Made by a program: the position numbers and the translations under genes
Notes under the pieces: model-generated
Told to the model about the DNA's origin: nothing
Seen by the model: only the letters and a program-made list of their open reading frames with translations
The model's database searches: none
Shown here: positions 1 through 64,000 of the stretch, piece by piece
Layout: each line of letters starts with the position of its first letter
How positions within the stretch are numbered: position 1 is the stretch's first letter
NCBI GenBank assembly: GCA_018268835.1
Contig: JAFDVU010000001.1
Coordinates: 1 to 64,000, forward strand
Origin: Acidobacteriota bacterium
GTDB taxonomy: Bacteria > Acidobacteriota > Terriglobia > Bryobacterales > Bryobacteraceae
DNA: 64,000 bases
Direction: 5' to 3'

Positions 1-2
1 TC

Positions 3-46
3 AATAGGACATTTCTACTTTGCCCAAATAGGACATTCTCATTTTG
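3..46. repeat. Tandem AATAGGACATT repeats, possible insertion-sequence end
   Basis: Two 20-base units that begin AATAGGACATT and end TTTG lie at 3-22 and 27-46, a 24-base period. On the minus strand they read TGTCCTATT. Several IS families, IS21 among them, have TGT-type ends with repeated blocks inside them, so this may be one terminus of an element lying left of the window. No transposase is visible. The second unit overlaps the stop region of the neighbouring minus-strand gene. The family assignment is inference. Confidence 0.35.
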
Positions 47-410
47 CTGCGACAGCCCACTCTCGGGCGGCGTCGCGCAACTGTGACCGGACCTCGGCCA
101 TGGCTTCGCGGATCTGGTCGCGAACCTCGCGCGCCTGTTGCTGCCATTCGTCGTGGGAGCGGCGCATCTCGTCGCGGAAACTGTCGGCATTGCGCCGCGC
201 TTCGCGGCTGGCGTCGCGCCGCGCCTGGTCCATCTCACGGCGCGCCTCCGCCATCTGGCGGCGCGCGTCTGCCATCGCGCGGTGCGCTTCGGCGCGGGCC
301 TCGGCGGCCTGGCGCGCGGCTTCGGCGTGAGCCCGCCGCACGTCCGCCTGCCAGGAGCAATCGGCCAGCAGCGGGATCGCCACCAGCGCCGCAATCAACA
401 GGTACTTCAT
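39..410 (-). CDS. Small coiled-coil lipoprotein
   Basis: A 123-residue protein. The start at 410 is chosen because AGGAGG sits 4 bases upstream and a signal peptide begins there; an upstream in-frame ATG at 527 lies inside the permease gene. The N-terminus MKYLLIAALVAIPLLADC has a hydrophobic core and a lipobox-like LADC, so Cys19 is a likely lipidation site. The remainder is almost entirely charged and Ala-rich, with repeated heptad-like AEARR/MAEAR blocks, and is expected to form one long coiled coil in the periplasm. It starts 10 bases after the permease stop, so the two are probably co-transcribed. Its function is unknown; an accessory or spacer role for the permease is only a guess from position. 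Confidence 0.72.
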   Translation of the reverse strand: MKYLLIAALVAIPLLADCSWQADVRRAHAEAARQAAEARAEAHRAMADARRQMAEARREMDQARRDASREARRNADSFRDEMRRSHDEWQQQAREVRDQIREAMAEVRSQLRDAAREWAVAAK

Positions 411-420
411 ACTGCCTCCT

Positions 421-2931
421 CTATTCGTACCGCAGAGCCTTGATCGGATCGATCGTGCTGGCGCGCCGCGCCGGAAGAAATCCGGCCAGGGTCGCCACCA
501 CCGCCAGGATGACCAAAGCGGCGGCACCGGCGGCCGCGTCGTCCGGCTTTACCCCGTAAAGCTGAGTCGAGACGTAACGGCTCACCGCCAGCGCCGCCGG
601 AATCCCGATGGCCAGTCCGATCCCAACCAGAGCCAGTGTTTCGCGCATCACCATCCACATCACCTGCGCCCCCGGAGCGCCCAGCGCCATGCGGAGTCCG
701 ATCTCGCGGGTGCGCCGCGCCACCACGAAGGCCATCACGCCGTAGAGTCCGAGCGCAGCCAGCAGCGTCGCCAGGATGCCGAAGGCCGCCGAAAGCGCTG
801 CGATCAGCCGCTCGGTGGAGAGCGTCTCGTCGAGTTGCCCGGCCAGCGTCTTCATGCCGTACACCGGCAGCGACGCGTCCAGTTCGCGCACCTTGCCGCG
901 CAGGGTGTTGAACATGCTCTCGGCGTCCAGGTCCGTGCGCACGTAGAACGCCACCCCCACGGGGAAATCGGCCTGGCGGAGCGGCGCGAACACCTGCCGG
1001 TGCGTGCCTTCGCGCGGACCTTCGTAGAGCGTATCGGCGGCCACCCCAACGATCTCGATCGGTAGTTTCACGCCCTTGCGGTCGCCGAACCCGATGTGCC
1101 GGCCCACCGCGCTGTGGTTGCCGAAGAAGTGGCGCGCGAATTTCTCGTTGACGATGGCGACGGTCACGTCCTTGCCCTGGTCCTGCTCGGTAAAATCGCG
1201 GCCCTCGATCAGCCGCACTCCGAGCGTCTTCCAGTAGTCCGTGGAGATGCCGTTCATGAAGGCCTGCATATCCTCGCCGTCGCGCGCCGGGTGCCCTTCC
1301 ACGCCCATCGTAGAATCCCACTCGTCGCCCGCCAGCAGCGGCACCATCGCGAACGCGGCGGACTTCACGCCGGGCGTGGCGCGGATATTCTCCGCGAGCC
1401 GCTGGTAAAGGTCGCGGATGCGCGTCACGCTGTATCCGTTCAGCGAGGGGTCGAGTTGGAAGCTGACCACCTTGTCCATGTCGCGGAAGCCGGAGTTGGT
1501 GTGGCGCAGGTTCATCAGCGTCCGCACGAACAGCCCGCTGCCGGCCAGCAGCAGGAAGGAAAACGCCACCTGCGCGGTGACCAGGGCTTTACGCAACCGC
1601 ACCCCGCCGGCCGCGCCGCTCACCGTGCCCACCACGTCCTTCAGCGTGTTCCACAAGTCGAGCCGCAGCGATTGCAGCGCCGGCGCCATGCCGAAGAGCA
1701 ACCCGGTGAGCAGCGCGAGCGCGCCGTTGAACGCCAGCACCCGCGGATCGGGATCGGTGCGCAGCATCAGGGGCGCGCCGTCGGTGGGCAGGAAGTGCAG
1801 CAACCCGCGGATGATCGCCATGGAGAGCGCCAGCCCGAGCACGCCGCCGGCGACGCTCAGCGCCAGGCTCTCAATCAGCAACTGGCGGATGAGCTGCCCT
1901 TTGGCCGCCCCCACCGCGAGGCGTACCGCGATCTCCTTCTGCCGGGACACCGCGCGCGCGATCAGCAGGTTGGCCACGTTGAAGCACGCGATTAGCAGCA
2001 CCAGCCCGACCATGCACATCAGCACCACCAGCGCCTTGCCGTAATCGTGCCGCATCTGCGAATAGCCGTTGGCCGCCTGCTCCATCTGCACCTTGCGCTT
2101 GAGGAAGAGGTCGCGGTAGTAGGCCGACGTATCCTTCATCTCGGGACGCGTGAGTTCGTCGCGCAGGATCTGGCTGAGCAGCGGCTGTAGCGACGCCGTC
2201 GCCGATTGCACCGTGTAGCCCGGCTTCATGCGCGCGAACACCTGGATCCACTGACTGCGCCGGTCGCCGATCGCGTCCCATCCCGGGGTCATCAGCGGCT
2301 TCATCTCAATTGGGATGCGGATCTGCGGGCTGCGCGCCGGATCCAGCCCGGTAAAGCCGGGCGCGCTCACGCCGACTACCGTGAGCGGGTAATCGTTGAC
2401 GATGATCTTCTGGCCGATCACGCCCGGGTCGCCGCCGAATCGCGCCAGCCAGTACTGGTAGCTCAACACCGCCACCGGATGCCCCTTGTAAATGCGGTCG
2501 TCTTCCTCCGGCGTGAAGAGCCGCCCGATCGCGGGCTTGACGCCGAGAGCCTGGAAATAGTTGCCCGATACGAGTTCGCCTTCCACTCGCTCCGTGCGTC
2601 CGCCGAAGTTCGCGCTCAACGAAGTGGCGAACCGGCAGAACACGTAGGAGAAGGCCTGCGCGTGCTGCTGGTAGTCCTGGTACATGGGATAGGACGAGGC
2701 GCGCGAGCCGCGATTGTTGCCCATGTGCGGACCGGTGGACCAGATCATCACCAACTGACCGGGATCGCGCACCGGCAGCAGCCGCAGAATCAACTGGTCC
2801 AGCAGCGTGAAGATAGCGGTGTTCGCGCCGATCCCGAGCGCCAGCGAAAGCACCGCAACCGTCGTAAAGAGCGGGCTCCGCCGGAGGGTCCGCAGCGCAA
2901 AGCGGACGTCGGACACGATTTGCGTGAGCAT
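421..2931 (-). CDS. Duplicated MacB/FtsX-type ABC transporter permease (ADOP type)
   Basis: An 836-residue inner-membrane protein. It opens with the typical DVRFALRTLRRSPLFTTVAV segment and first membrane helix, followed by a MacB periplasmic core domain (about 60-280) and a first FtsX permease domain (about 300-400). A second, divergent copy of core plus FtsX (about 440-836) ends PARRASTIDPIKALRYE. This two-copy architecture without an adjacent ATPase is characteristic of the permeases called ADOP that are expanded in Acidobacteriota. No ATP-binding subunit is nearby, so it is an orphan permease. AAGGGGA precedes the ATG. The substrate is unknown; the family is linked to macrolide or lipoprotein-type export and to mechanotransmission across the envelope. 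Confidence 0.93.
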   Translation of the reverse strand: MLTQIVSDVRFALRTLRRSPLFTTVAVLSLALGIGANTAIFTLLDQLILRLLPVRDPGQLVMIWSTGPHMGNNRGSRASSYPMYQDYQQHAQAFSYVFCRFATSLSANFGGRTERVEGELVSGNYFQALGVKPAIGRLFTPEEDDRIYKGHPVAVLSYQYWLARFGGDPGVIGQKIIVNDYPLTVVGVSAPGFTGLDPARSPQIRIPIEMKPLMTPGWDAIGDRRSQWIQVFARMKPGYTVQSATASLQPLLSQILRDELTRPEMKDTSAYYRDLFLKRKVQMEQAANGYSQMRHDYGKALVVLMCMVGLVLLIACFNVANLLIARAVSRQKEIAVRLAVGAAKGQLIRQLLIESLALSVAGGVLGLALSMAIIRGLLHFLPTDGAPLMLRTDPDPRVLAFNGALALLTGLLFGMAPALQSLRLDLWNTLKDVVGTVSGAAGGVRLRKALVTAQVAFSFLLLAGSGLFVRTLMNLRHTNSGFRDMDKVVSFQLDPSLNGYSVTRIRDLYQRLAENIRATPGVKSAAFAMVPLLAGDEWDSTMGVEGHPARDGEDMQAFMNGISTDYWKTLGVRLIEGRDFTEQDQGKDVTVAIVNEKFARHFFGNHSAVGRHIGFGDRKGVKLPIEIVGVAADTLYEGPREGTHRQVFAPLRQADFPVGVAFYVRTDLDAESMFNTLRGKVRELDASLPVYGMKTLAGQLDETLSTERLIAALSAAFGILATLLAALGLYGVMAFVVARRTREIGLRMALGAPGAQVMWMVMRETLALVGIGLAIGIPAALAVSRYVSTQLYGVKPDDAAAGAAALVILAVVATLAGFLPARRASTIDPIKALRYE

Positions 2932-2993
2932 CTATCCCCTTAATACGGTGATTTGGGGAAAAGGTTTGCGAAAAAATGCGGTGTAATACAGGA

Positions 2994-3416
2994 ATGAACC
3001 GCCGGATGATGATCGTGACTTTATTGGCGCCCGCCCTGCTGCCAGCACAGGGCAGGGGGCGAGGAAGGGGCCGGGGTGGAGAAGGTGAGGAGGGCGGCTC
3101 CGGTGATCACGGACCCGTGCGGTTCCGTACCGACGAGATCCGGACGATCCACGACTACTACCACCCGGCGAGCGGACTTCCGCCCGGGCTCGCAAAGCGC
3201 AGCGACCTTCCTCCAGGACTCGAAAAGCAACTGCGCCGTAACGGGACACTTCCGCCCGGATTGCAGAAAAAGCTCGCGCCGTTTCCAGCGGACCTGGAAA
3301 GGCGACTGCCACCTCCGCCTCCGTCCTGCCGCCGCGTGGTGCTGGGTCAGTGGGGGCTGCTGATCGCGGACGCGACAAACACGATCCTGGACATCGTCGA
3401 TCTCGCGAAACGGTGA
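2994..3416 (+). CDS. Exported PPGL-repeat protein, CigR/RcnB-like
   Basis: A 140-residue protein from the ATG at 2994, which gives a clean signal peptide (NRRMMIVTLLAPALLPAQG). An ATG six codons upstream at 2976 is in frame and cannot be excluded. After a Gly/Arg/Glu-rich linker there are three LPPGL repeats (about residues 65-95), a PPPPP stretch, and a short C-terminal beta segment ending in GLLIADATNTILDIVDL. This layout is typical of the small exported family annotated as CigR- or RcnB-like. The role in this bacterium is unknown. It is divergent from the permease gene with only 62 bases between the starts, so the promoters probably overlap. The Gly/Arg linker is encoded by G-run DNA. Confidence 0.7.
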   Translation: MNRRMMIVTLLAPALLPAQGRGRGRGRGGEGEEGGSGDHGPVRFRTDEIRTIHDYYHPASGLPPGLAKRSDLPPGLEKQLRRNGTLPPGLQKKLAPFPADLERRLPPPPPSCRRVVLGQWGLLIADATNTILDIVDLAKR

Positions 3417-3431
3417 GGCGCGGCCCCGCTC

Positions 3432-3818
3432 TCAGCCGAGCAGGTGGGAGAGCGGCACGCGCAAAGCCTCCGCGATCCTGCCCACTGGCCCGGCGAGCGC
3501 GGTGGTTTCGGCGAGTACCGTACCGACCATCTTCAGCTTCCCGGACAGGTTTTGCAGGATGCCGCCAATGTGATCCGGCTTCGGCTCGGCGCCTTTGCCG
3601 GCCTTTTCCAGCGCGTCCAGGTCGTCCTTCAACGCCTCGCGCGCCGGCGGCGCCAGTGCCAGCGCGTCGATCGCCTTGCGCAAGTCGCCAATCGCGCCGG
3701 AGAGCGCCGCCGTGTCCGCCGCGCCCTGGTTCTGGATTGCGGTCGCTCCCTGCCCGACCGCCAGCACATTCGCGGTTACGTTGCCGATGATGCCTTCGTT
3801 GGCACCCTGCCGTTTCAT
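3432..3818 (-). CDS. Unknown protein sharing a motif with the adjacent membrane protein
   Basis: A 128-residue Ala-rich soluble protein with no signal peptide or membrane helix. Residues 8-31 (GIIGNVTANVLAVGQGATA) form a short Gly/Val-rich motif that looks like a beta-turn repeat. The rest is predicted helical, with a charged middle around DDLDALEKAGKGAEPKPD. The start ATG overlaps the stop of the upstream 673-residue gene by 4 bases, so translation is coupled. The same GII..G(D/N)V.A..LAVG.GA.A pattern is at the C-terminus of that upstream protein, which suggests the two proteins assemble through matching segments. I do not recognise a named family. Confidence 0.72.
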   Translation of the reverse strand: MKRQGANEGIIGNVTANVLAVGQGATAIQNQGAADTAALSGAIGDLRKAIDALALAPPAREALKDDLDALEKAGKGAEPKPDHIGGILQNLSGKLKMVGTVLAETTALAGPVGRIAEALRVPLSHLLG

Positions 3819-5836
3819 GCGCTTGCTCCTTTCCGCAGCGCCGCCATCCCGCGCCGGGGCGCGCGCGTGCCGGCCTGCGCTCCCGTGCCCACCGCCAGGC
3901 TTTCGGCTTTCACGTCGCCGCCCTGCACGATGATGCCGCTGTTGAGAATCACGTTCTGACGCTCCCGGATATCGGACGTGTCGATGTGATGGTCCTCCAG
4001 GAAAGCGACGATCTCATCAAGTATCGCCCGCTCCAGCATCTTGCTGTAAAAGTCGCCGTCCAGTTTCTGGAAGTAGTGCACAAAGCTGTCGCTGCTCAAC
4101 TGCTGGCGCAGAGTGGATTGGGTCCCGTAGTTGTAGAGGGGGGAGTTGCGGATCATCCTCCGGCGGCGGCGCCCTTCGGAATCGAAAAGGCGGTTGAGCC
4201 ACTCCGAGAACCTGGCCGTCAGCATGATCGCGGAATAGATCGGATAGAATATGCCGGCGATGGGCGAGGCCACCAGCAGAGCCAGAACGCCGCGGGCGTC
4301 CGCATCGCCAAGCGAATCGACCTTCCGGTAGCCGTCGGCCAGCGGGGTCAGCAGGAAGCGCTTGATCTCCACAAACAGGCTGTGGCCGCGCTGCGCGCAC
4401 CGCAGGTAGTAGGAGACCACGAGGTCGTTTCCCCAGTCGCGCACACGAATCCACTGGTAGTGACGGACGCGCGAGTCGCTCGCTTCCGAATACTGCGCGA
4501 TGCGCTGCTGGGTGAGCCGCTGCAGCGGCCGCTGCATCTCGTCGGGCAGAATCTCGCGGTCCTGGCGAATGTCCGATCCATGCACGAAGCACACGTCACG
4601 GATATCCAGCCCTTCGATACCCATGCCTTCCAGCACCTCGCGCACCGCCGCGTAGAGTTCGGGGGTGCGGAACTCCTCGGGTTCGCCGGATGCACCCAGC
4701 GATTCGCTGGGCTTGTCGATAGCCACCGAGAACGACCATCCGCCCAGGTCGATGCCCGCGCCGACAAACGGCACAAACCCGCCGTAGACGATCAGATTCT
4801 GGTCCTGCCCGGGCATGGCGGCATCTAAATCGGCATCAACCGGCGCCGGGTATTTCACGCGGAGCTTTTCGGCGTCGAAGGCGTCCTGCCGGAACTGCTG
4901 AGCAAGCAGGTAGCGGTCGTTATACGCCTTCACGAAGAACAGCACGGCCAGCGCCAGGATACCGGCGGCGATCACCGCGACGGATTCCGTCGCGGCGGCG
5001 AGGATCAGACCGGCGAAGGCAACCGTTACGAACATCAGGTGGTACCGCAGATCGCGGCGCAGTGCCGCGCGGCACACGCCCAGCAACAAGGGGACGTCCA
5101 GTCCGACCTCGGGCGCGATCGCGCGCGTCGGATCCTTGAAGTGGCGGAAGATCCGTTCGCAGAACCCCGGCCCGCCCACGTAGGCGCTGGCGCACAGAAA
5201 CCTGGTAGCGTGATCCGTTGTTGCGTTCATCGAAGCTCCTCCATAGCCGCTCCACCCGGCCGCCGTAGATTCGTGCCGCGGCCGGCCAGTCCGGCTCACC
5301 CAGTAACTGCACAGCACCAGCGCCAATGCGCTGACCGCGGCAGACCACGTGCCGGGCAGTCCGGTGATTTGCCCGAACCAGAAAGCCGGACGGGTGTAGT
5401 TTCCCAGGTAAGACGGGTTGAGGCTGCCGGTGGCCATCGCCACAACCAAGCCGAGCGCGCTCGACAGCGGCCACTTGATCAGCCAGACCCCGATCGTGGC
5501 GCCAATCAGATTCGGCGCCGTGCGGTTGCGCCAGTAGCGGTACAGCACTTCATAGATGAGGATCCAGACCAGAGCGGATTGCCCGACTACCGGAGCGAGA
5601 ACGGCCGGCAAACGGTCGGTCTCCAATTGCCGCAGCACCGGAGAGTAGGCGAACAGGATTCCGGTCTGGAACAGCGCCCCGGCCAACCCGATTGCAAACC
5701 GCTGCCCCCAACGGCTCTCGGATTTCGGGGCGGACGCGTGCTCCCCTTTAAGTGCGGCGCCGATCTTCCGGCCTCCCAGAAGCAGTACCGCCACCAGTAC
5801 GATGGCAAGTAGCTCCGGCATACCCAGGGCTGCCAT
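3815..5836 (-). CDS. Multi-pass membrane protein with TatA-like N-terminus and internal start
   Basis: One open frame of 673 residues; GGAGGAAC precedes the ATG. Residues 5-28 (GMPELLAIVLVAVLLLGGRK) resemble the membrane helix of TatA/TatE, but the long amphipathic helix that follows in TatA is missing. Four or five hydrophobic segments follow up to about residue 185. A second unit begins at Met203 (ATG at 5228-5230), which has a perfect GGAGGAG ribosome-binding site inside the frame. That unit has a short N-terminal region, two membrane helices (about 255-290), a soluble domain (about 300-480), another hydrophobic hairpin near 500-525, and the C-terminal Gly/Val motif shared with the downstream gene. 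I read it as two originally separate genes in one frame, possibly still translated from both starts. Function is not recognised. Confidence 0.7.
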   Translation of the reverse strand: MAALGMPELLAIVLVAVLLLGGRKIGAALKGEHASAPKSESRWGQRFAIGLAGALFQTGILFAYSPVLRQLETDRLPAVLAPVVGQSALVWILIYEVLYRYWRNRTAPNLIGATIGVWLIKWPLSSALGLVVAMATGSLNPSYLGNYTRPAFWFGQITGLPGTWSAAVSALALVLCSYWVSRTGRPRHESTAAGWSGYGGASMNATTDHATRFLCASAYVGGPGFCERIFRHFKDPTRAIAPEVGLDVPLLLGVCRAALRRDLRYHLMFVTVAFAGLILAAATESVAVIAAGILALAVLFFVKAYNDRYLLAQQFRQDAFDAEKLRVKYPAPVDADLDAAMPGQDQNLIVYGGFVPFVGAGIDLGGWSFSVAIDKPSESLGASGEPEEFRTPELYAAVREVLEGMGIEGLDIRDVCFVHGSDIRQDREILPDEMQRPLQRLTQQRIAQYSEASDSRVRHYQWIRVRDWGNDLVVSYYLRCAQRGHSLFVEIKRFLLTPLADGYRKVDSLGDADARGVLALLVASPIAGIFYPIYSAIMLTARFSEWLNRLFDSEGRRRRRMIRNSPLYNYGTQSTLRQQLSSDSFVHYFQKLDGDFYSKMLERAILDEIVAFLEDHHIDTSDIRERQNVILNSGIIVQGGDVKAESLAVGTGAQAGTRAPRRGMAALRKGASA
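5218..5236 (-). promoter_or_regulatory. In-frame internal ribosome-binding site and start
   Basis: On the minus strand the bases read GGAGGAGCTTCG followed by ATG (start codon 5228-5230), a near-ideal ribosome-binding site and spacing inside the 673-residue frame. The codon just before it is TAT, one substitution from a stop codon. This supports a separately translated 471-residue product (3815-5230). It is sequence evidence only. Confidence 0.55.
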
Positions 5837-5962
5837 TCAGCCGTTCCTCCTGGCGAATCGCTAAGTGTCGAGGAATATACACCGGATATCCGCGTGTGGA
5901 TATCGGGATTACCCCTGCCCGGGCGGCGCGGATGCCTCGAAATGGAGACGGAGCGTGCGATT

Positions 5963-7255
5963 CTATACGGAACCGCGCGGGCGTTCCTTGCGGACCATGT
6001 CCATGTCCTGTTTGGGCTCGCCGTCGCACTCGATCGCGATCGTGGTCACGGGATCGTCCGGCGCCGCCGCCGGCAGCCCGGTGAAGCGCACGCGGAATTT
6101 CTCCTGCTCGAACTTCACGGGCGCGCCGGTAGCCAGCAGATGCGCGGACTTCACCTTGCTCTGCAAGCCGCCCAGCGCCACGGTCTCGCCGGGCCAGAAG
6201 TATACGTGCATGTACAGTGTGTTGCCCTTGCGCGTGAAGCCGGCGAAATTCGAGCGCCGCGGCTGGCAGACTTCGGTTTCGTAGATGGACTTGCCGTTCC
6301 TGCCCATCCACTTGCCCACGCTGGTCAGGTCGCGGACCGATTCTTCGGGCACGCTGCCATCCGCCTTGGGCCCGATGTTGAGCAGGTAGTTGCCGGTATC
6401 GCGCGAACAGGTGATGAGGTTGCGCACGATCGTCTTCGGGGTCTTCCAATCGTCGTCAGCACGTTGATACCCCCAGCTATCGTTCATGGTCATGCAGGAT
6501 TCCCACGCGCGTTTCTCGGCCTGAATCCGCTGCTCCGGCGTGGCGAAATCGCCTTCCAGTTTGTTGCGGTTGTTGACGATGATCTCCGGCTGAAGCTGGA
6601 AGACCATTTCGTTCATGCGCTCGCTTTCCCAACCTTTGGCATCCAGCGGCCAGGCCACGTCGTACCACAGGACGTCGATCTTGCCGTAGTTGGTCATCAG
6701 TTCGCGGATCAGCCCGTGCGTGTATTCGACGAAGCGGCGCCGCGCGGCTTCATCGGTCGCGCAGCGCGCGCCGTCGGGATGGTGCCAGTCCATCAGCGAG
6801 TAGTAGAAGCCCACGCGCAACCCCTCCGCGCGCGCCGCCTCCACATATTCCCTGACCAGGTCGCGTCCTGGTCCCTGCTTGACGGCGTTGTAATTGGTAA
6901 GCTTGGTGTCGAAGTTGCAGAAGCCTTCGTGGTGCTTGGTGGTCATCACCATGTACTTCTGCCCGGCGGCTTTGGCCAGGCGCGCCCAATCGCGCGCAGC
7001 GTTCGGCCTGGGCTTGAAGCGCTTGGCCAGTTGCTCGTATTCTGCCACCGGGATGCCCTCGTTCTCCATCGCCCATTCGTGGCGTCCGAGAACGCTGTAG
7101 AGGCCCCAGTGGATGAACATTCCGAAGCGGGCTTCGTGCCACCACTTCATGCGCTTCTCGCGGTCGGCGTCGCCGCCGGCGGCGATGAGGGTTCGGGTGG
7201 TGGCGGTGGCTGCCGCACCGGCGGCCACAAGTTGCAGGTAATCGCGTCGCGTCAT
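5963..7255 (-). CDS. Alpha-L-fucosidase, GH29, exported
   Basis: A 430-residue glycoside hydrolase. The N-terminus TRRDYLQLVAAGAAA resembles a twin-arginine leader, so export to the periplasm is likely. The GH29 barrel starts with KWWHEARFGMFIHWGLYSV and contains the family segments TTKHHEGFCNFDT, GLRVGFYYSLMDW and IDVLWYDVAW. The Asp at about residue 199 in WYD aligns with the catalytic nucleophile. A small beta domain follows at the C-terminus. It would release L-fucose from plant, algal or animal glycans. AGGAG precedes the start. It stands alone between two unrelated genes; no fucose uptake or catabolic genes are visible. Confidence 0.92.
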   Translation of the reverse strand: MTRRDYLQLVAAGAAATATTRTLIAAGGDADREKRMKWWHEARFGMFIHWGLYSVLGRHEWAMENEGIPVAEYEQLAKRFKPRPNAARDWARLAKAAGQKYMVMTTKHHEGFCNFDTKLTNYNAVKQGPGRDLVREYVEAARAEGLRVGFYYSLMDWHHPDGARCATDEAARRRFVEYTHGLIRELMTNYGKIDVLWYDVAWPLDAKGWESERMNEMVFQLQPEIIVNNRNKLEGDFATPEQRIQAEKRAWESCMTMNDSWGYQRADDDWKTPKTIVRNLITCSRDTGNYLLNIGPKADGSVPEESVRDLTSVGKWMGRNGKSIYETEVCQPRRSNFAGFTRKGNTLYMHVYFWPGETVALGGLQSKVKSAHLLATGAPVKFEQEKFRVRFTGLPAAAPDDPVTTIAIECDGEPKQDMDMVRKERPRGSV

Positions 7256-7362
7256 GGCGTTTTCTCCTGAAGCGACAGCATATCACGCCGGATTTTATCG
7301 GTAAATACGCTGGATTCCGGCCCCTCCTTGACACCCCCATCCCCCTCGCCCATGATGAAGCC

Positions 7363-7989
7363 ATGCGGTGGAGCATCTTCTGCCTGACGGCGGCCCTGGC
7401 GTTCGCCGACGGCACGACCCCCAAGCCGAGCCCGACCGATTACGATGTGCACGCCTACGCCGGGCACTTCGATATCGGCGCCGAGTACATGGTGCACAGC
7501 TTCTCCGCCGGCGAAGAGATGTTCCTCACCGAGCGCTACCTGGTCGTGGAGGTCGCTTTCTATCCGCCGCTCAAGACCGATGACGTCACCATCGACCTGG
7601 CGAAGTTCAAGCTGCGCATCAATCGCAAGACTCTGATCTCCGCCGACCCGCCCGCCCAGGCCGCGGCGTCGCTCACGCCATCGATGTGGGATTCCCAGCA
7701 GCCCTCGCGCATCAGCGGGGGCATCGGCGCGGGACCGGTCGGCGTCGGCGTGGGGCAGCCGCGACCGATTCCGGGGCCAAGACCGCCTCGCGCTCCCGAA
7801 GCGGACCCGCCCGGCGGCATCGAGCGCAAGCCGGTCTCGCCCGAGGAAGTCCTGCTCAACACCGCCCTGCCCGGCGGTCCGCACAAAGGCCCGGTGAGCG
7901 GATTCGTGTACTTCCCGTTCGCAGGCAAGTTGAAATCCGTGAAGTCCGTGGAACTGGTCTACGATTCGACTACGCTCAACCTGAAGTGA
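7363..7989 (+). CDS. Exported hypothetical protein, Pro/Gly-rich
   Basis: A 208-residue protein with a short signal peptide (RWSIFCLTAALAFA). The mature part has an N-terminal beta-type domain (about 20-95, including YLVVEVAFYPPLKTDDV), then a Gly/Pro-rich disordered region (about 115-150) and a C-terminal beta segment ending VELVYDSTTLNLK. The arrangement suggests a periplasmic beta-sandwich split by a flexible loop. I do not recognise the family, and the neighbours give no clue: the fucosidase is divergent and the MFS gene convergent. Confidence 0.75.
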   Translation: MRWSIFCLTAALAFADGTTPKPSPTDYDVHAYAGHFDIGAEYMVHSFSAGEEMFLTERYLVVEVAFYPPLKTDDVTIDLAKFKLRINRKTLISADPPAQAAASLTPSMWDSQQPSRISGGIGAGPVGVGVGQPRPIPGPRPPRAPEADPPGGIERKPVSPEEVLLNTALPGGPHKGPVSGFVYFPFAGKLKSVKSVELVYDSTTLNLK

Positions 7990-7998
7990 CGCGCGCCG

Positions 7999-9345
7999 CT
8001 ACTCGGGCAGCGGCTGCCCCTTGGTTTCGGGCGCGAACGGCAGCGCCGCCAGCCCGATGAGGAACACCAGGCTCATGGTCACGCCGGCATAGCGCATGGG
8101 CTCGGCGTGGGCGCTGAACACGTCCTTCGTGAGATAGCCCAGCGTGAATGGACCGGCGGCCGCCGCGAACCGGCCCACGTTGTAGCAGAAACTGGTGCCG
8201 GTGCTGCGCAGCCGCGTGGGGAACAGTTCCGCCAGGTAGATCGAATAGCCGCCGAACAGCGAGAGTTGCGCGAAGCCCATAAGCGGGATCATCCAGAAGA
8301 TGTCGCTCAGTTCGCGCAGGTTCCAGAACGTGTACGCGGTCATCAGCATCGCCGCGATGAAGCTGATGGCGAATGCCTTCTTGCGGCCCGTGTAGTGCGT
8401 CAGGTAGGTGAAGGCGTAGACACCGAAGAACGCGCCCAGGTTCTGAAACAGACTGGTCAACCCGATCCACGTGGTCACCTTGCCGTCGAGCGCCTTGCCC
8501 GCGAGTCCCTGAGCGGAGAAGGTCTTCACCAGTACCGGGCGGAACAGGTCGTAGCTGAAGAAGCCGATGCCCCACAGTCCGACTACGCCCGCGAACGCCA
8601 GCAGGAAGCCGACAATCGCGTTGCGTCGCCAGCGCGGGTCGCCCAGCAGTTCGCCGTAAGAACCGAGTTTCTTATTTTCGTGACTCGCCTTGAGCCACTG
8701 CTCCGGCTCCTTCAACTTGGCGAAGACCACAAAGGCCAGCGGCGCCGGCAGCGCGCCGGCCAGGAACTCCCAGCGCCATGCCGCCCATCCGCCCGCCAGC
8801 GCGCCCGCCGATTCCATCTGCCCGATCAGGATACCCGCCATGGCGGCAATCATGTTGCCCACCGCGGAGGTGGCCTGCACGAAGCCCAGCGCGTAGGGGC
8901 GCGCCGTGGCGGGCACCACCTCCGCGACCAGCGCCACGCCCACCGCGAACTGTCCGCCCACACCCAACCCACACAGGAAGCGGTACACGTTGAAATCGAC
9001 GATGCCGGTGGAGAACAGGCTCAGCCCGGTGAATACCGTGTAGGTGAGGATCGTGATGGTCATGGTCTTGACGCGCCCGATGCGGTCGCCCAGGACCCCG
9101 AAGAGAACGCCGCCGGTTGCCCAGCCGATCATGAAGATGGCGGTCGCCCACGCGGCCTGCTGGTCCACCGTGCCGTTGCTCGCGCCGGCGCCGAGCAGTT
9201 CCTTCACCGCCGGCTTGCGCGCCAGGTTGAACAACTGCTGCGCCATCGTATCGAACATCCAGCCCATGCTGGCCACCGCCAGCACAAACCAGTGATAGCC
9301 TGTCAGCTCTCGATACCACTTGGATTTCATCGCGGTCTCAGCCAT
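7999..9345 (-). CDS. MFS transporter
   Basis: A 448-residue inner-membrane protein with twelve predicted helices. It shows the signature loop between helices 2 and 3 (GVLGDRIGRVKTMTITI) and the C-terminal ETKG of sugar/acid-type symporters. It resembles metabolite:H+ or aromatic-acid/sugar porters. The substrate cannot be told from the sequence. The ATG at 9345 lacks a good ribosome-binding site; Met6 at 9330 is an alternative start. The stop is 9 bases from that of the convergent exported protein. Confidence 0.88.
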   Translation of the reverse strand: MAETAMKSKWYRELTGYHWFVLAVASMGWMFDTMAQQLFNLARKPAVKELLGAGASNGTVDQQAAWATAIFMIGWATGGVLFGVLGDRIGRVKTMTITILTYTVFTGLSLFSTGIVDFNVYRFLCGLGVGGQFAVGVALVAEVVPATARPYALGFVQATSAVGNMIAAMAGILIGQMESAGALAGGWAAWRWEFLAGALPAPLAFVVFAKLKEPEQWLKASHENKKLGSYGELLGDPRWRRNAIVGFLLAFAGVVGLWGIGFFSYDLFRPVLVKTFSAQGLAGKALDGKVTTWIGLTSLFQNLGAFFGVYAFTYLTHYTGRKKAFAISFIAAMLMTAYTFWNLRELSDIFWMIPLMGFAQLSLFGGYSIYLAELFPTRLRSTGTSFCYNVGRFAAAAGPFTLGYLTKDVFSAHAEPMRYAGVTMSLVFLIGLAALPFAPETKGQPLPE

Positions 9346-9371
9346 GGAAGAGTCATGGTATCACCGCGAAT

Positions 9372-10580
9372 CTACATCACGGGAGTAACGCGGTCTCCGG
9401 TTTTCAGCGCTATGTCGCCGGGCAGCGCGACCGCGTCGCCGTCGCCCAGGCCTTCCACCAACTGCACCTGCGTGATGCTGGAGACGCCCTTTTTCACCGC
9501 GCGCCGTTCGAGCGTGTCGCCCTTGAGCGCGTAGACGAAGTCGCCCTGCGCATCGTGGCGCAGCGTCTCCTTGGGAATCACCAGCGCGTTGTCCACCACC
9601 GCGGTACGGATCTCCGCGTTGACGTTCGTACCGGGCACCAGCGCGCGTCCGCGATTGGCGATCGAGACCAGCACCTCGCCAACCTGCCGCGAGCCCAGCG
9701 CTTGAATCGACGCCGGCTTGCGCTCCACGCGCCCGTCCCACTGGCGCCCGGGGAGCGCGTCCCACGTGATCGTCACCGGCTGGCCGATTTCCACGCGGCC
9801 GAGTTCGGGCTCGTCCACATACACGCTCACCCGCAGTTCGTCCATGCGGCCGACGTTGGCGATGAGTTCGCCCGTGTCGACGTAGGAGCCCTGGCGCACG
9901 GCGCGGCCATAGATCACGCCGGCCATGGGCGCGCGCACCGTAGCCAGCGCGGCGCGATTGCGCGCCAGCGCCAGCGCGGATTCGGCTTCGGCCACGCGCG
10001 CTCTGGCCGCGGCGATATCGGGCGCCGCCGCCGGCGAGTTTCGCCGCTTCTCGAGCCCGGCGATCTCCAACTGCAATTGCTGCACGCGGTCGCGCGCGGC
10101 ATCCACTTCCTGCCGCGTGGCCGCCTGTTTCTGCTCCAGCCGCTCCAGCGAGGCCAGCGTCTTCCGGGCCAACTCCAGGTCGAGGCGCCCGCGCGAAAGG
10201 CTATTGTCGATCTCGGCCCGCTCGGCGGGCTTGGCGCCGGCTTCCGCCGCGGCGACGCCGGCGCGCGCCTCGGCGACCTTCGCCTCCGCCGATTCGATGT
10301 CCGCCTGAAGCGACGGATCGGAGATCGTCGCGATCGTCTGGCCCTTGGCCACCTCCTGGCCGTCCTGAATCGCGATGCGCGACACCACGCCCGCGGCTTC
10401 CGCGCGAATGGCCTGCCACTCCACCGGCTCCGCCTTGCCGTTGGTGGGCAGCGTGCTTACCAGCGTCTGCCGCTTCACCCGCGTGAAGCTCACGCGCGGC
10501 GGCTCGTTCTTGCGCAGCACTCCCCAGAGGATCACGCCCGCCGCGGCGGCCAGCAGAAATCCCCACACCAGCTTCTTCAC
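9372..10580 (-). CDS. HlyD/RND-type efflux periplasmic adaptor
   Basis: A 402-residue membrane-fusion protein starting at GTG (10578-10580). One N-terminal membrane anchor (about 4-22) is followed by a half-lipoyl segment (about 60-95), a long alpha-hairpin (about 95-200, heptad-rich), the second lipoyl half (TVRAPMAGVIYGRAVRQGSY), a beta-barrel and a membrane-proximal domain. Such adaptors link an inner-membrane pump to an outer-membrane channel. No ABC or RND partner lies beside it: the gene downstream is an MFS transporter, so it may serve the orphan FtsX-type permeases or a pump elsewhere. Confidence 0.9.
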   Translation of the reverse strand: MKKLVWGFLLAAAAGVILWGVLRKNEPPRVSFTRVKRQTLVSTLPTNGKAEPVEWQAIRAEAAGVVSRIAIQDGQEVAKGQTIATISDPSLQADIESAEAKVAEARAGVAAAEAGAKPAERAEIDNSLSRGRLDLELARKTLASLERLEQKQAATRQEVDAARDRVQQLQLEIAGLEKRRNSPAAAPDIAAARARVAEAESALALARNRAALATVRAPMAGVIYGRAVRQGSYVDTGELIANVGRMDELRVSVYVDEPELGRVEIGQPVTITWDALPGRQWDGRVERKPASIQALGSRQVGEVLVSIANRGRALVPGTNVNAEIRTAVVDNALVIPKETLRHDAQGDFVYALKGDTLERRAVKKGVSSITQVQLVEGLGDGDAVALPGDIALKTGDRVTPVM

Positions 10581-10695
10581 AACTTCATCTTAGCGTGCGG
10601 GCGGCAACTGTCCCGTCTCTCACACATCGGAATCCACCCGGCTTGCCCCCCGCGGCCGGCGTGTCTATGATCGTACGGATCGTCAGGAGGACGCC

Positions 10696-12852
10696 ATGCC
10701 CGCCATTCCCATTTCCGACGGCGTTAGTGTCACGGCCAACGCCCAACTCGCGCCCTGGTCCGTGCTCGCCAGGTACGCACAGGACTTGCCCTCTCTGGTC
10801 ACCACCGCCGCGCCCCTCGCGGCGTGGCGAAGCCTCACGCTCTCCGACCCCGCGGTCCGCTCGCTCGATACCGGCCTCTCCGTGCAACGCCCCGTGGCGC
10901 TCGGCGCCTCCGCCGCGTCGCTCACGTTGTGCGGCGACGGCGCTGTGCACTTCGACATCCTGACCGGCGCGATGTTCTCCCCGGATCATTACGGCGACAA
11001 CCTCGCAATCGCGGACGGCGAATGCGCCCTGCGCATCGGCCTCACCGCCAACTCCGGCGCAAGCGCCTCCCTGCCCGCCGGAAGCGCGACCTTCGGGCTG
11101 GACGCTTCGGCCGGGATCGAGATCGCCTCCTACCGCCTCTTCCCCGCGCGAGACCCCGCGCCCACGGTGTTCGACGCACTCAGCCAGTCGCTGGGCGAAC
11201 TGGTGATTCCCTTTCAGCCGGACGACCTGGCGCCAATGCCCGCCGGCGCGGTGGTCACGCTGGGCGGCAGCGGGAGCCTGACGTTCTCCGCCGCCGCGAA
11301 CCTGCTGGCGGTAACCAATCCCCTGGCCACGCTTGCCCTGCCGTCGCCCGCGCCCTCGCTGGCGGTGACGCAAGGCGCGTCGGTCACCACGGGCGCTTCC
11401 TGGAAGATCTCCTGCGAATACCAGTTGCGCGTGCAGAAGCTGGATGCGTTGCGCGTACGCCTGGGCTGGTATCGCCGGCACTCCTCCGATTTCAGCGTGA
11501 CCGCGCAGGCCAACGCGGGCATCACCGCCGGCACCGCGGCGTTCGACCTTTTTCCCGCGGTGATCCGCGCCATTGCTTCCGATGCCAAGGCCGAGGACGC
11601 CGAGTTGCAGCGCGCCGGATTGAGCGCCTCCGCCGCCGGGGAAATCGAAGAGGCCGTGAAGTGCGCCGTCAGCCGCAAGCTGGAAGTCGCGCTCACCGCC
11701 GAGTTCGGCTCGCTCGCCAGCGATGAAGCCGCGTTCCTGTATGAACTCGACCTGACCGCGCTGGACGATGCCGCGCGCGCGGCGGTCAGGCACGCCCTGC
11801 ACGGCGACCTGAGCGGCTTCGCCGTGCCGCGCGCCGGCATCCGCGAAGTGCGCAGCATCCTCACCCGCGCCGCCGAATCGCGCTTCACGTTCCGGGTGAA
11901 CCTGCTCGGCATCTTCAACTACTCCTCGGTCACGCGCCTTGCGCTCGAAGGCAAGGTCACCTGGACGCCCTCCACCGGCGAACTCGTCATCGCGGACCAG
12001 GCCAGCGCGTCGCATATCCAGACCAGCGCGGTCAACTTCGGCGCCGACGAGCACAAACTCCGCGGCGTGATGGCGGATAGCTTTCTGCTCACCGCCGTCT
12101 ACCGCGGAAGCAGGACGGCGCTGGCGCCGCCGGAGTTCAAGAGCACCCATTCCTACTTCCGGCTCGACGACTCCACCAGTCTCCCGGAAATGGAGCGCTA
12201 CCGGATGGCGCTGGCCGCCATCGGGCTCGCGCCGCCGGCGCTACCGGAAGCGACCGATGACTTCGGCCGCACCGCCGTTCACCTCGAGGCCGATTACGAC
12301 GGCGCCGCCACGCTCGCGCTCTTCCTCGACGGCACCGGACAGCCGCACCCGGTCGAAGAGTACGAAGCCGCGGGCCGCGAAGCGCTGCAACTGCTCGTGC
12401 CCGAAAACGCCGGCGACTCGTTCCGCCGCAAGCCGGCCATCGACGACGATCTCTGGAAGCGGATGAAGGGCTTGGGCAACTTCAATTTCAATCAACTGTT
12501 CCCGGCCGCACAGGTAGGCGCGATCAGTTCCGACTATCTCGTCATCCGCTGGTGGGCGGACGCCATGCACGATGCCGCGGTTCTGATCGCGAAGATCCTG
12601 CAACCCGGCGCCGCGAATTCCGACGATCTTCGACAGCAACTCGCCAAACGGCTGCGCAAGGTGGTCGCGGACGCCCACGATCAGTTCGGCGATCCCTGGG
12701 GACTGGTGGCCATGTACCGGGTCGCGCCCATGCAGGCGAGCGCCGGCGGCGCCCTCGCCAGCCCACGCTACGTCTTCAGTGCCCTCCCGCGGCCGGCATC
12801 GCTCCCGGCCAGCCCAGCGGATCGTACTCCCTCTGCACGAACTGCGCCGTGA
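10696..12852 (+). CDS. Large hypothetical protein next to flavoprotein genes
   Basis: A 718-residue protein with a strong AGGAGG site ahead of the ATG. There is no signal peptide or membrane helix, so it is probably cytoplasmic. The first 260 residues are rich in small residues and beta-type. The middle (about 290-400) is helical and charged. The C-terminal part (about 500-690) contains FLDGTGQPHPVEEYEAAGRE and a Trp/Asp-rich helix. The last 23 residues (ALPRPAS to SARTAP) are low-complexity and lie over the end of the convergent GMC oxidoreductase gene, a 77-base overlap, so the natural end may once have been earlier. I do not recognise the family. Its position suggests a link to the flavoenzymes. 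Confidence 0.75.
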   Translation: MPAIPISDGVSVTANAQLAPWSVLARYAQDLPSLVTTAAPLAAWRSLTLSDPAVRSLDTGLSVQRPVALGASAASLTLCGDGAVHFDILTGAMFSPDHYGDNLAIADGECALRIGLTANSGASASLPAGSATFGLDASAGIEIASYRLFPARDPAPTVFDALSQSLGELVIPFQPDDLAPMPAGAVVTLGGSGSLTFSAAANLLAVTNPLATLALPSPAPSLAVTQGASVTTGASWKISCEYQLRVQKLDALRVRLGWYRRHSSDFSVTAQANAGITAGTAAFDLFPAVIRAIASDAKAEDAELQRAGLSASAAGEIEEAVKCAVSRKLEVALTAEFGSLASDEAAFLYELDLTALDDAARAAVRHALHGDLSGFAVPRAGIREVRSILTRAAESRFTFRVNLLGIFNYSSVTRLALEGKVTWTPSTGELVIADQASASHIQTSAVNFGADEHKLRGVMADSFLLTAVYRGSRTALAPPEFKSTHSYFRLDDSTSLPEMERYRMALAAIGLAPPALPEATDDFGRTAVHLEADYDGAATLALFLDGTGQPHPVEEYEAAGREALQLLVPENAGDSFRRKPAIDDDLWKRMKGLGNFNFNQLFPAAQVGAISSDYLVIRWWADAMHDAAVLIAKILQPGAANSDDLRQQLAKRLRKVVADAHDQFGDPWGLVAMYRVAPMQASAGGALASPRYVFSALPRPASLPASPADRTPSARTAP

Positions 12853-15800
12853 AGGCCAGGAACCGCATCCGCGCCTGGAACTGCACCACCGGATCGTCCG
12901 TCCCGGTGACCTGGAACGAAGTGAGAAACTGCGCCAGGCTGCCGATCGCCGCCAGGTTTTCGAACGTGCGGAACTTGAGCACGCCTTTGCCGAGTTCGCG
13001 CGTCTCCTGGGTGAGCGTACAGAACAGGGTCGTGTAGTCCGCCAGCAGTTCTCCGGGATCGTTGGAGTCCTTCTGCATGTACTTGACGCCTTCCAGCGTG
13101 TAGCGCTTACCGTTCGCGGCAACGAACTCGATGTGATAATTCATCTCCGCTTCGCCGGTCGCCGCATCGACCCGCAGGTAGTGGAAGCGGCTCGCCCCGC
13201 CATCGATCGTGAACACCGCCGGACCGCCGCCTTCGAAATCGCCGAACGTGATGGTGCCCAGGATGCCGGCTTCGTGCTGGTAGCCGTCCACGAATTCGTT
13301 GACGTCGGCGATAGTCATGCGCGCGTCGAACTTGCAGTAGAGCTGAATCGCCGGGTCGCCGGCGCCGGTGTGATGGTAGGAGCCTTCCATCTCCTCGTCG
13401 AACGTCATGCCGATGCCGTCGGGCAGTTGCGCGTCCAGGAACGGCCTCAGCAGCGTGCTCTGGGGCATCCCCGCGGTGGCGCGCGTGAGCAGGTAGTACA
13501 TTCCGAACTTGCCGTCCGGCTCGGCGTGGAAGAGGCCCAGGCTCCGCCCGCCGAGCAACGCCGAGACCGGCGCCGGAATCTGCGTCACGTACTTGCCTAC
13601 CATGAGATCGGCGCTCACTTTGCGGATCTCGTCGTGGAACGGAGTGAAGTCGTTCAGTTGGAAATGGTCGGCCAGGAATTTCGGCAGCACCAGTCCCTCG
13701 ATCAGCCCCATCAACTGGTAGCGCGCTTCGAAGCGGCCGTCGGGCTTGTTGGTGAACCCGAGGTACGCGATGCCCGCCGCCTCGTTGGCGTTGGAGATCG
13801 CGTCCATGCGCCATGCACCGTCGAGTTCCGCGGGCGCCGGCGCGGCGCCGGCGTTGAACAGCACCTCGTGATCGTCCACCGTCATCGAATCGAAGCCGTA
13901 AAGCCGCGACATCGCGAAGGTGATCAAGTGCGCTCCGTTCGGGTACTCGCCCAGATACACCCGCCCCACGATCAGGTCGTGATTGATCACCTTCAGCGTG
14001 TCGTAAAAGCCCTGCCACGGCGCATCCAGGTAGCGCAGGAGGATGTACCGGCCCGCCTCCAGCGTGCCCTTATCACCGTGCTTGACCTCGACTTCCTCCA
14101 GGCTGTTGCGCGCGTGTATGTTGCCGTCGGTATCGCTGGTGATCCCGGTGTAGCGGCCGCCTTCCTTCCGGAACTCCTTCTCAAAGCCGGTGAACAGCGC
14201 GCTGGACATGGCGTTGAGCACGTGTCCTTTGGGGAAGAAGCCCTTCCAGCAACGGTCGTTGCGGATGGTGCGCGCGGCCAGGTCGATTGCCGGAGTTCCG
14301 CCGGCGTTCACAAGTTGGTCGATGGGCAGCGTGGGGGAGCGCCTGAACAGCGCTTCCAGTTGGTCTTCGTTGTAGGCGATGGCGTCCAGCGCGGAGAGTC
14401 CCGCCATGCTCACGGCGCGCACCGGCTCGGGATACGGATTCCCCTGGAGCGCCTCGATGCGCCGCGCGGCGAAGCACTCGCTCACCGCGGAGATCGTCAG
14501 GAACGGGTTTACTCCCAGCGCGCTCGGCAGCACCGAGCCGTCCGCCACCGAAAGCCCCGGATGCACGCTGCCGTCGGCCGCGAAGACCCGCCCGAAGCGG
14601 TCCACCGCGCCCTGCCAGTGGTCCTCGCCCATGGGACATCCGCCCAGCGGATGCGCCGTGATGAGATGCCGCAGGTTGAACATGGACCACGTCGGGTTGG
14701 AGATGAAACTGCCGCGCAGGGCGCGCGCGTGCCGCCGGATCTCCTCGTTCATGCGCGTGAAGATCTGCTGCTGCCCCGCCTGGTCCCAGGAGATCCGGAT
14801 GCGCCCGTCGGGTTCGGTGAAGGGCGCTTCGAACAGGATCGTGCCGCGCGCGTCGTCCTGCCCCATCACCAGGTAGAGCATGGAGTGATTCATCGCGCCG
14901 CCGGCATCGTGCCGCCGGCCGGTCAGGTCGAGGTCGCGCGCGATCCGCTCGCGCTGCGCGTCCTCGTTGCCGGTGACCGTGTCCACTCCGCGGAGCAGCC
15001 CGAATGTTGCCTTGGCCGCGTCCACGTAGGCGCGCGGGAAGGAGAAATCCTCGAAGGCGATGCGCTCCGCCTCGGGCAGTCCCGCGCTGTAGCGCAGCAG
15101 TCCGACGATGTTCGGTCCCGGCGCGGGCGAATCCCCCGCCCCCGGATGCTCGCCCGGCAGGTAGCCGAGCACGTCGGTTTCGTAATCGGTGTTGTACGCC
15201 AGGCCGAAGAAATCGCCGTTGCCGTTGAACTTCGTGCCCAGCGCCGGCGCGACGCTCAGGCCGTGCGCTTCGCTGCGCAACAGAATCTCGGTGGTGTTCA
15301 GCGATCCGGCCGAGAGCACCACTTCGCCGGCATCCAGCGTGAAACTGGAGGAATCGCCCAAGCCCTCCACGTGTTTGCCGTGCAGCCGCCATCCGCCGCC
15401 GGCAAGCTTCTCGATCCACTCCACCTTGGCCTGGGTGAGGATAGTCGCACCCGCGTTGCGCGCCATCGGCAGGTAGTTCATGTACACCGTGTTCTTGGCG
15501 CGCACGTTGCACCCGGTGACGCAGTTGCCGCAATCGATGCACGGCTTCTGTTCCACGCCCTGCGCGTTGGGCCCGTCGATCGAGAAGTTCACGGCGATGT
15601 GCAGCGCCTCCACGTCCGTCCCGAGTTCCCGCGCGCGCACCTCGAGCGCCTTCACCTTGGCCAGTTGCGCGGCGCGCGGATGCTGCGCCGGAGCCAGCAC
15701 CTCGCAGGCGCGGTCGTAGAACGGCGTGAGCGCGTCGTAGGTCATCGCCGCCGGCCACCCGAACTGCTCGAAGACCTCGCGATCCGGCCGGATGGCCACG

Positions 15801-16105
15801 TTGGCATTGATCAGCGAGGTTCCGCCCAGCCCGCTGCCCTTGATCACGCTGATGTCGGGGTGGTTGAGCAGTTCGTACAACCCCAGCGGATTGAGGTCGC
15901 TGCGTGTGGCGCCCAGCACGTCCGCGGCGCTCTCCGGAAACGTGCCGGGCTCCCACTCCCTGCCGCGCTCCAGGATGCATACCGAAGGCTTGGGGTTCAG
16001 CTTCGCATTGGCCAGGCGCGCGGCGGTGATCGCGCCTCCGTAGCCGGATCCCACAATCACGAAATCGTAGCGGGGGGCGCGCTTCGCCCACGGTGTGGCT
16101 AACAT
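12776..16105 (-). CDS. GMC-family oxidoreductase with large extra C-terminal region
   Basis: A 1109-residue flavoprotein, about twice the usual GMC length. Residues 14-35 (FVIVGSGYGGAITAARLANA) are the FAD dinucleotide-binding fold. KGSGLGGTSLINANV, a Cys-rich CIDCGNCVTGC cluster (about 189-199), and AHPLGGCPMG with the active-site-region His follow up to about residue 560, as in cholesterol-oxidase-like GMC enzymes. The remaining 530 or so residues are not part of the GMC fold. They contain repeated lipocalin-like beta segments (for example ELDGAWRMDAIS and EMNYHIEFVAANG). It probably oxidises a large hydrophobic alcohol, with the extra region binding substrate; that role is inference. AAAGGAG precedes the start. 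The FAD-linked oxidase gene ends 12 bases upstream. Confidence 0.88.
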   Translation of the reverse strand: MLATPWAKRAPRYDFVIVGSGYGGAITAARLANAKLNPKPSVCILERGREWEPGTFPESAADVLGATRSDLNPLGLYELLNHPDISVIKGSGLGGTSLINANVAIRPDREVFEQFGWPAAMTYDALTPFYDRACEVLAPAQHPRAAQLAKVKALEVRARELGTDVEALHIAVNFSIDGPNAQGVEQKPCIDCGNCVTGCNVRAKNTVYMNYLPMARNAGATILTQAKVEWIEKLAGGGWRLHGKHVEGLGDSSSFTLDAGEVVLSAGSLNTTEILLRSEAHGLSVAPALGTKFNGNGDFFGLAYNTDYETDVLGYLPGEHPGAGDSPAPGPNIVGLLRYSAGLPEAERIAFEDFSFPRAYVDAAKATFGLLRGVDTVTGNEDAQRERIARDLDLTGRRHDAGGAMNHSMLYLVMGQDDARGTILFEAPFTEPDGRIRISWDQAGQQQIFTRMNEEIRRHARALRGSFISNPTWSMFNLRHLITAHPLGGCPMGEDHWQGAVDRFGRVFAADGSVHPGLSVADGSVLPSALGVNPFLTISAVSECFAARRIEALQGNPYPEPVRAVSMAGLSALDAIAYNEDQLEALFRRSPTLPIDQLVNAGGTPAIDLAARTIRNDRCWKGFFPKGHVLNAMSSALFTGFEKEFRKEGGRYTGITSDTDGNIHARNSLEEVEVKHGDKGTLEAGRYILLRYLDAPWQGFYDTLKVINHDLIVGRVYLGEYPNGAHLITFAMSRLYGFDSMTVDDHEVLFNAGAAPAPAELDGAWRMDAISNANEAAGIAYLGFTNKPDGRFEARYQLMGLIEGLVLPKFLADHFQLNDFTPFHDEIRKVSADLMVGKYVTQIPAPVSALLGGRSLGLFHAEPDGKFGMYYLLTRATAGMPQSTLLRPFLDAQLPDGIGMTFDEEMEGSYHHTGAGDPAIQLYCKFDARMTIADVNEFVDGYQHEAGILGTITFGDFEGGGPAVFTIDGGASRFHYLRVDAATGEAEMNYHIEFVAANGKRYTLEGVKYMQKDSNDPGELLADYTTLFCTLTQETRELGKGVLKFRTFENLAAIGSLAQFLTSFQVTGTDDPVVQFQARMRFLAFTAQFVQREYDPLGWPGAMPAAGGH

Positions 16106-16117
16106 GGCTTTCTCCTT

Positions 16118-17473
16118 TCACTCACCCAGCAGGTCGCGGAAGTAGGGGTTCAAGAGACGGTTTCCGGGGTCGAAGTCGCGGCGTGCCGCGGCAAACGCGC
16201 GCCAGCGGTCGCCGAACGCCTTCTCCACGTGCGCGCGTGTCAACCCCGGGGTTTGATTGAGCAGCGGGATGGCGCCCCGGTCGCTCGAGAATTGGTTGTA
16301 GGCATCGAGGAACTGCTCCCATCCCGGGTTGGCGGTGGAAACCGGATCGATCGTGATGGCGTTGCCGTTCCAGGTATAGGAGAGCAGCGATTGCTGGTCT
16401 TTCAGCACCCGGTAGCCCACGAAGAGCATGTTGACGCGGTAGCCGTGTCTGGCGTCATAATCGCGCGCGAAATCGCAGAGCGCGGTCAGCGAGGCGCCGA
16501 AGCTCTCTTCGGGAAACGCCCAGAAGCTGAACGTGTATTTACTCGCGCCCGCCACAGTGGGGTAGCGGATGATCTGGTCGCCGGCTACCGTGAAATCGCT
16601 GCGCACCAGGTTCTCCAGCTTGAACCGCCACAGCGCGCAGAAGCCGTCGATAATCTTGTAGCCCAGTTCCCGCGAGGGCACATCCTCCGTGACCCGTGCG
16701 CAGAACGCCGGACCGGCGGTACCCCACATGTAGTTGCGCAGCGGCCACGCCACGCGGTCCGGTTCGCCCGTGGCCTCCAGGTTGTAATGGCGAAACTCCA
16801 CCGTCACCAGATTCTCGAAGGGGAACAGGTAGTACATGATGGATTCGCCCGAACCCAGCAGTTCGGGCAGCTTCGCCACAAAATCGGGGATGGAGTAAGT
16901 CTCGTGCCGCACCGCCAGGGGCTGCATCGGGCGGATCTTGAACGTCACTTCCGTGACGATGCCGAACGTGCCGTAGGACGAGCGCGCCTCACGCATCTCC
17001 TCCGCGCGCGCGTCGGAGAACTCGCGCACGCTGCCGTCCGCCATCGCCATCTTCATGCCGGTGATGTAGCTGCCCACCTGCCCGTATTCTCCGGGCATGG
17101 AGGCGTCCTTGGTGCCGCAGCACGCCGCGCTGCCCGCCGATAGGTTGCCGATCTCCGTGTTGATGTAGAACTGCATCCCGCTCTTCTCGAGTTCCTTGGC
17201 GATGTCGATGTAAATGGCGCCGGCTTCCACCGTCACCGTGTCCTTGCCCAGCGACAGGATGCGGTTCATCTTCGACATCCGGACCAGCGTGCCGCCGTCG
17301 GCCGCGCCGCACGCCGCGGTCGAATGAAAACTGCCGATGGCGCGCACCGGTGACGGGTACTTGGCCGGATCGCGCAGAATCGCGATCACATCGTCCGCGG
17401 AAGCGGCCTCCACCACCACCGCCGGATGCGAGGCCAGGTCGCCGAACCAGTTCGTCACCGTGGTTTCACCCAT
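16118..17473 (-). CDS. FAD-linked oxidase of the aldonolactone-oxidase type
   Basis: A 451-residue protein with an N-terminal PCMH-type FAD domain. The segment PVRAIGSFHSTAACG has the GSxHS pattern in which the His is covalently joined to FAD in alditol and aldonolactone oxidases. VTVEAGAIYIDIAKEL and ASYGTFGIVTEVTFKI-like segments follow. The C-terminal half matches the substrate and cap region of this family, ending FDPGNRLLNPYFRDLLG. It would oxidise a sugar-derived or other polyol/lactone substrate with oxygen or another acceptor. GGAGGGA lies before the start. It is the first gene of a pair with the GMC oxidoreductase, suggesting successive oxidations of one compound. Confidence 0.85.
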   Translation of the reverse strand: MGETTVTNWFGDLASHPAVVVEAASADDVIAILRDPAKYPSPVRAIGSFHSTAACGAADGGTLVRMSKMNRILSLGKDTVTVEAGAIYIDIAKELEKSGMQFYINTEIGNLSAGSAACCGTKDASMPGEYGQVGSYITGMKMAMADGSVREFSDARAEEMREARSSYGTFGIVTEVTFKIRPMQPLAVRHETYSIPDFVAKLPELLGSGESIMYYLFPFENLVTVEFRHYNLEATGEPDRVAWPLRNYMWGTAGPAFCARVTEDVPSRELGYKIIDGFCALWRFKLENLVRSDFTVAGDQIIRYPTVAGASKYTFSFWAFPEESFGASLTALCDFARDYDARHGYRVNMLFVGYRVLKDQQSLLSYTWNGNAITIDPVSTANPGWEQFLDAYNQFSSDRGAIPLLNQTPGLTRAHVEKAFGDRWRAFAAARRDFDPGNRLLNPYFRDLLGE

Positions 17474-17648
17474 GCTGTTCCCTCCGTTGTGGGGTAATTC
17501 TACCCGCGGCTGCCGTCCGGACCAACGGATATTTCCCCGAAACTGTACGCGGCTGTACGGATCGAGCCTTCCGCACCCCGGCGGAAAACGACGTCTCGCG
17601 CGAACGGCACTCGGCTTGCTAACCTGCGTATAGGAAGATACGGAACGG

Positions 17649-18833
17649 ATGAGTCTCGGAACCTTTTTCAGACGTGAGTACCTGGGGGTGGCGGTTTTGG
17701 CCGCATTGGCGGCGACCGCCTGCGATCGGCCCGCCCCTCAAGCGGCACAGGCCAAGAGCGAAGCGGCGGTTGTGGACAACGTCCCACAACAGCGTGACGC
17801 GGATGACACGGCGCGATTCCTGGCCGGCATGCCCGGCAAGCCAGGCAGCCCGTTCCTCGAACTCGAGTCCACGCCGGTGTGGCAGGAGCACCGGCAGATC
17901 ATGGACAAAGCCTGGGCGGGCACCGACAGTACCCTCGTCGCCGGCCTCGCCGAGTTTCAGAAGCAGGAACTCTCGGCCTCGCCGCTGGCCACCGAACCCG
18001 TGTTCTACCCCTTTGGCGGTCCCGACGCGCTCACACCCGTGACCTCCTTCCCCGGAAGCCCGTCGTACGTGCTGGTCGCGTTGGAACCTCCCGGTACCCT
18101 CCCCGCCCCGGCGCAACTCGAAAAGAAACACCTCGATCAGTACCTCCCCGCGCTGCGCAACACCATGGGAAGCGTGCTGGGACGCAGTTTCTTCATCACC
18201 CGGGAGATGGACCGGCAGTTCCGCGGCCAGGTCACCGACGGCTTATTGCTGCCGATTCTGCAACTGCTGGTCCGCACCGGACACACCATCCGCGGGATCC
18301 GCTACGTGTATCTCGACGATGCCGGCCAACCCGTGGAACGTCCCGCGGAGTGGCGCACCAGGAACAAGCACGGCAACCGCGGAGTGCAGATTTCCTTCGT
18401 GACCGATGCCTCCGGCTCCCGCCACCTGCTCAGCTACTACTCGGTCAACCTCGACGACAAGCACCTCTCCGACAATTTCGCGTTCCGCAAGTTCGCCGGC
18501 GGGCTGAGGGGATCCACCACGATCCTGAAAGCCACGTCGTACATGACCCACAACAACGACTTCTCCATCTTCCGCGAAATCGCGCTCTCCACCAGCGCCG
18601 CCATCCTGCAGGACGATTCCGGCCTGCCCTACCACTTCTTCGATCCCGCCCACTGGAAAGTACAGTTGTACGGACAGTACACCGAACCCTACGGCAGTTT
18701 CCGTTTCCGCGTGCAGAAGGACCTGCGGCAGGCCTACCAGAGCGCCGGCGTCAAGCCGCTGCCCATGCGCATCGGCTACGGCTACGGCAAGGTGGCTTCC
18801 AACCTGTTGCTGGCCCGCCGCGCCGGCTCCTGA
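17649..18833 (+). CDS. Lipoprotein of unknown function
   Basis: A 394-residue protein with a signal peptide ending in LAATAC, a good lipobox; Cys25 is the likely lipid anchor. The mature protein is a single globular domain with conserved-looking segments such as VFYPFGGPDALTP, SYVLVALEPPG and SYYSVNLDDKHLSDN. No repeats or metal motif stand out. It probably sits in the periplasm on the outer or inner membrane. I do not recognise the family. It is divergent from the FAD oxidase gene; the 175 bases between them hold nothing clear apart from ACTGTACGCGGCTGTAC, a short imperfect repeat. Confidence 0.75.
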   Translation: MSLGTFFRREYLGVAVLAALAATACDRPAPQAAQAKSEAAVVDNVPQQRDADDTARFLAGMPGKPGSPFLELESTPVWQEHRQIMDKAWAGTDSTLVAGLAEFQKQELSASPLATEPVFYPFGGPDALTPVTSFPGSPSYVLVALEPPGTLPAPAQLEKKHLDQYLPALRNTMGSVLGRSFFITREMDRQFRGQVTDGLLLPILQLLVRTGHTIRGIRYVYLDDAGQPVERPAEWRTRNKHGNRGVQISFVTDASGSRHLLSYYSVNLDDKHLSDNFAFRKFAGGLRGSTTILKATSYMTHNNDFSIFREIALSTSAAILQDDSGLPYHFFDPAHWKVQLYGQYTEPYGSFRFRVQKDLRQAYQSAGVKPLPMRIGYGYGKVASNLLLARRAGS

Positions 18834-18893
18834 TCCCCGCGCGGCGGATTCGCGGTTCCCGGTTACAATGGAGAAACACCTCCTCCCCAAGCA

Positions 18894-21800
18894 ATGTCGT
18901 TAGCCTTCAAGTTAGGCTCTCAGTTTGAGCGCCGGATCCAGGAACGCGGCCGTTTCCTGCTGGACGCGGGCGCGGTGCGCGTCACCGGGCAGGGGCCGGA
19001 CCACGTCTACGCCACCGTAACCGGTTCGCAGGAGTACGAGGTCCGGGTCAGCTATGAGCGCGACGAGCGCAACCGCGACAATCTGCTGGTCTTCTGCACC
19101 TGCCCCTACTTCGACGATTACGCGCGCTGCAAGCACGTGTGGGCGGTGATCCTCAAGGCCAGCCGCGATCTCAGCCTGCCCAATGCCGAGTACGCGCGCT
19201 TCCTGCGCGTTTCCCGCGAGGAGAATCCCGACGAACCACCGCCCCCGGTGGAGGTGCCGCGCCCGTTCGCCATCCCGCAACGGCAACGCACTCCGCCGTG
19301 GAAGGAGTATCTGGACCAGATCCAGGCCGGACTCAAGAGCGTGCCCGCCGCGCATGAGTGGCCCGACGGCTTCGAACTGCTCTACGCCGTCGATCCCGGC
19401 GCCTCGCGCAGCACCGGCACGGTGGTCATCGACCTGTTTTCCCGCCAGTACAAGAAAAGCGGCGAGCACACCGCGTGGCGGGACTTCCGCATCAGCCACA
19501 ACAAGGCCGGCGCCGTCCCCGACGCCGTGGATGCCGACCTGCTGCCCATGCTGCTCGGCGGCACCGATACCTTCGGCTTTCAGTACTCGGGCACCTACGG
19601 CACATCCACTCACAAAGCGCTGCCGCGCGCGCTCGCGTTGAAGATCCTGCCGCGCGCGGCCGCGGCGGGCCGGCTTGCCATCCGCGGCGACCACGCCGGC
19701 CAGTTCACGCCGCTCGCCTGGAGTTCGGACGAGCCGTGGCGCCTGAAACTCGAAGTGCGCCAGGACGATCGCGACCAGTGGGCCATCAGCGGAACGCTCG
19801 CCCGTGGGCAGGAGCGCATGCCGCTCAGCGAGCCATCGCTGATCCTGCGCGAGGGCTTCCTGGTGGCGCGCGGAGAGATTGCGCCGTTCGACGCCGCCGG
19901 CGCCTTCCCCTGGATTGAAGAACTGCGTTCGCTGCGGCAGATTCCCTTCCCCGACCGCGAACGCGACACGGTGCTCGCGACCCTGCTGAATACGCCGCTG
20001 CTGCCGCCGCTTGAACTCGACGAACCGCTGCGCTTCGAGGAGCGCCGCGGCGCGCCGCGCACCGGCCTGCGCATCACGCGCGACCGCAGTCCCTGGGGCG
20101 AGGAGCGTTTCGTCGCCAAGGTGCTGTTCGATTACGGCGCCGGGTGGGCCGCCGAACCGCTCTCCGGCCGCGGTACCTGGATCGAGGCGGAGCGCGTGTT
20201 TCTGGCGCGCGATCCCGCCGCCGAATCCGCCGCGCACGAGCGGTTGCGCGAAGCCGGCGTTCGTCCGGCCAACGGCGAATGGACGCTCCATCCGAAGAAC
20301 ATGCCCCGCGTGGTCCGTAACCTGCTGCAAGCCGGCTGGCACATCGAGGCCGACGGCAAAGCGTTCCGGCGCGCCACCGGCACCCGCGTGGAAGTCACCA
20401 GCGGCATCGACTGGTTCGAACTCCGCGGTGAAGTGCACTACGAAGGCTCCACCGCCAGCCTGCCCGATCTGCTGGCGGCGATGCGCCGCGGCGATACCAT
20501 GGTCCGGCTCGGCGACGGCTCGTTCGGAGTCCTGCCCGAAGAGTGGCTGGAGCGGTTCGCGCCGCTGGCCAACCTGGGCTCGCGGGAAGAGGATCATCTC
20601 CGTTTCCGCCAGAATCAGGCCGGCCTGCTCGACGCCCTGCTGGCCGCGCAGCCCGAAGTCCGCGTCGACGAAATCTTCGAGCGCGCCCGCCGTCGCCTGC
20701 GCGATTTCGCCGGCGTCGCCGCCGCGCCGCAACCCGAAGGCTTCAGCGGACAGTTGCGCGATTACCAGCGCGAAGGCGTGGGCTGGATGAACTTCCTGCG
20801 CGAATTCGGTTTCGGCGGCTGCCTGGCGGACGACATGGGCGTCGGCAAGACGGCCCAGGTACTGGCCCTGCTCGAATCCCGCCGCGTGGAGGGCAAGGGG
20901 CCGTCGCTGGTAGTGGCGCCGAAATCCCTCATGTTCAACTGGCGTATGGAAGCCGCGCGCTTCACGCCCGGGTTGCGCGTGCTCGAGCACACCGGCACCA
21001 CGCGCGACACCTCGCTCATCGACGGCCACAACGTCGTGCTGACCACCTACGGCACGCTGTTGCGGGATGCCGCGCACCTGGCCGAAATACCGTTTGATTA
21101 CGTCGTGCTGGACGAAGCCCAGGCCATCAAGAACGCGGCCACCGCATCGGCCAAGGCGGTGCGCCTGCTGCGCGCGGATAACCGACTCGCGCTCAGCGGC
21201 ACTCCGGTGGAGAATCACCTCGGCGAGTTGTGGAGCCTGTTCGAATTCCTAAACCCCGGCATGCTGGGCCAGGCCAGCGTCCTGCAAATGGCCGGCGGCC
21301 TGGCGCGCAATCCCGGCGAGGAAGCTCGCAAGCTCCTCTCGCAGGCGCTCCGCCCCTTCATCCTGCGCCGCACCAAGCAACAGGTGGCCCGCGAACTGCC
21401 CGAAAAGACCGAACAGACCATTTTCTGCGAACTCGAAGGCGCGCAGAAGAAACAATACGACGACCTGCGGCGCCACTACCGCGAAACGCTGCTCATGCGC
21501 GTGGACCAGCAGGGCATGGGCCGCGCCAAGCTCGGCGTGCTCGAAGCCCTGCTGCGGCTGCGCCAGGCGGCGTGCCATCCGGGGCTGATCGATGAAAAGC
21601 GCTCGCACGAAAGCAGCGCCAAGATCGGCCTGTTACTGGAGCAACTCGCCGAAGTACGCGAGGAGGGCCACAAGGCGCTGGTCTTTTCCCAGTTCACCAG
21701 CCTGCTGGCCATTCTGCGGCGCCATCTCGACAAGGAAGGTATCCGCTACGAGTACCTCGACGGCCGCACGCGCGACCGCCAGAGCCATGTGAATGCGTTT

Positions 21801-22121
21801 CAGACCGATCCCGGTTGCGGGCTTTTCCTGATCAGCCTGAAAGCCGGCGGGCTCGGGCTCAACCTCACGGCGGCGGAGTACGTCTTCCTGCTCGACCCGT
21901 GGTGGAATCCGGCGGTGGAATCCCAAGCCATCGACCGCGCCCACCGCATTGGCCAGACGCGGCCGGTCTTCGCCTACCGCCTCATTGCGCGCGACACGGT
22001 CGAAGAGAAAGTGCTCGAGTTGCAGAAGACCAAGCGCGAGCTCGCCGACGCAATCCTCGGCGAGGATCACAGCCTCATCCGCGAGCTCAAGCGCGAGGAC
22101 CTGGAATTGCTGCTCTCCTAG
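18894..22121 (+). CDS. SWIM zinc-finger SNF2-family helicase
   Basis: A 1075-residue DNA-dependent ATPase. The N-terminal SWIM zinc finger is C-x-C-x8-C-x-H at Cys68, Cys70, Cys79 and His81. The long middle region (about 120-600) is specific to this bacterial subfamily. The helicase core starts near residue 620: motif I DDMGVGKT with Lys652, motif II DEAQ, motif III LSGTPVENHLGELWSLFEFL, and a C-terminal lobe with LISLKAGGLGLNLTAA and DRAHRIGQTRPV. Such proteins remodel protein-DNA complexes or assist repair and transcription; the specific role is unknown. It is followed 9 bases later by a convergent gene, with the palindrome AGCGGCGCCGCT at 22120-22131 at the junction. Confidence 0.95.
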   Translation: MSLAFKLGSQFERRIQERGRFLLDAGAVRVTGQGPDHVYATVTGSQEYEVRVSYERDERNRDNLLVFCTCPYFDDYARCKHVWAVILKASRDLSLPNAEYARFLRVSREENPDEPPPPVEVPRPFAIPQRQRTPPWKEYLDQIQAGLKSVPAAHEWPDGFELLYAVDPGASRSTGTVVIDLFSRQYKKSGEHTAWRDFRISHNKAGAVPDAVDADLLPMLLGGTDTFGFQYSGTYGTSTHKALPRALALKILPRAAAAGRLAIRGDHAGQFTPLAWSSDEPWRLKLEVRQDDRDQWAISGTLARGQERMPLSEPSLILREGFLVARGEIAPFDAAGAFPWIEELRSLRQIPFPDRERDTVLATLLNTPLLPPLELDEPLRFEERRGAPRTGLRITRDRSPWGEERFVAKVLFDYGAGWAAEPLSGRGTWIEAERVFLARDPAAESAAHERLREAGVRPANGEWTLHPKNMPRVVRNLLQAGWHIEADGKAFRRATGTRVEVTSGIDWFELRGEVHYEGSTASLPDLLAAMRRGDTMVRLGDGSFGVLPEEWLERFAPLANLGSREEDHLRFRQNQAGLLDALLAAQPEVRVDEIFERARRRLRDFAGVAAAPQPEGFSGQLRDYQREGVGWMNFLREFGFGGCLADDMGVGKTAQVLALLESRRVEGKGPSLVVAPKSLMFNWRMEAARFTPGLRVLEHTGTTRDTSLIDGHNVVLTTYGTLLRDAAHLAEIPFDYVVLDEAQAIKNAATASAKAVRLLRADNRLALSGTPVENHLGELWSLFEFLNPGMLGQASVLQMAGGLARNPGEEARKLLSQALRPFILRRTKQQVARELPEKTEQTIFCELEGAQKKQYDDLRRHYRETLLMRVDQQGMGRAKLGVLEALLRLRQAACHPGLIDEKRSHESSAKIGLLLEQLAEVREEGHKALVFSQFTSLLAILRRHLDKEGIRYEYLDGRTRDRQSHVNAFQTDPGCGLFLISLKAGGLGLNLTAAEYVFLLDPWWNPAVESQAIDRAHRIGQTRPVFAYRLIARDTVEEKVLELQKTKRELADAILGEDHSLIRELKREDLELLLS

Positions 22122-22130
22122 CGGCGCCGC

Positions 22131-24587
22131 TCAATAGGACACCGTCGTCTTACGCCCTTCCGCTTCCCCGCGGAGCCACACGTACAACGGCGCGTGCGGC
22201 GCGGGCGCCGGCCACGGCAACGCGACCCGCATGGTCTGCTCGGCGGCATCTCCCGGCACCGGCGCCGGCACGGTCTGTACCGGCACGCCGTGGTGCGGAT
22301 CCCACCCGGTCTTCTCGATCACGTCCAGATCGCGGCCTTTCAGCACCCCCGCATAAGTGGAGGGATCGATCTGCTCGTTGGTCAGAGTGAACTCGTCCAG
22401 CTTCGGCACCCGGATCACCTTGCCGAGCACGGTCGCGCCGGAGCGTCCTTCGGGTTCGATCTCGACCGTCGCGGTCAGCAGGCATCCGGGATAGCCCACC
22501 GTACCCGGATCAATGGAAAGAAAAAGCAGGCCGGGCGCCGCTACGCGCAGTCCACTGCCGCCGGCATCCGGCGAGAGCTTGATCGCGCTGCGCAATCCGC
22601 CCGACTTGCAGCCGAGTTCGACCCTCGGCGTCCCCTCCTCGCCCGAGGATGGATCGCGATACTGCCGGATCTCCAGAGAGAGCCCGACCGTGGTGCCGGA
22701 CGGCAGCTCGTCGGGCCGCAAAGTCAAACCGAGGGTGTCGGGAATCGCCTTGCGAACCCCGGTGATCACCGGGCGCGCTCCGAAGACCTTGATCGCGCCG
22801 GGAACCTTGAGCGGCCCGTCGAGTCCCTTCACCTTCAGCGATAACGCATAGATCGTTCCCACCACGGCATCGGGCTTGAGCTCGATGGTACCGGTCCAGC
22901 CCGCGTCTGCCGCGGCGCCGTGGATCTCGCCTGCTTCGCTGGAGATGGCTTCCACCCGGTCCAGGCCGCTGCCGGTAAGGCGCAGCGGCTGCGCTCCGGG
23001 TTGCCGGTTGACGCGCACGGGCAATTCGGTCAGCGCCGGATTCCTAGGCTGCACCGTCAGAGGTACTTCGTCCATGCGGCCGCCGGACTGCGTGAGCAAC
23101 AGCCGATACGCGCCGCGCGCCGCCGTGTCGATCTCCACTCTCACCGTATTCTGCGGCCCTTGTCGCGGACCCAGCGGCAGCGTGAAGTGCGCGGCGGCGA
23201 TCTTCGCGGTCTCCACCCCGGCCTTTGCCACCCCGGCCTTCTCCAGAAATTCGAAGTCCGCGCCGCTGAGCGTGATTGTGACCGTGCCGCTGCCTTCTAC
23301 CAGGCGGTCGTGGCATCCCGGCGCAAGATGGACGTGGCTTAGATCGCCCAGCGCGTGCACGTGCACTGTGCCCGCGAGATTCAGCGCGTCCCAATCCCAC
23401 GTGGCGGCGAGTGTGTAGTCGCCGGGCGCGACCTTGGCGTGCGACAGGTCGACGGTTAGCGAATCCGGGGCTGTGCCGGGTTGCACCGGGACGGGCACGG
23501 GCGGTCCGCCTGTCACCGGAACCAGCCGCCAGTCGCGCGCCCTCGCCAGTTCTCTCACCGTGCCTTTGCTCGCAGTCGCGTGCACCGTGGAGACCAGCCC
23601 CGCGGGCAGGTGCACTCCGCCCCGCAGCGCCACAACGGGCGGCTCCAGGTTGGGCACGCGATACGCCCACAAGTACGCGACCCGGGTACGCGGCTTCTGG
23701 GGAGGCGCCTTGGTGCACAGCGCCAGGCCGTCCCCGCCTTCGTTCTGCGCAAAAGCGGAGCGGAATTCGATGCCCGGGAACATCGCGCCTTTGATGCCCG
23801 CAACCAGCGCCGTGCTGCCGGCGGCGAGTCCCACCGCGTTGCCGAAAAACAGTCCCGCCACCGATGCCGCGAGTCCGGTCGATTGCTGGACCTGCTGGTG
23901 GCCGGCGGACAGCGGGTCGTAGTTGCTCGCGGCGGGGAGTAGCGTCTGCAGCAGGACCGACGCCTGCTGGTCCTTGGAAGCGGTGGGATCGAGCCTCGGC
24001 GCCGACACCCCGTAGTGCGCCGCGAAGCCTTTCAGGACCGCGTCGGCGCGGCCGCCCGACTGCTCGGCGTCAGACAACTCCTGTACCAGTCCCTCGACCT
24101 TGGAAGTCTGCTCCGCGTAGTCGGCGATCTGGTTCACCAACTGCTGGTTGTGGGTTACCAGCGACTTCACCTTGCCCATGCTGAGGCCCTCGGGGCCGAT
24201 GACCAGGGCAATGGCGGCGGGACGGAACGGAGTCTGCCACTCGGTTTGCCGCCCCGCCTTCCGTGGCTCCATCACCAGCAGATCCTCGCCGGTAGCCGGC
24301 ACGATGATCGCGGTGACTTCCGCGGATTCCGGGTGACGAAAAGACAGGTGGACGGGATCCCAGACAACCCTCGACCCACCCTTTAAAGCCGCAACCGACT
24401 TAATGGGTAGTGCGGCGCCCCCCTCCAGGCGCCGCACTAAAATGCGGAACGTCCCCAAAGACGAACTTCCAGCGCACCCGGCGGGGGAATCGCCCGCTAC
24501 CGGAGCGGCCAGGCACGCCGCGGCCAGCATCGCCGCAAGCATCCCCATCGCGCATGACCGCGCAGTCTGAAAGCGCCACGTCCGCAC
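22131..24587 (-). CDS. Large exported protein with tandem beta-domains
   Basis: An 818-residue exported protein. The start is uncertain: GTG at 24587 or ATG at 24548 (Met14), the latter directly before the hydrophobic signal core. The N-terminal third (about 45-290) holds a beta segment, a helical stretch and a Gly/Ala-rich hydrophobic segment (GLAASVAGLFFGNAVGLAAG). The rest is a string of Ig-like or IPT-type beta domains with recurrent phrases such as PLRLTGSGLDRVEAI and KVFGARPVITGVRKA. It is likely a surface or periplasmic protein of the kind common in Acidobacteriota. It begins 8 bases after the Pal-like gene, so the two are probably one operon and may share a role at the envelope. Confidence 0.78.
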   Translation of the reverse strand: MRTWRFQTARSCAMGMLAAMLAAACLAAPVAGDSPAGCAGSSSLGTFRILVRRLEGGAALPIKSVAALKGGSRVVWDPVHLSFRHPESAEVTAIIVPATGEDLLVMEPRKAGRQTEWQTPFRPAAIALVIGPEGLSMGKVKSLVTHNQQLVNQIADYAEQTSKVEGLVQELSDAEQSGGRADAVLKGFAAHYGVSAPRLDPTASKDQQASVLLQTLLPAASNYDPLSAGHQQVQQSTGLAASVAGLFFGNAVGLAAGSTALVAGIKGAMFPGIEFRSAFAQNEGGDGLALCTKAPPQKPRTRVAYLWAYRVPNLEPPVVALRGGVHLPAGLVSTVHATASKGTVRELARARDWRLVPVTGGPPVPVPVQPGTAPDSLTVDLSHAKVAPGDYTLAATWDWDALNLAGTVHVHALGDLSHVHLAPGCHDRLVEGSGTVTITLSGADFEFLEKAGVAKAGVETAKIAAAHFTLPLGPRQGPQNTVRVEIDTAARGAYRLLLTQSGGRMDEVPLTVQPRNPALTELPVRVNRQPGAQPLRLTGSGLDRVEAISSEAGEIHGAAADAGWTGTIELKPDAVVGTIYALSLKVKGLDGPLKVPGAIKVFGARPVITGVRKAIPDTLGLTLRPDELPSGTTVGLSLEIRQYRDPSSGEEGTPRVELGCKSGGLRSAIKLSPDAGGSGLRVAAPGLLFLSIDPGTVGYPGCLLTATVEIEPEGRSGATVLGKVIRVPKLDEFTLTNEQIDPSTYAGVLKGRDLDVIEKTGWDPHHGVPVQTVPAPVPGDAAEQTMRVALPWPAPAPHAPLYVWLRGEAEGRKTTVSY

Positions 24588-24595
24588 CAGGGACC

Positions 24596-25192
24596 CTAGT
24601 GGTTCTGCGCGTCGGCGACGATGTGGATGCGCCGGTTCTTCTGCCAGCAGTTCTCATCGTGATCCTGGCACACCGGGCGCTCCTTGCCATAGCTCACTAC
24701 GTTCAACTGCGCCGTGGGGATGCCGACGTTGACCAGGTAATCCTTGGCCGCCTTCGCGCGACGGTCGCCGAGCGCCATGTTGTATTCGTCGGAGCCGCGT
24801 TCGTCGCAGTGGCCTTCCACGGTCAACTTATAATCCGGATAATCCTTGAGGATATCGCGCAGTTCCGACGAGTCGGCATTCAGCGCGGTCAGCGCATCTG
24901 GCCGCAGCGTGGACTTGTTGTAATCGAAGTAGGCGTCCTCGATGCGGGCCAGCAGTTCGTCGATCCGGGCGCGGGTCTTCGCGTCCGGATAATGCGGCTT
25001 CGGAGCGGGCGCCGCCGCCTGTTGGGCAGCCGCGGGCGGGGCTGGCCTCGGGGCCGGCGGCGCAGCAGCGTGCGTCGGAGCCGGCGCGGGCGGAGCAGGC
25101 GGGTTGGCGGCAACTTTCTTCTTGGCACAGGCCGCGGAGAGCAGAGATACCGCAGCAATTGCGATAACAGTTCGTCGTTGAGCTTTTGTCAT
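24596..25192 (-). CDS. pal: OmpA-family peptidoglycan-associated lipoprotein
   Basis: A 198-residue lipoprotein. The start at 25192 is preferred over the ATG at 25216 because AAGGA lies upstream and it gives a proper leader, TKAQRRTVIAIAAVSLLSAAC, with lipidation at Cys22. An Ala/Pro-rich linker (about 28-65) spans the periplasm. The OmpA C-terminal domain (about 75-198) contains AYFDYNKSTLRPDA, VEGHCDERGSDEYN and GKERPVCQDHDENCWQKNRR, the residues that bind diaminopimelate of peptidoglycan. It anchors the outer membrane to the wall. The Tol partners are not adjacent; instead a large exported protein follows. The gene symbol rests on family resemblance. Confidence 0.88.
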   Translation of the reverse strand: MTKAQRRTVIAIAAVSLLSAACAKKKVAANPPAPPAPAPTHAAAPPAPRPAPPAAAQQAAAPAPKPHYPDAKTRARIDELLARIEDAYFDYNKSTLRPDALTALNADSSELRDILKDYPDYKLTVEGHCDERGSDEYNMALGDRRAKAAKDYLVNVGIPTAQLNVVSYGKERPVCQDHDENCWQKNRRIHIVADAQNH

Positions 25193-25317
25193 GTGGATCC
25201 TTGTCCCTACATACATTCGTACCCTGTGCGGCGCGCGGGCGAAATCCTGTCCGCACAGGATTTTTCGTACATACCGGATGCACTACACTCAAAACTGAAA
25301 GAGGATTAGGCGCTACA
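25193..25317. promoter_or_regulatory. Divergent promoter region with a 22-base palindrome
   Basis: This 125-base spacer separates pal (minus) from the sensor-kinase gene (plus). It contains AAATCCTGT-CCGC-ACAGGATTT at 25242-25263, a perfect 9-base inverted repeat around 4 bases, between two TTCGTAC copies. It could be an operator acting on both genes, perhaps for the neighbouring response regulator, or a hairpin. The former fits the divergent layout better. Confidence 0.45.
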
Positions 25318-26700
25318 TTGCTTACCCAATCGGACAGCCCGGCGGCGGGCGGTGGTCGCCGCAAACCCTCCTGGCTGGTCCTTTCCCTCGGGTTCGGCGG
25401 ACTCCTGGTCTGCATTCTCGCGGCTGCGGTGGGCACCCTGGTTACCTTCGAGCGGGTTCGCACCTCGGAAGTTCAGGCGCGCCGGGTGTTCCTGGACCGT
25501 CTCCGCGCCCTGGACCGCATCCGTTCGCAGATCTATCTCTCCGGCACCTACGTGCGCGATTTTCTGCTGTCGCCCGACCAGCGAACCGCCGGCGTGCAGG
25601 CCGAGCACCTGGCCGGAGTGCAGCGCGAAACCCACGATCTGCTGGCCGCCTACGCGCGCGACCTGGAACCGGAGGAGCGCGAGCCCTTCCAGACGCTGCG
25701 CACGGAAATCGAGTCCTACTGGAAGGTCCTGGACACCAGCATGGCCTGGTCGCCACAGCAACGCGACCGCCTGCGCCTCTCCTTCTTCTATAACGAACTG
25801 GTGCCGCGGCGGACCGCGATGCTGCAGATCGCCGATCGCATCGCCAGCGTCAATGAAACCGGGCTCACCCGCGCCGAGGCGCGGTCCATCAGTTCGGCTG
25901 ACAGCCTGCGCCATTTCCTGATGCTCGCGTTCGGCGGGACGCTGGCCGGCGGCTTCGTGCTGGCGCTGCTGACCATCGCTTTCACTCTCCGGCTGGAGCG
26001 CGAACTCGACAAGCGCCGCGGGGATCTTCAGGAACTTTCCACCCTGCTGCTGCGCGCCCAGGAGAACGAGCGCCGGGCGCTGGCGCGCGAACTTCACGAT
26101 GAGGTCGGGCAATCGCTCTCCGCGATCCTGATGGAAACCGAGGGCGCCGAGTACGCCGGCAGCCTGACCACCGCGCGCGAGCACATGTCTTCGATCAAGA
26201 CCCTGGCGGAGAGGACCATCAACCAGGTTCGCGACCTCGCGCTCCTGCTCCGCCCGTCGATGCTCGACGATCTCGGCCTCGTGCCGGCGCTGAACTGGCA
26301 CGCCCGCGAAACCAGCAAGCGCACCGGGCGCAACGTAATGGTCTCGGCCGATGAGACGATCGACAACCTGCCGGACGAGCATCGCACCTGCATCTACCGC
26401 CTGGTGCAGGAAGCCGTGAACAACGCCGTGCGCCACGCCAACGCCCGGACCGTGGAGGTTGCGGTCCACCGCGAACGCCGTAAAGTCAACCTGACCGTGC
26501 GCGACGATGGCGCCGGTTTCGACGCGCGCTTCACCCGCGGGCTCGGTATCCTGGGCATGGAAGAGCGGGTGCGGCGGCTCGGCGGCAGCCTGAAGATCAG
26601 CAGCGAGGCCGGCCGGGGCACGCTGGTTCTCGCGATCCTGCCGGTGGCCGAGTTGGAGTCTAGGAACGGACATGAAGTCAATTCGCATCTTGTTGGCTGA
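25318..26700 (+). CDS. NarL-type sensor histidine kinase
   Basis: A 460-residue membrane kinase. I choose the TTG at 25318 as start because GAGGATTAGG lies just upstream and the longer frame from 25186 runs back through the pal promoter. Two membrane helices (about 18-42 and 205-228) flank a roughly 160-residue helical sensor domain. A HisKA_3 dimerisation box, ELHDEVGQSLSAIL, carries the phospho-accepting His260, followed by the HATPase domain with the N-box VQEAVNNAVRHANA and G-boxes DDGAGFD and GLGILGM. The 3' end overlaps the response-regulator gene by 29 bases. The signal is unknown. Confidence 0.92.
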   Translation: MLTQSDSPAAGGGRRKPSWLVLSLGFGGLLVCILAAAVGTLVTFERVRTSEVQARRVFLDRLRALDRIRSQIYLSGTYVRDFLLSPDQRTAGVQAEHLAGVQRETHDLLAAYARDLEPEEREPFQTLRTEIESYWKVLDTSMAWSPQQRDRLRLSFFYNELVPRRTAMLQIADRIASVNETGLTRAEARSISSADSLRHFLMLAFGGTLAGGFVLALLTIAFTLRLERELDKRRGDLQELSTLLLRAQENERRALARELHDEVGQSLSAILMETEGAEYAGSLTTAREHMSSIKTLAERTINQVRDLALLLRPSMLDDLGLVPALNWHARETSKRTGRNVMVSADETIDNLPDEHRTCIYRLVQEAVNNAVRHANARTVEVAVHRERRKVNLTVRDDGAGFDARFTRGLGILGMEERVRRLGGSLKISSEAGRGTLVLAILPVAELESRNGHEVNSHLVG

Positions 26701-27322
26701 CGACCACACGGTCGTGCGCGACGGGCTCCGCGCACTGTTGGAACACGAACCCGATATGACGGTGGTGGGAGAAGCTGCCGACGGCCGCGAGAGTGTCCAA
26801 CTGGCTGAAACCGAGACCCCCGACGTGGTCCTGATGGACCTGGCCATGCCCAACCTCAACGGCATGGAAGCGACGCGCCGCATCATCGCGGCGAATCCCA
26901 AAATCGGCGTGGTCATCCTCAGCATGCACCAGGACGAAAGCTACGTCCTGGGCTCACTGAAGGCCGGCGCCAAGGGCTACCTGCTGAAGGATTCCATGCG
27001 TAGCGAGGTCGTGCAGGCCATCCGCACCGTGGTGGAAGGACGCTCCTTCCTCACCCGCAAAGTAGCGAGGCTTCTGCAGGAGGACTACATCAGCCGCCTG
27101 CAGCAGCGTGGGCTGGAAGACCGCTATGACCTGCTCAGCGACCGCGAGCGCGAGATCCTGCAACTGATCGCCGAGGGCCGAGCCAACAAGGAGGTCGCCA
27201 ACATGCTCAACATCAGCCTCACCACGGTGGAGACGCATCGCGGCCACATCCTGCAAAAGCTGGAGATCCACAGCGTGCCCGAACTCATTCTGTACGCGGT
27301 GCGCAAAGGGATCATTTCCTGA
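26672..27322 (+). CDS. NarL/FixJ-type response regulator
   Basis: A 216-residue regulator. The receiver domain begins RILLADDHTVVRDGL, with Asp56 in LMDLAMPN as the phosphorylation site and Lys in GYLLKDS. The C-terminal LuxR-type helix-turn-helix is about residues 150-210 (LSDREREILQLIAEGRANKEVANML). AGGAAC precedes the ATG, which lies inside the end of the kinase gene, so the two are co-translated. Targets are unknown; the palindrome upstream of the kinase gene is a possible autoregulatory site. Confidence 0.95.
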   Translation: MKSIRILLADDHTVVRDGLRALLEHEPDMTVVGEAADGRESVQLAETETPDVVLMDLAMPNLNGMEATRRIIAANPKIGVVILSMHQDESYVLGSLKAGAKGYLLKDSMRSEVVQAIRTVVEGRSFLTRKVARLLQEDYISRLQQRGLEDRYDLLSDREREILQLIAEGRANKEVANMLNISLTTVETHRGHILQKLEIHSVPELILYAVRKGIIS

Positions 27323-27422
27323 CACTCCTTCCCCGGGCGGGTACAAACGCGCACTCCTCCTGTAAGTCGCGGCACACACTTACCGGGCTATGGCGCGTCT
27401 AAGTAAGTGAAAGCGTGAATCT

Positions 27423-27698
27423 ATGAGACTCTCAGTTAAAGCGCTCACAATCACGGCATCTCTGTTCTGGGGATTTGCGATGCTGTTCGTCGGCCTGATC
27501 CACATGGCGGCCCCGTCTTACGGCGGCGAGTTTCTGCGTGTGATGAGTTCGGTTTATCCGGGCGCCGACACCGCGCCTACGCTGGGGCGCGTTTTGCTGG
27601 GCACGGTCTACGGTTTAGTCGATGGCGCGGTCGCGGGCGGCGTGTTCGCCCTGCTCTACGACGCCTTCGCGCGAACCGCGGCCATGCTCACCAAGTAA
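27423..27698 (+). CDS. Small two-helix membrane protein
   Basis: A 91-residue protein with two membrane helices (about 9-30 and 55-82) separated by a short polar loop. The opening RLSVKALTITASLFWGFAM is seen in small bacterial membrane proteins sometimes labelled holin-like, but there is no phage context here. It follows the response regulator by 100 bases, in which CACTTAC at 27376 and GTAAGTG further on form a weak inverted repeat. Function unknown. Confidence 0.72.
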   Translation: MRLSVKALTITASLFWGFAMLFVGLIHMAAPSYGGEFLRVMSSVYPGADTAPTLGRVLLGTVYGLVDGAVAGGVFALLYDAFARTAAMLTK

Positions 27699-27712
27699 AT
27701 CCGGCCGCGCCT

Positions 27713-28885
27713 TCATTGGCTCTGGGCGCGGAAGGGGCCTCTCATCGCCAGCACGCGATCCTCTTCGTCCGACGCGCCCAGCACATAGACCCGGTAACTC
27801 TCGCCGCCGTCCGCCACCCGTAGCACGATGTGGCCGGGCGGCGCCGCCAGGCGTCCCGCGCGCTCGCCGATGACGAGGCGCGCCGAGGGACGCAGGTCCG
27901 TGGCGAACACCAGGCGCGAATCCGGCGGGAGGCGGCTCTCCATCACGCGCTTGAGCGTATCCGGCGCGGGATGCCCCGGCGCCCACGAGGGCACGATCAG
28001 CACCCGCGATTGCAGCGCGGTGAGGAAGGCGCCGCTCTCTTCCCCGATGGCGCCGTGCCGGTTCACCGCGTGCGCGTCGACCCTGCCCACGACCGGCCCG
28101 ACCGCCGCTTCCATGGCCTGCCACGCCGGATACCCGGGGCCGGCCTCGCCCGGCAGGTCGCCGCCCGTGAAATAGCGGAATCGCCCGTAGGTCAGGCGGA
28201 TACCCAGGCTGCACATGTCTTCCGCCGGCCACTCCTCGCGGGCCAGTTTGTCCAGCGGCGGGAATAGGGCGCGCACGCCTTCGCCTTCGCCGGTCCACAA
28301 TTCGCCGTTGCCCACGATGTTGCGGATCTCGAACGTGGGATACCCGGCGGGCCGGTGCACGAGGTGAAGTTGCGTGCCGGATCCCGGAATGAACCGGCCC
28401 ACGGCCACGCCGTCGCCTCGCTTGCCTTCGAGGAAGCGGCGGTAGCCGGCCAGCGCCGCGTCCGGCGCCGGGTAGCTGTAGTCCGGCCAGCCGCGATCGA
28501 TCACGGCGCCTACCGGCAGGTCCCCGGCCACGTCCATGAGCCCACCCATGTGGTCTTCGCGGAGGGTCGTGATCACAACGTAGTCCAGGCGCTTGATGCC
28601 CTCCGGCAGATGGCGGCGGATGTAGCGCGCGATCCACTCTCCGGGGCGGCGGCTCGCGTTCGGATGCGGGTCGGTTTCGGCCATGCCGTCCGGCGCGGCG
28701 CCGGCGTCCACCAGCAAGGTGGTGCCGTCGGGCAGGATGAAGAACGCCGCGTTGCCGCGTCCCGTGGAAATCTGGTGAATCTCCATCACGCCCGGCGTCC
28801 AGGGAAGCAGGTTGTATTCGGGGTCGAGGCGCTGCGCGCGCGCCGCGCCCGCCAGCGCGCACAACAGCAGCACGGTCCGCATCAT
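27713..28885 (-). CDS. Exported metallo-beta-lactamase-like protein with altered metal motif
   Basis: A 390-residue protein with a signal peptide (RTVLLLCALAGAARA). The N-terminal part matches the metallo-beta-lactamase fold of the ComEC-like group: IHQISTGRGNAAFFILPDG, TTLLVDAGA and YVVITTLREDHMGGLMDV. In place of the usual HxHxDH zinc motif the sequence reads TLREDH, so the first two His ligands are missing while Asp and His remain. It may use one metal or have lost hydrolytic activity. The start is 3 bases from the stop of the upstream UxaA-family gene, so they are probably co-transcribed. The substrate is unknown. Confidence 0.8.
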   Translation of the reverse strand: MMRTVLLLCALAGAARAQRLDPEYNLLPWTPGVMEIHQISTGRGNAAFFILPDGTTLLVDAGAAPDGMAETDPHPNASRRPGEWIARYIRRHLPEGIKRLDYVVITTLREDHMGGLMDVAGDLPVGAVIDRGWPDYSYPAPDAALAGYRRFLEGKRGDGVAVGRFIPGSGTQLHLVHRPAGYPTFEIRNIVGNGELWTGEGEGVRALFPPLDKLAREEWPAEDMCSLGIRLTYGRFRYFTGGDLPGEAGPGYPAWQAMEAAVGPVVGRVDAHAVNRHGAIGEESGAFLTALQSRVLIVPSWAPGHPAPDTLKRVMESRLPPDSRLVFATDLRPSARLVIGERAGRLAAPPGHIVLRVADGGESYRVYVLGASDEEDRVLAMRGPFRAQSQ

Positions 28886-28888
28886 GGC

Positions 28889-30367
28889 TCAGGTCACCGG
28901 TCCGGGATTGAACGGGGAAAGCGCGTTGGCCAGGCCCCATCGCTCTGCCCACGTGCGGCGCCCGCTGGCGGTTTCGAGGAGGAAGCGGAAGAGGTTCCAG
29001 CCGGTCTCTTCGATGGTGGCGCCGCCGGTGGCGATGCGCCCGGCGTCGAGATCGATCAGGTCCGGCCACTTCTCCGCCAGCGCCGTGCGCGAGGAAACCT
29101 TCACCACCGGCACCATGGCCAGTCCGTAGGGGCTGCCTTCGCCGGTGGTGAAGACGTGCAGGTTCATGCTGGCCAGTTGTTGCGTGCCGCAGATAAAATC
29201 GCTGGCCGGCGTGGCCGCGAACACCAGGCCCTTTGCCGTGACCTTCTCGCCATGCGACGCCACCGCGCGGATCGCGCTGCCGCCGGCCTTGGCCACGCTG
29301 CCCAGCGCCTTTTCGACGATGTTGGCGAGGCCGCCGCGCTTGTTGCCGGGCGTGGTATTGGCGCTGCGGTCGGCTTCGCCGCGCGCCAGGTATTCGTCGT
29401 ACCAGCGCATCTCGCGGACCAGCGCGCGCGCCACTTCTTCGTTGGCGCAGCGCGGCGTCAGCAGGTGGATCGCGTCGCGCACCTCGGTAACTTCGCTGAA
29501 CATCACGGTGGCGCCGGCGCGCACGAGCAGGTCCGCGGCGAAGCCCACCGCCGGGTTGCAGGTGACGCCGCTGAACGCGTCGCTGCCGCCGCATTGCAGC
29601 CCCACCACGAGGTCCGCCGCCGGACAGGACGCGCGGCGGCGCCGGTCCAGGACCGCCAGCCGCTTCTCCGCCGCCTCCATAACGACGCTCACGATGTCGG
29701 CGAATCCGCGGTGGTCCTGCAGGCGGATTACATGATCCTCGCCGAGGACCGGCAGTTGCGGACCCAGTAGTTTCGCCGGCTGAAGTTTTTCGCAGCCCAG
29801 GCTCACCAGCAGCGGATCCGCGCCCAGATTCGCGTGCAGCGCGATGTGCTTCAGGGTGCGGATGGGGACCGCGGCGCCCGGCGCGTCGATGGCCACGCCG
29901 CATCCGTAGGAATGGGTGACGCTGACCACGCCGTCCACGTTCGGGTAGCGCGGCAGCACCTCGCGGCGCAACCGCTCCACGGCGTAATCGATGGTGGGCG
30001 CGACACACTGCACGGTGGCCGCGATGCCCAGCAGGTTGCGCGTACCCACGCTGCCGTCCGGATTGCGGTAGCCCTCGAAGGTGAAACCGGTGAGCGGCTC
30101 CGGATCGGGCGGCGGCGAAGTGGCCAGCGGCAGTTCGTCCAGCGGAGGCGCCGCCGGCATCTCCAGAAACTCCTCGCGCACCCACGAGCCCCGCGGCAGC
30201 GCGCGGTTCAGGTAGCCGATGGCGTGACCGTAGCGCACCACGGCTTCGCCCGCGGCCAGATCGCGCAGCGTGATCTTGTGCGATTGCGGGATGTGCTCGC
30301 GCGCATCCATGCCTTCGGGGTCGGCCACAATCGCGACGTTATCGCTGGGATGGACACGGACATACAT
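28889..30367 (-). CDS. UxaA/GarD-family sugar-acid dehydratase
   Basis: A 492-residue enzyme of the altronate/galactarate dehydratase family. The N-terminal SAF domain (about 1-75) is followed by the catalytic region, with [54 protein letters not shown] and the C-terminal [14 protein letters not shown]. The conserved Cys residues bind iron in this family. It would remove water from a hexonate or hexarate to give a 2-keto-3-deoxy sugar acid. Which substrate it uses cannot be decided here. GGAAGAG precedes the start. It is first in a two-gene unit with the metallo-beta-lactamase-like gene. Confidence 0.9.
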
Positions 30368-30410
30368 GACTCTTCCATCTTAAAGCGGGTCCAACGGTTA
30401 AAATACTCTC

Positions 30411-31136
30411 TTGCCCGATCTCGATCTCTCGCAGCCACGCCAGTGGATCTCCGAAGCCGAGGGCGTCGCCATCCTCACGGGCGCGGGCATCTCCGCGGAA
30501 AGCGGCGTCCCCACGTTTCGCGGCGCCGGCGGTCTGTGGAACAATTTCCGCGCCGAAGACCTAGCCACGCCGGAGGCATTCGCGCGCGATCCGCGGCTGG
30601 TGTGGGAGTGGTACGATTGGCGCCGCGGGGAGATTGCCAAAGCGCTGCCGAATCCCGCGCACAAGGCGCTGGTGCAACTGGAAATCCGCAAGCGCATCTT
30701 CACTCTGATCACGCAGAACGTGGACGGCTTGCACGACCGTGCCGGCAGCGGCAAGATCCTCAAACTTCACGGCGATATCTGGCGGCTGCGATGCCTCCGG
30801 TGCGGCGCAAACTGGCCGGACCGGCGGGTACCGCTGCCCAAGCTTCCGCCGCACTGTCAATGCGGAGGGGTCGCGCGTCCGGGCGTGGTCTGGTTCGGCG
30901 AACCGCTGCCTGACGGCATGATGAAAGAGGCGGAGCACGCAGCCGCGGCCGCGCGGGTCTTCCTGGTGATCGGCACCAGCGCCAATGTGTACCCGGCGGC
31001 GGGGCTGATCCCGTTCGCGCGGCATTCCGGCGCGCGGGTGATCGAGATCAACACCGGCGAGACGCCGTATACCAACCTCGCCGACTGCTCCCTGCGCGGA
31101 CCCGCCGGCGAGATCCTGCCGCAACTCATCGGGTAA
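30411..31136 (+). CDS. cobB: NAD-dependent protein deacylase, Sir2 family (class III type)
   Basis: A 241-residue sirtuin starting at TTG (30411). Motifs present are GAGISAESGVPTFRG (NAD site), TQNVDGLH, and HG with catalytic His120. Two Cys pairs, RCLRCG and HCQCGG, form the structural zinc site, and GTSANVYPAA follows. Tyr68 and Arg71 in EWYDWRR match the Tyr/Arg pair that lets SIRT5 and CobB remove succinyl and malonyl groups, so desuccinylation is likely as well as deacetylation. TTAAAATA lies just ahead of the start and no Shine-Dalgarno is obvious, which would fit a leaderless mRNA. It is divergent from the dehydratase gene. Confidence 0.93.
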   Translation: MPDLDLSQPRQWISEAEGVAILTGAGISAESGVPTFRGAGGLWNNFRAEDLATPEAFARDPRLVWEWYDWRRGEIAKALPNPAHKALVQLEIRKRIFTLITQNVDGLHDRAGSGKILKLHGDIWRLRCLRCGANWPDRRVPLPKLPPHCQCGGVARPGVVWFGEPLPDGMMKEAEHAAAAARVFLVIGTSANVYPAAGLIPFARHSGARVIEINTGETPYTNLADCSLRGPAGEILPQLIG

Positions 31137-31257
31137 CCCCGGCGATCCTTGCCGCCGGCGCCGTTGTCATTTCCCGTCCATTCGCATCGCGCAAACGGGA
31201 TCAATCGCACATCGCCCTCGGGGGTCCGCCTGTCACGATGAAAGGGACGACGGCGAC

Positions 31258-31461
31258 ATGAAGGACACGCTGCTCAATCTGCTCTTCCGGTGCAACCACA
31301 AGCGGCTGAGCCGTCCGCTTACGCCGGTCCGGCGCTGGGACGAACCCGGCGGCGACACCTACGTCGTCTGCCTGGATTGCGGCCAGCAATTCGCCTACGA
31401 TACGAAAAACATGCGGCTCGGCAGGCGCGTTCCCCGGTCTTCTCCCGGCAGCCCGAAGTGA
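31258..31461 (+). CDS. Small Cys-containing hypothetical protein
   Basis: A 67-residue basic protein. It contains FRCNHKRLSRPLTPV near the start and VVCLDCGQQFAYD in the middle, giving a C-x-H and C-x2-C arrangement that could bind one zinc ion. The C-terminus is Arg/Ser/Pro-rich. No signal peptide or membrane helix. A weak AGGG is 13 bases upstream of the ATG. I do not recognise a named family, although the CLDCGQ segment gives it the look of a small zinc ribbon. Confidence 0.68.
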   Translation: MKDTLLNLLFRCNHKRLSRPLTPVRRWDEPGGDTYVVCLDCGQQFAYDTKNMRLGRRVPRSSPGSPK

Positions 31462-31469
31462 GTCACCAA

Positions 31470-32267
31470 TCAGCGAGACGCCGGAAACAGGTACTCCAGC
31501 ACGCGGCCGAAGCGCGCGCCCCAGGCAGCTTCGTTGTGCGCGGCGCCTTCGAATTCCTCGTAGCGCAGGTGCGCGGGTTCGCGCCAGCCCTTGGCCAGAA
31601 ACGCCTCGCGCATCCGGCGCGCGTCATCGATGACTTTGCCCGGATTGCCGCCCTCCGCGGTGCCGGCGTCGAGCCAGATGCGGGGCCGCTCGGGACGCGT
31701 CCACGATTCCACAACCGGCAGGATGGAGTGCTCGTCCCACCACACCGAGGGCGAAAGCAGCGCCAGTTTGCCGAAGACCCGGGGATAGGCGAGCCCGGCC
31801 ATCAGGGCAGCCAGCGCGCCCAGCGACGAGCCGCCGACGCCGGCATCGCCCGCGCTCTTGCGCGTGCGGTATTCGTGGTCGATGAACGGTTTGATCTCGC
31901 GCGCCAGCATCTGCGCGTAGCGCGCCGCCTTGCCGCCCTTGCGCGTGCGGCGGTCGCGCGTGGGGGTGTACTCCGAAATGCGCCGCACGCCGGCATTGTA
32001 GATGCCGGCGATGAGCAGCGGTTCGACCGAGCCGCGGCGGATGGCGTCGTCGGCGGTGACGTCGGCGTGCCAATCGTTGCCGGCGAACGCGGTGGCGGGG
32101 TCGAACAGGTTCTGCCCGTCCTGCAGGTAGAGGACCGGATAACGCGCGTCCGATTCGCCGTACCCGGGTGGCAGGTAGACGATGAGATCGCGCGGCGTGG
32201 AAAGGAAGCGCGAAGGGAAACGTCGGTGCAGCCGGATACGGCCCTCATCTCTGGCGCGGAGGCTCAA
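31470..32267 (-). CDS. Esterase-like alpha/beta hydrolase
   Basis: A 265-residue protein of the esterase-D/enterochelin-esterase-like alpha/beta hydrolase group. The nucleophile elbow is GVGGSSLGAL and the C-terminal His is in EFEGAAHNEAAW; DLIVYLPPGYGESDARYPVLYLQDG is the typical first strand region. No signal peptide is evident. It is divergent, with 40 bases between starts, from a second esterase-like gene that heads the ligase operon, so the two hydrolases may share a promoter region and act on the same class of compound. Confidence 0.88.
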   Translation of the reverse strand: MSLRARDEGRIRLHRRFPSRFLSTPRDLIVYLPPGYGESDARYPVLYLQDGQNLFDPATAFAGNDWHADVTADDAIRRGSVEPLLIAGIYNAGVRRISEYTPTRDRRTRKGGKAARYAQMLAREIKPFIDHEYRTRKSAGDAGVGGSSLGALAALMAGLAYPRVFGKLALLSPSVWWDEHSILPVVESWTRPERPRIWLDAGTAEGGNPGKVIDDARRMREAFLAKGWREPAHLRYEEFEGAAHNEAAWGARFGRVLEYLFPASR

Positions 32268-32307
32268 CTGTTCAGTGTACGATACGAGAATCGGCTCTCC
32301 GCCCGCT

Positions 32308-33024
32308 ATGCGCCGCGATTACATCAAGTGGTACAGCCCCTCGCTGGGGCGTGACATGGAACTGCTCGCCTTCGGCCACGCCGGGTTCCCGGTGATGGTG
32401 TTTCCCACTTCGGGCGGACGGTTCTACGAATATGAGGACCGCGGCATGGTGGCGGCGCTCGCGCCCAAAATCGATCGCGGCGAACTGCAGGTGATCTGCG
32501 TGGATTCGGTGGACCAGGAATCCTGGTACAACCGCGGGATCCACCCCGCCGGCCGCCTCCACCGGCAGAACGCGCTCGACGCTTACCTCGCGCTCGAAGT
32601 CGTGCCCTTCGTGCAGCGCCGCACTACGTGGGACCGCATGGGCACCACCGGATGCAGTTTCGGCGGCTACCACGCCATCAACTTCGCGCTGCGCCATCCC
32701 GACATCGTGACCTACGCGGTGAGCATGTCGGGCGCGTTCGACATCCCCAAGCGTTTCCTGGACGGCTACTACGACAGCAACGCCTACTTTCACGGGCCTC
32801 TGGACTATTTGCCCGGGCTGAGCGACGCGTGGTACCTGGACCGCATGCGCGGTAACTACTATGTGCTGGCGGTGGGCAACGGCGACGCGCTGTTCGATCA
32901 AAACGTGAAGCTGGCGCACGCCTTCGGCATTCAACAAATCCCGCACCTGCTGGACGTGTGGGAAGGTTTCGGGCATGATTGGCCGTGGTGGCATCAGATG
33001 GCGCACAAGTTCTTCGTGAAATGA
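32308..33024 (+). CDS. Esterase-like alpha/beta hydrolase, first gene of the ligase operon
   Basis: A 238-residue protein; the ATG at 32308 is preferred over 32182, which lies within the divergent gene. It is an alpha/beta hydrolase of the putative-esterase family: KWYSPSLGRDMELLAFGHAG at the front, the nucleophile elbow GTTGCSFGGYHA, and GFGHDWPWW near the end with the likely catalytic His. The stop TGA overlaps an ATG (33021) that could start the next gene. It opens a six-gene run of amide-forming enzymes, where it could cleave or transfer an acyl or peptidyl ester; that is inference from context. Confidence 0.88.
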   Translation: MRRDYIKWYSPSLGRDMELLAFGHAGFPVMVFPTSGGRFYEYEDRGMVAALAPKIDRGELQVICVDSVDQESWYNRGIHPAGRLHRQNALDAYLALEVVPFVQRRTTWDRMGTTGCSFGGYHAINFALRHPDIVTYAVSMSGAFDIPKRFLDGYYDSNAYFHGPLDYLPGLSDAWYLDRMRGNYYVLAVGNGDALFDQNVKLAHAFGIQQIPHLLDVWEGFGHDWPWWHQMAHKFFVK

Positions 33025-33035
33025 GGAGCCAGAGT

Positions 33036-33974
33036 ATGGCAAGGATCGGCGTTCTCTACGGAATGGAAGAATCGTTTCCTCCCGCGCTGGTGGACCGGAT
33101 CAACGCGATGGGGGTCGCAGGCGTCCGCGCCGAACACCTGAAGGTGGGCGGCGTCCGCATGGCGGTGCCCAGCGGCTACGATGTGATCGTCGACCGGATC
33201 TCGCACGACATCCCCTTCTATCGCTCGTACCTGAAGAACGCCGCATTGTGCGGCGCCAAGATCATCAACAATCCGTTCTGGTGGAGCGCGGACGACAAGT
33301 TCTTCAATTACGCGCTGGCCGCGAAACTGGGGGTCGCGGTGCCGGCGACCGTCCTGCTGCCGCATAAACAGCATCCCCAGGGCACGACGGATCGCTCCAT
33401 GCGCAACCTGGAGTTTCCGCTGGATTGGGACGGCATCTTCCAGTACGTGGGATTCCCCGCGTTCCTCAAGCCGCACGATGGCGGCGGGTGGAGGAATGTA
33501 TCCAAGGTCGATTCGCCCGAGGAACTCTTCCGCGCCTACGACGAAAGTGGCGACCTGTGCATGACCCTGCAGGCCGCGGTGAAGTTCCAGGAATACTTCC
33601 GCTGCTACGTGGTCGCGCGCAAACACGTACACGTGATGCGCTACGACCCCGGCGCTCCGCATCACCTGCGCTACGTGCCCGGAAATCCGCCCGCGGCGCC
33701 CGCGCTGCAGGAGCGCATGGTGGCCGACGCCCTCAAGCTCTGCAACGCGCTCGGCTACGACCTCAACACCGTGGAGTTCGCGGTGGAAGACGGGGTGCCG
33801 TACGCAATCGATTTCATGAATCCGGCGCCGGACGCGGGGCTGGAATCGGTGGGCGAGGCCAACTTCCGCTGGGTGGTGGACGCGGTAGCGGAAATGGCGG
33901 TGGCGCGCGCGCTGGAACCCCCGGAGGCGCCCTGGATGCTCTGGCAGGCATTCCTGAGCGGAGGTGCCCGATGA
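33036..33974 (+). CDS. ATP-grasp ligase
   Basis: A 312-residue protein from ATG 33036, which has GAGGAG 8-10 bases upstream; ATG 33021, overlapping the previous stop, is possible too. It shows a RimK-like ATP-grasp fold: a pre-ATP domain (1-100), FLKPHDGGGWRNVS with the ATP-contacting Lys, QEYFRCYVVARK, and a metal-binding segment DLNTVEFAVEDGVPYAIDFMNP. Such enzymes activate a carboxylate as acyl phosphate and join it to an amine. The stop overlaps the next start as ATGA. The substrate is not predictable; the adjoining ligases suggest a shared peptide-like product. Confidence 0.88.
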   Translation: MARIGVLYGMEESFPPALVDRINAMGVAGVRAEHLKVGGVRMAVPSGYDVIVDRISHDIPFYRSYLKNAALCGAKIINNPFWWSADDKFFNYALAAKLGVAVPATVLLPHKQHPQGTTDRSMRNLEFPLDWDGIFQYVGFPAFLKPHDGGGWRNVSKVDSPEELFRAYDESGDLCMTLQAAVKFQEYFRCYVVARKHVHVMRYDPGAPHHLRYVPGNPPAAPALQERMVADALKLCNALGYDLNTVEFAVEDGVPYAIDFMNPAPDAGLESVGEANFRWVVDAVAEMAVARALEPPEAPWMLWQAFLSGGAR

Positions 33975-35104
33975 GCCGGCTTGAGCGCCCCAGTTTCAGC
34001 ATCGGGATCGAGGAGGAGTACCAGACCATCGATCCGGAAACGCGCGACCTGCGGTCTCACATTCAGGCGGAAATTCTGCAGAAGGGCAAGACGCTGCTCG
34101 CCGAGCGGGTCAAACCGGAGATGCACCAGTCGGTGGTCGAGATCGGCACCGGCGTGTGCCGCAATATTCAGGAGGCCAAGGAGGAGATCCGCGACATCCG
34201 GAGGCATATCGTCGAATTGACCCGCGCCAACGGATTGCGCCTCGCCGCCGGAGGCACGCATCCCTTCGCGCACTGGGCGCAGCAGGAGATCTACCCGGAC
34301 GACCGCTACCGCATCATCGTGGAGGATATGGCGATGGTGGCGCGCGCCAACCTGATCTTCGGGCTGCACGTGCACATCGGCGTGGAGGACCGCGAGACCG
34401 CGATCCACATCATGAACGGCGCGCGCTACTTTCTGCCGCACATCCTGGCGCTCTCCACCAACTCGCCGTTCTGGCAGGGGATGGACTCGGGGCTGCGCTC
34501 CTACCGCTGCAAGGTGTTCGACAAGTTTCCGCGCACCAACATTCCGGACCTGTACGCGAGCTGGAGCGAGTTCGAAAACTACATCGCCCTGCTGGTCCGG
34601 ACGAACTGCATCGACAACGCGAAGAAGATCTGGTGGGACATCCGCCCGCACCCGCACTTCCCGACGCTGGAATTCCGCATCTGCGACATGCCCATGCGGC
34701 TGGAGGAATCGATCGCCATCGCGGCGCTGTGCCAGGCGGTGATCGCCAAGCTGTACCAGTTGCACGAGCGCAACCTGAGCTTCCGCCACTACAGCCGCTC
34801 GCTGATCATGGAAAACAAGTGGCGCGCGGCGCGCTACGGGCTGGACGGCAAGCTGATCGATTTCGGCAAGCAGGAAGAAGTGCCGGTGCGGCGGTTGATC
34901 GGCGAGATTCTGGACTTCGTGAGCGACGTGGTCAACGAACTCGGCAGCGAGCAGGAGATCGGCTACATCCATCGCATGCTCGAAGAGGGCAGCGGCGCCG
35001 ACCGTCAGTTGCGCGTCTTCGCCGAGACGGGAGATTTGAAACAGGTGGTGGACTACATGATCGCCGAGACCGAGCGCGGGCTGTGGGCGGGGGCCGCGCG
35101 ATGA
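33971..35104 (+). CDS. Carboxylate-amine ligase, YbdK/GCS2 family
   Basis: A 377-residue enzyme of the glutamate-cysteine ligase type 2 fold. It starts with SFSIGIEEEYQTID (GIEEE at residues 12-16, an ATP/metal site) and has LRLAAGGTHPFAHW, IFGLHVHIGVED, ALSTNSPFWQGMDSG, and a C-terminal helical part. YbdK-like members link amino acids or similar amines to a carboxylate using ATP. The ATG overlaps the previous stop by 4 bases, and its own stop overlaps the following start in the same way. True glutathione synthesis is unlikely from the setting; a dedicated amide product is the better guess. Confidence 0.93.
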   Translation: MSRLERPSFSIGIEEEYQTIDPETRDLRSHIQAEILQKGKTLLAERVKPEMHQSVVEIGTGVCRNIQEAKEEIRDIRRHIVELTRANGLRLAAGGTHPFAHWAQQEIYPDDRYRIIVEDMAMVARANLIFGLHVHIGVEDRETAIHIMNGARYFLPHILALSTNSPFWQGMDSGLRSYRCKVFDKFPRTNIPDLYASWSEFENYIALLVRTNCIDNAKKIWWDIRPHPHFPTLEFRICDMPMRLEESIAIAALCQAVIAKLYQLHERNLSFRHYSRSLIMENKWRAARYGLDGKLIDFGKQEEVPVRRLIGEILDFVSDVVNELGSEQEIGYIHRMLEEGSGADRQLRVFAETGDLKQVVDYMIAETERGLWAGAAR

Positions 35105-36150
35105 CGGGCCGGGAGCAATTGCTCGCGCTCGCCTTCGATCCCGACCTCGCGCCCGGAGCGCGCAACGCCGTGGCGGCGTGCCTGCGCGTGCAACCGGAGG
35201 AGAAGGTCACGCTGATCACGGACCTGGCGTGCCGCGAGATCGCCGCCGCGCTGGCGCGGGAACTGGAGACGTTGGGCGCGCCGTGGCACGGGTTCGTGTT
35301 GGAAGATCTGGCGCCGCGCCCGCTGACGGACATGCCGCGCGCCGTACTCGACGATATGGAGACCAGCCAGGTGAGCATCTTCGCGGTGCGCGCGCAGGCC
35401 AGCGAACTGCGCACCCGGATGCAGATGACCGACGTGGTGAACCGGCGCCGGATGCGGCACGCCCACATGGTGAACATCGAGCACCGCATCATGCTGGAAG
35501 GGATGCGCGCCGATTACGCCGAGGTAGACCGCATCAGCACGCAGGTGTGGCGCATGGCCAGCGCGGCGCGGGAAATTCGCGCGACGAATCCCGCGGGCAC
35601 GGAGCTGGTGGCGACGTTTTCGCCAAAGTTGAAGTGGCTCAAGACCAGCGGCATCATCAGCCCCAACAAGTGGGGCAACCTGCCGGGCGGCGAGACCTTC
35701 ACGACGCCGGAGCGGGTGGACGGCACGTTCGTGATCGACGGCGTGGTGGGCGACTACCTCTGCGAAAAATACGGCGACCTAGGCGCCGAGCCGCTCACCA
35801 TCCGGGTGGAGGACAGCCGGCTCAAGGAGGCGCGTTCGGCCAACCGGCAACTGGAGCGTGAGTTCTGGGACTACTGCCACACCGACGAATTCAGCGATCG
35901 CGTGGGCGAGTTCGCGATCGGCACCAACATCGGAGTGCGCGACGTGATCGGCAATATTCTGCAGGACGAGAAAATTCCCGGGATCCACATCGCGTTCGGC
36001 AATCCGTACGGCGCCCACACCGGCGCCGACTGGTATTCGGCGACCCACATCGATGTCGTGGGCCGCAAGTTCGACATCTGGATTGACGGCCGCCGGATCA
36101 TGCGCGGCGGAGAATTCCTGCTTGATACCCTCCTTCCGGCGGAAGTTTAA
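35101..36150 (+). CDS. M29-type metallo-aminopeptidase
   Basis: A 349-residue protein of the thermophilic aminopeptidase (M29) family. The metal ligands can be followed in order: Glu in GGETFTTPER (about 198), Glu in GEFAIGTN (about 270), His in HIAFGNPYG (about 296), and His/Asp in THIDVVG (about 317/319). It removes N-terminal residues from peptides with two metal ions. In this operon it could trim a precursor or recycle the ligated product. It overlaps both neighbours, the downstream one by 29 bases. Confidence 0.9.
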   Translation: MTGREQLLALAFDPDLAPGARNAVAACLRVQPEEKVTLITDLACREIAAALARELETLGAPWHGFVLEDLAPRPLTDMPRAVLDDMETSQVSIFAVRAQASELRTRMQMTDVVNRRRMRHAHMVNIEHRIMLEGMRADYAEVDRISTQVWRMASAAREIRATNPAGTELVATFSPKLKWLKTSGIISPNKWGNLPGGETFTTPERVDGTFVIDGVVGDYLCEKYGDLGAEPLTIRVEDSRLKEARSANRQLEREFWDYCHTDEFSDRVGEFAIGTNIGVRDVIGNILQDEKIPGIHIAFGNPYGAHTGADWYSATHIDVVGRKFDIWIDGRRIMRGGEFLLDTLLPAEV

Positions 36151-37279
36151 CCGCGAGTGGACTCGGGCGAAGTACGCGCGCTTCGTCGAGTTGATCGCGG
36201 AGCGCTCCGGCGTGGCGCCGCAATTCCGCCACAGCGAGACGCCGTGCTTCCTGCCCGCGGCCCTGGTGGAGAAGATGGCGCGCTACGGGCGCGAGATGGT
36301 GGAGCAGTTGCTCGCCGACGACGTCTACCGGCGCGACTCGCGGGCGGCGATCCCGGAGAGGTATCGCGTACCCGGCGAGGCGCCGGTGCCGCTCTTCGTG
36401 CAGGCCGACTTCGGACTCGACCCCGCGGGCGAACCCAGGCTGGTGGAGATTCAGGGCTTCCCCTCGCTGTACGCGTATCAGCCGGTGATGGCCGCGTGCT
36501 ACCGCGACGCGTTCGATCTGGACCCGGCGCTGGACACGCTGCCGGCGGACCTCACGCCGGAGCGATACCGCGCGATGCTGCGGGAGGCGATCGTGGGCGG
36601 GCACGACCCGGAGCACGTGATCCTGCTCGAAGTGGATCCGGCGAATCAGAAGACGCGCTGCGATTTCCTGGTCACGGAGAAACTCTTCGGCGTGCGCGCG
36701 GTGGACGTGCGCGAACTGCGCCGGCGCGGCAACCGGTTGTTCCACGGCGAGACACCGGTGAAGCGGATCTACAATCGCGCGATCGTCGATGAACTGGAGC
36801 GGCGCGGCATCGAGGTGCCCTTCGACTGGCGCGACGACCTGGACGTGGAGTGGGCCGGGCATCCGAACTGGTATTTCCGGCTGAGCAAGTTCTCGCTGCC
36901 CTACCTGAGTCACCCGGCGGTGCCGCGCTCGGTATTCCTGGATCGCGCCGGGGAGATCGGCGATCCGTCGCGGTACGTACTGAAGCCGCTATGGAGCTTC
37001 GCCGGACTGGGCGTGATCGTGGGGCCGGACCGGGAGCAGATCGCGGCAGTCCCGGTGGAGCGGCGGCGCGATTATCTGTTGCAGGAGCGGGTCGATTTCA
37101 CTCCGGTGATCGAGACGCCGGTGGGGAACGCCAAGATCGAGGTGCGGATCATGTACCTGTGGCTGGACGAACTGCGCGCGGTGAACACGATCGTGCGCAT
37201 GGGACGCGGCGCCCAGATGGGCGTGGATCACAACAAGGGCCTGGAGTGGGTCGGCGGCAGCGCGGGGTTCCTGGTATGA
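36122..37279 (+). CDS. ATP-grasp-like protein
   Basis: A 385-residue protein. I choose the TTG at 36122 because GGCGGAGA lies 9 bases upstream and the only ATG in frame (36053) is deep inside the previous gene. The C-terminal half looks like an ATP-grasp core: YVLKPLWSFAGLGVIVGP with Lys, DYLLQERVDFTP, KIEVRIMYLW and a Gly-rich end GRGAQMGVDHNKGLEWVGG. The N-terminal half has ADFGLDPAGEPRLVEIQGFPSLYAYQ, resembling circularly permuted or glutathionylspermidine-synthase-like enzymes. Its assignment is less certain than that of the other ligases. It overlaps the following start as ATGA. Confidence 0.78.
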   Translation: MIPSFRRKFNREWTRAKYARFVELIAERSGVAPQFRHSETPCFLPAALVEKMARYGREMVEQLLADDVYRRDSRAAIPERYRVPGEAPVPLFVQADFGLDPAGEPRLVEIQGFPSLYAYQPVMAACYRDAFDLDPALDTLPADLTPERYRAMLREAIVGGHDPEHVILLEVDPANQKTRCDFLVTEKLFGVRAVDVRELRRRGNRLFHGETPVKRIYNRAIVDELERRGIEVPFDWRDDLDVEWAGHPNWYFRLSKFSLPYLSHPAVPRSVFLDRAGEIGDPSRYVLKPLWSFAGLGVIVGPDREQIAAVPVERRRDYLLQERVDFTPVIETPVGNAKIEVRIMYLWLDELRAVNTIVRMGRGAQMGVDHNKGLEWVGGSAGFLV

Positions 37280-38475
37280 CGATTCTGTGCCTGGCCGGCT
37301 ATGAGAAAGGCCACGATTTTCTGCGCGAGGCCAAACGGCAGGGCGCGGCCGTGGTGCTGTTGACGTCCCAGAGCCTGCAGCACACGGCGCGCTGGCCGCT
37401 GGAGAGCGTCGACGAGATCTTTTACATGCCGGACGCGAACCGCGAGTGGGACCGCGCGCAGACGTTGAACGCGGTGAGCTACCTGGCGCGGACGCGGGTG
37501 TTCGACCGTATCGTGCCGCTGGACGATTTCGACGTGGAGGTGGCCGCGATGCTGCGCGAACACCTGCGCGTCCCCGGCATGGGCGAGACCACGGCGCGCT
37601 ACTTCCGGGACAAGCTCGCGATGCGCCTACGCGCCGCCGAGGCAGGAATCGACGTGCCGGATTTCGTACACGTGCTGAATCACGCGCGCGTGGCGGAATT
37701 CATGGAGCGGGTGCCGGGTCCGTGGGTCCTGAAGCCGCGCTCCATGGCGGGCGCAATCGGGATCAAGAAGGTACACGCGGCGGACGAGTTGTGGCGCATC
37801 GTCGAAGCGCTGGGCGACGAGCAATCGCGCTACGTGCTGGAGCGATTCGTGGCAGGCGGTATCTTTCACGTGGACACGATCGTCTACGAGCGCGAGGTGC
37901 GGTTTGCCATCGCCAGCGGGTACGGGAAGCCGCCGCTCGAAGTGGCGCACGGCGGCGGTATCTTCACGACGAGCGTGCTGGAGCGTGAGTCGGAGACGGC
38001 GCGCCGTCTGGTGGAGGAGAACGCGCGCGTGCTGGCCGCGCTGGGCCTGGTGCGCGGCGCATCGCACAGCGAGTACATCATCGGCCGCGACGATGGTCGC
38101 GTCTACTTCCTGGAGACCTCGGCGCGCGTGGGCGGCGCGCACATCGCCGATCTGGTGGAAGCGGCCACGGGCGTCAACCTGTGGGCGGAGTGGGCCAAGG
38201 TGGAGGTGGCCGGAGGAAAGGCGCGGTACACGACGCCGGTGCCGCGCCGCGATTACGCGGGACTGGTGGTGTCGCTGGCGCGGCAGGAGCGTCCCGATAC
38301 CTCGCTGTTCAACGATCCCGAAGTGGTATGGCGCATGGACAAGGCCAACCACGTGGGGCTGATCGTGCGCTCGCCGGACCCGCTGCGGGTGCGCGACCTG
38401 CTCGCGGACTACACCGCGCGCATCGCCCGCGACTACCACGCCAGCGCCCCGCCGCAGGACCGGCCGGGCCACTAG
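37276..38475 (+). CDS. ATP-grasp ligase, biotin-carboxylase/CarB-like fold
   Basis: A 399-residue protein. A Rossmann-like pre-ATP domain (TILCLAGYEKGHDFLREAKR, LTSQ) is followed by an ATP-grasp core: KLAMRLRAAEAGIDVPDF, WVLKPRSMAGAIGIKKV, YVLERFVAGGIFHVDTIVYE, and the metal/ATP segment VYFLETSARVGGAHIADLVEAATG. The fold is that of enzymes that join a carboxylate to an amino acid, such as the l-amino-acid ligases. It is the last gene of the run; a 75-base gap with CTTAG repeats follows before the potassium operon. Confidence 0.92.
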   Translation: MTILCLAGYEKGHDFLREAKRQGAAVVLLTSQSLQHTARWPLESVDEIFYMPDANREWDRAQTLNAVSYLARTRVFDRIVPLDDFDVEVAAMLREHLRVPGMGETTARYFRDKLAMRLRAAEAGIDVPDFVHVLNHARVAEFMERVPGPWVLKPRSMAGAIGIKKVHAADELWRIVEALGDEQSRYVLERFVAGGIFHVDTIVYEREVRFAIASGYGKPPLEVAHGGGIFTTSVLERESETARRLVEENARVLAALGLVRGASHSEYIIGRDDGRVYFLETSARVGGAHIADLVEAATGVNLWAEWAKVEVAGGKARYTTPVPRRDYAGLVVSLARQERPDTSLFNDPEVVWRMDKANHVGLIVRSPDPLRVRDLLADYTARIARDYHASAPPQDRPGH

Positions 38476-38486
38476 GCTCTCACGGA

Positions 38487-38522
38487 ATCCTTAGTCATTC
38501 TTAGCGACTTCTTAAGCCCCTA
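38487..38522 (+). promoter_or_regulatory. CTTAG direct repeats ahead of the kdp region
   Basis: CTTAG at 38490-38494, CTTAG at 38500-38504 and CTTAAG at 38511-38516 lie on the same strand with 10- and 11-base steps, as in binding sites of OmpR/PhoB-type regulators, including KdpE. They stand 35-60 bases upstream of the USP-like gene. A KdpE-type site is plausible, but no kdpE is encoded in the window. Confidence 0.4.
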
Positions 38523-38550
38523 ACCGGTACTCTCGATTCTGGAAGCAGCC

Positions 38551-38997
38551 ATGAGTCGATACGATGCCGAGCGGGCGATGAGCGAGATACCGGGCGCGCA
38601 AGAAGAGGGCGGCACCCGGCGGTTCCCGGTGGTGGTGCCGCACACCGAAATGGCGCTCACCCGGATCGCGCTGCGCGAAGCCGTGCGGCTTGCGCGTGGG
38701 CTGGAAGTGCGGGTGACGGTGCTGGCGGTACGGATTGTGCCGTTCCCGGACCCCCTGGATCCGACGCGCGGCTTGCCGGGGTTACAGGACCTGATGGCCC
38801 TGGCCGAGGCGGCTGAAGCCCCGGTTACGATCCACGTGGTGTACGCGCGCGATTGGAAAGTTGCGTGCGAACAGATGCTGGAGCGGGATTCGCTGGTGGT
38901 GATGGCGCTGCGCCGCGGATGGTTCCGCACCCGCGAGGAACGCCTCGCGGGATGGCTGACGCACTCCGGGCGCAGGGTCGCTCTCGTGGTTGCCTGA
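38551..38997 (+). CDS. Small universal-stress-like protein heading the kdp operon
   Basis: A 148-residue protein with alternating strands and helices (FPVVVPHTEMALTRIALREA, VRVTVLAVRIVPFP, VTIHVVYARDWK, SLVVMALRRGWF, RRVALVVA), consistent with a universal stress protein-type alpha/beta fold. The ATP-binding GxxG motif of UspA is not evident. It has no signal peptide. It lies directly before the small membrane ORF and kdpF, so it probably belongs to the potassium operon and may help sense or regulate turgor or K+; that is inference. Confidence 0.75.
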   Translation: MSRYDAERAMSEIPGAQEEGGTRRFPVVVPHTEMALTRIALREAVRLARGLEVRVTVLAVRIVPFPDPLDPTRGLPGLQDLMALAEAAEAPVTIHVVYARDWKVACEQMLERDSLVVMALRRGWFRTREERLAGWLTHSGRRVALVVA

Positions 38998-39010
38998 TCG
39001 GGAGGTGGCG

Positions 39011-39094
39011 ATGTTGGATGCACTCTACATCACGATCGCCGTCGCCTTCTTCGCCGTGAGCTGGGCTTACGTGCGAGGCTGCGACCGGCTGTAA
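39011..39094 (+). CDS. 27-residue membrane microprotein upstream of kdpF
   Basis: ATG at 39011 follows GGAGGTG at a good distance and opens 27 codons to TAA. The product is LDALYITIAVAFFAVSWAY followed by VRGCDRL, one membrane helix with a charged tail. It lies between the USP-like gene and kdpF. It resembles KdpF in size but not in sequence. Conserved spacing and a strong ribosome-binding site make it a credible gene. Confidence 0.7.
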   Translation: MLDALYITIAVAFFAVSWAYVRGCDRL

Positions 39095-39108
39095 ACAAGG
39101 AGGCACAA

Positions 39109-39192
39109 ATGGAGTACGCAATTGCGGGAGTGATCTCCGCCGCGCTGGCAGTGTATCTGGTCTACGCCCTGCTGCGGCCGGAACGCTTTTGA
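39109..39192 (+). CDS. kdpF: KdpF, small subunit of the potassium-transporting ATPase
   Basis: A 27-residue single-helix protein ([19 protein letters not shown] then LLRPERF), with AGGAGG ahead of the ATG. Charged ending and length match KdpF, which stabilises the KdpABC complex in the inner membrane. It lies 7 bases before kdpA. Confidence 0.9.
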
Positions 39193-39199
39193 GGGGGAT

Positions 39200-40969
39200 A
39201 TGTATTCCAACGGATTCTTTCTGGTTACCGTTTTCTTTCTCGCGGTGCTGGCCGCAACGAAGCCGATGGGGGCGTACATGGCCCAGGTCTTCGAAGGCCG
39301 CAGAACGTTTCTGCATCCGCTGATCCGCCCGCTGGAGCGGCTGGTCTACCGGCTCTGCGGAGTGGAGGAAGAGCGCGAACAGATCTGGACGCAGTACGCC
39401 GGCGCCATGCTGATGTTCAGCATCGTGCCGCTTCTGCTGACGTACCTGATCGAACGATTGCAGGGCTGGCTGCCTTTCAACCCGCAGGGATTCGGCTCGA
39501 AGCTGATGCCGCCGGACCTGGCCTTCAATACGGCGGCGAGCTTCACCACCAACACCAACTGGCAAGCCTACGTGCCGGAGACCACGGTCAGCTATTTCAC
39601 CAACATGGTGGGGCTGGCAACCCACAATTTCTTCTCGGCGGCGGTGGGAATCGCGATCGCGGTTGCGCTGGTGCGCGGATTCGCGCGCCATTCCGCGCAG
39701 CGCATCGGCAACTTCTGGGTGGACGTGACGCGGGCGACGCTGTACGTGCTGCTGCCGCTTTCGGTCGTCTTCGCGCTGGTGCTGGTCTCGCAGGGCGTGA
39801 TCCAGAACTTCTCGCCGTACACGGTGGTAAAGACCGTCGAGGGCGGAACCCAGACCATCGCGCAGGGGCCGGTGGCCTCGCAGGAAGCCATCAAGATGCT
39901 GGGCACCAACGGCGGCGGCTTCTTCAATGCGAACTCGGCGCATCCCTTCGAAAATCCGACGCCGCTCACGAATTTCCTGCAAACATTCTCCATTTTTCTG
40001 ATTCCCGCGGGCCTCACATACACATTCGGCCGCATGGTGAAGGACACGCGGCAGGGATGGGCGCTGTTCGGTGCGATGAGCGTGCTGTTCCTCGCCGGGG
40101 TCGGGGTGACGATGTGGGCGGAGCAGAGCGGCAATCCGGTGCTGGCGGATCTCGGGGTTCGCCAGGATGCGACCGCGACGCAACCAGGCGGCAACATGGA
40201 GGGCAAGGAGGTGCGGTTCGGCATCCCGGCATCGGCGCTGTTCGCGGTGGTGACGACGGATGCGAGCTGCGGCGCGGTGAACTCCATGCACGACAGTTTC
40301 ACGCCGTTGGGCGGGCTGGTGCCGCTGGTGAACATCCAACTGGGCGAGGTTGTGTTCGGCGGCGTGGGCGCGGGGCTTTACGGGATGTTGATGTTCGCCA
40401 TCCTGGCGGTGTTCATCGCGGGACTCATGGTGGGGCGCACGCCGGAGTACCTGGGCAAGAAGATCGAGCAGAAGGAAGTGAAGATGGTGATGCTGGCCGC
40501 GCTGGTGCTGGCCGGCGCGATCCTGATCCCGGCAGCGGCGAGTTCGGTGGCACAGTTTGCGAAGAACTCGTACCTGAACCCGCCGGGAGTTGCCGCCGCC
40601 AATACCAACAACGGCGGGCCGCACGGGCTCTCCGAAATGCTCTACGCATATACGAGCGCCGCGGGGAACAACGGCAGCGCGTTTGCGGGCATCAACGCCA
40701 ACACGCCCTGGTACAACCTGACGATCGGAATGTCGATGCTGATCGGGCGGTTCCTGATGATCATCCCTCTGTTGGCCGTCGCGGGGAGCCTGGCGGCGAA
40801 GAAGATGATTCCGGTCTCGGCGGGGACGCTGCCCACGCACAACGGCCTCTTCGTCGCGCTGCTGGTCGGGGTGGTAGTGATCGTGGGGGCGCTCACGTAC
40901 TTTCCGGCGCTGGCACTGGGGCCGATCGTGGAGCACCTGTTGATGTACCAGAGGGTTCTGTGGAGCTAG
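39200..40969 (+). CDS. kdpA: KdpA, potassium-binding and channel subunit
   Basis: A 589-residue inner-membrane protein of the SKT superfamily. Filter-related segments include [43 protein letters not shown] and [17 protein letters not shown]. The length is normal for the family (about 560-600). It takes up K+ with very high affinity and passes it to KdpB. GAGGGGG precedes the ATG. Confidence 0.97.
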
Positions 40970-40972
40970 ATC

Positions 40973-43078
40973 ATGACCGTGGAAACACCTGTCGCTGAAA
41001 TACCGGAAGTATCGATTTTGCCGTCGAAGCGGCGGCGCTCGCGGCCGCTGTTCGATCCGCCGATCGTGCGCCGCGCCATCGGCGATTCGTTCCGCAAACT
41101 CAACCCGGCGCTGATGGCGAAGAACCCGGTGATGTTCGTGGTGGAGATCGGGGCCGCGCTGACCACGTTTCTGACGCTGCGCGACGTGTTCACCGGCGCC
41201 CACGGGCTGGGCTTCGGATTCCAGATTACATTGTGGCTGTGGTTCACGGTGCTGTTCGCCAACTTCGCCGAGGCCATGGCGGAGGGACGCGGCAAGGCGC
41301 AGGCGGACACCCTGCGCCGCACCAAGACCGAGACGATGGCGAAGAAAGCGCGCGCCGGAGGCGAGTACGAGGTTGTCCCGGCGGCGCAATTACGGCGCGA
41401 CGACGTGGTAGTGTGCGAGCCGGGCGACATCGTCCCGGGGGACGGCGAAGTGATCGAGGGCATCGCCAGTGTGGACGAGAGCGCCATCACGGGGGAGAGC
41501 GCGCCGGTGATCCGCGAATCGGGCGGCGACCGCAGCGCGGTGACGGGCGGCACGAAAGTGCTCAGCGACCTGATCCGCGTGCGCATCACATCCAACCCGG
41601 GGGAAACATTCCTGGACAGGATGATCGCGCTGGTGGAAGGTGCCGAGCGCCAGAAGACGCCGAACGAAATCGCGCTCAACATCGTGATCGCCGGGCTGAC
41701 GCTCGTGTTCCTGCTGGCGGTAGTCACGCTGATGCCGTTCGCGTCGTACAGCGTGGCGGCGTCGGGCAGCGGCAGCGTACCGTCGGTGGCGGTACTGGTG
41801 TCGCTGCTGGTGTGCCTGATCCCGACCACGATCGGGGGACTGCTCTCAGCCATCGGGATCGCCGGCATGGATCGCGTGATGCAGCACAACGTCCTGGCAA
41901 TGAGCGGCAAGGCGGTGGAGGCGGCGGGCGACGTCAACACCTTGCTCCTGGACAAGACCGGCACCATCACGCTGGGCAACCGGCAGGCGACGGAGTTCGT
42001 GCCGGTGGATGGCGTAAGCGAAGCGCACCTGGCCGACGCGGCGCAGCTCTCGAGCCTGGCCGATGAAACGCCCGAGGGCCGGTCCATCGTGGTGCTGGCC
42101 AAGGAGCGGTACGGACTGCGCGGGCGCGAGGTGGCCCACGACGCGCACTTCATCGAGTTCACCGCGCAGACGCGCATGAGCGGCGTGGACATGGAGGGGC
42201 GGCGGGTGCGCAAGGGCGCGGTGGAGAGCATCGTGCAATTCGTACGGTCCAACGGCGGGACCGTGCCCGAGGAACTGACCGGGACCGCCGACCGGATCGC
42301 GCGCGCGGGCGGCACTCCACTGGCGGTGGCGGACGGCGGGCACGCGCTGGGCGTGATCCATCTGAAGGACGTGGTGAAGGGCGGAATGCGCGAACGGTTC
42401 GCGCAACTGCGCGAGATCGGCATCCGCACCGTGATGATCACGGGCGACAATCCGCTGACCGCGGCGGCGATCGCCGCCGAAGCCGGCGTGGACGATTTTC
42501 TGGCGCAGGCGACTCCGAAGGACAAGATGGACCTGATCAAGCGCGAACAGGCGGGCGGACGGCTGGTGGCGATGACCGGCGACGGCACTAACGACGCACC
42601 GGCGCTGGCGCAGGCCGATGTCGGAGTGGCCATGAATACCGGCACGATGGCGGCCAAGGAAGCCGGCAACATGGTAGACCTCGACAGCAATCCGACCAAG
42701 CTGATTGAGATCGTGGCCATCGGCAAGCAGTTGCTGATGACGCGCGGCGCGCTGACGACGTTTTCCATCGCCAACGACGTGGCCAAGTATTTCGCGATCC
42801 TGCCGGCGATGTTCACGGTAACCTATCCGGCGATCGCGCGGCTCAATGTGATGGGGCTGAGGAATCCGCAGAGCGCGATTCTGGCGGCGGTGATTTTCAA
42901 CGCGCTGATCATCATCGCGCTGGTGCCGTTGGCGCTGCGCGGCATCAAGTACCGGCCGCTGCCGGCTGGCGCTCTGTTGCGCCGGAACCTGCTGGTGTAC
43001 GGACTGGGCGGAGTGATCGCGCCGTTTCCAGGAATCTGGCTGATCGACCGGTTGCTGGGAATCCTCGGGTGGGCATAA
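40973..43078 (+). CDS. kdpB: KdpB, P-type ATPase subunit
   Basis: A 701-residue P-type ATPase. TGES is in [15 protein letters not shown], the phosphorylated Asp327 in [13 protein letters not shown], and the nucleotide and hinge motifs are [18 protein letters not shown] and [17 protein letters not shown]. The membrane helix with [20 protein letters not shown] is typical. It drives K+ import through KdpA. It starts 3 bases after the kdpA stop and ends 10 bases before kdpC. Confidence 0.97.
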
Positions 43079-43088
43079 GGAGCAAGCT

Positions 43089-43661
43089 ATGATGCGACAG
43101 TTTCTTCCAGCGCTGCGATTGACCCTGGTGATGACGGTGTTGACCGGCCTGGTGTATCCCGCCCTGATCACGGGCATGGCGCGAATGCTGTTCCCACGGC
43201 AGGCGGCGGGCAGCCTGATCGAGCGCGACGGACACGTGGTGGCGAGCGAACTGATCGGTCAGAAGTTCACGCGGCCCGAGTATTTTCACGGACGGCCCTC
43301 GGCGGCGGGCGACGGGTACGACGCGGCCAACTCGGGGGGATCGAACCTTGGTCCGACCAGCCGGAAACTCGCCGACCGGGTGCGCGCCGACGTGGCGGCG
43401 TTCCGCAAGGAGAACCCCGCGGTGAAGGGTCCGCTGCCCGCGGACCTGGTGACGGCGTCGGCGAGCGGTCTGGATCCAGACATCAGCCCGGAGTCGGCGT
43501 ACCTGCAGGTGGACCGCGTGGCTGCGGCGCGCCATGTCGCAGCGCAGCGCGTACGCCAGATCGTGGATGCCCACGTGGAAGGACGGCAGCTTGGATTTCT
43601 CGGCGAACCGCGGGTCAACGTGGTGAGACTGAATCTGGCCCTGGACGCGGGGCTGCGCTAG
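43089..43661 (+). CDS. kdpC: KdpC subunit of the potassium-transporting ATPase
   Basis: A 190-residue protein with one N-terminal membrane helix and the family segments [27 protein letters not shown] and [16 protein letters not shown] good AAGGAG precedes the ATG pair at 43089. It completes the KdpFABC complex. Confidence 0.95.
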
Positions 43662-43696
43662 CCGTATGGTTTGGAGGTAGGAACGGACGATCGCAG

Positions 43697-44785
43697 ATGA
43701 CAGGCCGCGCGGACTCGAGGCCGGACCCCGAAGCGTTGCTGCGCCAGGTGATGGCGCAGGAGCGGCAGGAGGTGCGCGAGCGTCTGAAGATCTTTCTGGG
43801 GTACGCGTCCGGCGTGGGCAAGACGGTGCGTATGCTGGATGAAGCACGGCGGCGGAAAGAGCGCGGGCAGGACGTGGTGATCGGCGCCGTGCAGCCGCGG
43901 GCGGGCCCGGAGGCCGCGGCGCTGCTCGCGAACCTCGAGGTGATCCCATTCCAGATCGTGGCCGGCGCCGAGGTGCTCGATCTCGATCGCATCCTGGCGC
44001 GCAAACCGGGCGTGTGCTTCATCGACGGCCTGGCCTACGACAATCCCCCGGGCAGCCGCCACGCCTCGCGATGGGAGGACGTGAAGGAACTGGTGGAGCG
44101 CGGGATTACCGTGGTGACGTCGCTCAACATCCAGCACATCGAAGAGGAGCGGGAGAAGGCCGAGCGCATCACCGGCAAGCGTGTCACCCAGACGGTGCCC
44201 AAGAACTTCGTCGCGCAGGCGGATGAAATCGTAGTGGTGGACGTGCCCGGCGACATGCTGCTGGCGCGCACCGGCGAGCACGCCGATCCGGAGCGCGCGC
44301 GGCGGCTCGGCGAACTCCGCGAGATGACCCTGCTGCTGGCGGCGGAGGTGGTGGACCGGCAACTCGACGATGCGCTGGAGGCGCAGGGCGCGGACCCGAT
44401 GTGGAGCGCGCACGAGCGCATCCTGGTGTGCCTGACACCGCGGGCCAACGCGTCGCGCATGCTGGCCAGCGGCAAGCGCAACGCCGAGCGCTTCCGCGGT
44501 GACCTGCTGGTGGCGTACGTGGAGCAACCGGGGCTCGGGGTGGAGGAGCAGACCCGCCTTGAGGCCACGCTGCGCGAGGCGCGTGAAATGGGCGGCGCGG
44601 TTCACGTGCTGGAGGGCGATGAACCGATCTCCACGATTCTGAGGTTCGCGCGCGCCAACCGCATCACGCAGATCTTCGTGGGGCACAGCATGCAGGAGAG
44701 TTTCTGGAAGCGATGGATGGGCGGACCGCTGGACCGGCTGATCCGCGGCGCGGAGGGGATGGATGTCCGTGTCTTCCCTCACTGA
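43697..44785 (+). CDS. KdpD N-terminal sensor protein, no kinase domain (first copy)
   Basis: A 362-residue protein holding only the KdpD N-terminal domain and the following universal-stress-like domain. The Walker A is GYASGVGKT at residues 35-43. The Walker B-like segment reads FIDGLAYDNPPGSRH where KdpD usually has DELAHTN, so the acidic residue after Asp is lost. The USP domain is about 250-362. The four membrane helices, GAF and histidine-kinase parts of KdpD (about 890 residues) are absent, and no remnant follows, so this is a genuine short form. The gene overlaps the next by 23 bases. Confidence 0.9.
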   Translation: MTGRADSRPDPEALLRQVMAQERQEVRERLKIFLGYASGVGKTVRMLDEARRRKERGQDVVIGAVQPRAGPEAAALLANLEVIPFQIVAGAEVLDLDRILARKPGVCFIDGLAYDNPPGSRHASRWEDVKELVERGITVVTSLNIQHIEEEREKAERITGKRVTQTVPKNFVAQADEIVVVDVPGDMLLARTGEHADPERARRLGELREMTLLLAAEVVDRQLDDALEAQGADPMWSAHERILVCLTPRANASRMLASGKRNAERFRGDLLVAYVEQPGLGVEEQTRLEATLREAREMGGAVHVLEGDEPISTILRFARANRITQIFVGHSMQESFWKRWMGGPLDRLIRGAEGMDVRVFPH

Positions 44786-45932
44786 AGGCGCACAACCGGC
44801 GCGCGGCCGGCTGAAGATCTACCTGGGGTACGCCGCGGGCGTGGGCAAGACTTTCCAGATGCTCGACGAGGCGCACACGCTCGCGCGCGCGGGCTGTGAC
44901 GTGGCGATCGGCTACTTCGAGCCGCACGGGCGCAAGGACACGATCGCCAGGACCGAGGGGCTGGAAGTTGTGCCGCGGCGCCGGATCGAGTATCGCGGAT
45001 CAGTCTTCGAGGAGATGGATTTCCCGGGGATTCTGGCGCGCCGCCCGGCGGTCTGCCTGGTGGACGAGTTTCCGCACACCAACGTCCCGGGCGCGGAACG
45101 GGCCAAGCGATGGGAAGATGTGATCGCCCTGCTGGAAGCGGGAATCGACGTCTTCACCACGATGAACATCCAGCACCTGGAGAGCCTCAACGACCAGGTG
45201 ATGGAGATCACCGGCGTGCGCGTGCGCGAGACCGTGCCGGACTGGGTGCTGCACCGCGCGGACGAAGTGGTGATGGTAGACCTGACGCCGCGGGCGCTGC
45301 TCAACCGCCTGATGCGGGGCGCGGTGTATCCGGCGGACAAGGCGCATCGCGCGATGGAGCACTTTTTCAAGGAATCGACGTTGGTGGCCTTGCGCGAGAT
45401 GGCGCTGCGCGAGACGGCGCACGAGGTAAACGTGCGAGTGGTGGACATGGCCGCGCGGTTGCCGCGGGCGACGTCCGCCGGGACCGGAGGCGAGCGCCTG
45501 CTGGTGTTCGTGACCGGAGTGCAGGGAGCCGAGGCGCTGGTACGCCGGACACGCCGCATCGCGGACTACCTGGGCGCGGAGTGTTACGCGGTGTATCTTC
45601 GCGACGGAGAGCGGGTGGAACGGGCCGTGGCACTGGCGCGCACGCTGCACATCGAGACCCGCGCACTGGAGACCGGCGATCCGGCGGTGGGGCTGGTTGA
45701 GTTCGCGCGCAACTACAAAATCACCCACATTTTCGTGGCGCGGCCGCAATACGAGCGCTTCCGGTGGTTCACGGGGGTGAACCTGGTCCACCGGATTGTG
45801 CGGCTGGCTAAGGAGATGGAGGTGATCGTGGTGGCGGAGAGGGGAAGAGAGAATAAGTCCTCAAAACGTGACGACGGAATTCGGCGCGGTGAGCAAACAC
45901 ATCCATCGCGCCAGGATGCCGCGCGTCATTGA
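44763..45932 (+). CDS. KdpD N-terminal sensor protein, no kinase domain (second copy)
   Basis: A 389-residue protein of the same make-up. The Walker A is GYAAGVGKT at residues 22-30. The Walker B-like segment is LVDEFPHTNVPG, close to the KdpD consensus, so this copy is the better candidate for nucleotide binding. A USP-like domain (about 240-370) is followed by a basic tail that is not part of the family. Kinase and membrane domains are absent. It is the last gene of the operon. In known short KdpD proteins of cyanobacteria this domain is a K+ or c-di-AMP-type sensor; whether it controls a separate kinase or the transporter itself is open. Confidence 0.9.
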   Translation: MSVSSLTEGAQPARGRLKIYLGYAAGVGKTFQMLDEAHTLARAGCDVAIGYFEPHGRKDTIARTEGLEVVPRRRIEYRGSVFEEMDFPGILARRPAVCLVDEFPHTNVPGAERAKRWEDVIALLEAGIDVFTTMNIQHLESLNDQVMEITGVRVRETVPDWVLHRADEVVMVDLTPRALLNRLMRGAVYPADKAHRAMEHFFKESTLVALREMALRETAHEVNVRVVDMAARLPRATSAGTGGERLLVFVTGVQGAEALVRRTRRIADYLGAECYAVYLRDGERVERAVALARTLHIETRALETGDPAVGLVEFARNYKITHIFVARPQYERFRWFTGVNLVHRIVRLAKEMEVIVVAERGRENKSSKRDDGIRRGEQTHPSRQDAARH

Positions 45933-45976
45933 TTCCAGGGAACGTCGACACCTGTTCCTTGAAGTGCGCTGGACCA

Positions 45977-46007
45977 GGAGGCGCCGGCGGCAGGGGCCGG
46001 CGCCTCC
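45977..46007. terminator. Strong hairpin between convergent kdp and propeller genes
   Basis: GGAGGCGCCGGC at 45977-45988 pairs perfectly with GCCGGCGCCTCC at 45996-46007 around a 7-base loop, a 12-base GC-rich stem. It lies in the 106-base gap between the ends of the kdp operon and of the minus-strand gene. There is no T run, so it is probably a bidirectional stem that works with Rho or by stalling; intrinsic termination is uncertain. Confidence 0.5.
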
Positions 46008-46038
46008 GCTCGTTGTCTGGGAGGCGGCCCGGCGCGGG

Positions 46039-47091
46039 CTATTGTTTGATCACGATAAACCACGCGGCGATGACCGGACCTTGCGGGCCTCGGCCGCGGC
46101 CGCCCGGCGCCGGCGGGGGAGTTCCGGCGGGCGGCTGGGGGGCCGGACCGCGCTCGGGCTGAAAGAGGTACGCGTTGTGCGTCGCCGGATCGACGGCGAT
46201 GGTCTTCGCGCCGGGAAACGTCTCGACCGTAGCAACAGTCGTGTATGTATCGGGCGAATCCTGGTGCACGACTGTGACGTTGCCCTGGCCGCCGTTGGGA
46301 ATGAACATCAGTTTCCTTTCCGGATCCCATCCCAGGGCGTCCACGCGCGTGCCGTTCTTGATCGTGGCCACGATCTTACCGCCGTTTGGATCAACGACCA
46401 CGGAAGTGTTGCTGCAGCCGGAGAAAATGCGGTTGGACGCTTTGTCATACGCGATTCCAGTCGGCCCTTCGCACGGCGCGAGCGGCCACGAGGCGGTGGC
46501 TTTCCACGTCTTGACGTCGATCACCTGGATCGTGTGCTTGCTTTCGTTGTTGACGAAGATGTGTCCTTTGCCATCGGCCGCGGCGCCTTCGGGGGCCGTG
46601 TCCTCCAGTTCGACCGTAGCCACGATGTCGCCGCTGTGCGGATCGATCGCGGTAAGCGTGCCGATGGGGCGGCTGTGATTCGTCAGAATGATCTTGTCGT
46701 CGGGTTCATCGTACATGATGCCGTCGAGACCGGGGCCGACCTTGATCTGTTTGATCACGGCCAGCGTCTTCAAGTCGAACATGGTGACGGTCTGGTCGCC
46801 GCCATTCGTCGTAAAGCCGTGACCGGCCTTGGTGGCGATGCCCGCGCCGTGCACGCCCGGTGTATTCGGAATATCGCCGAGCACTTTGCCGGTGGCGCCT
46901 TCGACCACCATCATGTGGGTGGAACGCGAAACGAACACGCGCCCCGTGGCGGCTTCGACGGCGACGTAATCCGTGCCGCCATCGCCTTTGATATCGAACT
47001 TCTCGACCTTGAAGGTCTGCGTGCGCCCGACGTTGGGTGCGGCGAAGCTGATTGCGAACAGAATCGCGGGTGCGGCCAGTAAACGCCTCAT
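46039..47091 (-). CDS. YVTN/YncE-type beta-propeller protein
   Basis: A 350-residue exported protein; the start at 47091 has AAGGAG ahead and gives a leader (RRLLAAPAILFAISFAA), unlike the 407-residue frame. Repeats of the YVTN kind occur throughout (for example GTLTAIDPHSGDIVATVEL and IQVIDVKTWKATASWPLA), giving a six- or seven-bladed propeller. The C-terminus is Pro/Gly-rich. A periplasmic binding or scaffold role is likely; no enzyme activity is indicated. Confidence 0.88.
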   Translation of the reverse strand: MRRLLAAPAILFAISFAAPNVGRTQTFKVEKFDIKGDGGTDYVAVEAATGRVFVSRSTHMMVVEGATGKVLGDIPNTPGVHGAGIATKAGHGFTTNGGDQTVTMFDLKTLAVIKQIKVGPGLDGIMYDEPDDKIILTNHSRPIGTLTAIDPHSGDIVATVELEDTAPEGAAADGKGHIFVNNESKHTIQVIDVKTWKATASWPLAPCEGPTGIAYDKASNRIFSGCSNTSVVVDPNGGKIVATIKNGTRVDALGWDPERKLMFIPNGGQGNVTVVHQDSPDTYTTVATVETFPGAKTIAVDPATHNAYLFQPERGPAPQPPAGTPPPAPGGRGRGPQGPVIAAWFIVIKQ

Positions 47092-47176
47092 AATCGGCTC
47101 TCCTTTTCGGCTCTGTCGTGGGGACTCCCCTGCAATGGCGTCGAGACGGCTGCGAAATGTTACCGGACCGGGGAAG

Positions 47177-48112
47177 TTATCCGCGGAGGCCGAGCCAGAA
47201 CCAGACGAGTCCGAATACGAGGAGCGCCGAAGCCAGTACGGGGACGGCGCGGCGGAGAGCAATGCGGGCGGCGGCCCAGCCGAGCGCGGCCACCACCGCG
47301 GCCTGCCCGACCGCGGCTCCGGCGAGCACGAGCGCGGCGTGATAACGCGTGCTCACGACGAAGACATCCAGCCACAAGCCGTGGAAGGCGCCCATAGCCC
47401 CCGCTACGGCCCAGCGCGCGCCAGCGCGCGGCAGTAGCAGCATCTCCACCGCGAGGTAGGCGACGGTAAGCGCGCTGGCGGCTTCAACGAAGCGCGGCGG
47501 CGGCTGCCAGTTGGTCAGCGGCACCACGACCACGCTAGCCGCCTGCGCCAGGAGAAATGCCGCCGCCAGGGCGCCGAGTTCGCGGCGCGAGCGCGCGGCC
47601 AGTGCCAGAGCGCCGAGCAACAGCCACTGCACGGGACCGCCCAGCGCGCGCAGGAATCCGGCTGCCGCCTGGGTGACCGCTTCTTCGCCCGCCGAGGGAT
47701 CGTGAAAACGGATCGTGGCCCGGGTGAAGGTGCGATCGAAGACAGCCTCCTCGCGTTTCCCGCCGAGGGTGGCGTGCAGCAGGTGAATGTGATTGGGCAC
47801 TGTGACGGAGGCCAGCGTGCATTCGACCTCGAGATTTTCCACCGGGGAGCGAAAGACGTAGTCGGCGTCGCAGACGTAGGCGCCGGCGGCTGTGTCGGCT
47901 CGGCAGGATTGGGCCTGGGTGCGCGCACCGGCGAAGCGGACGTGAGCCAGCAGGGTAGTTTCGGGACGGGTTACGTGCTCCACCTCATACAAAGGGATGC
48001 GGAGTTCGAAGTGAGCGCGCACGCCGGCGATGGTGAGATCGCCGGTGCTCATGCTCATCACGTGGGCGGACGCGGCCGCGGCGAGCAGCAGGCCGCACGG
48101 CACGCGGATCAT
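47177..48112 (-). CDS. HupE/UreJ-like membrane protein
   Basis: A 311-residue protein. The ATG at 48112 begins a signal-like segment (RVPCGLLLAAAASAHV) followed by a periplasmic beta domain (about 20-165) and a C-terminal half with about six membrane helices, the last LASALLVFGLVWFWLGL. The combination of N-terminal domain and hydrophobic C-terminus is typical of HupE/UreJ-type family members, some of which carry nickel or other metals. Its function here is unknown. The ATG overlaps the stop of the upstream AI-2E-type gene by 4 bases, so they are co-translated. Confidence 0.72.
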   Translation of the reverse strand: MIRVPCGLLLAAAASAHVMSMSTGDLTIAGVRAHFELRIPLYEVEHVTRPETTLLAHVRFAGARTQAQSCRADTAAGAYVCDADYVFRSPVENLEVECTLASVTVPNHIHLLHATLGGKREEAVFDRTFTRATIRFHDPSAGEEAVTQAAAGFLRALGGPVQWLLLGALALAARSRRELGALAAAFLLAQAASVVVVPLTNWQPPPRFVEAASALTVAYLAVEMLLLPRAGARWAVAGAMGAFHGLWLDVFVVSTRYHAALVLAGAAVGQAAVVAALGWAAARIALRRAVPVLASALLVFGLVWFWLGLRG

Positions 48113-49164
48113 CGCGATTCCGCCGGCTCCGTAGAGGCGGCGTGCCGCTCCCGCCTCAAGTGGATATAGAGTACGCGAGCCAGCGCCAGCACGGGCACGG
48201 AGAGAAAGCTGCCGGCCACCCCGGCGACTTCGGCCCCGGCGAAGACGCCGAACAGGACCAGCAGCGGGTGCAATTCCACACCCTGTCCCATGAGGTGCGG
48301 CGACAGCACATAGTCCTGGAAGAGGCGGTAGAGCACCAGGAACACCAGCAGGACCAGGATGTGGCTGCCGCTGACGGCGGCCACCAGCAGGATGACCACG
48401 GCGGCGCTGAGCGGACCGATCATGGGGATGAACTCGAGGAACATGGCGATGACCGCCAGCAGCACGCCGAACGGCACCTGCATCACCGTGAAGAAGATGC
48501 TGTAGGCCGCGAAGGTGGCGAGCGAGAGCAGCACCAGGGCGCGCATGTAGTGCGCCAGCAGGAGGTGCACGTCGGCCATCAGGCTGTCCAGGCGGGCGCG
48601 CCACGGTCCGGCGTCCACCAGGTCCAGAATGTGGGCGCGGATGACCTCGCTGTCCTTGAGGAAGAAGAAGGCCAGGATGGGAACGATGACCACGAAGATG
48701 AGGTCGCTGGCCACCGACATGAGCTTCACCCCGACCGCCGGAACCAACTGGACCAGTTCGTTGGCGCGGCGGGCGATTTCGGCGCGCACGTTCTCCATGA
48801 TCTGGGCCTGGAGATCGTTCTGCTGTGGCGCAACCGGCGGCGCCTGCCATTTTGCGAGCATCTCCGGGAGTCTGCCGCTGAGGGACTGTGCCTGTTGGGC
48901 GACGCGCGTGCCGATCTGTACGCCAACCGCCACGATCACCCCGAGAAAGATCACGTAGGCGAGTGTGAGTCCGAGGCCGTGGGCGCGTTTCGCCGGCAGG
49001 ACGCGGTCCAGCAGGTTCACCAGCGGGTACAGCAGGTAGGCGAACAGCAGGGCGACGACGAAGACGAATAGAGTCGAGCGGACCGTGTACAGAAGCCAGA
49101 GCAGCAGCAGGACCGCCGCCGCCGTCCAGGTAGCCTGCGCCGCTTTTCGATCGAACCCGAGCAT
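48109..49164 (-). CDS. AI-2E-family membrane transporter
   Basis: A 351-residue membrane protein with about eight helices and a coiled amphipathic middle (LQAQIMENVRAEIARRANELV). Segments such as LFVFVVALLFAYLLYPLVN, PFGVLLAVIAMFLEFIPMIGP and FLVLYRLFQDYVLSPHLMG are typical of the family. Members export AI-2 or exchange ions such as Na+/H+ or indole; the substrate here is unknown. The stop overlaps the next start as ATGA. Confidence 0.9.
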   Translation of the reverse strand: MLGFDRKAAQATWTAAAVLLLLWLLYTVRSTLFVFVVALLFAYLLYPLVNLLDRVLPAKRAHGLGLTLAYVIFLGVIVAVGVQIGTRVAQQAQSLSGRLPEMLAKWQAPPVAPQQNDLQAQIMENVRAEIARRANELVQLVPAVGVKLMSVASDLIFVVIVPILAFFFLKDSEVIRAHILDLVDAGPWRARLDSLMADVHLLLAHYMRALVLLSLATFAAYSIFFTVMQVPFGVLLAVIAMFLEFIPMIGPLSAAVVILLVAAVSGSHILVLLVFLVLYRLFQDYVLSPHLMGQGVELHPLLVLFGVFAGAEVAGVAGSFLSVPVLALARVLYIHLRRERHAASTEPAESR

Positions 49165-49179
49165 CGGTCTGAATCCATC

Positions 49180-50517
49180 CTACTCCGGGGAAGGGTCGAG
49201 TTTCTCGATGCGGACGCGCGCGATGCGGTTGCGCTCCATTTCCAGCACGGTGTAGCGGCGTCCCCCGTCATCGATGTGATCGCCTTTGTGTGGAATGGCG
49301 CCGAGTTTAAAGAGGAGGAAGCCGGCGAGGGTTTCGAAGCCGGCGTCGCCGGGCAGTTCGATTTCGTACTCCGCGTAGAGGTCGCGGATACGCATGGCGC
49401 CGTCGAGTTCGAGGTCTTCGGCTTCGCGGCGGGCGCGGCCGGCGGCTTCGTCGTGCTCATCTTCGATGTGGCCGACGATCTGTTCGAGCACGTCTTCCAC
49501 GGTGAGCAGGCCGATGATGGTGCCGAACTCGTCCACCACAATGGCCATGTGGGAGCGGCGGTTGCGGAACTCCTCGAGCATCTGCGCGACGGGCTTGGTC
49601 TCCGGCACCACAAGGTGCGGACGAAGCAGGCGGTGGACGCGGAACGACCGGCTGGAGCGGCCGGACTGAATGGCCCGGCGGCGCTCTTCCCAAACCGGGA
49701 GCAGATCCTTGTAATGCAGGATCCCGATGATTTTGTCAGGCCCGCCTTCGTAGACCGGGAGGCGGGAGTGCTGCTCTTCGATCATGGTATGCAGCACATC
49801 GTCGAGCGAAGCGTCGCTGGGGATGCAGACCATGTCGTGGCGCGGCACCATGATTTCGCGCACGGCGAGGGCGTCGAGATCGAGCACGCGGTGGACCATG
49901 TCCTCGGTCCATTCCGGAAGGTAGCCGAAGTTGCGGCTGCTGGAGACGATGAGCTTCAACTCTTCGGCGGTGTGGACGCTGGCGTGCGAGCCCTGCTTGA
50001 GGTGGAGCGAGCGGGAGAGGAACGCGGCGGAGCGTTCGATGACGATGACGAAGGGCAGCGCCACGCGGTAGAAGACCAGCAGGGGCGGAGCGGTGAGCGC
50101 GGCCAGGCGGTCGGCCTTGGAGATGGCGAGGTTCTTGGGCACGACTTCGCCCAGGACGACGTGGAAGTAGCTGATGATCAGAAACGCGAGCACGAAGCTG
50201 AGTCCGTGGAGGAAGCTCGAGGTGGCGGGCGTCTCCACGGGTTGGAGCAGGCCGCGAAGAATGCCGTACACGAAATCTTCGCCGGCCCATCCCAGACCCA
50301 GGCTGGCCAGGGTCACACCCACCTGAACCACGGAGAGCAGACGTTCCGGGTTGGACAGCAGGTTGAGGGCCGCTTGCGCTCCGGCATAGCCCTCTTCAGC
50401 CATTTGGCGCAGGCGCGAGTGGCGGACACTGAGCAGGGCGCTTTCGGCGCCCGCAAAAAACCCGTTGACTGTAATAAGCAGAACAACGAGGAGTAGACGA
50501 ACGGGAGAGGCAGTCAC
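49180..50517 (-). CDS. CNNM/CorC-type hemolysin-family transporter
   Basis: A 445-residue protein starting at GTG. The DUF21 membrane domain (about 1-200, with NGFFAGAESALLSVRHSRLRQ) has four helices, then a CBS pair (about 215-345, with MVPRHDMVCIPSDASLDDVL and VDEFGTIIGLLTVEDVLE) and a CorC/HlyC domain at the end. Family members export Mg2+, Co2+ or related ions. It ends 15 bases before the AI-2E-type gene, so three genes run in one direction. Confidence 0.93.
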   Translation of the reverse strand: MTASPVRLLLVVLLITVNGFFAGAESALLSVRHSRLRQMAEEGYAGAQAALNLLSNPERLLSVVQVGVTLASLGLGWAGEDFVYGILRGLLQPVETPATSSFLHGLSFVLAFLIISYFHVVLGEVVPKNLAISKADRLAALTAPPLLVFYRVALPFVIVIERSAAFLSRSLHLKQGSHASVHTAEELKLIVSSSRNFGYLPEWTEDMVHRVLDLDALAVREIMVPRHDMVCIPSDASLDDVLHTMIEEQHSRLPVYEGGPDKIIGILHYKDLLPVWEERRRAIQSGRSSRSFRVHRLLRPHLVVPETKPVAQMLEEFRNRRSHMAIVVDEFGTIIGLLTVEDVLEQIVGHIEDEHDEAAGRARREAEDLELDGAMRIRDLYAEYEIELPGDAGFETLAGFLLFKLGAIPHKGDHIDDGGRRYTVLEMERNRIARVRIEKLDPSPE

Positions 50518-50604
50518 AAGCCTGCAAAATATTCTATCGAAGCTCTAACCAACTGTCCCCTCCGTGCGTCTATACAAGTAACCAACTAACTCCGTTACGT
50601 AGGC

Positions 50605-50642
50605 GGGCGTCCTCTTCTGTATCCCGGGAGGGCGCCCTTTTT
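50605..50642 (+). terminator. Intrinsic-terminator-like hairpin in an intergenic region
   Basis: GGGCGTCCTC at 50605-50614 pairs with GAGGGCGCCC at 50628-50637 (one G-T pair) around a 13-base loop, followed at once by TTTTTCGTTTT. In this orientation no plus-strand gene ends here: the gene to the left is on the minus strand and the penicillin-acylase gene starts at 50762. It could end a short transcript from about 50520-50604, where TAACCAACT occurs twice. Confidence 0.55.
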
Positions 50643-50761
50643 CGTTTTCACCACATTATAGGGGAGAAACACTACAGCGTGAATCCTCTTCGATGCGGAG
50701 AATTCCCATAAGCGGACGGTCGCCTCCGCATGCCTGCTAAAATTGGAATCCGCCGCTCCGC

Positions 50762-52978
50762 ATGAACCACTCCGCCATCTCACGGGTCCTCAAATATGTC
50801 AATGTGCTGATCGCGCTGGCCCTGCTGGCGGCGCTCGCGCTCACGTACCGGTACGCGTGGCGCGTGCTGCCGGAGCGGAGCGGATCGATCGCGGCACCGC
50901 TGAACGCGCCGGTGGCGGTGGCGTTCGACGCGCACGGCGAGCCGCACATTCGCGCCGCGAACCTGGAGGACGCGTTGTTCGTGCAGGGCTACGTGACGGC
51001 ACAGGACCGGCTGTGGCAGATGGACGCCCTACGGCGTTTTGCCGGCGGCAGTCTGGCCGAGATCATGGGCCAGCGATTTCTTGAGAGCGATCAGGAGATG
51101 CGGCGGCAGCGCATGCGCCGCGTGGCGGAGGAGGGCTACGCCGCGTTGAGCGATGCCGACCGCGCCGCGTTCGCGGCCTATACGCGCGGCGTGAACTACT
51201 TCATCTCCACCCACCTGGACCGTCTGCCGCTGGAGTTCACGCTGCTCAACTACCAGCCGCGCCCGTGGAGCACGGTGGACAGCCTGCTGATGTGCCTCTA
51301 CATGTTTCGCAGCCTGACCACGACCTGGAAGGACGAACTGATCAAGAGCGCGCTGTTGGCGCAGGGCGACCGCGACAAGGTGCAGTTCCTCTATCCGACG
51401 CAGGGCACCGGGGACCAAAGTCCGGGGTCGAACGGATGGGTCCTGGGCGGGCGGCATACGGCCAGCGGAAAGCCGCTGCTCTCCAACGATATGCACCTGG
51501 AATACTCCGTGCCGGGGATCTGGTACATGATGCACCTGGAGGCGCCGGGGCTGAATGTGGCCGGGGTCTCGCTGCCGGGGACGCCGGGCGTGATCGTCGG
51601 GCACAACCAGCGCATCGCGTGGGGCATCACGAACCTGCATTTTGACGTACAGGACCTGTATATCGAACGCTTCGACGAGCGCAGCGGGCAGTACCTCTTC
51701 AACGGGCAGGTGGAGCAGGCGCGCGCCGAGCGCGAGATCATCCAGGTGAAGGACCGGGCGCCGGTGGAGATGACCGTGTGGGTGACGCGGCACGGCCCCA
51801 TCTTCGTCGCCGAGGATGGCAAGCGCATGGCGCTCAAGTGGAGCGCGGCGCAACCGGGCATGATCCAGTACCCGTTTCTGGATGTGGATCGCGCGGGCAA
51901 CTGGAAGGAGTTCCTGGCGGCGATCGGACGGCTTTCGGGGCCCGGCTCGAATCTGATTTACGCCGACGTGGACGGCAACATCGGGTATCACGCGGCGGGG
52001 ATGCTGCCGCGGCGCAAGGGCTACCGCGGGGATGTGCCGGTGGACGGCTCGAGCGGGATCTTCGAATGGGACGGATACATTCCGTTCGACGAGCTGCCCT
52101 CGGTGTACAATCCGCCGTCTGGGCTGATCGTGACGGCGAACCAGAATCCGTTTCCGAGAGATTACCCGTACCCGGTGAACGGAAACTTCGCCCCGCCCTA
52201 CCGCTACCGGCAGGTCCGCGCTCTGCTGAGCGCCCGCGAAGGGTGGCGTGCGCGGGACATGATGCGGGTGCAGGGCGACCTCTATTCGAGCTTCAGCGAT
52301 TTCCTCGCCAGGCAGGTAGTGGCGGCGTACGACCGGCGCAACCAGCGCACGCCGGGACTGGAGGCGGCGGTGACGCTGCTGCGCAACTGGAACGGCCAGA
52401 TGAATAAAGAGCTGGCCGCGCCCCTGTTGATCACGCTGATCTACCAGCACGTGCGGCGCGCGGTGGTCGAGAACGCCTCCACGGCGAACGCGGCGTACGA
52501 GTTCAATCTGGCGCCGGTGGTCGTGGAGCGTTTGCTGCGCGAACGTCCCGCGGGGTGGTTTGCTGATTACGACCAGATGCTGCTGCGCAGCTTCGTGGAC
52601 GCGTTCGAAGAAGGGCAGCGTATGCAGGGGCGGGACGTCACCCGCTGGCGCTATGGCGCATACCTGACCATCCCGTACACCAACCCGGTGATCCATCAAT
52701 TGCCGCTGGTGGGCAGGTACTTCGATATCGGGCCGGTGGAGATGAGCGGGTCGAGCACGACGCCGAAGCAGACCACGCCGACACTGGCGCCATCGATGCG
52801 GATGACGGCGGATACCGCCGACTGGGAAAACTCGCTGCTCAACATCACGGTGGGGCAGAGCGGACAGATTCTCTCCGGCCACTACCGCGATCAGTGGGAC
52901 GACTACTACCACCTGCGCACCTACCCGATGCAGTTCGGCAAAGTGCAGGCCCGGACCACTCTGGAATTCCACCCATGA
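50762..52978 (+). CDS. Penicillin-acylase-family (S45) hydrolase
   Basis: A 738-residue N-terminal nucleophile amidase with one N-terminal membrane helix (about 10-28), so anchored and facing the periplasm. Residues 50-215 form the alpha chain (FDAHGEPHIRAANLEDAL, GYVTAQDRLWQMD). Self-cleavage is expected before Ser223 in PGSNGWVLGG, the catalytic serine. The beta chain follows with NDMHLEYSVPGIWYMMHLE and NPFPRDYPYPVNGNF. Members cleave penicillins, acyl-homoserine lactones or other N-acyl compounds; the substrate here is unknown. The stop overlaps the next start as ATGA, an unusual pairing with an ion exchanger. Confidence 0.93.
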   Translation: MNHSAISRVLKYVNVLIALALLAALALTYRYAWRVLPERSGSIAAPLNAPVAVAFDAHGEPHIRAANLEDALFVQGYVTAQDRLWQMDALRRFAGGSLAEIMGQRFLESDQEMRRQRMRRVAEEGYAALSDADRAAFAAYTRGVNYFISTHLDRLPLEFTLLNYQPRPWSTVDSLLMCLYMFRSLTTTWKDELIKSALLAQGDRDKVQFLYPTQGTGDQSPGSNGWVLGGRHTASGKPLLSNDMHLEYSVPGIWYMMHLEAPGLNVAGVSLPGTPGVIVGHNQRIAWGITNLHFDVQDLYIERFDERSGQYLFNGQVEQARAEREIIQVKDRAPVEMTVWVTRHGPIFVAEDGKRMALKWSAAQPGMIQYPFLDVDRAGNWKEFLAAIGRLSGPGSNLIYADVDGNIGYHAAGMLPRRKGYRGDVPVDGSSGIFEWDGYIPFDELPSVYNPPSGLIVTANQNPFPRDYPYPVNGNFAPPYRYRQVRALLSAREGWRARDMMRVQGDLYSSFSDFLARQVVAAYDRRNQRTPGLEAAVTLLRNWNGQMNKELAAPLLITLIYQHVRRAVVENASTANAAYEFNLAPVVVERLLRERPAGWFADYDQMLLRSFVDAFEEGQRMQGRDVTRWRYGAYLTIPYTNPVIHQLPLVGRYFDIGPVEMSGSSTTPKQTTPTLAPSMRMTADTADWENSLLNITVGQSGQILSGHYRDQWDDYYHLRTYPMQFGKVQARTTLEFHP

Positions 52979-54045
52979 ACTGGCTGCTGCTGTTCGTGCC
53001 GATAGCGATCGGGCTGCACCTGGAGCGGCCGGAGGCGCACACGGCGGTGTTTGTGCTCTCGTGCCTGGCGGTGATCCCGCTGGCCGGATGGATGGGGCGG
53101 GCGACCGAAGAGTTGGCGCGGCGCACCGGCGAAGGCATCGGCGGACTGCTGAACGCGACGTTCGGAAACGCGGCGGAGCTGATCATCGCGCTGATGGCGC
53201 TGCGGAAGGGGCTGTACCCGGTGGTCAAGGCGTCGCTCACGGGATCGATCATCGGCAACGTGCTGCTGGTGTTCGGCGCGGCGGTGCTGGCCGGCGGATT
53301 CAAGTACGAGCGGCAGCGGTTCAACGTGACGGGAGCGAGGGCGCAATCCACGCTGCTGACGCTGGCGGCGATCGCGATGGTGATGCCCGCCGGTTTTCAC
53401 GCGCTGGCCGGGGCGGGCGGATTCGCGCGCGAGGCGGGCCTGAGCCTGGCGATCGCGGTGGTGCTGCTGGCCGCGTACGGAGCGCACCTGATGTTCTCGC
53501 TGGTCACGCACAAGCAGCTTTTCGCGGGGGACGGGGAAGGCGGAAGTCATCCGCCGGAGTGGAGCCTGCGCAAGGCGCTGGGCGTGCTGGCCGCTTCGAC
53601 GGCGCTGATCGCCTGGGTGAGCGAGATCCTGGTGGGCAGCGTGGAAGCGGCGGCGGGCTCGCTGGGGATGACGCGCGTGTTCCTGGGGGTGATCGTGGTG
53701 GCGATCGTGGGCAACGCCGCCGAGCACTCCACCGCGGTGATGATGGCGCTCCGGAACCGGATGGAGATCGCGTTCGGGATCGCGATCGGCAGCAGCCTTC
53801 AGATCGCGTTGTTCGTGGCGCCGGTGCTGGTGCTGGCCAGCCGGGCGATCGGGCCCCGTCCGATGGACCTGGTGTTCACTCCCGCGGAAGTGCTGGCGGT
53901 CTTCGTCGCGGTGCTGATCACCGGACAGATCGCTTCGGACGGCGATACCAACTGGCTGGAAGGAGCGCAGTTGCTCGCGGTCTACCTGATTCTGGCGATG
54001 GTGTTCTTCTTTTTGCCGGATGCGCCCGACCTGGCCGGGCGGTAA
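52975..54045 (+). CDS. Calcium/proton exchanger (CaxA type)
   Basis: A 356-residue cation antiporter with eleven or so helices. The two inverted alpha-repeat motifs are NATFGNAAELIIALMAL and GNAAEHSTAVMMALRN, with the conserved Asn and Glu that carry Ca2+. The C-terminal half ends LILAMVFFFLPD. It exports Ca2+ in exchange for H+. It is translationally coupled to the acylase gene. Confidence 0.92.
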   Translation: MNWLLLFVPIAIGLHLERPEAHTAVFVLSCLAVIPLAGWMGRATEELARRTGEGIGGLLNATFGNAAELIIALMALRKGLYPVVKASLTGSIIGNVLLVFGAAVLAGGFKYERQRFNVTGARAQSTLLTLAAIAMVMPAGFHALAGAGGFAREAGLSLAIAVVLLAAYGAHLMFSLVTHKQLFAGDGEGGSHPPEWSLRKALGVLAASTALIAWVSEILVGSVEAAAGSLGMTRVFLGVIVVAIVGNAAEHSTAVMMALRNRMEIAFGIAIGSSLQIALFVAPVLVLASRAIGPRPMDLVFTPAEVLAVFVAVLITGQIASDGDTNWLEGAQLLAVYLILAMVFFFLPDAPDLAGR

Positions 54046-54054
54046 AGGTGGAAA

Positions 54055-54534
54055 CTACTTGCGCGGGGCCTGTTGTTGTTCGCGGGCTTTGCGCTGCCGG
54101 TCGCGTTCCGCGCGCCAGGCGCTGTATAGCGGCTTCTGGTCTTCGCGCAGCATGGCGTTGATGCGCTCGACCTGGTGGTTCTGGATGGCTTCACGCTCGG
54201 GGCGCCACTTTTCGTTGAGGGTATCGCGCTCTTTGTTGAGGGCGTCGTAATCGGGCTTGCTTCTGGCGCGGAGCTTTTCGAATTCGGTATGGGTCTCGTC
54301 GAGGATCTGGTTAAGCGCCTTGACCTGCTCGGCGTCGAGTTTGACTTCCTTGGCCAGAGCCGCGCTGTAATTGCGGCGGAACTCCTCGGGGCTCATCTTC
54401 TTCGGCGGCGCGCCGGGAACAGCGGGGGACACGCTGGGCGCGTAGTACAGGCGATAGGCGACGGCTCCAAGGACACCGCCACTGCAGAACACCATCAGTA
54501 GAGAGAGCAGTGCGGAGAGCTTGGAGCGGGTCAT
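54055..54534 (-). CDS. CpxP/Spy-like periplasmic sensor with membrane anchor
   Basis: A 159-residue protein: one N-terminal membrane helix (SALLSLLMVFCSGGVLGAVAY) and a helical, charged periplasmic domain with KMSPEEFRRNYSAALAKEV and LNEKWRPEREAIQNHQVE. It is like CpxP, Spy or the CnrX-type heavy-metal sensors. It is the third gene of a sigma factor, small membrane protein and sensor set, spaced by 9 bases, so it probably controls the sigma factor through the middle protein, responding to metal or misfolded protein. The metal-binding His of CnrX cannot be confirmed here. Confidence 0.78.
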   Translation of the reverse strand: MTRSKLSALLSLLMVFCSGGVLGAVAYRLYYAPSVSPAVPGAPPKKMSPEEFRRNYSAALAKEVKLDAEQVKALNQILDETHTEFEKLRARSKPDYDALNKERDTLNEKWRPEREAIQNHQVERINAMLREDQKPLYSAWRAERDRQRKAREQQQAPRK

Positions 54535-54543
54535 CGTTTTCCT

Positions 54544-54879
54544 TTAGCGTCCCGAGGCCAGTTCGAGAGATACCGGGTTGATGAATTCCTGGGGCGTGCT
54601 GGCATCGGCCAGAGCGTCCACGTACGTCTGGGTCAGCACCGGGCGATTCGACTTCGGCATGGACATGTAGAGGCCGAGCGCGATGGAGAGTGCTACCGCG
54701 GCGGTCGCAAAGGCGTTGGCCATGCGGCGGAAGGAGAACGTGAAGGTCCTGCGGGAGTCGATTCGCGCCCACAACTCCGGCATGAAATTCACGCTGGGGT
54801 CGGGACCGGGCGTCGCCGCGCGATAGGCCCGGAACAGAGCATCGAGTCTTTCTTCGTCATTGCCGCGCATCGAATTCAT
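54544..54879 (-). CDS. Single-helix membrane protein, probable anti-sigma factor
   Basis: A 111-residue protein. The cytoplasmic N-terminus (NDEERLDALFRAYRAA) is followed by a membrane helix (about 55-75, ATAAVALSIALGLYMSM) and a short outer tail. It has no zinc HxxxCxxC motif. It is located between the ECF sigma gene and the sensor gene, 21 bases after the sigma stop, with AGAGGAAA before the ATG. The position and topology are those of an anti-sigma factor; the family is not certain. Confidence 0.72.
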   Translation of the reverse strand: MNSMRGNDEERLDALFRAYRAATPGPDPSVNFMPELWARIDSRRTFTFSFRRMANAFATAAVALSIALGLYMSMPKSNRPVLTQTYVDALADASTPQEFINPVSLELASGR

Positions 54880-54900
54880 GATTTCCTCTACCTGCCGGGT

Positions 54901-55482
54901 CTACCCGGATCCCTCGTTCTTCTTCTCTTGCGATCCGAACGCTTTCAGAACCCGCTGCCGGGCCCGGAATAACCGGACCTTTAAAGCATTTTCGTTGACA
55001 TTGTAGACCTTTTCAAGCTCCTTGAGCGAAAGGCCTTCCACTTCCTTCAGCATGAGCAGAATCCGATCGGCCTCGCTCACCGCCCCCAACAGGGAATCGA
55101 CGGCCTCGCGGACCTTTTTGTGATGCTGATCGTCCTGCTCGGCTTTCCCGCCTGCCATCGCATCGGCGAGCATCACCTGCTGCTCGCTTAAATCGGACAT
55201 GCGAAACTCCTGCCGGCGGCGCTGCTTGCGAAGGTAATCGTAGGCCGCGTTCACCGTCAGACGGTACAGCCACGGTTCAAAGACCTCTTCCTTCCGGAGC
55301 TGATCGAGCGAAAAATACAGCCGCAGGAAAACTTCCTGCGCGACGTCCTCGACATCTTCCGGACGGGCGATCAAACGAGTGATCGTCCCCAGAATCCGCT
55401 TCCTGTAGGCCAGTACGATTTCGTTGAACGCCGCGCTGTCGCCTTTCTGCGCCCGCGTGATCAGATCGAAATCAACCAGCAT
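54901..55482 (-). CDS. ECF-type RNA polymerase sigma factor
   Basis: A 193-residue sigma-70 family protein. The ATG at 55482 is preferred over 55587, which would extend into non-conserved sequence. Region 2 contains DFDLITRAQKGDSAAFNEIV, RPEDVEDVAQEVFLRLYF and PWLYRLTVNAAYDYLRKQRR. Region 4 (about 130-185) has LLMLKEVEGLSLKELEKVYN and ALKVRLFRARQRVL. A Gln/Asp/His-rich linker joins them. It is first of the three-gene operon. Confidence 0.95.
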   Translation of the reverse strand: MLVDFDLITRAQKGDSAAFNEIVLAYRKRILGTITRLIARPEDVEDVAQEVFLRLYFSLDQLRKEEVFEPWLYRLTVNAAYDYLRKQRRRQEFRMSDLSEQQVMLADAMAGGKAEQDDQHHKKVREAVDSLLGAVSEADRILLMLKEVEGLSLKELEKVYNVNENALKVRLFRARQRVLKAFGSQEKKNEGSG

Positions 55483-55539
55483 GCCGCACCCTGGACCCGG
55501 CCGGCAGCCAAGTTGCGAGATCCTGCTTCCGATTTGTAA

Positions 55540-55566
55540 GGCGTACCAGCAAGTAGACAGGTTACA
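55540..55566 (-). promoter_or_regulatory. Candidate ECF-type promoter of the sigma operon
   Basis: On the minus strand TGTAACC (55566-55560) is followed after 13 bases by GGTACGCC, about 60 bases before the sigma start. AAC in the -35 and a C/G-rich -10 resemble ECF promoters and would allow autoregulation. The match is loose. Confidence 0.27.
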
Positions 55567-55690
55567 AGGCTTTGATCGCGAACGCAAAAGCCGGCAAACG
55601 GAGCGGAGGGCGGAGTTGCCCTGTTCCAGTACGGCTGTGACAAGTCGCCGGAAAAGTCCACGGTTCCTTCTGCTGCTACCATTATTCCAG

Positions 55691-56686
55691 ATGTCCGCGA
55701 AACGTGCGCTGATTACGGGAATTACCGGTCAGGACGGGTCTTATCTCTCGGAACTGCTTCTTTCTAAGGGATATGAGGTTCATGGGCTGGTCCGGCGGGT
55801 GGCCCTGGAGGATCCCGATCACCGGTTGGGGCGGCTCCGCGAGGTCCGCGACCGGCTGGTGCTCCACGCGGCGTCGCTCGAAAGCTACGCAAGCCTCCAC
55901 AGGATGATCGAGGAAGTCCGGCCGGAGGAGTGCTATCACCTTGCGGCACAGAGCTTTGTGAGCTACTCCTTCGACGACGAGTTCTCCACCCTGAACACCA
56001 ATATCAACGGCACCCACTACCTGTTGGCAAGCCTGAAATCGTTGGTTCCGGGGTGCCGCTTCTACTTCGCGGGGTCGAGCGAGATGTTCGGGCTGGCGGA
56101 CCGGGTCCCGCAGGACGAGCGGACCCATTTCCACCCCCGGTCCTCCTACGGGATCAGCAAGGTAGCAGGCTTCGACCTGACCCGTAACTACCGTGAGGCC
56201 TATGGGATGTACGCCTCCAGCGGGATCCTGTTCAACCACGAGTCGCCACGCCGGGGGTTTGAGTTCGTCACCCGCAAGATCACTGCGGGAGTGGCCCGCA
56301 TCCTGGCCGGACGCAGCAGCGAACTGCGGCTGGGCAACCTGGACGCGCAGCGCGACTGGGGCCACGCCCGGGAGTATGTGGACGCCATGTGGCGCATGCT
56401 GCAACAGCCCGTGGCGGACGATTACGTGGTGGCAACCGGCGAGTGCCACTCGGTCCGGGAGTTCGTCGAACTGGCCTTCTCGCACGTCGGGCTGGACTAC
56501 CGGAAATACGTGGTCAGCGACCCGCAACTCTATCGTCCGGCAGAAGTTAACCTGCTTCGGGGCGATGCCTCGAAGGCCCGGCGGGTGCTCGACTGGACGC
56601 ATCGGGTGGGCTTTGGGGACCTGGTCCGTGAGATGGTGGACGAAGATTGCCGGGCGCTGGGCGTGGCCCGGCCTCCGGCGAGCTAG
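55691..56686 (+). CDS. gmd: GDP-mannose 4,6-dehydratase family enzyme
   Basis: A 331-residue short-chain dehydratase from the ATG at 55691 (the longer frame from 55424 runs into the sigma gene). The NAD(P) site is GITGQDGSYLSELLLSKGY. The catalytic Tyr153 and Lys157 are in SSYGISK, preceded by HFHPRS, and NHESPRRGFEFVTRKI is diagnostic of the family. It converts GDP-mannose to GDP-4-keto-6-deoxymannose for fucose, rhamnose or perosamine-type sugars in surface polysaccharide. A reductase (RMD) role is less likely. No sugar genes are adjacent. No clear ribosome-binding site is present. Confidence 0.9.
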   Translation: MSAKRALITGITGQDGSYLSELLLSKGYEVHGLVRRVALEDPDHRLGRLREVRDRLVLHAASLESYASLHRMIEEVRPEECYHLAAQSFVSYSFDDEFSTLNTNINGTHYLLASLKSLVPGCRFYFAGSSEMFGLADRVPQDERTHFHPRSSYGISKVAGFDLTRNYREAYGMYASSGILFNHESPRRGFEFVTRKITAGVARILAGRSSELRLGNLDAQRDWGHAREYVDAMWRMLQQPVADDYVVATGECHSVREFVELAFSHVGLDYRKYVVSDPQLYRPAEVNLLRGDASKARRVLDWTHRVGFGDLVREMVDEDCRALGVARPPAS

Positions 56687-56906
56687 CGGTACAGTCCGCG
56701 ACACCGTCCATGCCCAAGCGTTGGCAATTCAGACAAAATTTTTATTATCAATTGCTTGGCGGAATCAGTTTGCGAGCGTGGAGCATGATCTGCTTGACAT
56801 TGCAGGACATGTCTAGCTTGCGTCCAAACGACACGATATGCTTGCGTCCCCGGTATCAGGCCGGGACGGGGACCAGGCACTGTCCCTTTCGGCTGGAAAA
56901 CATGGT
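56687..56906. other. Intergenic region with no recognisable gene
   Basis: The 220 bases between gmd and the convergent gene are locally poorer in GC (for example AAAATTTTTATTATCAATTG near 56735-56754). GGGACGGGGACCAGGCACTGTCCC near 56863-56886 is an imperfect inverted repeat of the kind found in short dispersed elements. No credible ORF or RNA gene is seen. Confidence 0.5.
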
Positions 56907-59132
56907 TCAGCGCAAGAGGGCCGACTTCAGTAAGCTGTCTATGACCCGTCGGAAACGCTCGAGGTCGGCCTCCGGAACGCGGCCGAAGACCAGAAAATGG
57001 GCGCGGTCGGTTTCGACCCAGGTCAGGTACTCTACCGTGGCCACGCCGGCGGCCGTGAATTCGCCGATACAGCTTCTTGCCGGGGATCCGCTTACGGTCC
57101 GCGGAAGGCAACCGTCGGGGCGCGCGCGATAGTTCAGGCCTTCGCCGGCTCGCTGGGCGACCTTGGCGTCCATCGCCCCAGCCAGGTTCCGCTGCCGCCC
57201 GGCCGGCGCCGCATCTTCTCCGGGTGCCCGCGGGCGGTAATAGATGGACACGGCCGCCGGGGTGTCGGGGCTATCCAGGTTCAAAGTGGTCTCACGGTCG
57301 CCCCAACGGGTTGCCTGCCCGATCTTCCACGCGGCGGGCAGAGTAAGGCGCATGCCGTACTCGGGATCGGTGTATTCGCGGGCGCCGGATTCGGTGGTGG
57401 CGACCGTATAGGCAACCCCGAGGTTGCGGCGCGCGGCCGTGGTCCGCTCGACGAACAGGATGGCGTCGTAGGCGGCGCTTGCCCGCAACTGCCCCATCAA
57501 GGCAAAGGGCTGGTTTTCGTAATAGATCGCGCCGATACTGCGGGAGGAGTGCGGCGCGGCCAGCCAAGCCGCGGCGGGTTCTGGGGCGCCGCGCAGGTCC
57601 AGCGCAAACAGCGGAAGGCCGGAGGCGGCAAGCATGGCGTCGAAGCTGCCGGCGGGAGCGGGCGGTACCGTGAAGTCCTTGAGCAGGCGCTTCTCCTGGC
57701 TAATCGCCTGGAACGACCCCTGGTTGAAGGCGAAGCCGAAGACCACGATCTCCGGTCCGTAGATTTTGGACAGCGCTGCTCCCATCGATGGATATGAACC
57801 CTGGCGGGTAACGTGGCCGTTGTGCGCCCAGAGGACGATCTTCGCCTTCGGGTTCCGGTCCAGAATCCACTTCACGTTGGCCGCCATGCTGGCATCGCGC
57901 GACACCTCCCCGGTACGCATCTGCATGCATTGCAGGACGACGCGCGCGTTTTGTACGGCCCACTCGATCTCGGGCGGCGCGAGGTCCTTCCGCGCGTAGA
58001 CTTCGCGCGAGCTTTCCAGGCGCTGCAGCACCAGCTTCCAGGCGGCGGCCGCCACCTGCGGATCGATCGCGTTGGGATCCGCCTTGGGCACGCCGATGAA
58101 GGCGATGCGCAGGCTGTGTTTACCGCTGTGGACGACCTGGTCGTCGAGCGAAGCGCGGTAGCCATCGCCGCCGGCGAAGTAGCCGTTGAGCGATTCGAAG
58201 TCGAGATCGAAGCGCGGGGACCGGTAGGGCTTGCCGTCGAGTTCAATGGCGAAGCTGTCGAACCACGCGGTCCCTTCGCCGGGGAAGAGCGCGCCGAAAT
58301 TGATGTTCGTGGCGTTGGCCGCAACCGGCAGTTCGATGCTGTACTCGGTCCACGGAGTTGTGCCGGTGACGCCGCGGGTCTGCATGTTGTCGAAGGCAAG
58401 CACGCCGGAGGGGCCATCGACGCGCCACCACAATCCGGCGAATCCTTTGGTGACGTTCTCAGTGCGGATGTAGCCGTGGAAGCGGACGCGCCTGCCGGCG
58501 GCGTCATCCACCGGGAAGGTCGCGGTAGCCACGCCGAAGTTCTGCGCGCGCCGCGGTTGAGACGGGGCGGTGGAGAGGCTCTGCGCTTTGGCGATCTCCG
58601 CCAGGTACTCCGGGTCGGCTTTAGCCACGAAATCGCGCGCGATGCCGGCGGCTACCGTGGGGGTCTGCATGTCGAAGCCGGTGAATTCGACGCGGCCCTT
58701 ACCGGAGCGGTTGTACTCGCGCATCCAGCGCACCATGTCGAGCACTTCCTCGGTGTTCCAGGTCCAGAAGTACATTCCCTGGATGAGCTTGGCCGGATCG
58801 CCCTGGCCGTTGAGGACGTAATCGTTGAGCCGGTACGCCTCGGGCATGTTGGCTTCGATCGAGAAGATGCTGAAGCCCATCCGGGAGACCAGAAACTCCA
58901 GCATGCGGTGCTTGAGCTGGAAGAATTCGCGCGAGCCGTGGGTGGCCTCGCCAAGGGAAACGATACGGGCATCGCCGACGATCTTGCTGAGCGGCTGCAT
59001 GTCGGCGAAGCCGTGGCCGGCCTCGGGCGTTGCGAGGCGCACGGCGTGGGAGCGGATCCAATCGACGACTGGAACGTCCTCGGCGCAGAGCGGCGCCGCG
59101 AGCAGCAGGATGGCGGCAAGTAACCGGATCAC
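56907..59132 (-). CDS. Erythromycin-esterase-family protein with inserted beta domain
   Basis: A 741-residue exported protein from the GTG at 59132 (leader IRLLAAILLLAAPLCA); the ORF could extend to 59267. The erythromycin-esterase fold starts with IVSLGEATHGSREFFQLKHR and IFSIEANMPEAYRLNDYVL. Between about 195 and 350 it is interrupted by a jelly-roll-like beta domain (RRVRFHGYIRTENVTKGFAG, TPWTEYSIELPVAANATN), after which the esterase fold continues with IVLWAHNGHVTRQGSYPSMG. The last 140 residues are a further domain. The active-site region His is in the first motif. The substrate is probably an ester or ether of a natural product or sugar, not necessarily a macrolide. Confidence 0.88.
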   Translation of the reverse strand: MIRLLAAILLLAAPLCAEDVPVVDWIRSHAVRLATPEAGHGFADMQPLSKIVGDARIVSLGEATHGSREFFQLKHRMLEFLVSRMGFSIFSIEANMPEAYRLNDYVLNGQGDPAKLIQGMYFWTWNTEEVLDMVRWMREYNRSGKGRVEFTGFDMQTPTVAAGIARDFVAKADPEYLAEIAKAQSLSTAPSQPRRAQNFGVATATFPVDDAAGRRVRFHGYIRTENVTKGFAGLWWRVDGPSGVLAFDNMQTRGVTGTTPWTEYSIELPVAANATNINFGALFPGEGTAWFDSFAIELDGKPYRSPRFDLDFESLNGYFAGGDGYRASLDDQVVHSGKHSLRIAFIGVPKADPNAIDPQVAAAAWKLVLQRLESSREVYARKDLAPPEIEWAVQNARVVLQCMQMRTGEVSRDASMAANVKWILDRNPKAKIVLWAHNGHVTRQGSYPSMGAALSKIYGPEIVVFGFAFNQGSFQAISQEKRLLKDFTVPPAPAGSFDAMLAASGLPLFALDLRGAPEPAAAWLAAPHSSRSIGAIYYENQPFALMGQLRASAAYDAILFVERTTAARRNLGVAYTVATTESGAREYTDPEYGMRLTLPAAWKIGQATRWGDRETTLNLDSPDTPAAVSIYYRPRAPGEDAAPAGRQRNLAGAMDAKVAQRAGEGLNYRARPDGCLPRTVSGSPARSCIGEFTAAGVATVEYLTWVETDRAHFLVFGRVPEADLERFRRVIDSLLKSALLR

Positions 59133-59223
59133 TCTTAGGGCCCGTCCTTTCAGACTTGCTGGTCCGATGATACATCGCGGCAGCGCGCGATGGCCGGCCT
59201 GGAGCCTCTGGTAGCCTGAAGGT

Positions 59224-60654
59224 ATGGAGTTTTCCGAATCGGTATTCGCGACGCGTTTCGGCATCACGCGGCACGACCTGGAGGGCTATCTCTCCGAGGC
59301 TCTGTCGCACGGCGGGGATTACGCGGACCTCTACTTCGAGTATTTGCAGACCAGCAGCATCTCGATCGATGAGTCCATGGTGAAGAGCGCGGCGCAGGGC
59401 GTCTCCATGGGAGTGGGTGTGCGGGTGATCGCCGGGGAGCGCACCGGATACGCGTATAGCGACGACCTCGCGCCCGAGAAGATCCGCAAAGCGGCGAGGG
59501 TGGCGGCGTACATCGCCGGCGGTCCGAGCAAGGTGGAGAAGTTCGACCTGAGCGAGGGGCGGCGGCACAATCTGTACCCGGTGGTGACCGCTCCCACCGA
59601 GACCGCGTTCAGCGAGCGGGTGGAACTGGTCAAGCGGGCGGACCGCGCGGCGCGCGCTTGGGATTCGCGCATCTTCCAGGTGCAGGCGATGTACGCCGAC
59701 AACCTGCGGCAGGTCATGGTGGCGACGTCGGAAGGGGTCCTCACCGTGGATCGCCAGCCGCTGGCGAGGATGAGCGTGTGGGCGCTGGCGCGGCAGGGCG
59801 AAGGAGCGCCGCAGCGCGGCCACGCGGGCGGCGGAGGAAGAGTGGAGTTGGGCTACTTCCTCAACGAAAAGACTCCGGAGCACTTCGCGGCGGAGGCGGC
59901 GCGCGAGGCCGTCACCATGCTGGATGCGGTGGAGGCGCCGGCCGGCGAGATGACGGTGGTGCTGGGTCCGGGCTGGCCGGGAATCCTGCTGCACGAAGCG
60001 GTGGGACACGGGCTGGAAGCCGATTTCAACCGCAAGGGCGTGTCGGCGTTCAGCGGGCGCGTAGGGCAGAAGGTGGCCAGCGAACTGTGCACCGTGATCG
60101 ACGACGGCACCATCGGCGGGCGGCGCGGGTCGCTCAACGTGGACGACGAAGGGCAGCCCACGCAGAAGAACGTCCTGATCGAAAACGGCGTGCTGCGCGG
60201 CTACCTGCAGGACAAGCTTTCGAGCCGCCTGCTGCGCAGCGAATCCACCGGCAGCGGGCGCAGGGAAAGCTACGCGCACATCCCCATGCCGCGTATGACC
60301 AACACCTTCATGCTGGCCGGGGAAAGCGACCCCGCGGAGATTATCCGGTCGGTCCCGAAGGGGCTGTACTGCGCGAATTTCGGCGGCGGGCAGGTGGACA
60401 TCACCAGCGGCAACTTCGTGTTTTCCGCGTCGGAGAGCTACTGGATCGAGGACGGCAAGCTGACGCGTCCGGTGCGCAACGCGACCCTCATCGGCAACGG
60501 GCCGGAGGCGCTCAAGTACGTGAGCATGGTGGGGAGCGATCTCAAGCTGGACGAAGGCATCGGCATCTGCGGGAAGGAAGGGCAGAGCGTGCCGGTGGGC
60601 GTCGGGATTCCGACGATCAAGATCGACCGTATGACCGTGGGAGGAACGGCGTGA
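59224..60654 (+). CDS. tldD: TldD metallopeptidase subunit
   Basis: A 476-residue protein. The metal motif HEAVGH is at residues 257-262 in LLHEAVGHGLEADF. GVSMGVGVRVIAGERTGYAY in the N-terminal part and the C-terminal GFVFSASESY-like and MVGSDLKLDEGIGICGKEGQ segments are typical. TldD and TldE form a heterodimeric peptidase that degrades unfolded peptides and processes microcin B17 and PqqA-type peptides. GAAGG precedes the ATG. Its stop overlaps the tldE start as GTGA. Confidence 0.95.
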   Translation: MEFSESVFATRFGITRHDLEGYLSEALSHGGDYADLYFEYLQTSSISIDESMVKSAAQGVSMGVGVRVIAGERTGYAYSDDLAPEKIRKAARVAAYIAGGPSKVEKFDLSEGRRHNLYPVVTAPTETAFSERVELVKRADRAARAWDSRIFQVQAMYADNLRQVMVATSEGVLTVDRQPLARMSVWALARQGEGAPQRGHAGGGGRVELGYFLNEKTPEHFAAEAAREAVTMLDAVEAPAGEMTVVLGPGWPGILLHEAVGHGLEADFNRKGVSAFSGRVGQKVASELCTVIDDGTIGGRRGSLNVDDEGQPTQKNVLIENGVLRGYLQDKLSSRLLRSESTGSGRRESYAHIPMPRMTNTFMLAGESDPAEIIRSVPKGLYCANFGGGQVDITSGNFVFSASESYWIEDGKLTRPVRNATLIGNGPEALKYVSMVGSDLKLDEGIGICGKEGQSVPVGVGIPTIKIDRMTVGGTA

Positions 60655-62003
60655 ACCCAGAGAACCTGATGGAGATGGCGCAGGACATCGTGCGCCGGGC
60701 CGGGGCCGCCGGCGCGAGCGATGCCGAGTGCACCATTTCGGAGGGCGACGAATTCGGCGTCAACGTGCGCATGCGCGAGGTGGAGAGCCTCAAGGAGGCG
60801 GGCTCGCGCGGCGCGGGACTGCGCATCCTGATCGGCAAGCGCACGGGGTCGTCGTACACCAGCGATCTTTCGCTCGAGGGCATCGAGCGGCTGGTGCGGT
60901 CGGCGATCGAACTGGCCGATATCACGACCGAGGATCCGCACGCGGGACTACCCGAACCGGAAGAGTTGGGCAAGATCGAGGGCGATCTCGGCCTCTACCG
61001 CCCCTCGGTAGCGGACCTGGAGACGGCCTTCAAGATCGAGGCCGCCCGCCGCACGGAGGAAGCCGCGCTGACGGCCGATCCGCGGATCTCGAACTCGGAG
61101 GGCGCGAGTTTCGACAGCAACCTGGGGCGGCACGTGTTCGTCAACTCGCGCGGCTTCGCGGGAGAGTACCGCTCGAGCTACTGTTCGCTGAGCACCTCGC
61201 CGGTGGCCAGGGACGGCGAATCGATGGAGCGCGATTACTGGTACACGATGGCGCGCGATTTCGCCGGGCTGGAGCCGGCGGAATCCGTGGGGCGCACGGC
61301 CGCGATGCGCGCCGTCCGGCGCCTCAAGCCGGTGAAGCTGGAGACCCGCAAGGTGCCGGTGGTGTTCGAGCCGCGCACAGCGCGCTCGCTACTGGACAAC
61401 ATTTTCGAAGCGGTTCACGGCATGAGCATCTACCGCCACGAGAGTTTCCTGGCCGGGAAACTCGGGGAGAAGGTGGCGCACGAGGACGTGACCGTGATCG
61501 ACGACGGCACGCTGCCCGGGCTGTTCGGCACCTCGCCGTTCGACGACGAGGGCGTGCCCTCGCGGCGCACAGTGGTGATAGAGCACGGCGTGCTCCGGAA
61601 CTACCTGCTCAACACCTACGCGGCGCGCAAACTCGGGATGAAGACCACCGGCAACGCGGCGCGCGGGCTGGCGGGGAACGCCGGGATCGGGCACGGAAAC
61701 TTTTTCCTGGAAAAGGGCGTCCAAACGCCGGAGCAGATTCTGAAAGGGATCCGGGACGGATTCTACGTGACGGAACTGATGGGTTTCGGCGTCAACATCG
61801 TGACCGGGGATTATTCGCGGGGCGCCGTGGGACTCTGGATCCGCGACGGCGAGCTGGCGTTTCCGGTGAGCGAGGTGACCATCGCGGGGAATCTGCGCGA
61901 TATGCTCATGGGTATCGAGGCCGTCGGCGGCGACCTGGAGTTCCGCGGTTCCATGGCGGCGCCGACCTTGAAGATCGGAGAAATGACGGTTGGCGGCAAA
62001 TAA
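60651..62003 (+). CDS. tldE: TldE/PmbA metallopeptidase partner
   Basis: A 450-residue protein starting at GTG (60651), with GGAGG 6 bases upstream. It follows the TldD fold but lacks the HExxxH metal motif, having YRHESFLAGKLGEKVAHEDV in the equivalent region. The C-terminus GFGVNIVTGDYSRGAVGLWI is conserved. It forms the partner subunit that lines the TldD active site. No candidate peptide substrate gene is visible nearby. Confidence 0.95.
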   Translation: MNPENLMEMAQDIVRRAGAAGASDAECTISEGDEFGVNVRMREVESLKEAGSRGAGLRILIGKRTGSSYTSDLSLEGIERLVRSAIELADITTEDPHAGLPEPEELGKIEGDLGLYRPSVADLETAFKIEAARRTEEAALTADPRISNSEGASFDSNLGRHVFVNSRGFAGEYRSSYCSLSTSPVARDGESMERDYWYTMARDFAGLEPAESVGRTAAMRAVRRLKPVKLETRKVPVVFEPRTARSLLDNIFEAVHGMSIYRHESFLAGKLGEKVAHEDVTVIDDGTLPGLFGTSPFDDEGVPSRRTVVIEHGVLRNYLLNTYAARKLGMKTTGNAARGLAGNAGIGHGNFFLEKGVQTPEQILKGIRDGFYVTELMGFGVNIVTGDYSRGAVGLWIRDGELAFPVSEVTIAGNLRDMLMGIEAVGGDLEFRGSMAAPTLKIGEMTVGGK

Positions 62004-62466
62004 GGCAACAGCCACGAAGGACTCCATACCGCCGCTGGCGATTGTGATCAGCCTGGTGCTCGCGCTGGGGATTGCGGGGTTTGTGTTTCTGGAACGCGCG
62101 TCGCGGCAGCCGCCCCCGGCCCCGCCGCCGCTGACTCCGGAAGCCAAGGCGTACGTGAAGAATCTCCGCCTGGCCAACGTGGACATGAAGGCTCAGGAGA
62201 GCTTCCTCAAGCAAAGCGTGGTGGAGATCACGGGCGAAATCAGCAATGCCGGCGACCGCGCGCTGAGGACGGTGGAATTGTACTGCGTGTTTTACGACGT
62301 GGCCGGACAAGTGGTGGCGCGCGAGCGGGTGCCGATCGTAAACACGCAGATGGGGGGCCTCTCGCCGGGGGAGACGAAGGGCTTCCGCATGCCGTTCGAT
62401 GCGCTGCCCACCAGTTGGAACAACGTGATGCCACAACTGGTGATCGCGGGCATCACGTTTCAGTAA
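61990..62466 (+). CDS. Small membrane-anchored FxLYD-like protein
   Basis: A 158-residue protein starting at TTG (61990), overlapping tldE by 14 bases, with GGAG 9 bases ahead. A membrane helix (about 15-35, LAIVISLVLALGIAGFVFL) and a Pro-rich stretch are followed by a beta domain (VVEITGEISNAGDRALRTV, LYCVFYDVAGQVVARE) of the FxLYD/DUF3426-like type. It is probably a periplasmic domain tethered to the inner membrane; function unknown, but translated with tldDE. Confidence 0.8.
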   Translation: MAANKATATKDSIPPLAIVISLVLALGIAGFVFLERASRQPPPAPPPLTPEAKAYVKNLRLANVDMKAQESFLKQSVVEITGEISNAGDRALRTVELYCVFYDVAGQVVARERVPIVNTQMGGLSPGETKGFRMPFDALPTSWNNVMPQLVIAGITFQ

Positions 62467-62480
62467 GTCGCCCGGCCGCC

Positions 62481-64000
62481 TCAGCGCGCCGGTGTCACGA
62501 GTTGCTGCACGCGCGAGGGCGCGGCGGCCGGTTTGCGGCGTAGCGCGACGCGGGCACGCTCCATGTAGATGTAGAACACCGGCGTGATGTAGAGCGTCAG
62601 CAACTGCGACACAACCAGTCCGCCGACTACCGCCAGACCCAGCGGGCGGCGCGCCTCGCCACCGGCGCCGATGCCGAGTGCGATCGGCATGGTCCCGGCC
62701 AGGGCCGCCATGGTGGTCATCATAATGGGGCGGAAGCGGACCAGGCAGGCTTCGTGGATCGCCTGCGCGGGATCGGTACCGTGCAGTCGCTGGGCTTCGA
62801 GCGCGAAATCGATCATCATGATCGCGTTCTTCTTCACGATTCCGATCAGCATGATGATGCCGACGAACGAGTAGATATTCAATTCGTCGCGGAAGATGAG
62901 CAGCGTCAATAGCGCGCCCAGTCCGGCGGAGGGCAGCCCGGAGAGAATCGTCAGCGGGTGAATGAAGCTCTCGTACAGGATGCCCAGCACCATGTAGATC
63001 ACCAGGATGGCCATGACCAGCAGCAGCCCCATGCCGCCCAGCGAAGACTGGTAGGCGGCGGCCATGCCCTGGAAGCTGGTGCGGACGGTGTCGGGCAGAG
63101 TCTCCACGGCGAGCGCCTCCACACGATCCACCGCGTCGCCCAGCGCCACGCCGGGCGCGAGGTTGAAGGAGATGGTCACCGCCGGCAACTGCCCGAGGTG
63201 GGCCACGGTGAGCGGCGCCACGTCCTTGCGCAGACGCGCGAGGCCGGACAGCGGCACGGGCCTGCGGGCGGTCCCGGTGAGGTAGAGCAGGTTCAGCGCA
63301 TCGGGGTTGCCCTGGTATTTGGGCAGCAGTTCCATGATGACCTGGTAGTCGTCGGTGGGGGTGTAGATGCTGGAGACCTGGCGCGACCCGTAGGCGTTGT
63401 AGAGGGCGCTCTCCACGTGGTCGGCGGTCAGCCCGAGGGCAGCGGCGCGGTCGCGGTCGATCTCCACGATGACCTGAGGGCTGGAGATCTGCAGGTCGCT
63501 GTTGACGTCGGTGAGTCCGGGGACTTCGCGGACGCGGGTTTCGAACTCCGCGGCGGCGCGGTAGAGCGTGTCGATATCCGGCGCCTGCAGTGTGTACTGA
63601 TAGAGGCTGCGGCTGACCTGTCCGCCGATGCGCACCAGCGGCGGGTTCTGCAGATAGGCGCGGATGCCGGGTACCGCGTTGAGCTTGGGGCGCAGGCTTT
63701 CGATGATTTGCTCCGGCGTCATGGAGCGCTCTTCGCGTGGCTTCAGGCGCAGGAAGAGCCGACCGGCGTTGCCGCCGCTGGCACCCATTCCGCCGCCGCC
63801 CGCGTTGGAGGAGAAGGCGGCCACGTTCGGGTCGGCGGCCACAATCGCGGCCACGGCGCGCTGGCGCTCCACCATGGCTTCGAAGGAGGTGTCCTGGGCG
63901 GCTTCGGTGGAGCCGGAAATCTGCCCGGTGTCCTGGTTGGGGATGAACCCCTTGGGCACCTGGCGATACAGGTAGACGGTCGCGACCAGGGTCGCCAGAG
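62481..64000 (-). CDS. AcrB-type RND efflux pump, C-terminal part (cut by window end)
   Basis: The frame runs to the right edge of the window, so the N-terminus is missing; 506 residues are visible. Segments LPDGFxP-like VPKGFIPNQDTGQISGSTEA, PQVIVEIDRDRAAALGL and SIYTPTDDYQVIMELLPKYQ place it in the second half of a hydrophobe/amphiphile pump of the MdtB/MdtC-like kind. Membrane helices 7-12 are present, ending at YMERARVALRRKP. It exports drugs or lipophilic compounds by proton exchange with an adaptor and an outer-membrane channel. A minus-strand start and its neighbours lie outside the window. Confidence 0.92.
   Translation of the reverse strand, partial: LATLVATVYLYRQVPKGFIPNQDTGQISGSTEAAQDTSFEAMVERQRAVAAIVAADPNVAAFSSNAGGGGMGASGGNAGRLFLRLKPREERSMTPEQIIESLRPKLNAVPGIRAYLQNPPLVRIGGQVSRSLYQYTLQAPDIDTLYRAAAEFETRVREVPGLTDVNSDLQISSPQVIVEIDRDRAAALGLTADHVESALYNAYGSRQVSSIYTPTDDYQVIMELLPKYQGNPDALNLLYLTGTARRPVPLSGLARLRKDVAPLTVAHLGQLPAVTISFNLAPGVALGDAVDRVEALAVETLPDTVRTSFQGMAAAYQSSLGGMGLLLVMAILVIYMVLGILYESFIHPLTILSGLPSAGLGALLTLLIFRDELNIYSFVGIIMLIGIVKKNAIMMIDFALEAQRLHGTDPAQAIHEACLVRFRPIMMTTMAALAGTMPIALGIGAGGEARRPLGLAVVGGLVVSQLLTLYITPVFYIYMERARVALRRKPAAAPSRVQQLVTPAR

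Follow-up and report, generated by a model that had tools for sequence, protein, structure and literature searches.

Recurrent clusters of amide ligases and hydrolases in Acidobacteriota and Bacteroidota support an uncharacterised pathway, possibly to a small intracellular oligoamide

Introduction

Enzymes of the GCS2 and ATP-grasp families activate a carboxylate as an acyl phosphate, which is then joined to an amine. The amidoligase survey of Iyer et al. 2009 reportedly described genomic neighbourhoods in which ATP-grasp and glutamine-synthetase-like (GCS2) ligases are found together with peptidases, and predicted novel peptides as their products. Within these families, RimK and LysX modify proteins, and the YbdK-type enzymes are not known to have a firmly established natural substrate.

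Among the ATP-grasp enzymes of the glutathione synthetase fold, YgiC and YjfC are cited in PMC12568646 as peptide-spermidine ligases. The fungal enzyme Cp1B belongs to an NRPS-independent route to the small pseudopeptide E-64, where it works alongside an oxygenase and an ANL-type amide synthetase, and it carries a quartet formed by Arg139, Asp141, Glu163 and Asn165 (PMC12568646).

The locus described here lies in an Acidobacteriota genome of 7.46 Mb, to which Acidobacteriota of the Bryobacteraceae/Solibacter type come closest among named relatives, within a stretch of 64,000 nucleotides that was analysed as a whole (the window). It shares with the neighbourhoods reported in the Iyer et al. 2009 survey the clustering of amide ligases with peptidases and the recurrence across genomes. 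A literature search, made mostly without subscription papers, returned no description of this gene set.

Results

Layout of the locus

The ORF calls in the window give six co-directional ORFs (A to F) on the forward strand, from 32308 to 38475 (Table 1). A and B are separated by an 11-base gap, ATGA overlaps are found at the B/C, C/D and E/F junctions, and D and E overlap by 29 bases when E starts at the TTG codon at 36122, a start that is backed by relatives, whose MIxxxR N-terminus falls in the same alignment column. The six-gene run with four overlapping junctions out of five, described in an earlier sequence-only reading of this DNA, is thus confirmed. The gene list of that reading did not include the divergent esterase R, which is a recurrent partner too. 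Directly downstream of F, on the same strand (38551-44785), we recognized by eye a small universal-stress-like ORF, followed by KdpA, KdpB, KdpC and the N-terminal part of KdpD.

Table 1. Genes of the locus, with predicted assignments and the evidence behind them.
Gene	Predicted assignment	Position	Strand	Evidence
R	PF00756 esterase-family hydrolase, divergent partner	31470..32267	-	PF00756 1.6e-29
A	Alpha/beta hydrolase, PF00756 family	32308..33024	+	PF00756 1.3e-8
B	ATP-grasp ligase, RimK/LysX/Ddl fold, system marker	33036..33974	+	AF2 model + Foldseek
C	GCS2/YbdK-type carboxylate-amine ligase	33971..35104	+	PF04107 4e-69
D	M29-type metallopeptidase	35101..36150	+	PF02073 1.1e-10, over cut-off
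E	Circularly permuted ATP-grasp, glutathione/glutathionylspermidine synthetase fold	36122..37279	+	AF2 model, fold comparison
F	ATP-grasp ligase, similar to L-amino acid ligases	37276..38475	+	matches 4wd3, 3vot

The four ligases

B and E are without a Pfam match, and E is without an NCBIfam match as well. The AF2 model of B (pLDDT 88) is placed by Foldseek with Ddl, LysX and RimK, and its residues Lys145, Asp259 and Asn262 are conserved at 97% or more in 102 sequences. With this modelled fold, a conserved ATP-binding lysine and acidic metal ligands, B is classified as an ATP-grasp enzyme. F matches the L-amino-acid-ligase-like ATP-grasp structures 4wd3 (1e-15) and 3vot (3e-12), and its Lys153, Glu266 and Glu280 are conserved in at least 97% of sequences. 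In four genomes (G457, G478, G574 and G654), an otherwise full-length F contains one in-frame stop, so that these copies may be pseudogenes or reflect assembly errors.

C, the only GCS2 gene of the genome, matches the PF04107 (GCS2) model over its full length (233.5 bits against a cut-off of 21), TIGR02050 with 324 bits (cut-off 176.4) and the NCBIfam model PRK13515 with 555 bits (cut-off 371). It aligns over nearly its full length with the YbdK structure 1r8g (E=1.5e-59), but differs from YbdK in belonging to the PRK13515 subgroup and in being tied to B, E and F.

A sequence-profile comparison of E with the PDB gave no credible relative (YgiC appears at E=1), and its relatives were reached only through fold comparison. 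The AF2 model (pLDDT 91) shows a whole-chain fold similarity with Z about 25 over about 345 residues, the values ranging from about 22 to 25.5 for YgiC/YjfC, human glutathione synthetase, glutathionylspermidine synthetase and Cp1B. More specifically, E shares the whole-chain fold of YgiC/YjfC and of the E. coli glutathionylspermidine synthetase (Z about 24-25) at only 14-15% identity, and has the glutathione-synthetase-fold ATP-grasp in common with Cp1B (Z 21.9). Judged by its model, E is a circularly permuted ATP-grasp enzyme of the glutathione synthetase fold, which is a better description than the "ATP-grasp-like" of the sequence-only reading. Asp96, Glu109, Gln111, Lys256 and Lys288 are conserved in at least 97% of sequences. 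When the Arg-Asp-Glu-Asn quartet of Cp1B is mapped onto E by motif (and not by superposition), Asp96 and Glu109 are kept, the Arg position is variable and Gln111 takes the place of Asn. E differs from YgiC/YjfC and glutathionylspermidine synthetase in its partner genes and, on this mapping, would also differ in a quartet Arg that is not conserved and in Gln for Asn, so that its chemistry may differ too.

The hydrolases

A carries a GxSxG motif with Ser117 and an HDW motif with His223, both conserved in at least 97% of sequences, and matches S-formylglutathione hydrolase weakly. R, whose family is present in 28 of the fetched loci, has Ser148 and His244 conserved. The Bacteroidota R at L185:3294-4409 (+) has an N-terminal extension with the motif ITGNFNSWNP, which by eye resembles a glycogen-binding (CBM48-like) module, the Pfam assignment being esterase only. 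The metal ligands of the M29 family (two Glu, two His and one Asp) are present in D as Glu198, Glu270, His296, His316 and Asp318, conserved at 97% or above, and D matches AmpS, with which Glu198, Glu270 and His296 are aligned. As far as the sequence can tell, D is an M29-type peptidase with predicted aminopeptidase activity; a dioxygenase role, raised by a match to NicX, was dropped because D retains these metal ligands. Since the likely catalytic residues are conserved in at least 97% of sequences, the enzymes of these families look active.

Gene order in other genomes

The order A-B-C-D-E recurs throughout Acidobacteriota, in many families: 31 fetched loci have exactly this arrangement, 10 more have it with R and 7 with both R and F, and further loci show it with gaps, these counts being non-independent, given that for some loci the same genome was reached twice. 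Relatives from the same family keep A-B-C-D-E, with F either downstream of E or beside R, and in the nearest relatives the divergent R stays adjacent to A. In Bacteroidota, three related genomes show the order R, M17 aminopeptidase, F, A, B, C, G, E (G being the protein described below), and in a fourth, A B C G E comes first and F, M17 and R follow on the opposite strand. The sequence-only reading had proposed that a recurring order with shared co-occurring genes would speak for a pathway, and genes unlinked in all relatives against it; the former is what we find, strongly and in two phyla.

Some neighbours recur within single clades. In just three Bacteroidota genomes, which are related to each other (L185, L188 and L189), a cyanophycin synthetase gene (PF18921 1.5e-45; L185:14187-16814, minus strand) is found a short way downstream of E, and glycogen synthase/branching enzyme genes upstream of R. 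Because the cyanophycin synthetase is near the cluster in these three close relatives only, we did not adopt a general role in storage-polymer metabolism. An amino-acid permease (PF13520) follows E in one Acidobacteriota group (L053, L054, L078, L083-L085, L089, L090, L095, L105, L126 and L127), and in Acidobacteriaceae loci (L114, L115, L118, L119, L121 and others) E is followed by a short conserved gene, which encodes about 127 aa and looks PilZ-like by eye, and by a gene for a LuxR-type regulator. These three genes were rejected as general partners, since they recur within clades only. Plasmid carriage is likewise unsupported, as plasmid records gave no match for B or E, and for D only distant M29 peptidases.

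Across lineages, the neighbourhoods contain no recurring gene for a transporter or exporter, for an oxidase, dehydrogenase or aminotransferase, or for a redox partner, small carrier or target protein. Regarding graspetides and other RiPPs, the window leaves no intergenic room for a precursor and no short gene is conserved across lineages; regarding NRPS assembly, carrier and condensation domains are absent from the six proteins. The earlier description of the operon as devoid of precursor peptide, carrier protein and transporter fits these results.

Two alternative functions can be weighed against these neighbourhoods. The genes could make a glutathione-like low-molecular-weight thiol, with C forming gamma-glutamylcysteine, E adding the last residue and A and R acting like S-formylglutathione hydrolase. 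This would suit a GCS-like C, the glutathione synthetase fold of E, the weak match of A and the absence of a GSH-S_ATP gene from the genome. Nevertheless, a tripeptide thiol would have no need of B, F or the amide hydrolase, redox partners do not recur, and the BshA of this genome scores far above its cut-off. In view of this strong BshA gene, the genome probably makes bacillithiol already, which weakens the thiol pathway. On the whole we consider it quite improbable. The other alternative is peptide tagging, in which the RimK-like B and the other ligases would add amino acids to a protein, and D or G, together with A and R, would remove them. RimK and LysX, the near fold relatives of B, are the argument in its favour; on the other hand, no small carrier or target protein recurs, and four different ligases accompanied by esterase-fold hydrolases are better suited to a small molecule, so that tagging appears very improbable.

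Distribution and co-occurrence

B was found in 130/396 Acidobacteriota genomes at a threshold of 1e-40 (in 109 of these the match reaches about 1e-90 or better) and in 86/247 Bacteroidota-side genomes (sampled from the phylum to which an Ignavibacteria member belongs). B is present in 45/48 of the Acidobacteriota genomes that carry E (p=2e-25), and among F-bearing genomes in 52/52 and 74/75 (126/127 in total; p=1e-30 and 8e-52); the genomes counted are related and the p-values thus overstate the significance, although the same pattern is seen again in both phyla and inside a single family. F is usually unlinked and mostly lies alone in its genome, and therefore its co-occurrence with B is not a by-product of linkage. 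The surroundings of unlinked F yielded no general further partner; an M17 peptidase in a single Bacteroidota genome was all we found. In a family of 43 genomes, all 20 that carry E also carry F and B, and E, F and B are jointly missing from 15; the distance between E and F is 7.5-700 kb in the five genomes of this family that were checked, and in two genomes B, E and F are 0.2-0.9 Mb apart. Some genomes carry B without C, E or F, and so not all parts are obligatory.

These data bear on the simplest alternative, namely that unrelated housekeeping genes merely stayed neighbours. The order could have persisted by descent within Acidobacteriota, with F often elsewhere, but the same partners are found in a second phylum, the unlinked F and E track B, and D and G (see below) replace each other. 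We regard this explanation as having hardly any probability; chance synteny as such is rejected, given the recurrence in Bacteroidota, the co-occurrence of F with B and the retention of E, F and B together within a family.

Exchange of D for G and of E for X

Two slots of the cluster are occupied by alternative proteins. Among the 79 clusters that have B, C and either E or X, the position between C and E holds D without G in 58, G without D in 13, both in none and neither in 8. G has the class-I glutamine-amidotransferase (GATase) fold, and its Cys-His-Glu triad is conserved. In four Acidobacteriota loci (L154, L157, L161 and L163) E is replaced by X, a CP_ATPgrasp_2 protein in which all residues of the R-D-E-N quartet are present. 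Each swap plausibly exchanges like chemistry, one amide hydrolase for another and one permuted ATP-grasp for another, and together they are the best functional hint in the data. In a single cluster lacking both D and G, a creatininase-family gene (PF02633 3e-52; L149:11186-11983, minus strand) lies beside E and may be a third stand-in hydrolase.

The pairing of a GCS2 ligase with G or an aminopeptidase in the same slot would also suit a scheme in which gamma-glutamylation serves for protection or as a carrier (on the model of putrescine (Puu) or aniline (Atd) use and of butirosin synthesis), with C adding gamma-glutamate to an amine, other enzymes acting on it and D or G removing it. PuuD and AtdA2, which are gamma-glutamyl hydrolases of the GATase fold, count in favour of this possibility, and the Puu and Atd clusters have a ligase and a GATase-fold hydrolase in common with the present one. 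However, the cluster described here differs from them in having no oxidising enzymes (neither oxidase, dehydrogenase nor aminotransferase recurs) and in carrying three extra ATP-grasp ligases, which simple amine use would not need, and G matches PF00117 and not the C26 model. A protecting role, which has some of its reasoning in common with the oligoamide reading, is, in our assessment, unlikely.

Discussion

The results support a genuine, widely conserved and uncharacterised ligase-hydrolase pathway. The suggestion of the sequence-only reading that the operon forms a single amide-ligase pathway is now well supported by the recurring order and by the unlinked F and E that track B; its further proposals, that the hydrolases take the product apart and that the product is built from free amino acids, describe what the enzymes could do, and the hydrolases may instead mature the product. 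Given that these genes are found again, side by side or dispersed, in about one third of the sampled genomes of two phyla, they very probably make a small intracellular molecule together. That this molecule would be a small cytosolic oligoamide is suggested by the make-up of the cluster, in which four ligases stand beside an amide hydrolase and two hydrolases of the esterase fold, and from which genes for a carrier, a precursor or an exporter are absent. We consider it fairly probable that the genes encode one cytosolic pathway, independent of ribosome, tRNA and carrier, in which a small oligoamide is made by the four ATP-dependent ligases, with a dedicated amide hydrolase and the hydrolases A and R.

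The observations comprise the gene set and its arrangement, the folds, the conservation of catalytic residues, the joint occurrence of the genes across genomes and both swaps (D/G and E/X). From these we infer the chemistry and order of the steps, the product and the cytosolic location as follows. C would form the first amide, of gamma-glutamyl type, which B and E (or X in place of E) would extend through acyl-phosphate intermediates. F may add a lineage-dependent extra unit or supply a dipeptide, D (M29) or G (GATase-like) would trim or recycle the product amide, and A and R may act on an ester or amide portion, by releasing, transferring or degrading it.

While amidoligase clusters as such are known, the present set of genes, how widely it occurs, the joint occurrence of unlinked F and both swaps appear, as far as could be checked, to be undescribed. 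More tentatively, since we place it a little below an even chance, this could be a previously unrecognised and widespread pathway of Acidobacteriota and Bacteroidota to a new intracellular oligoamide (serving as cofactor, as buffer or for storage), built by ligases of several folds and relying on one of two amide hydrolases that can stand in for each other.

Two of the six proteins (B and E) fall outside every Pfam family, the D/G and E/X swaps hint at the chemistry needed in each slot, and the gene set is small enough for reconstitution in a laboratory strain. The marker ligase B is present in about one third of the sampled genomes of two large environmental phyla, and the patchy distribution, the co-retained unlinked genes and the fact that no export gene recurs suggest a compound that serves a general role inside the cell, rather than a rare antibiotic.
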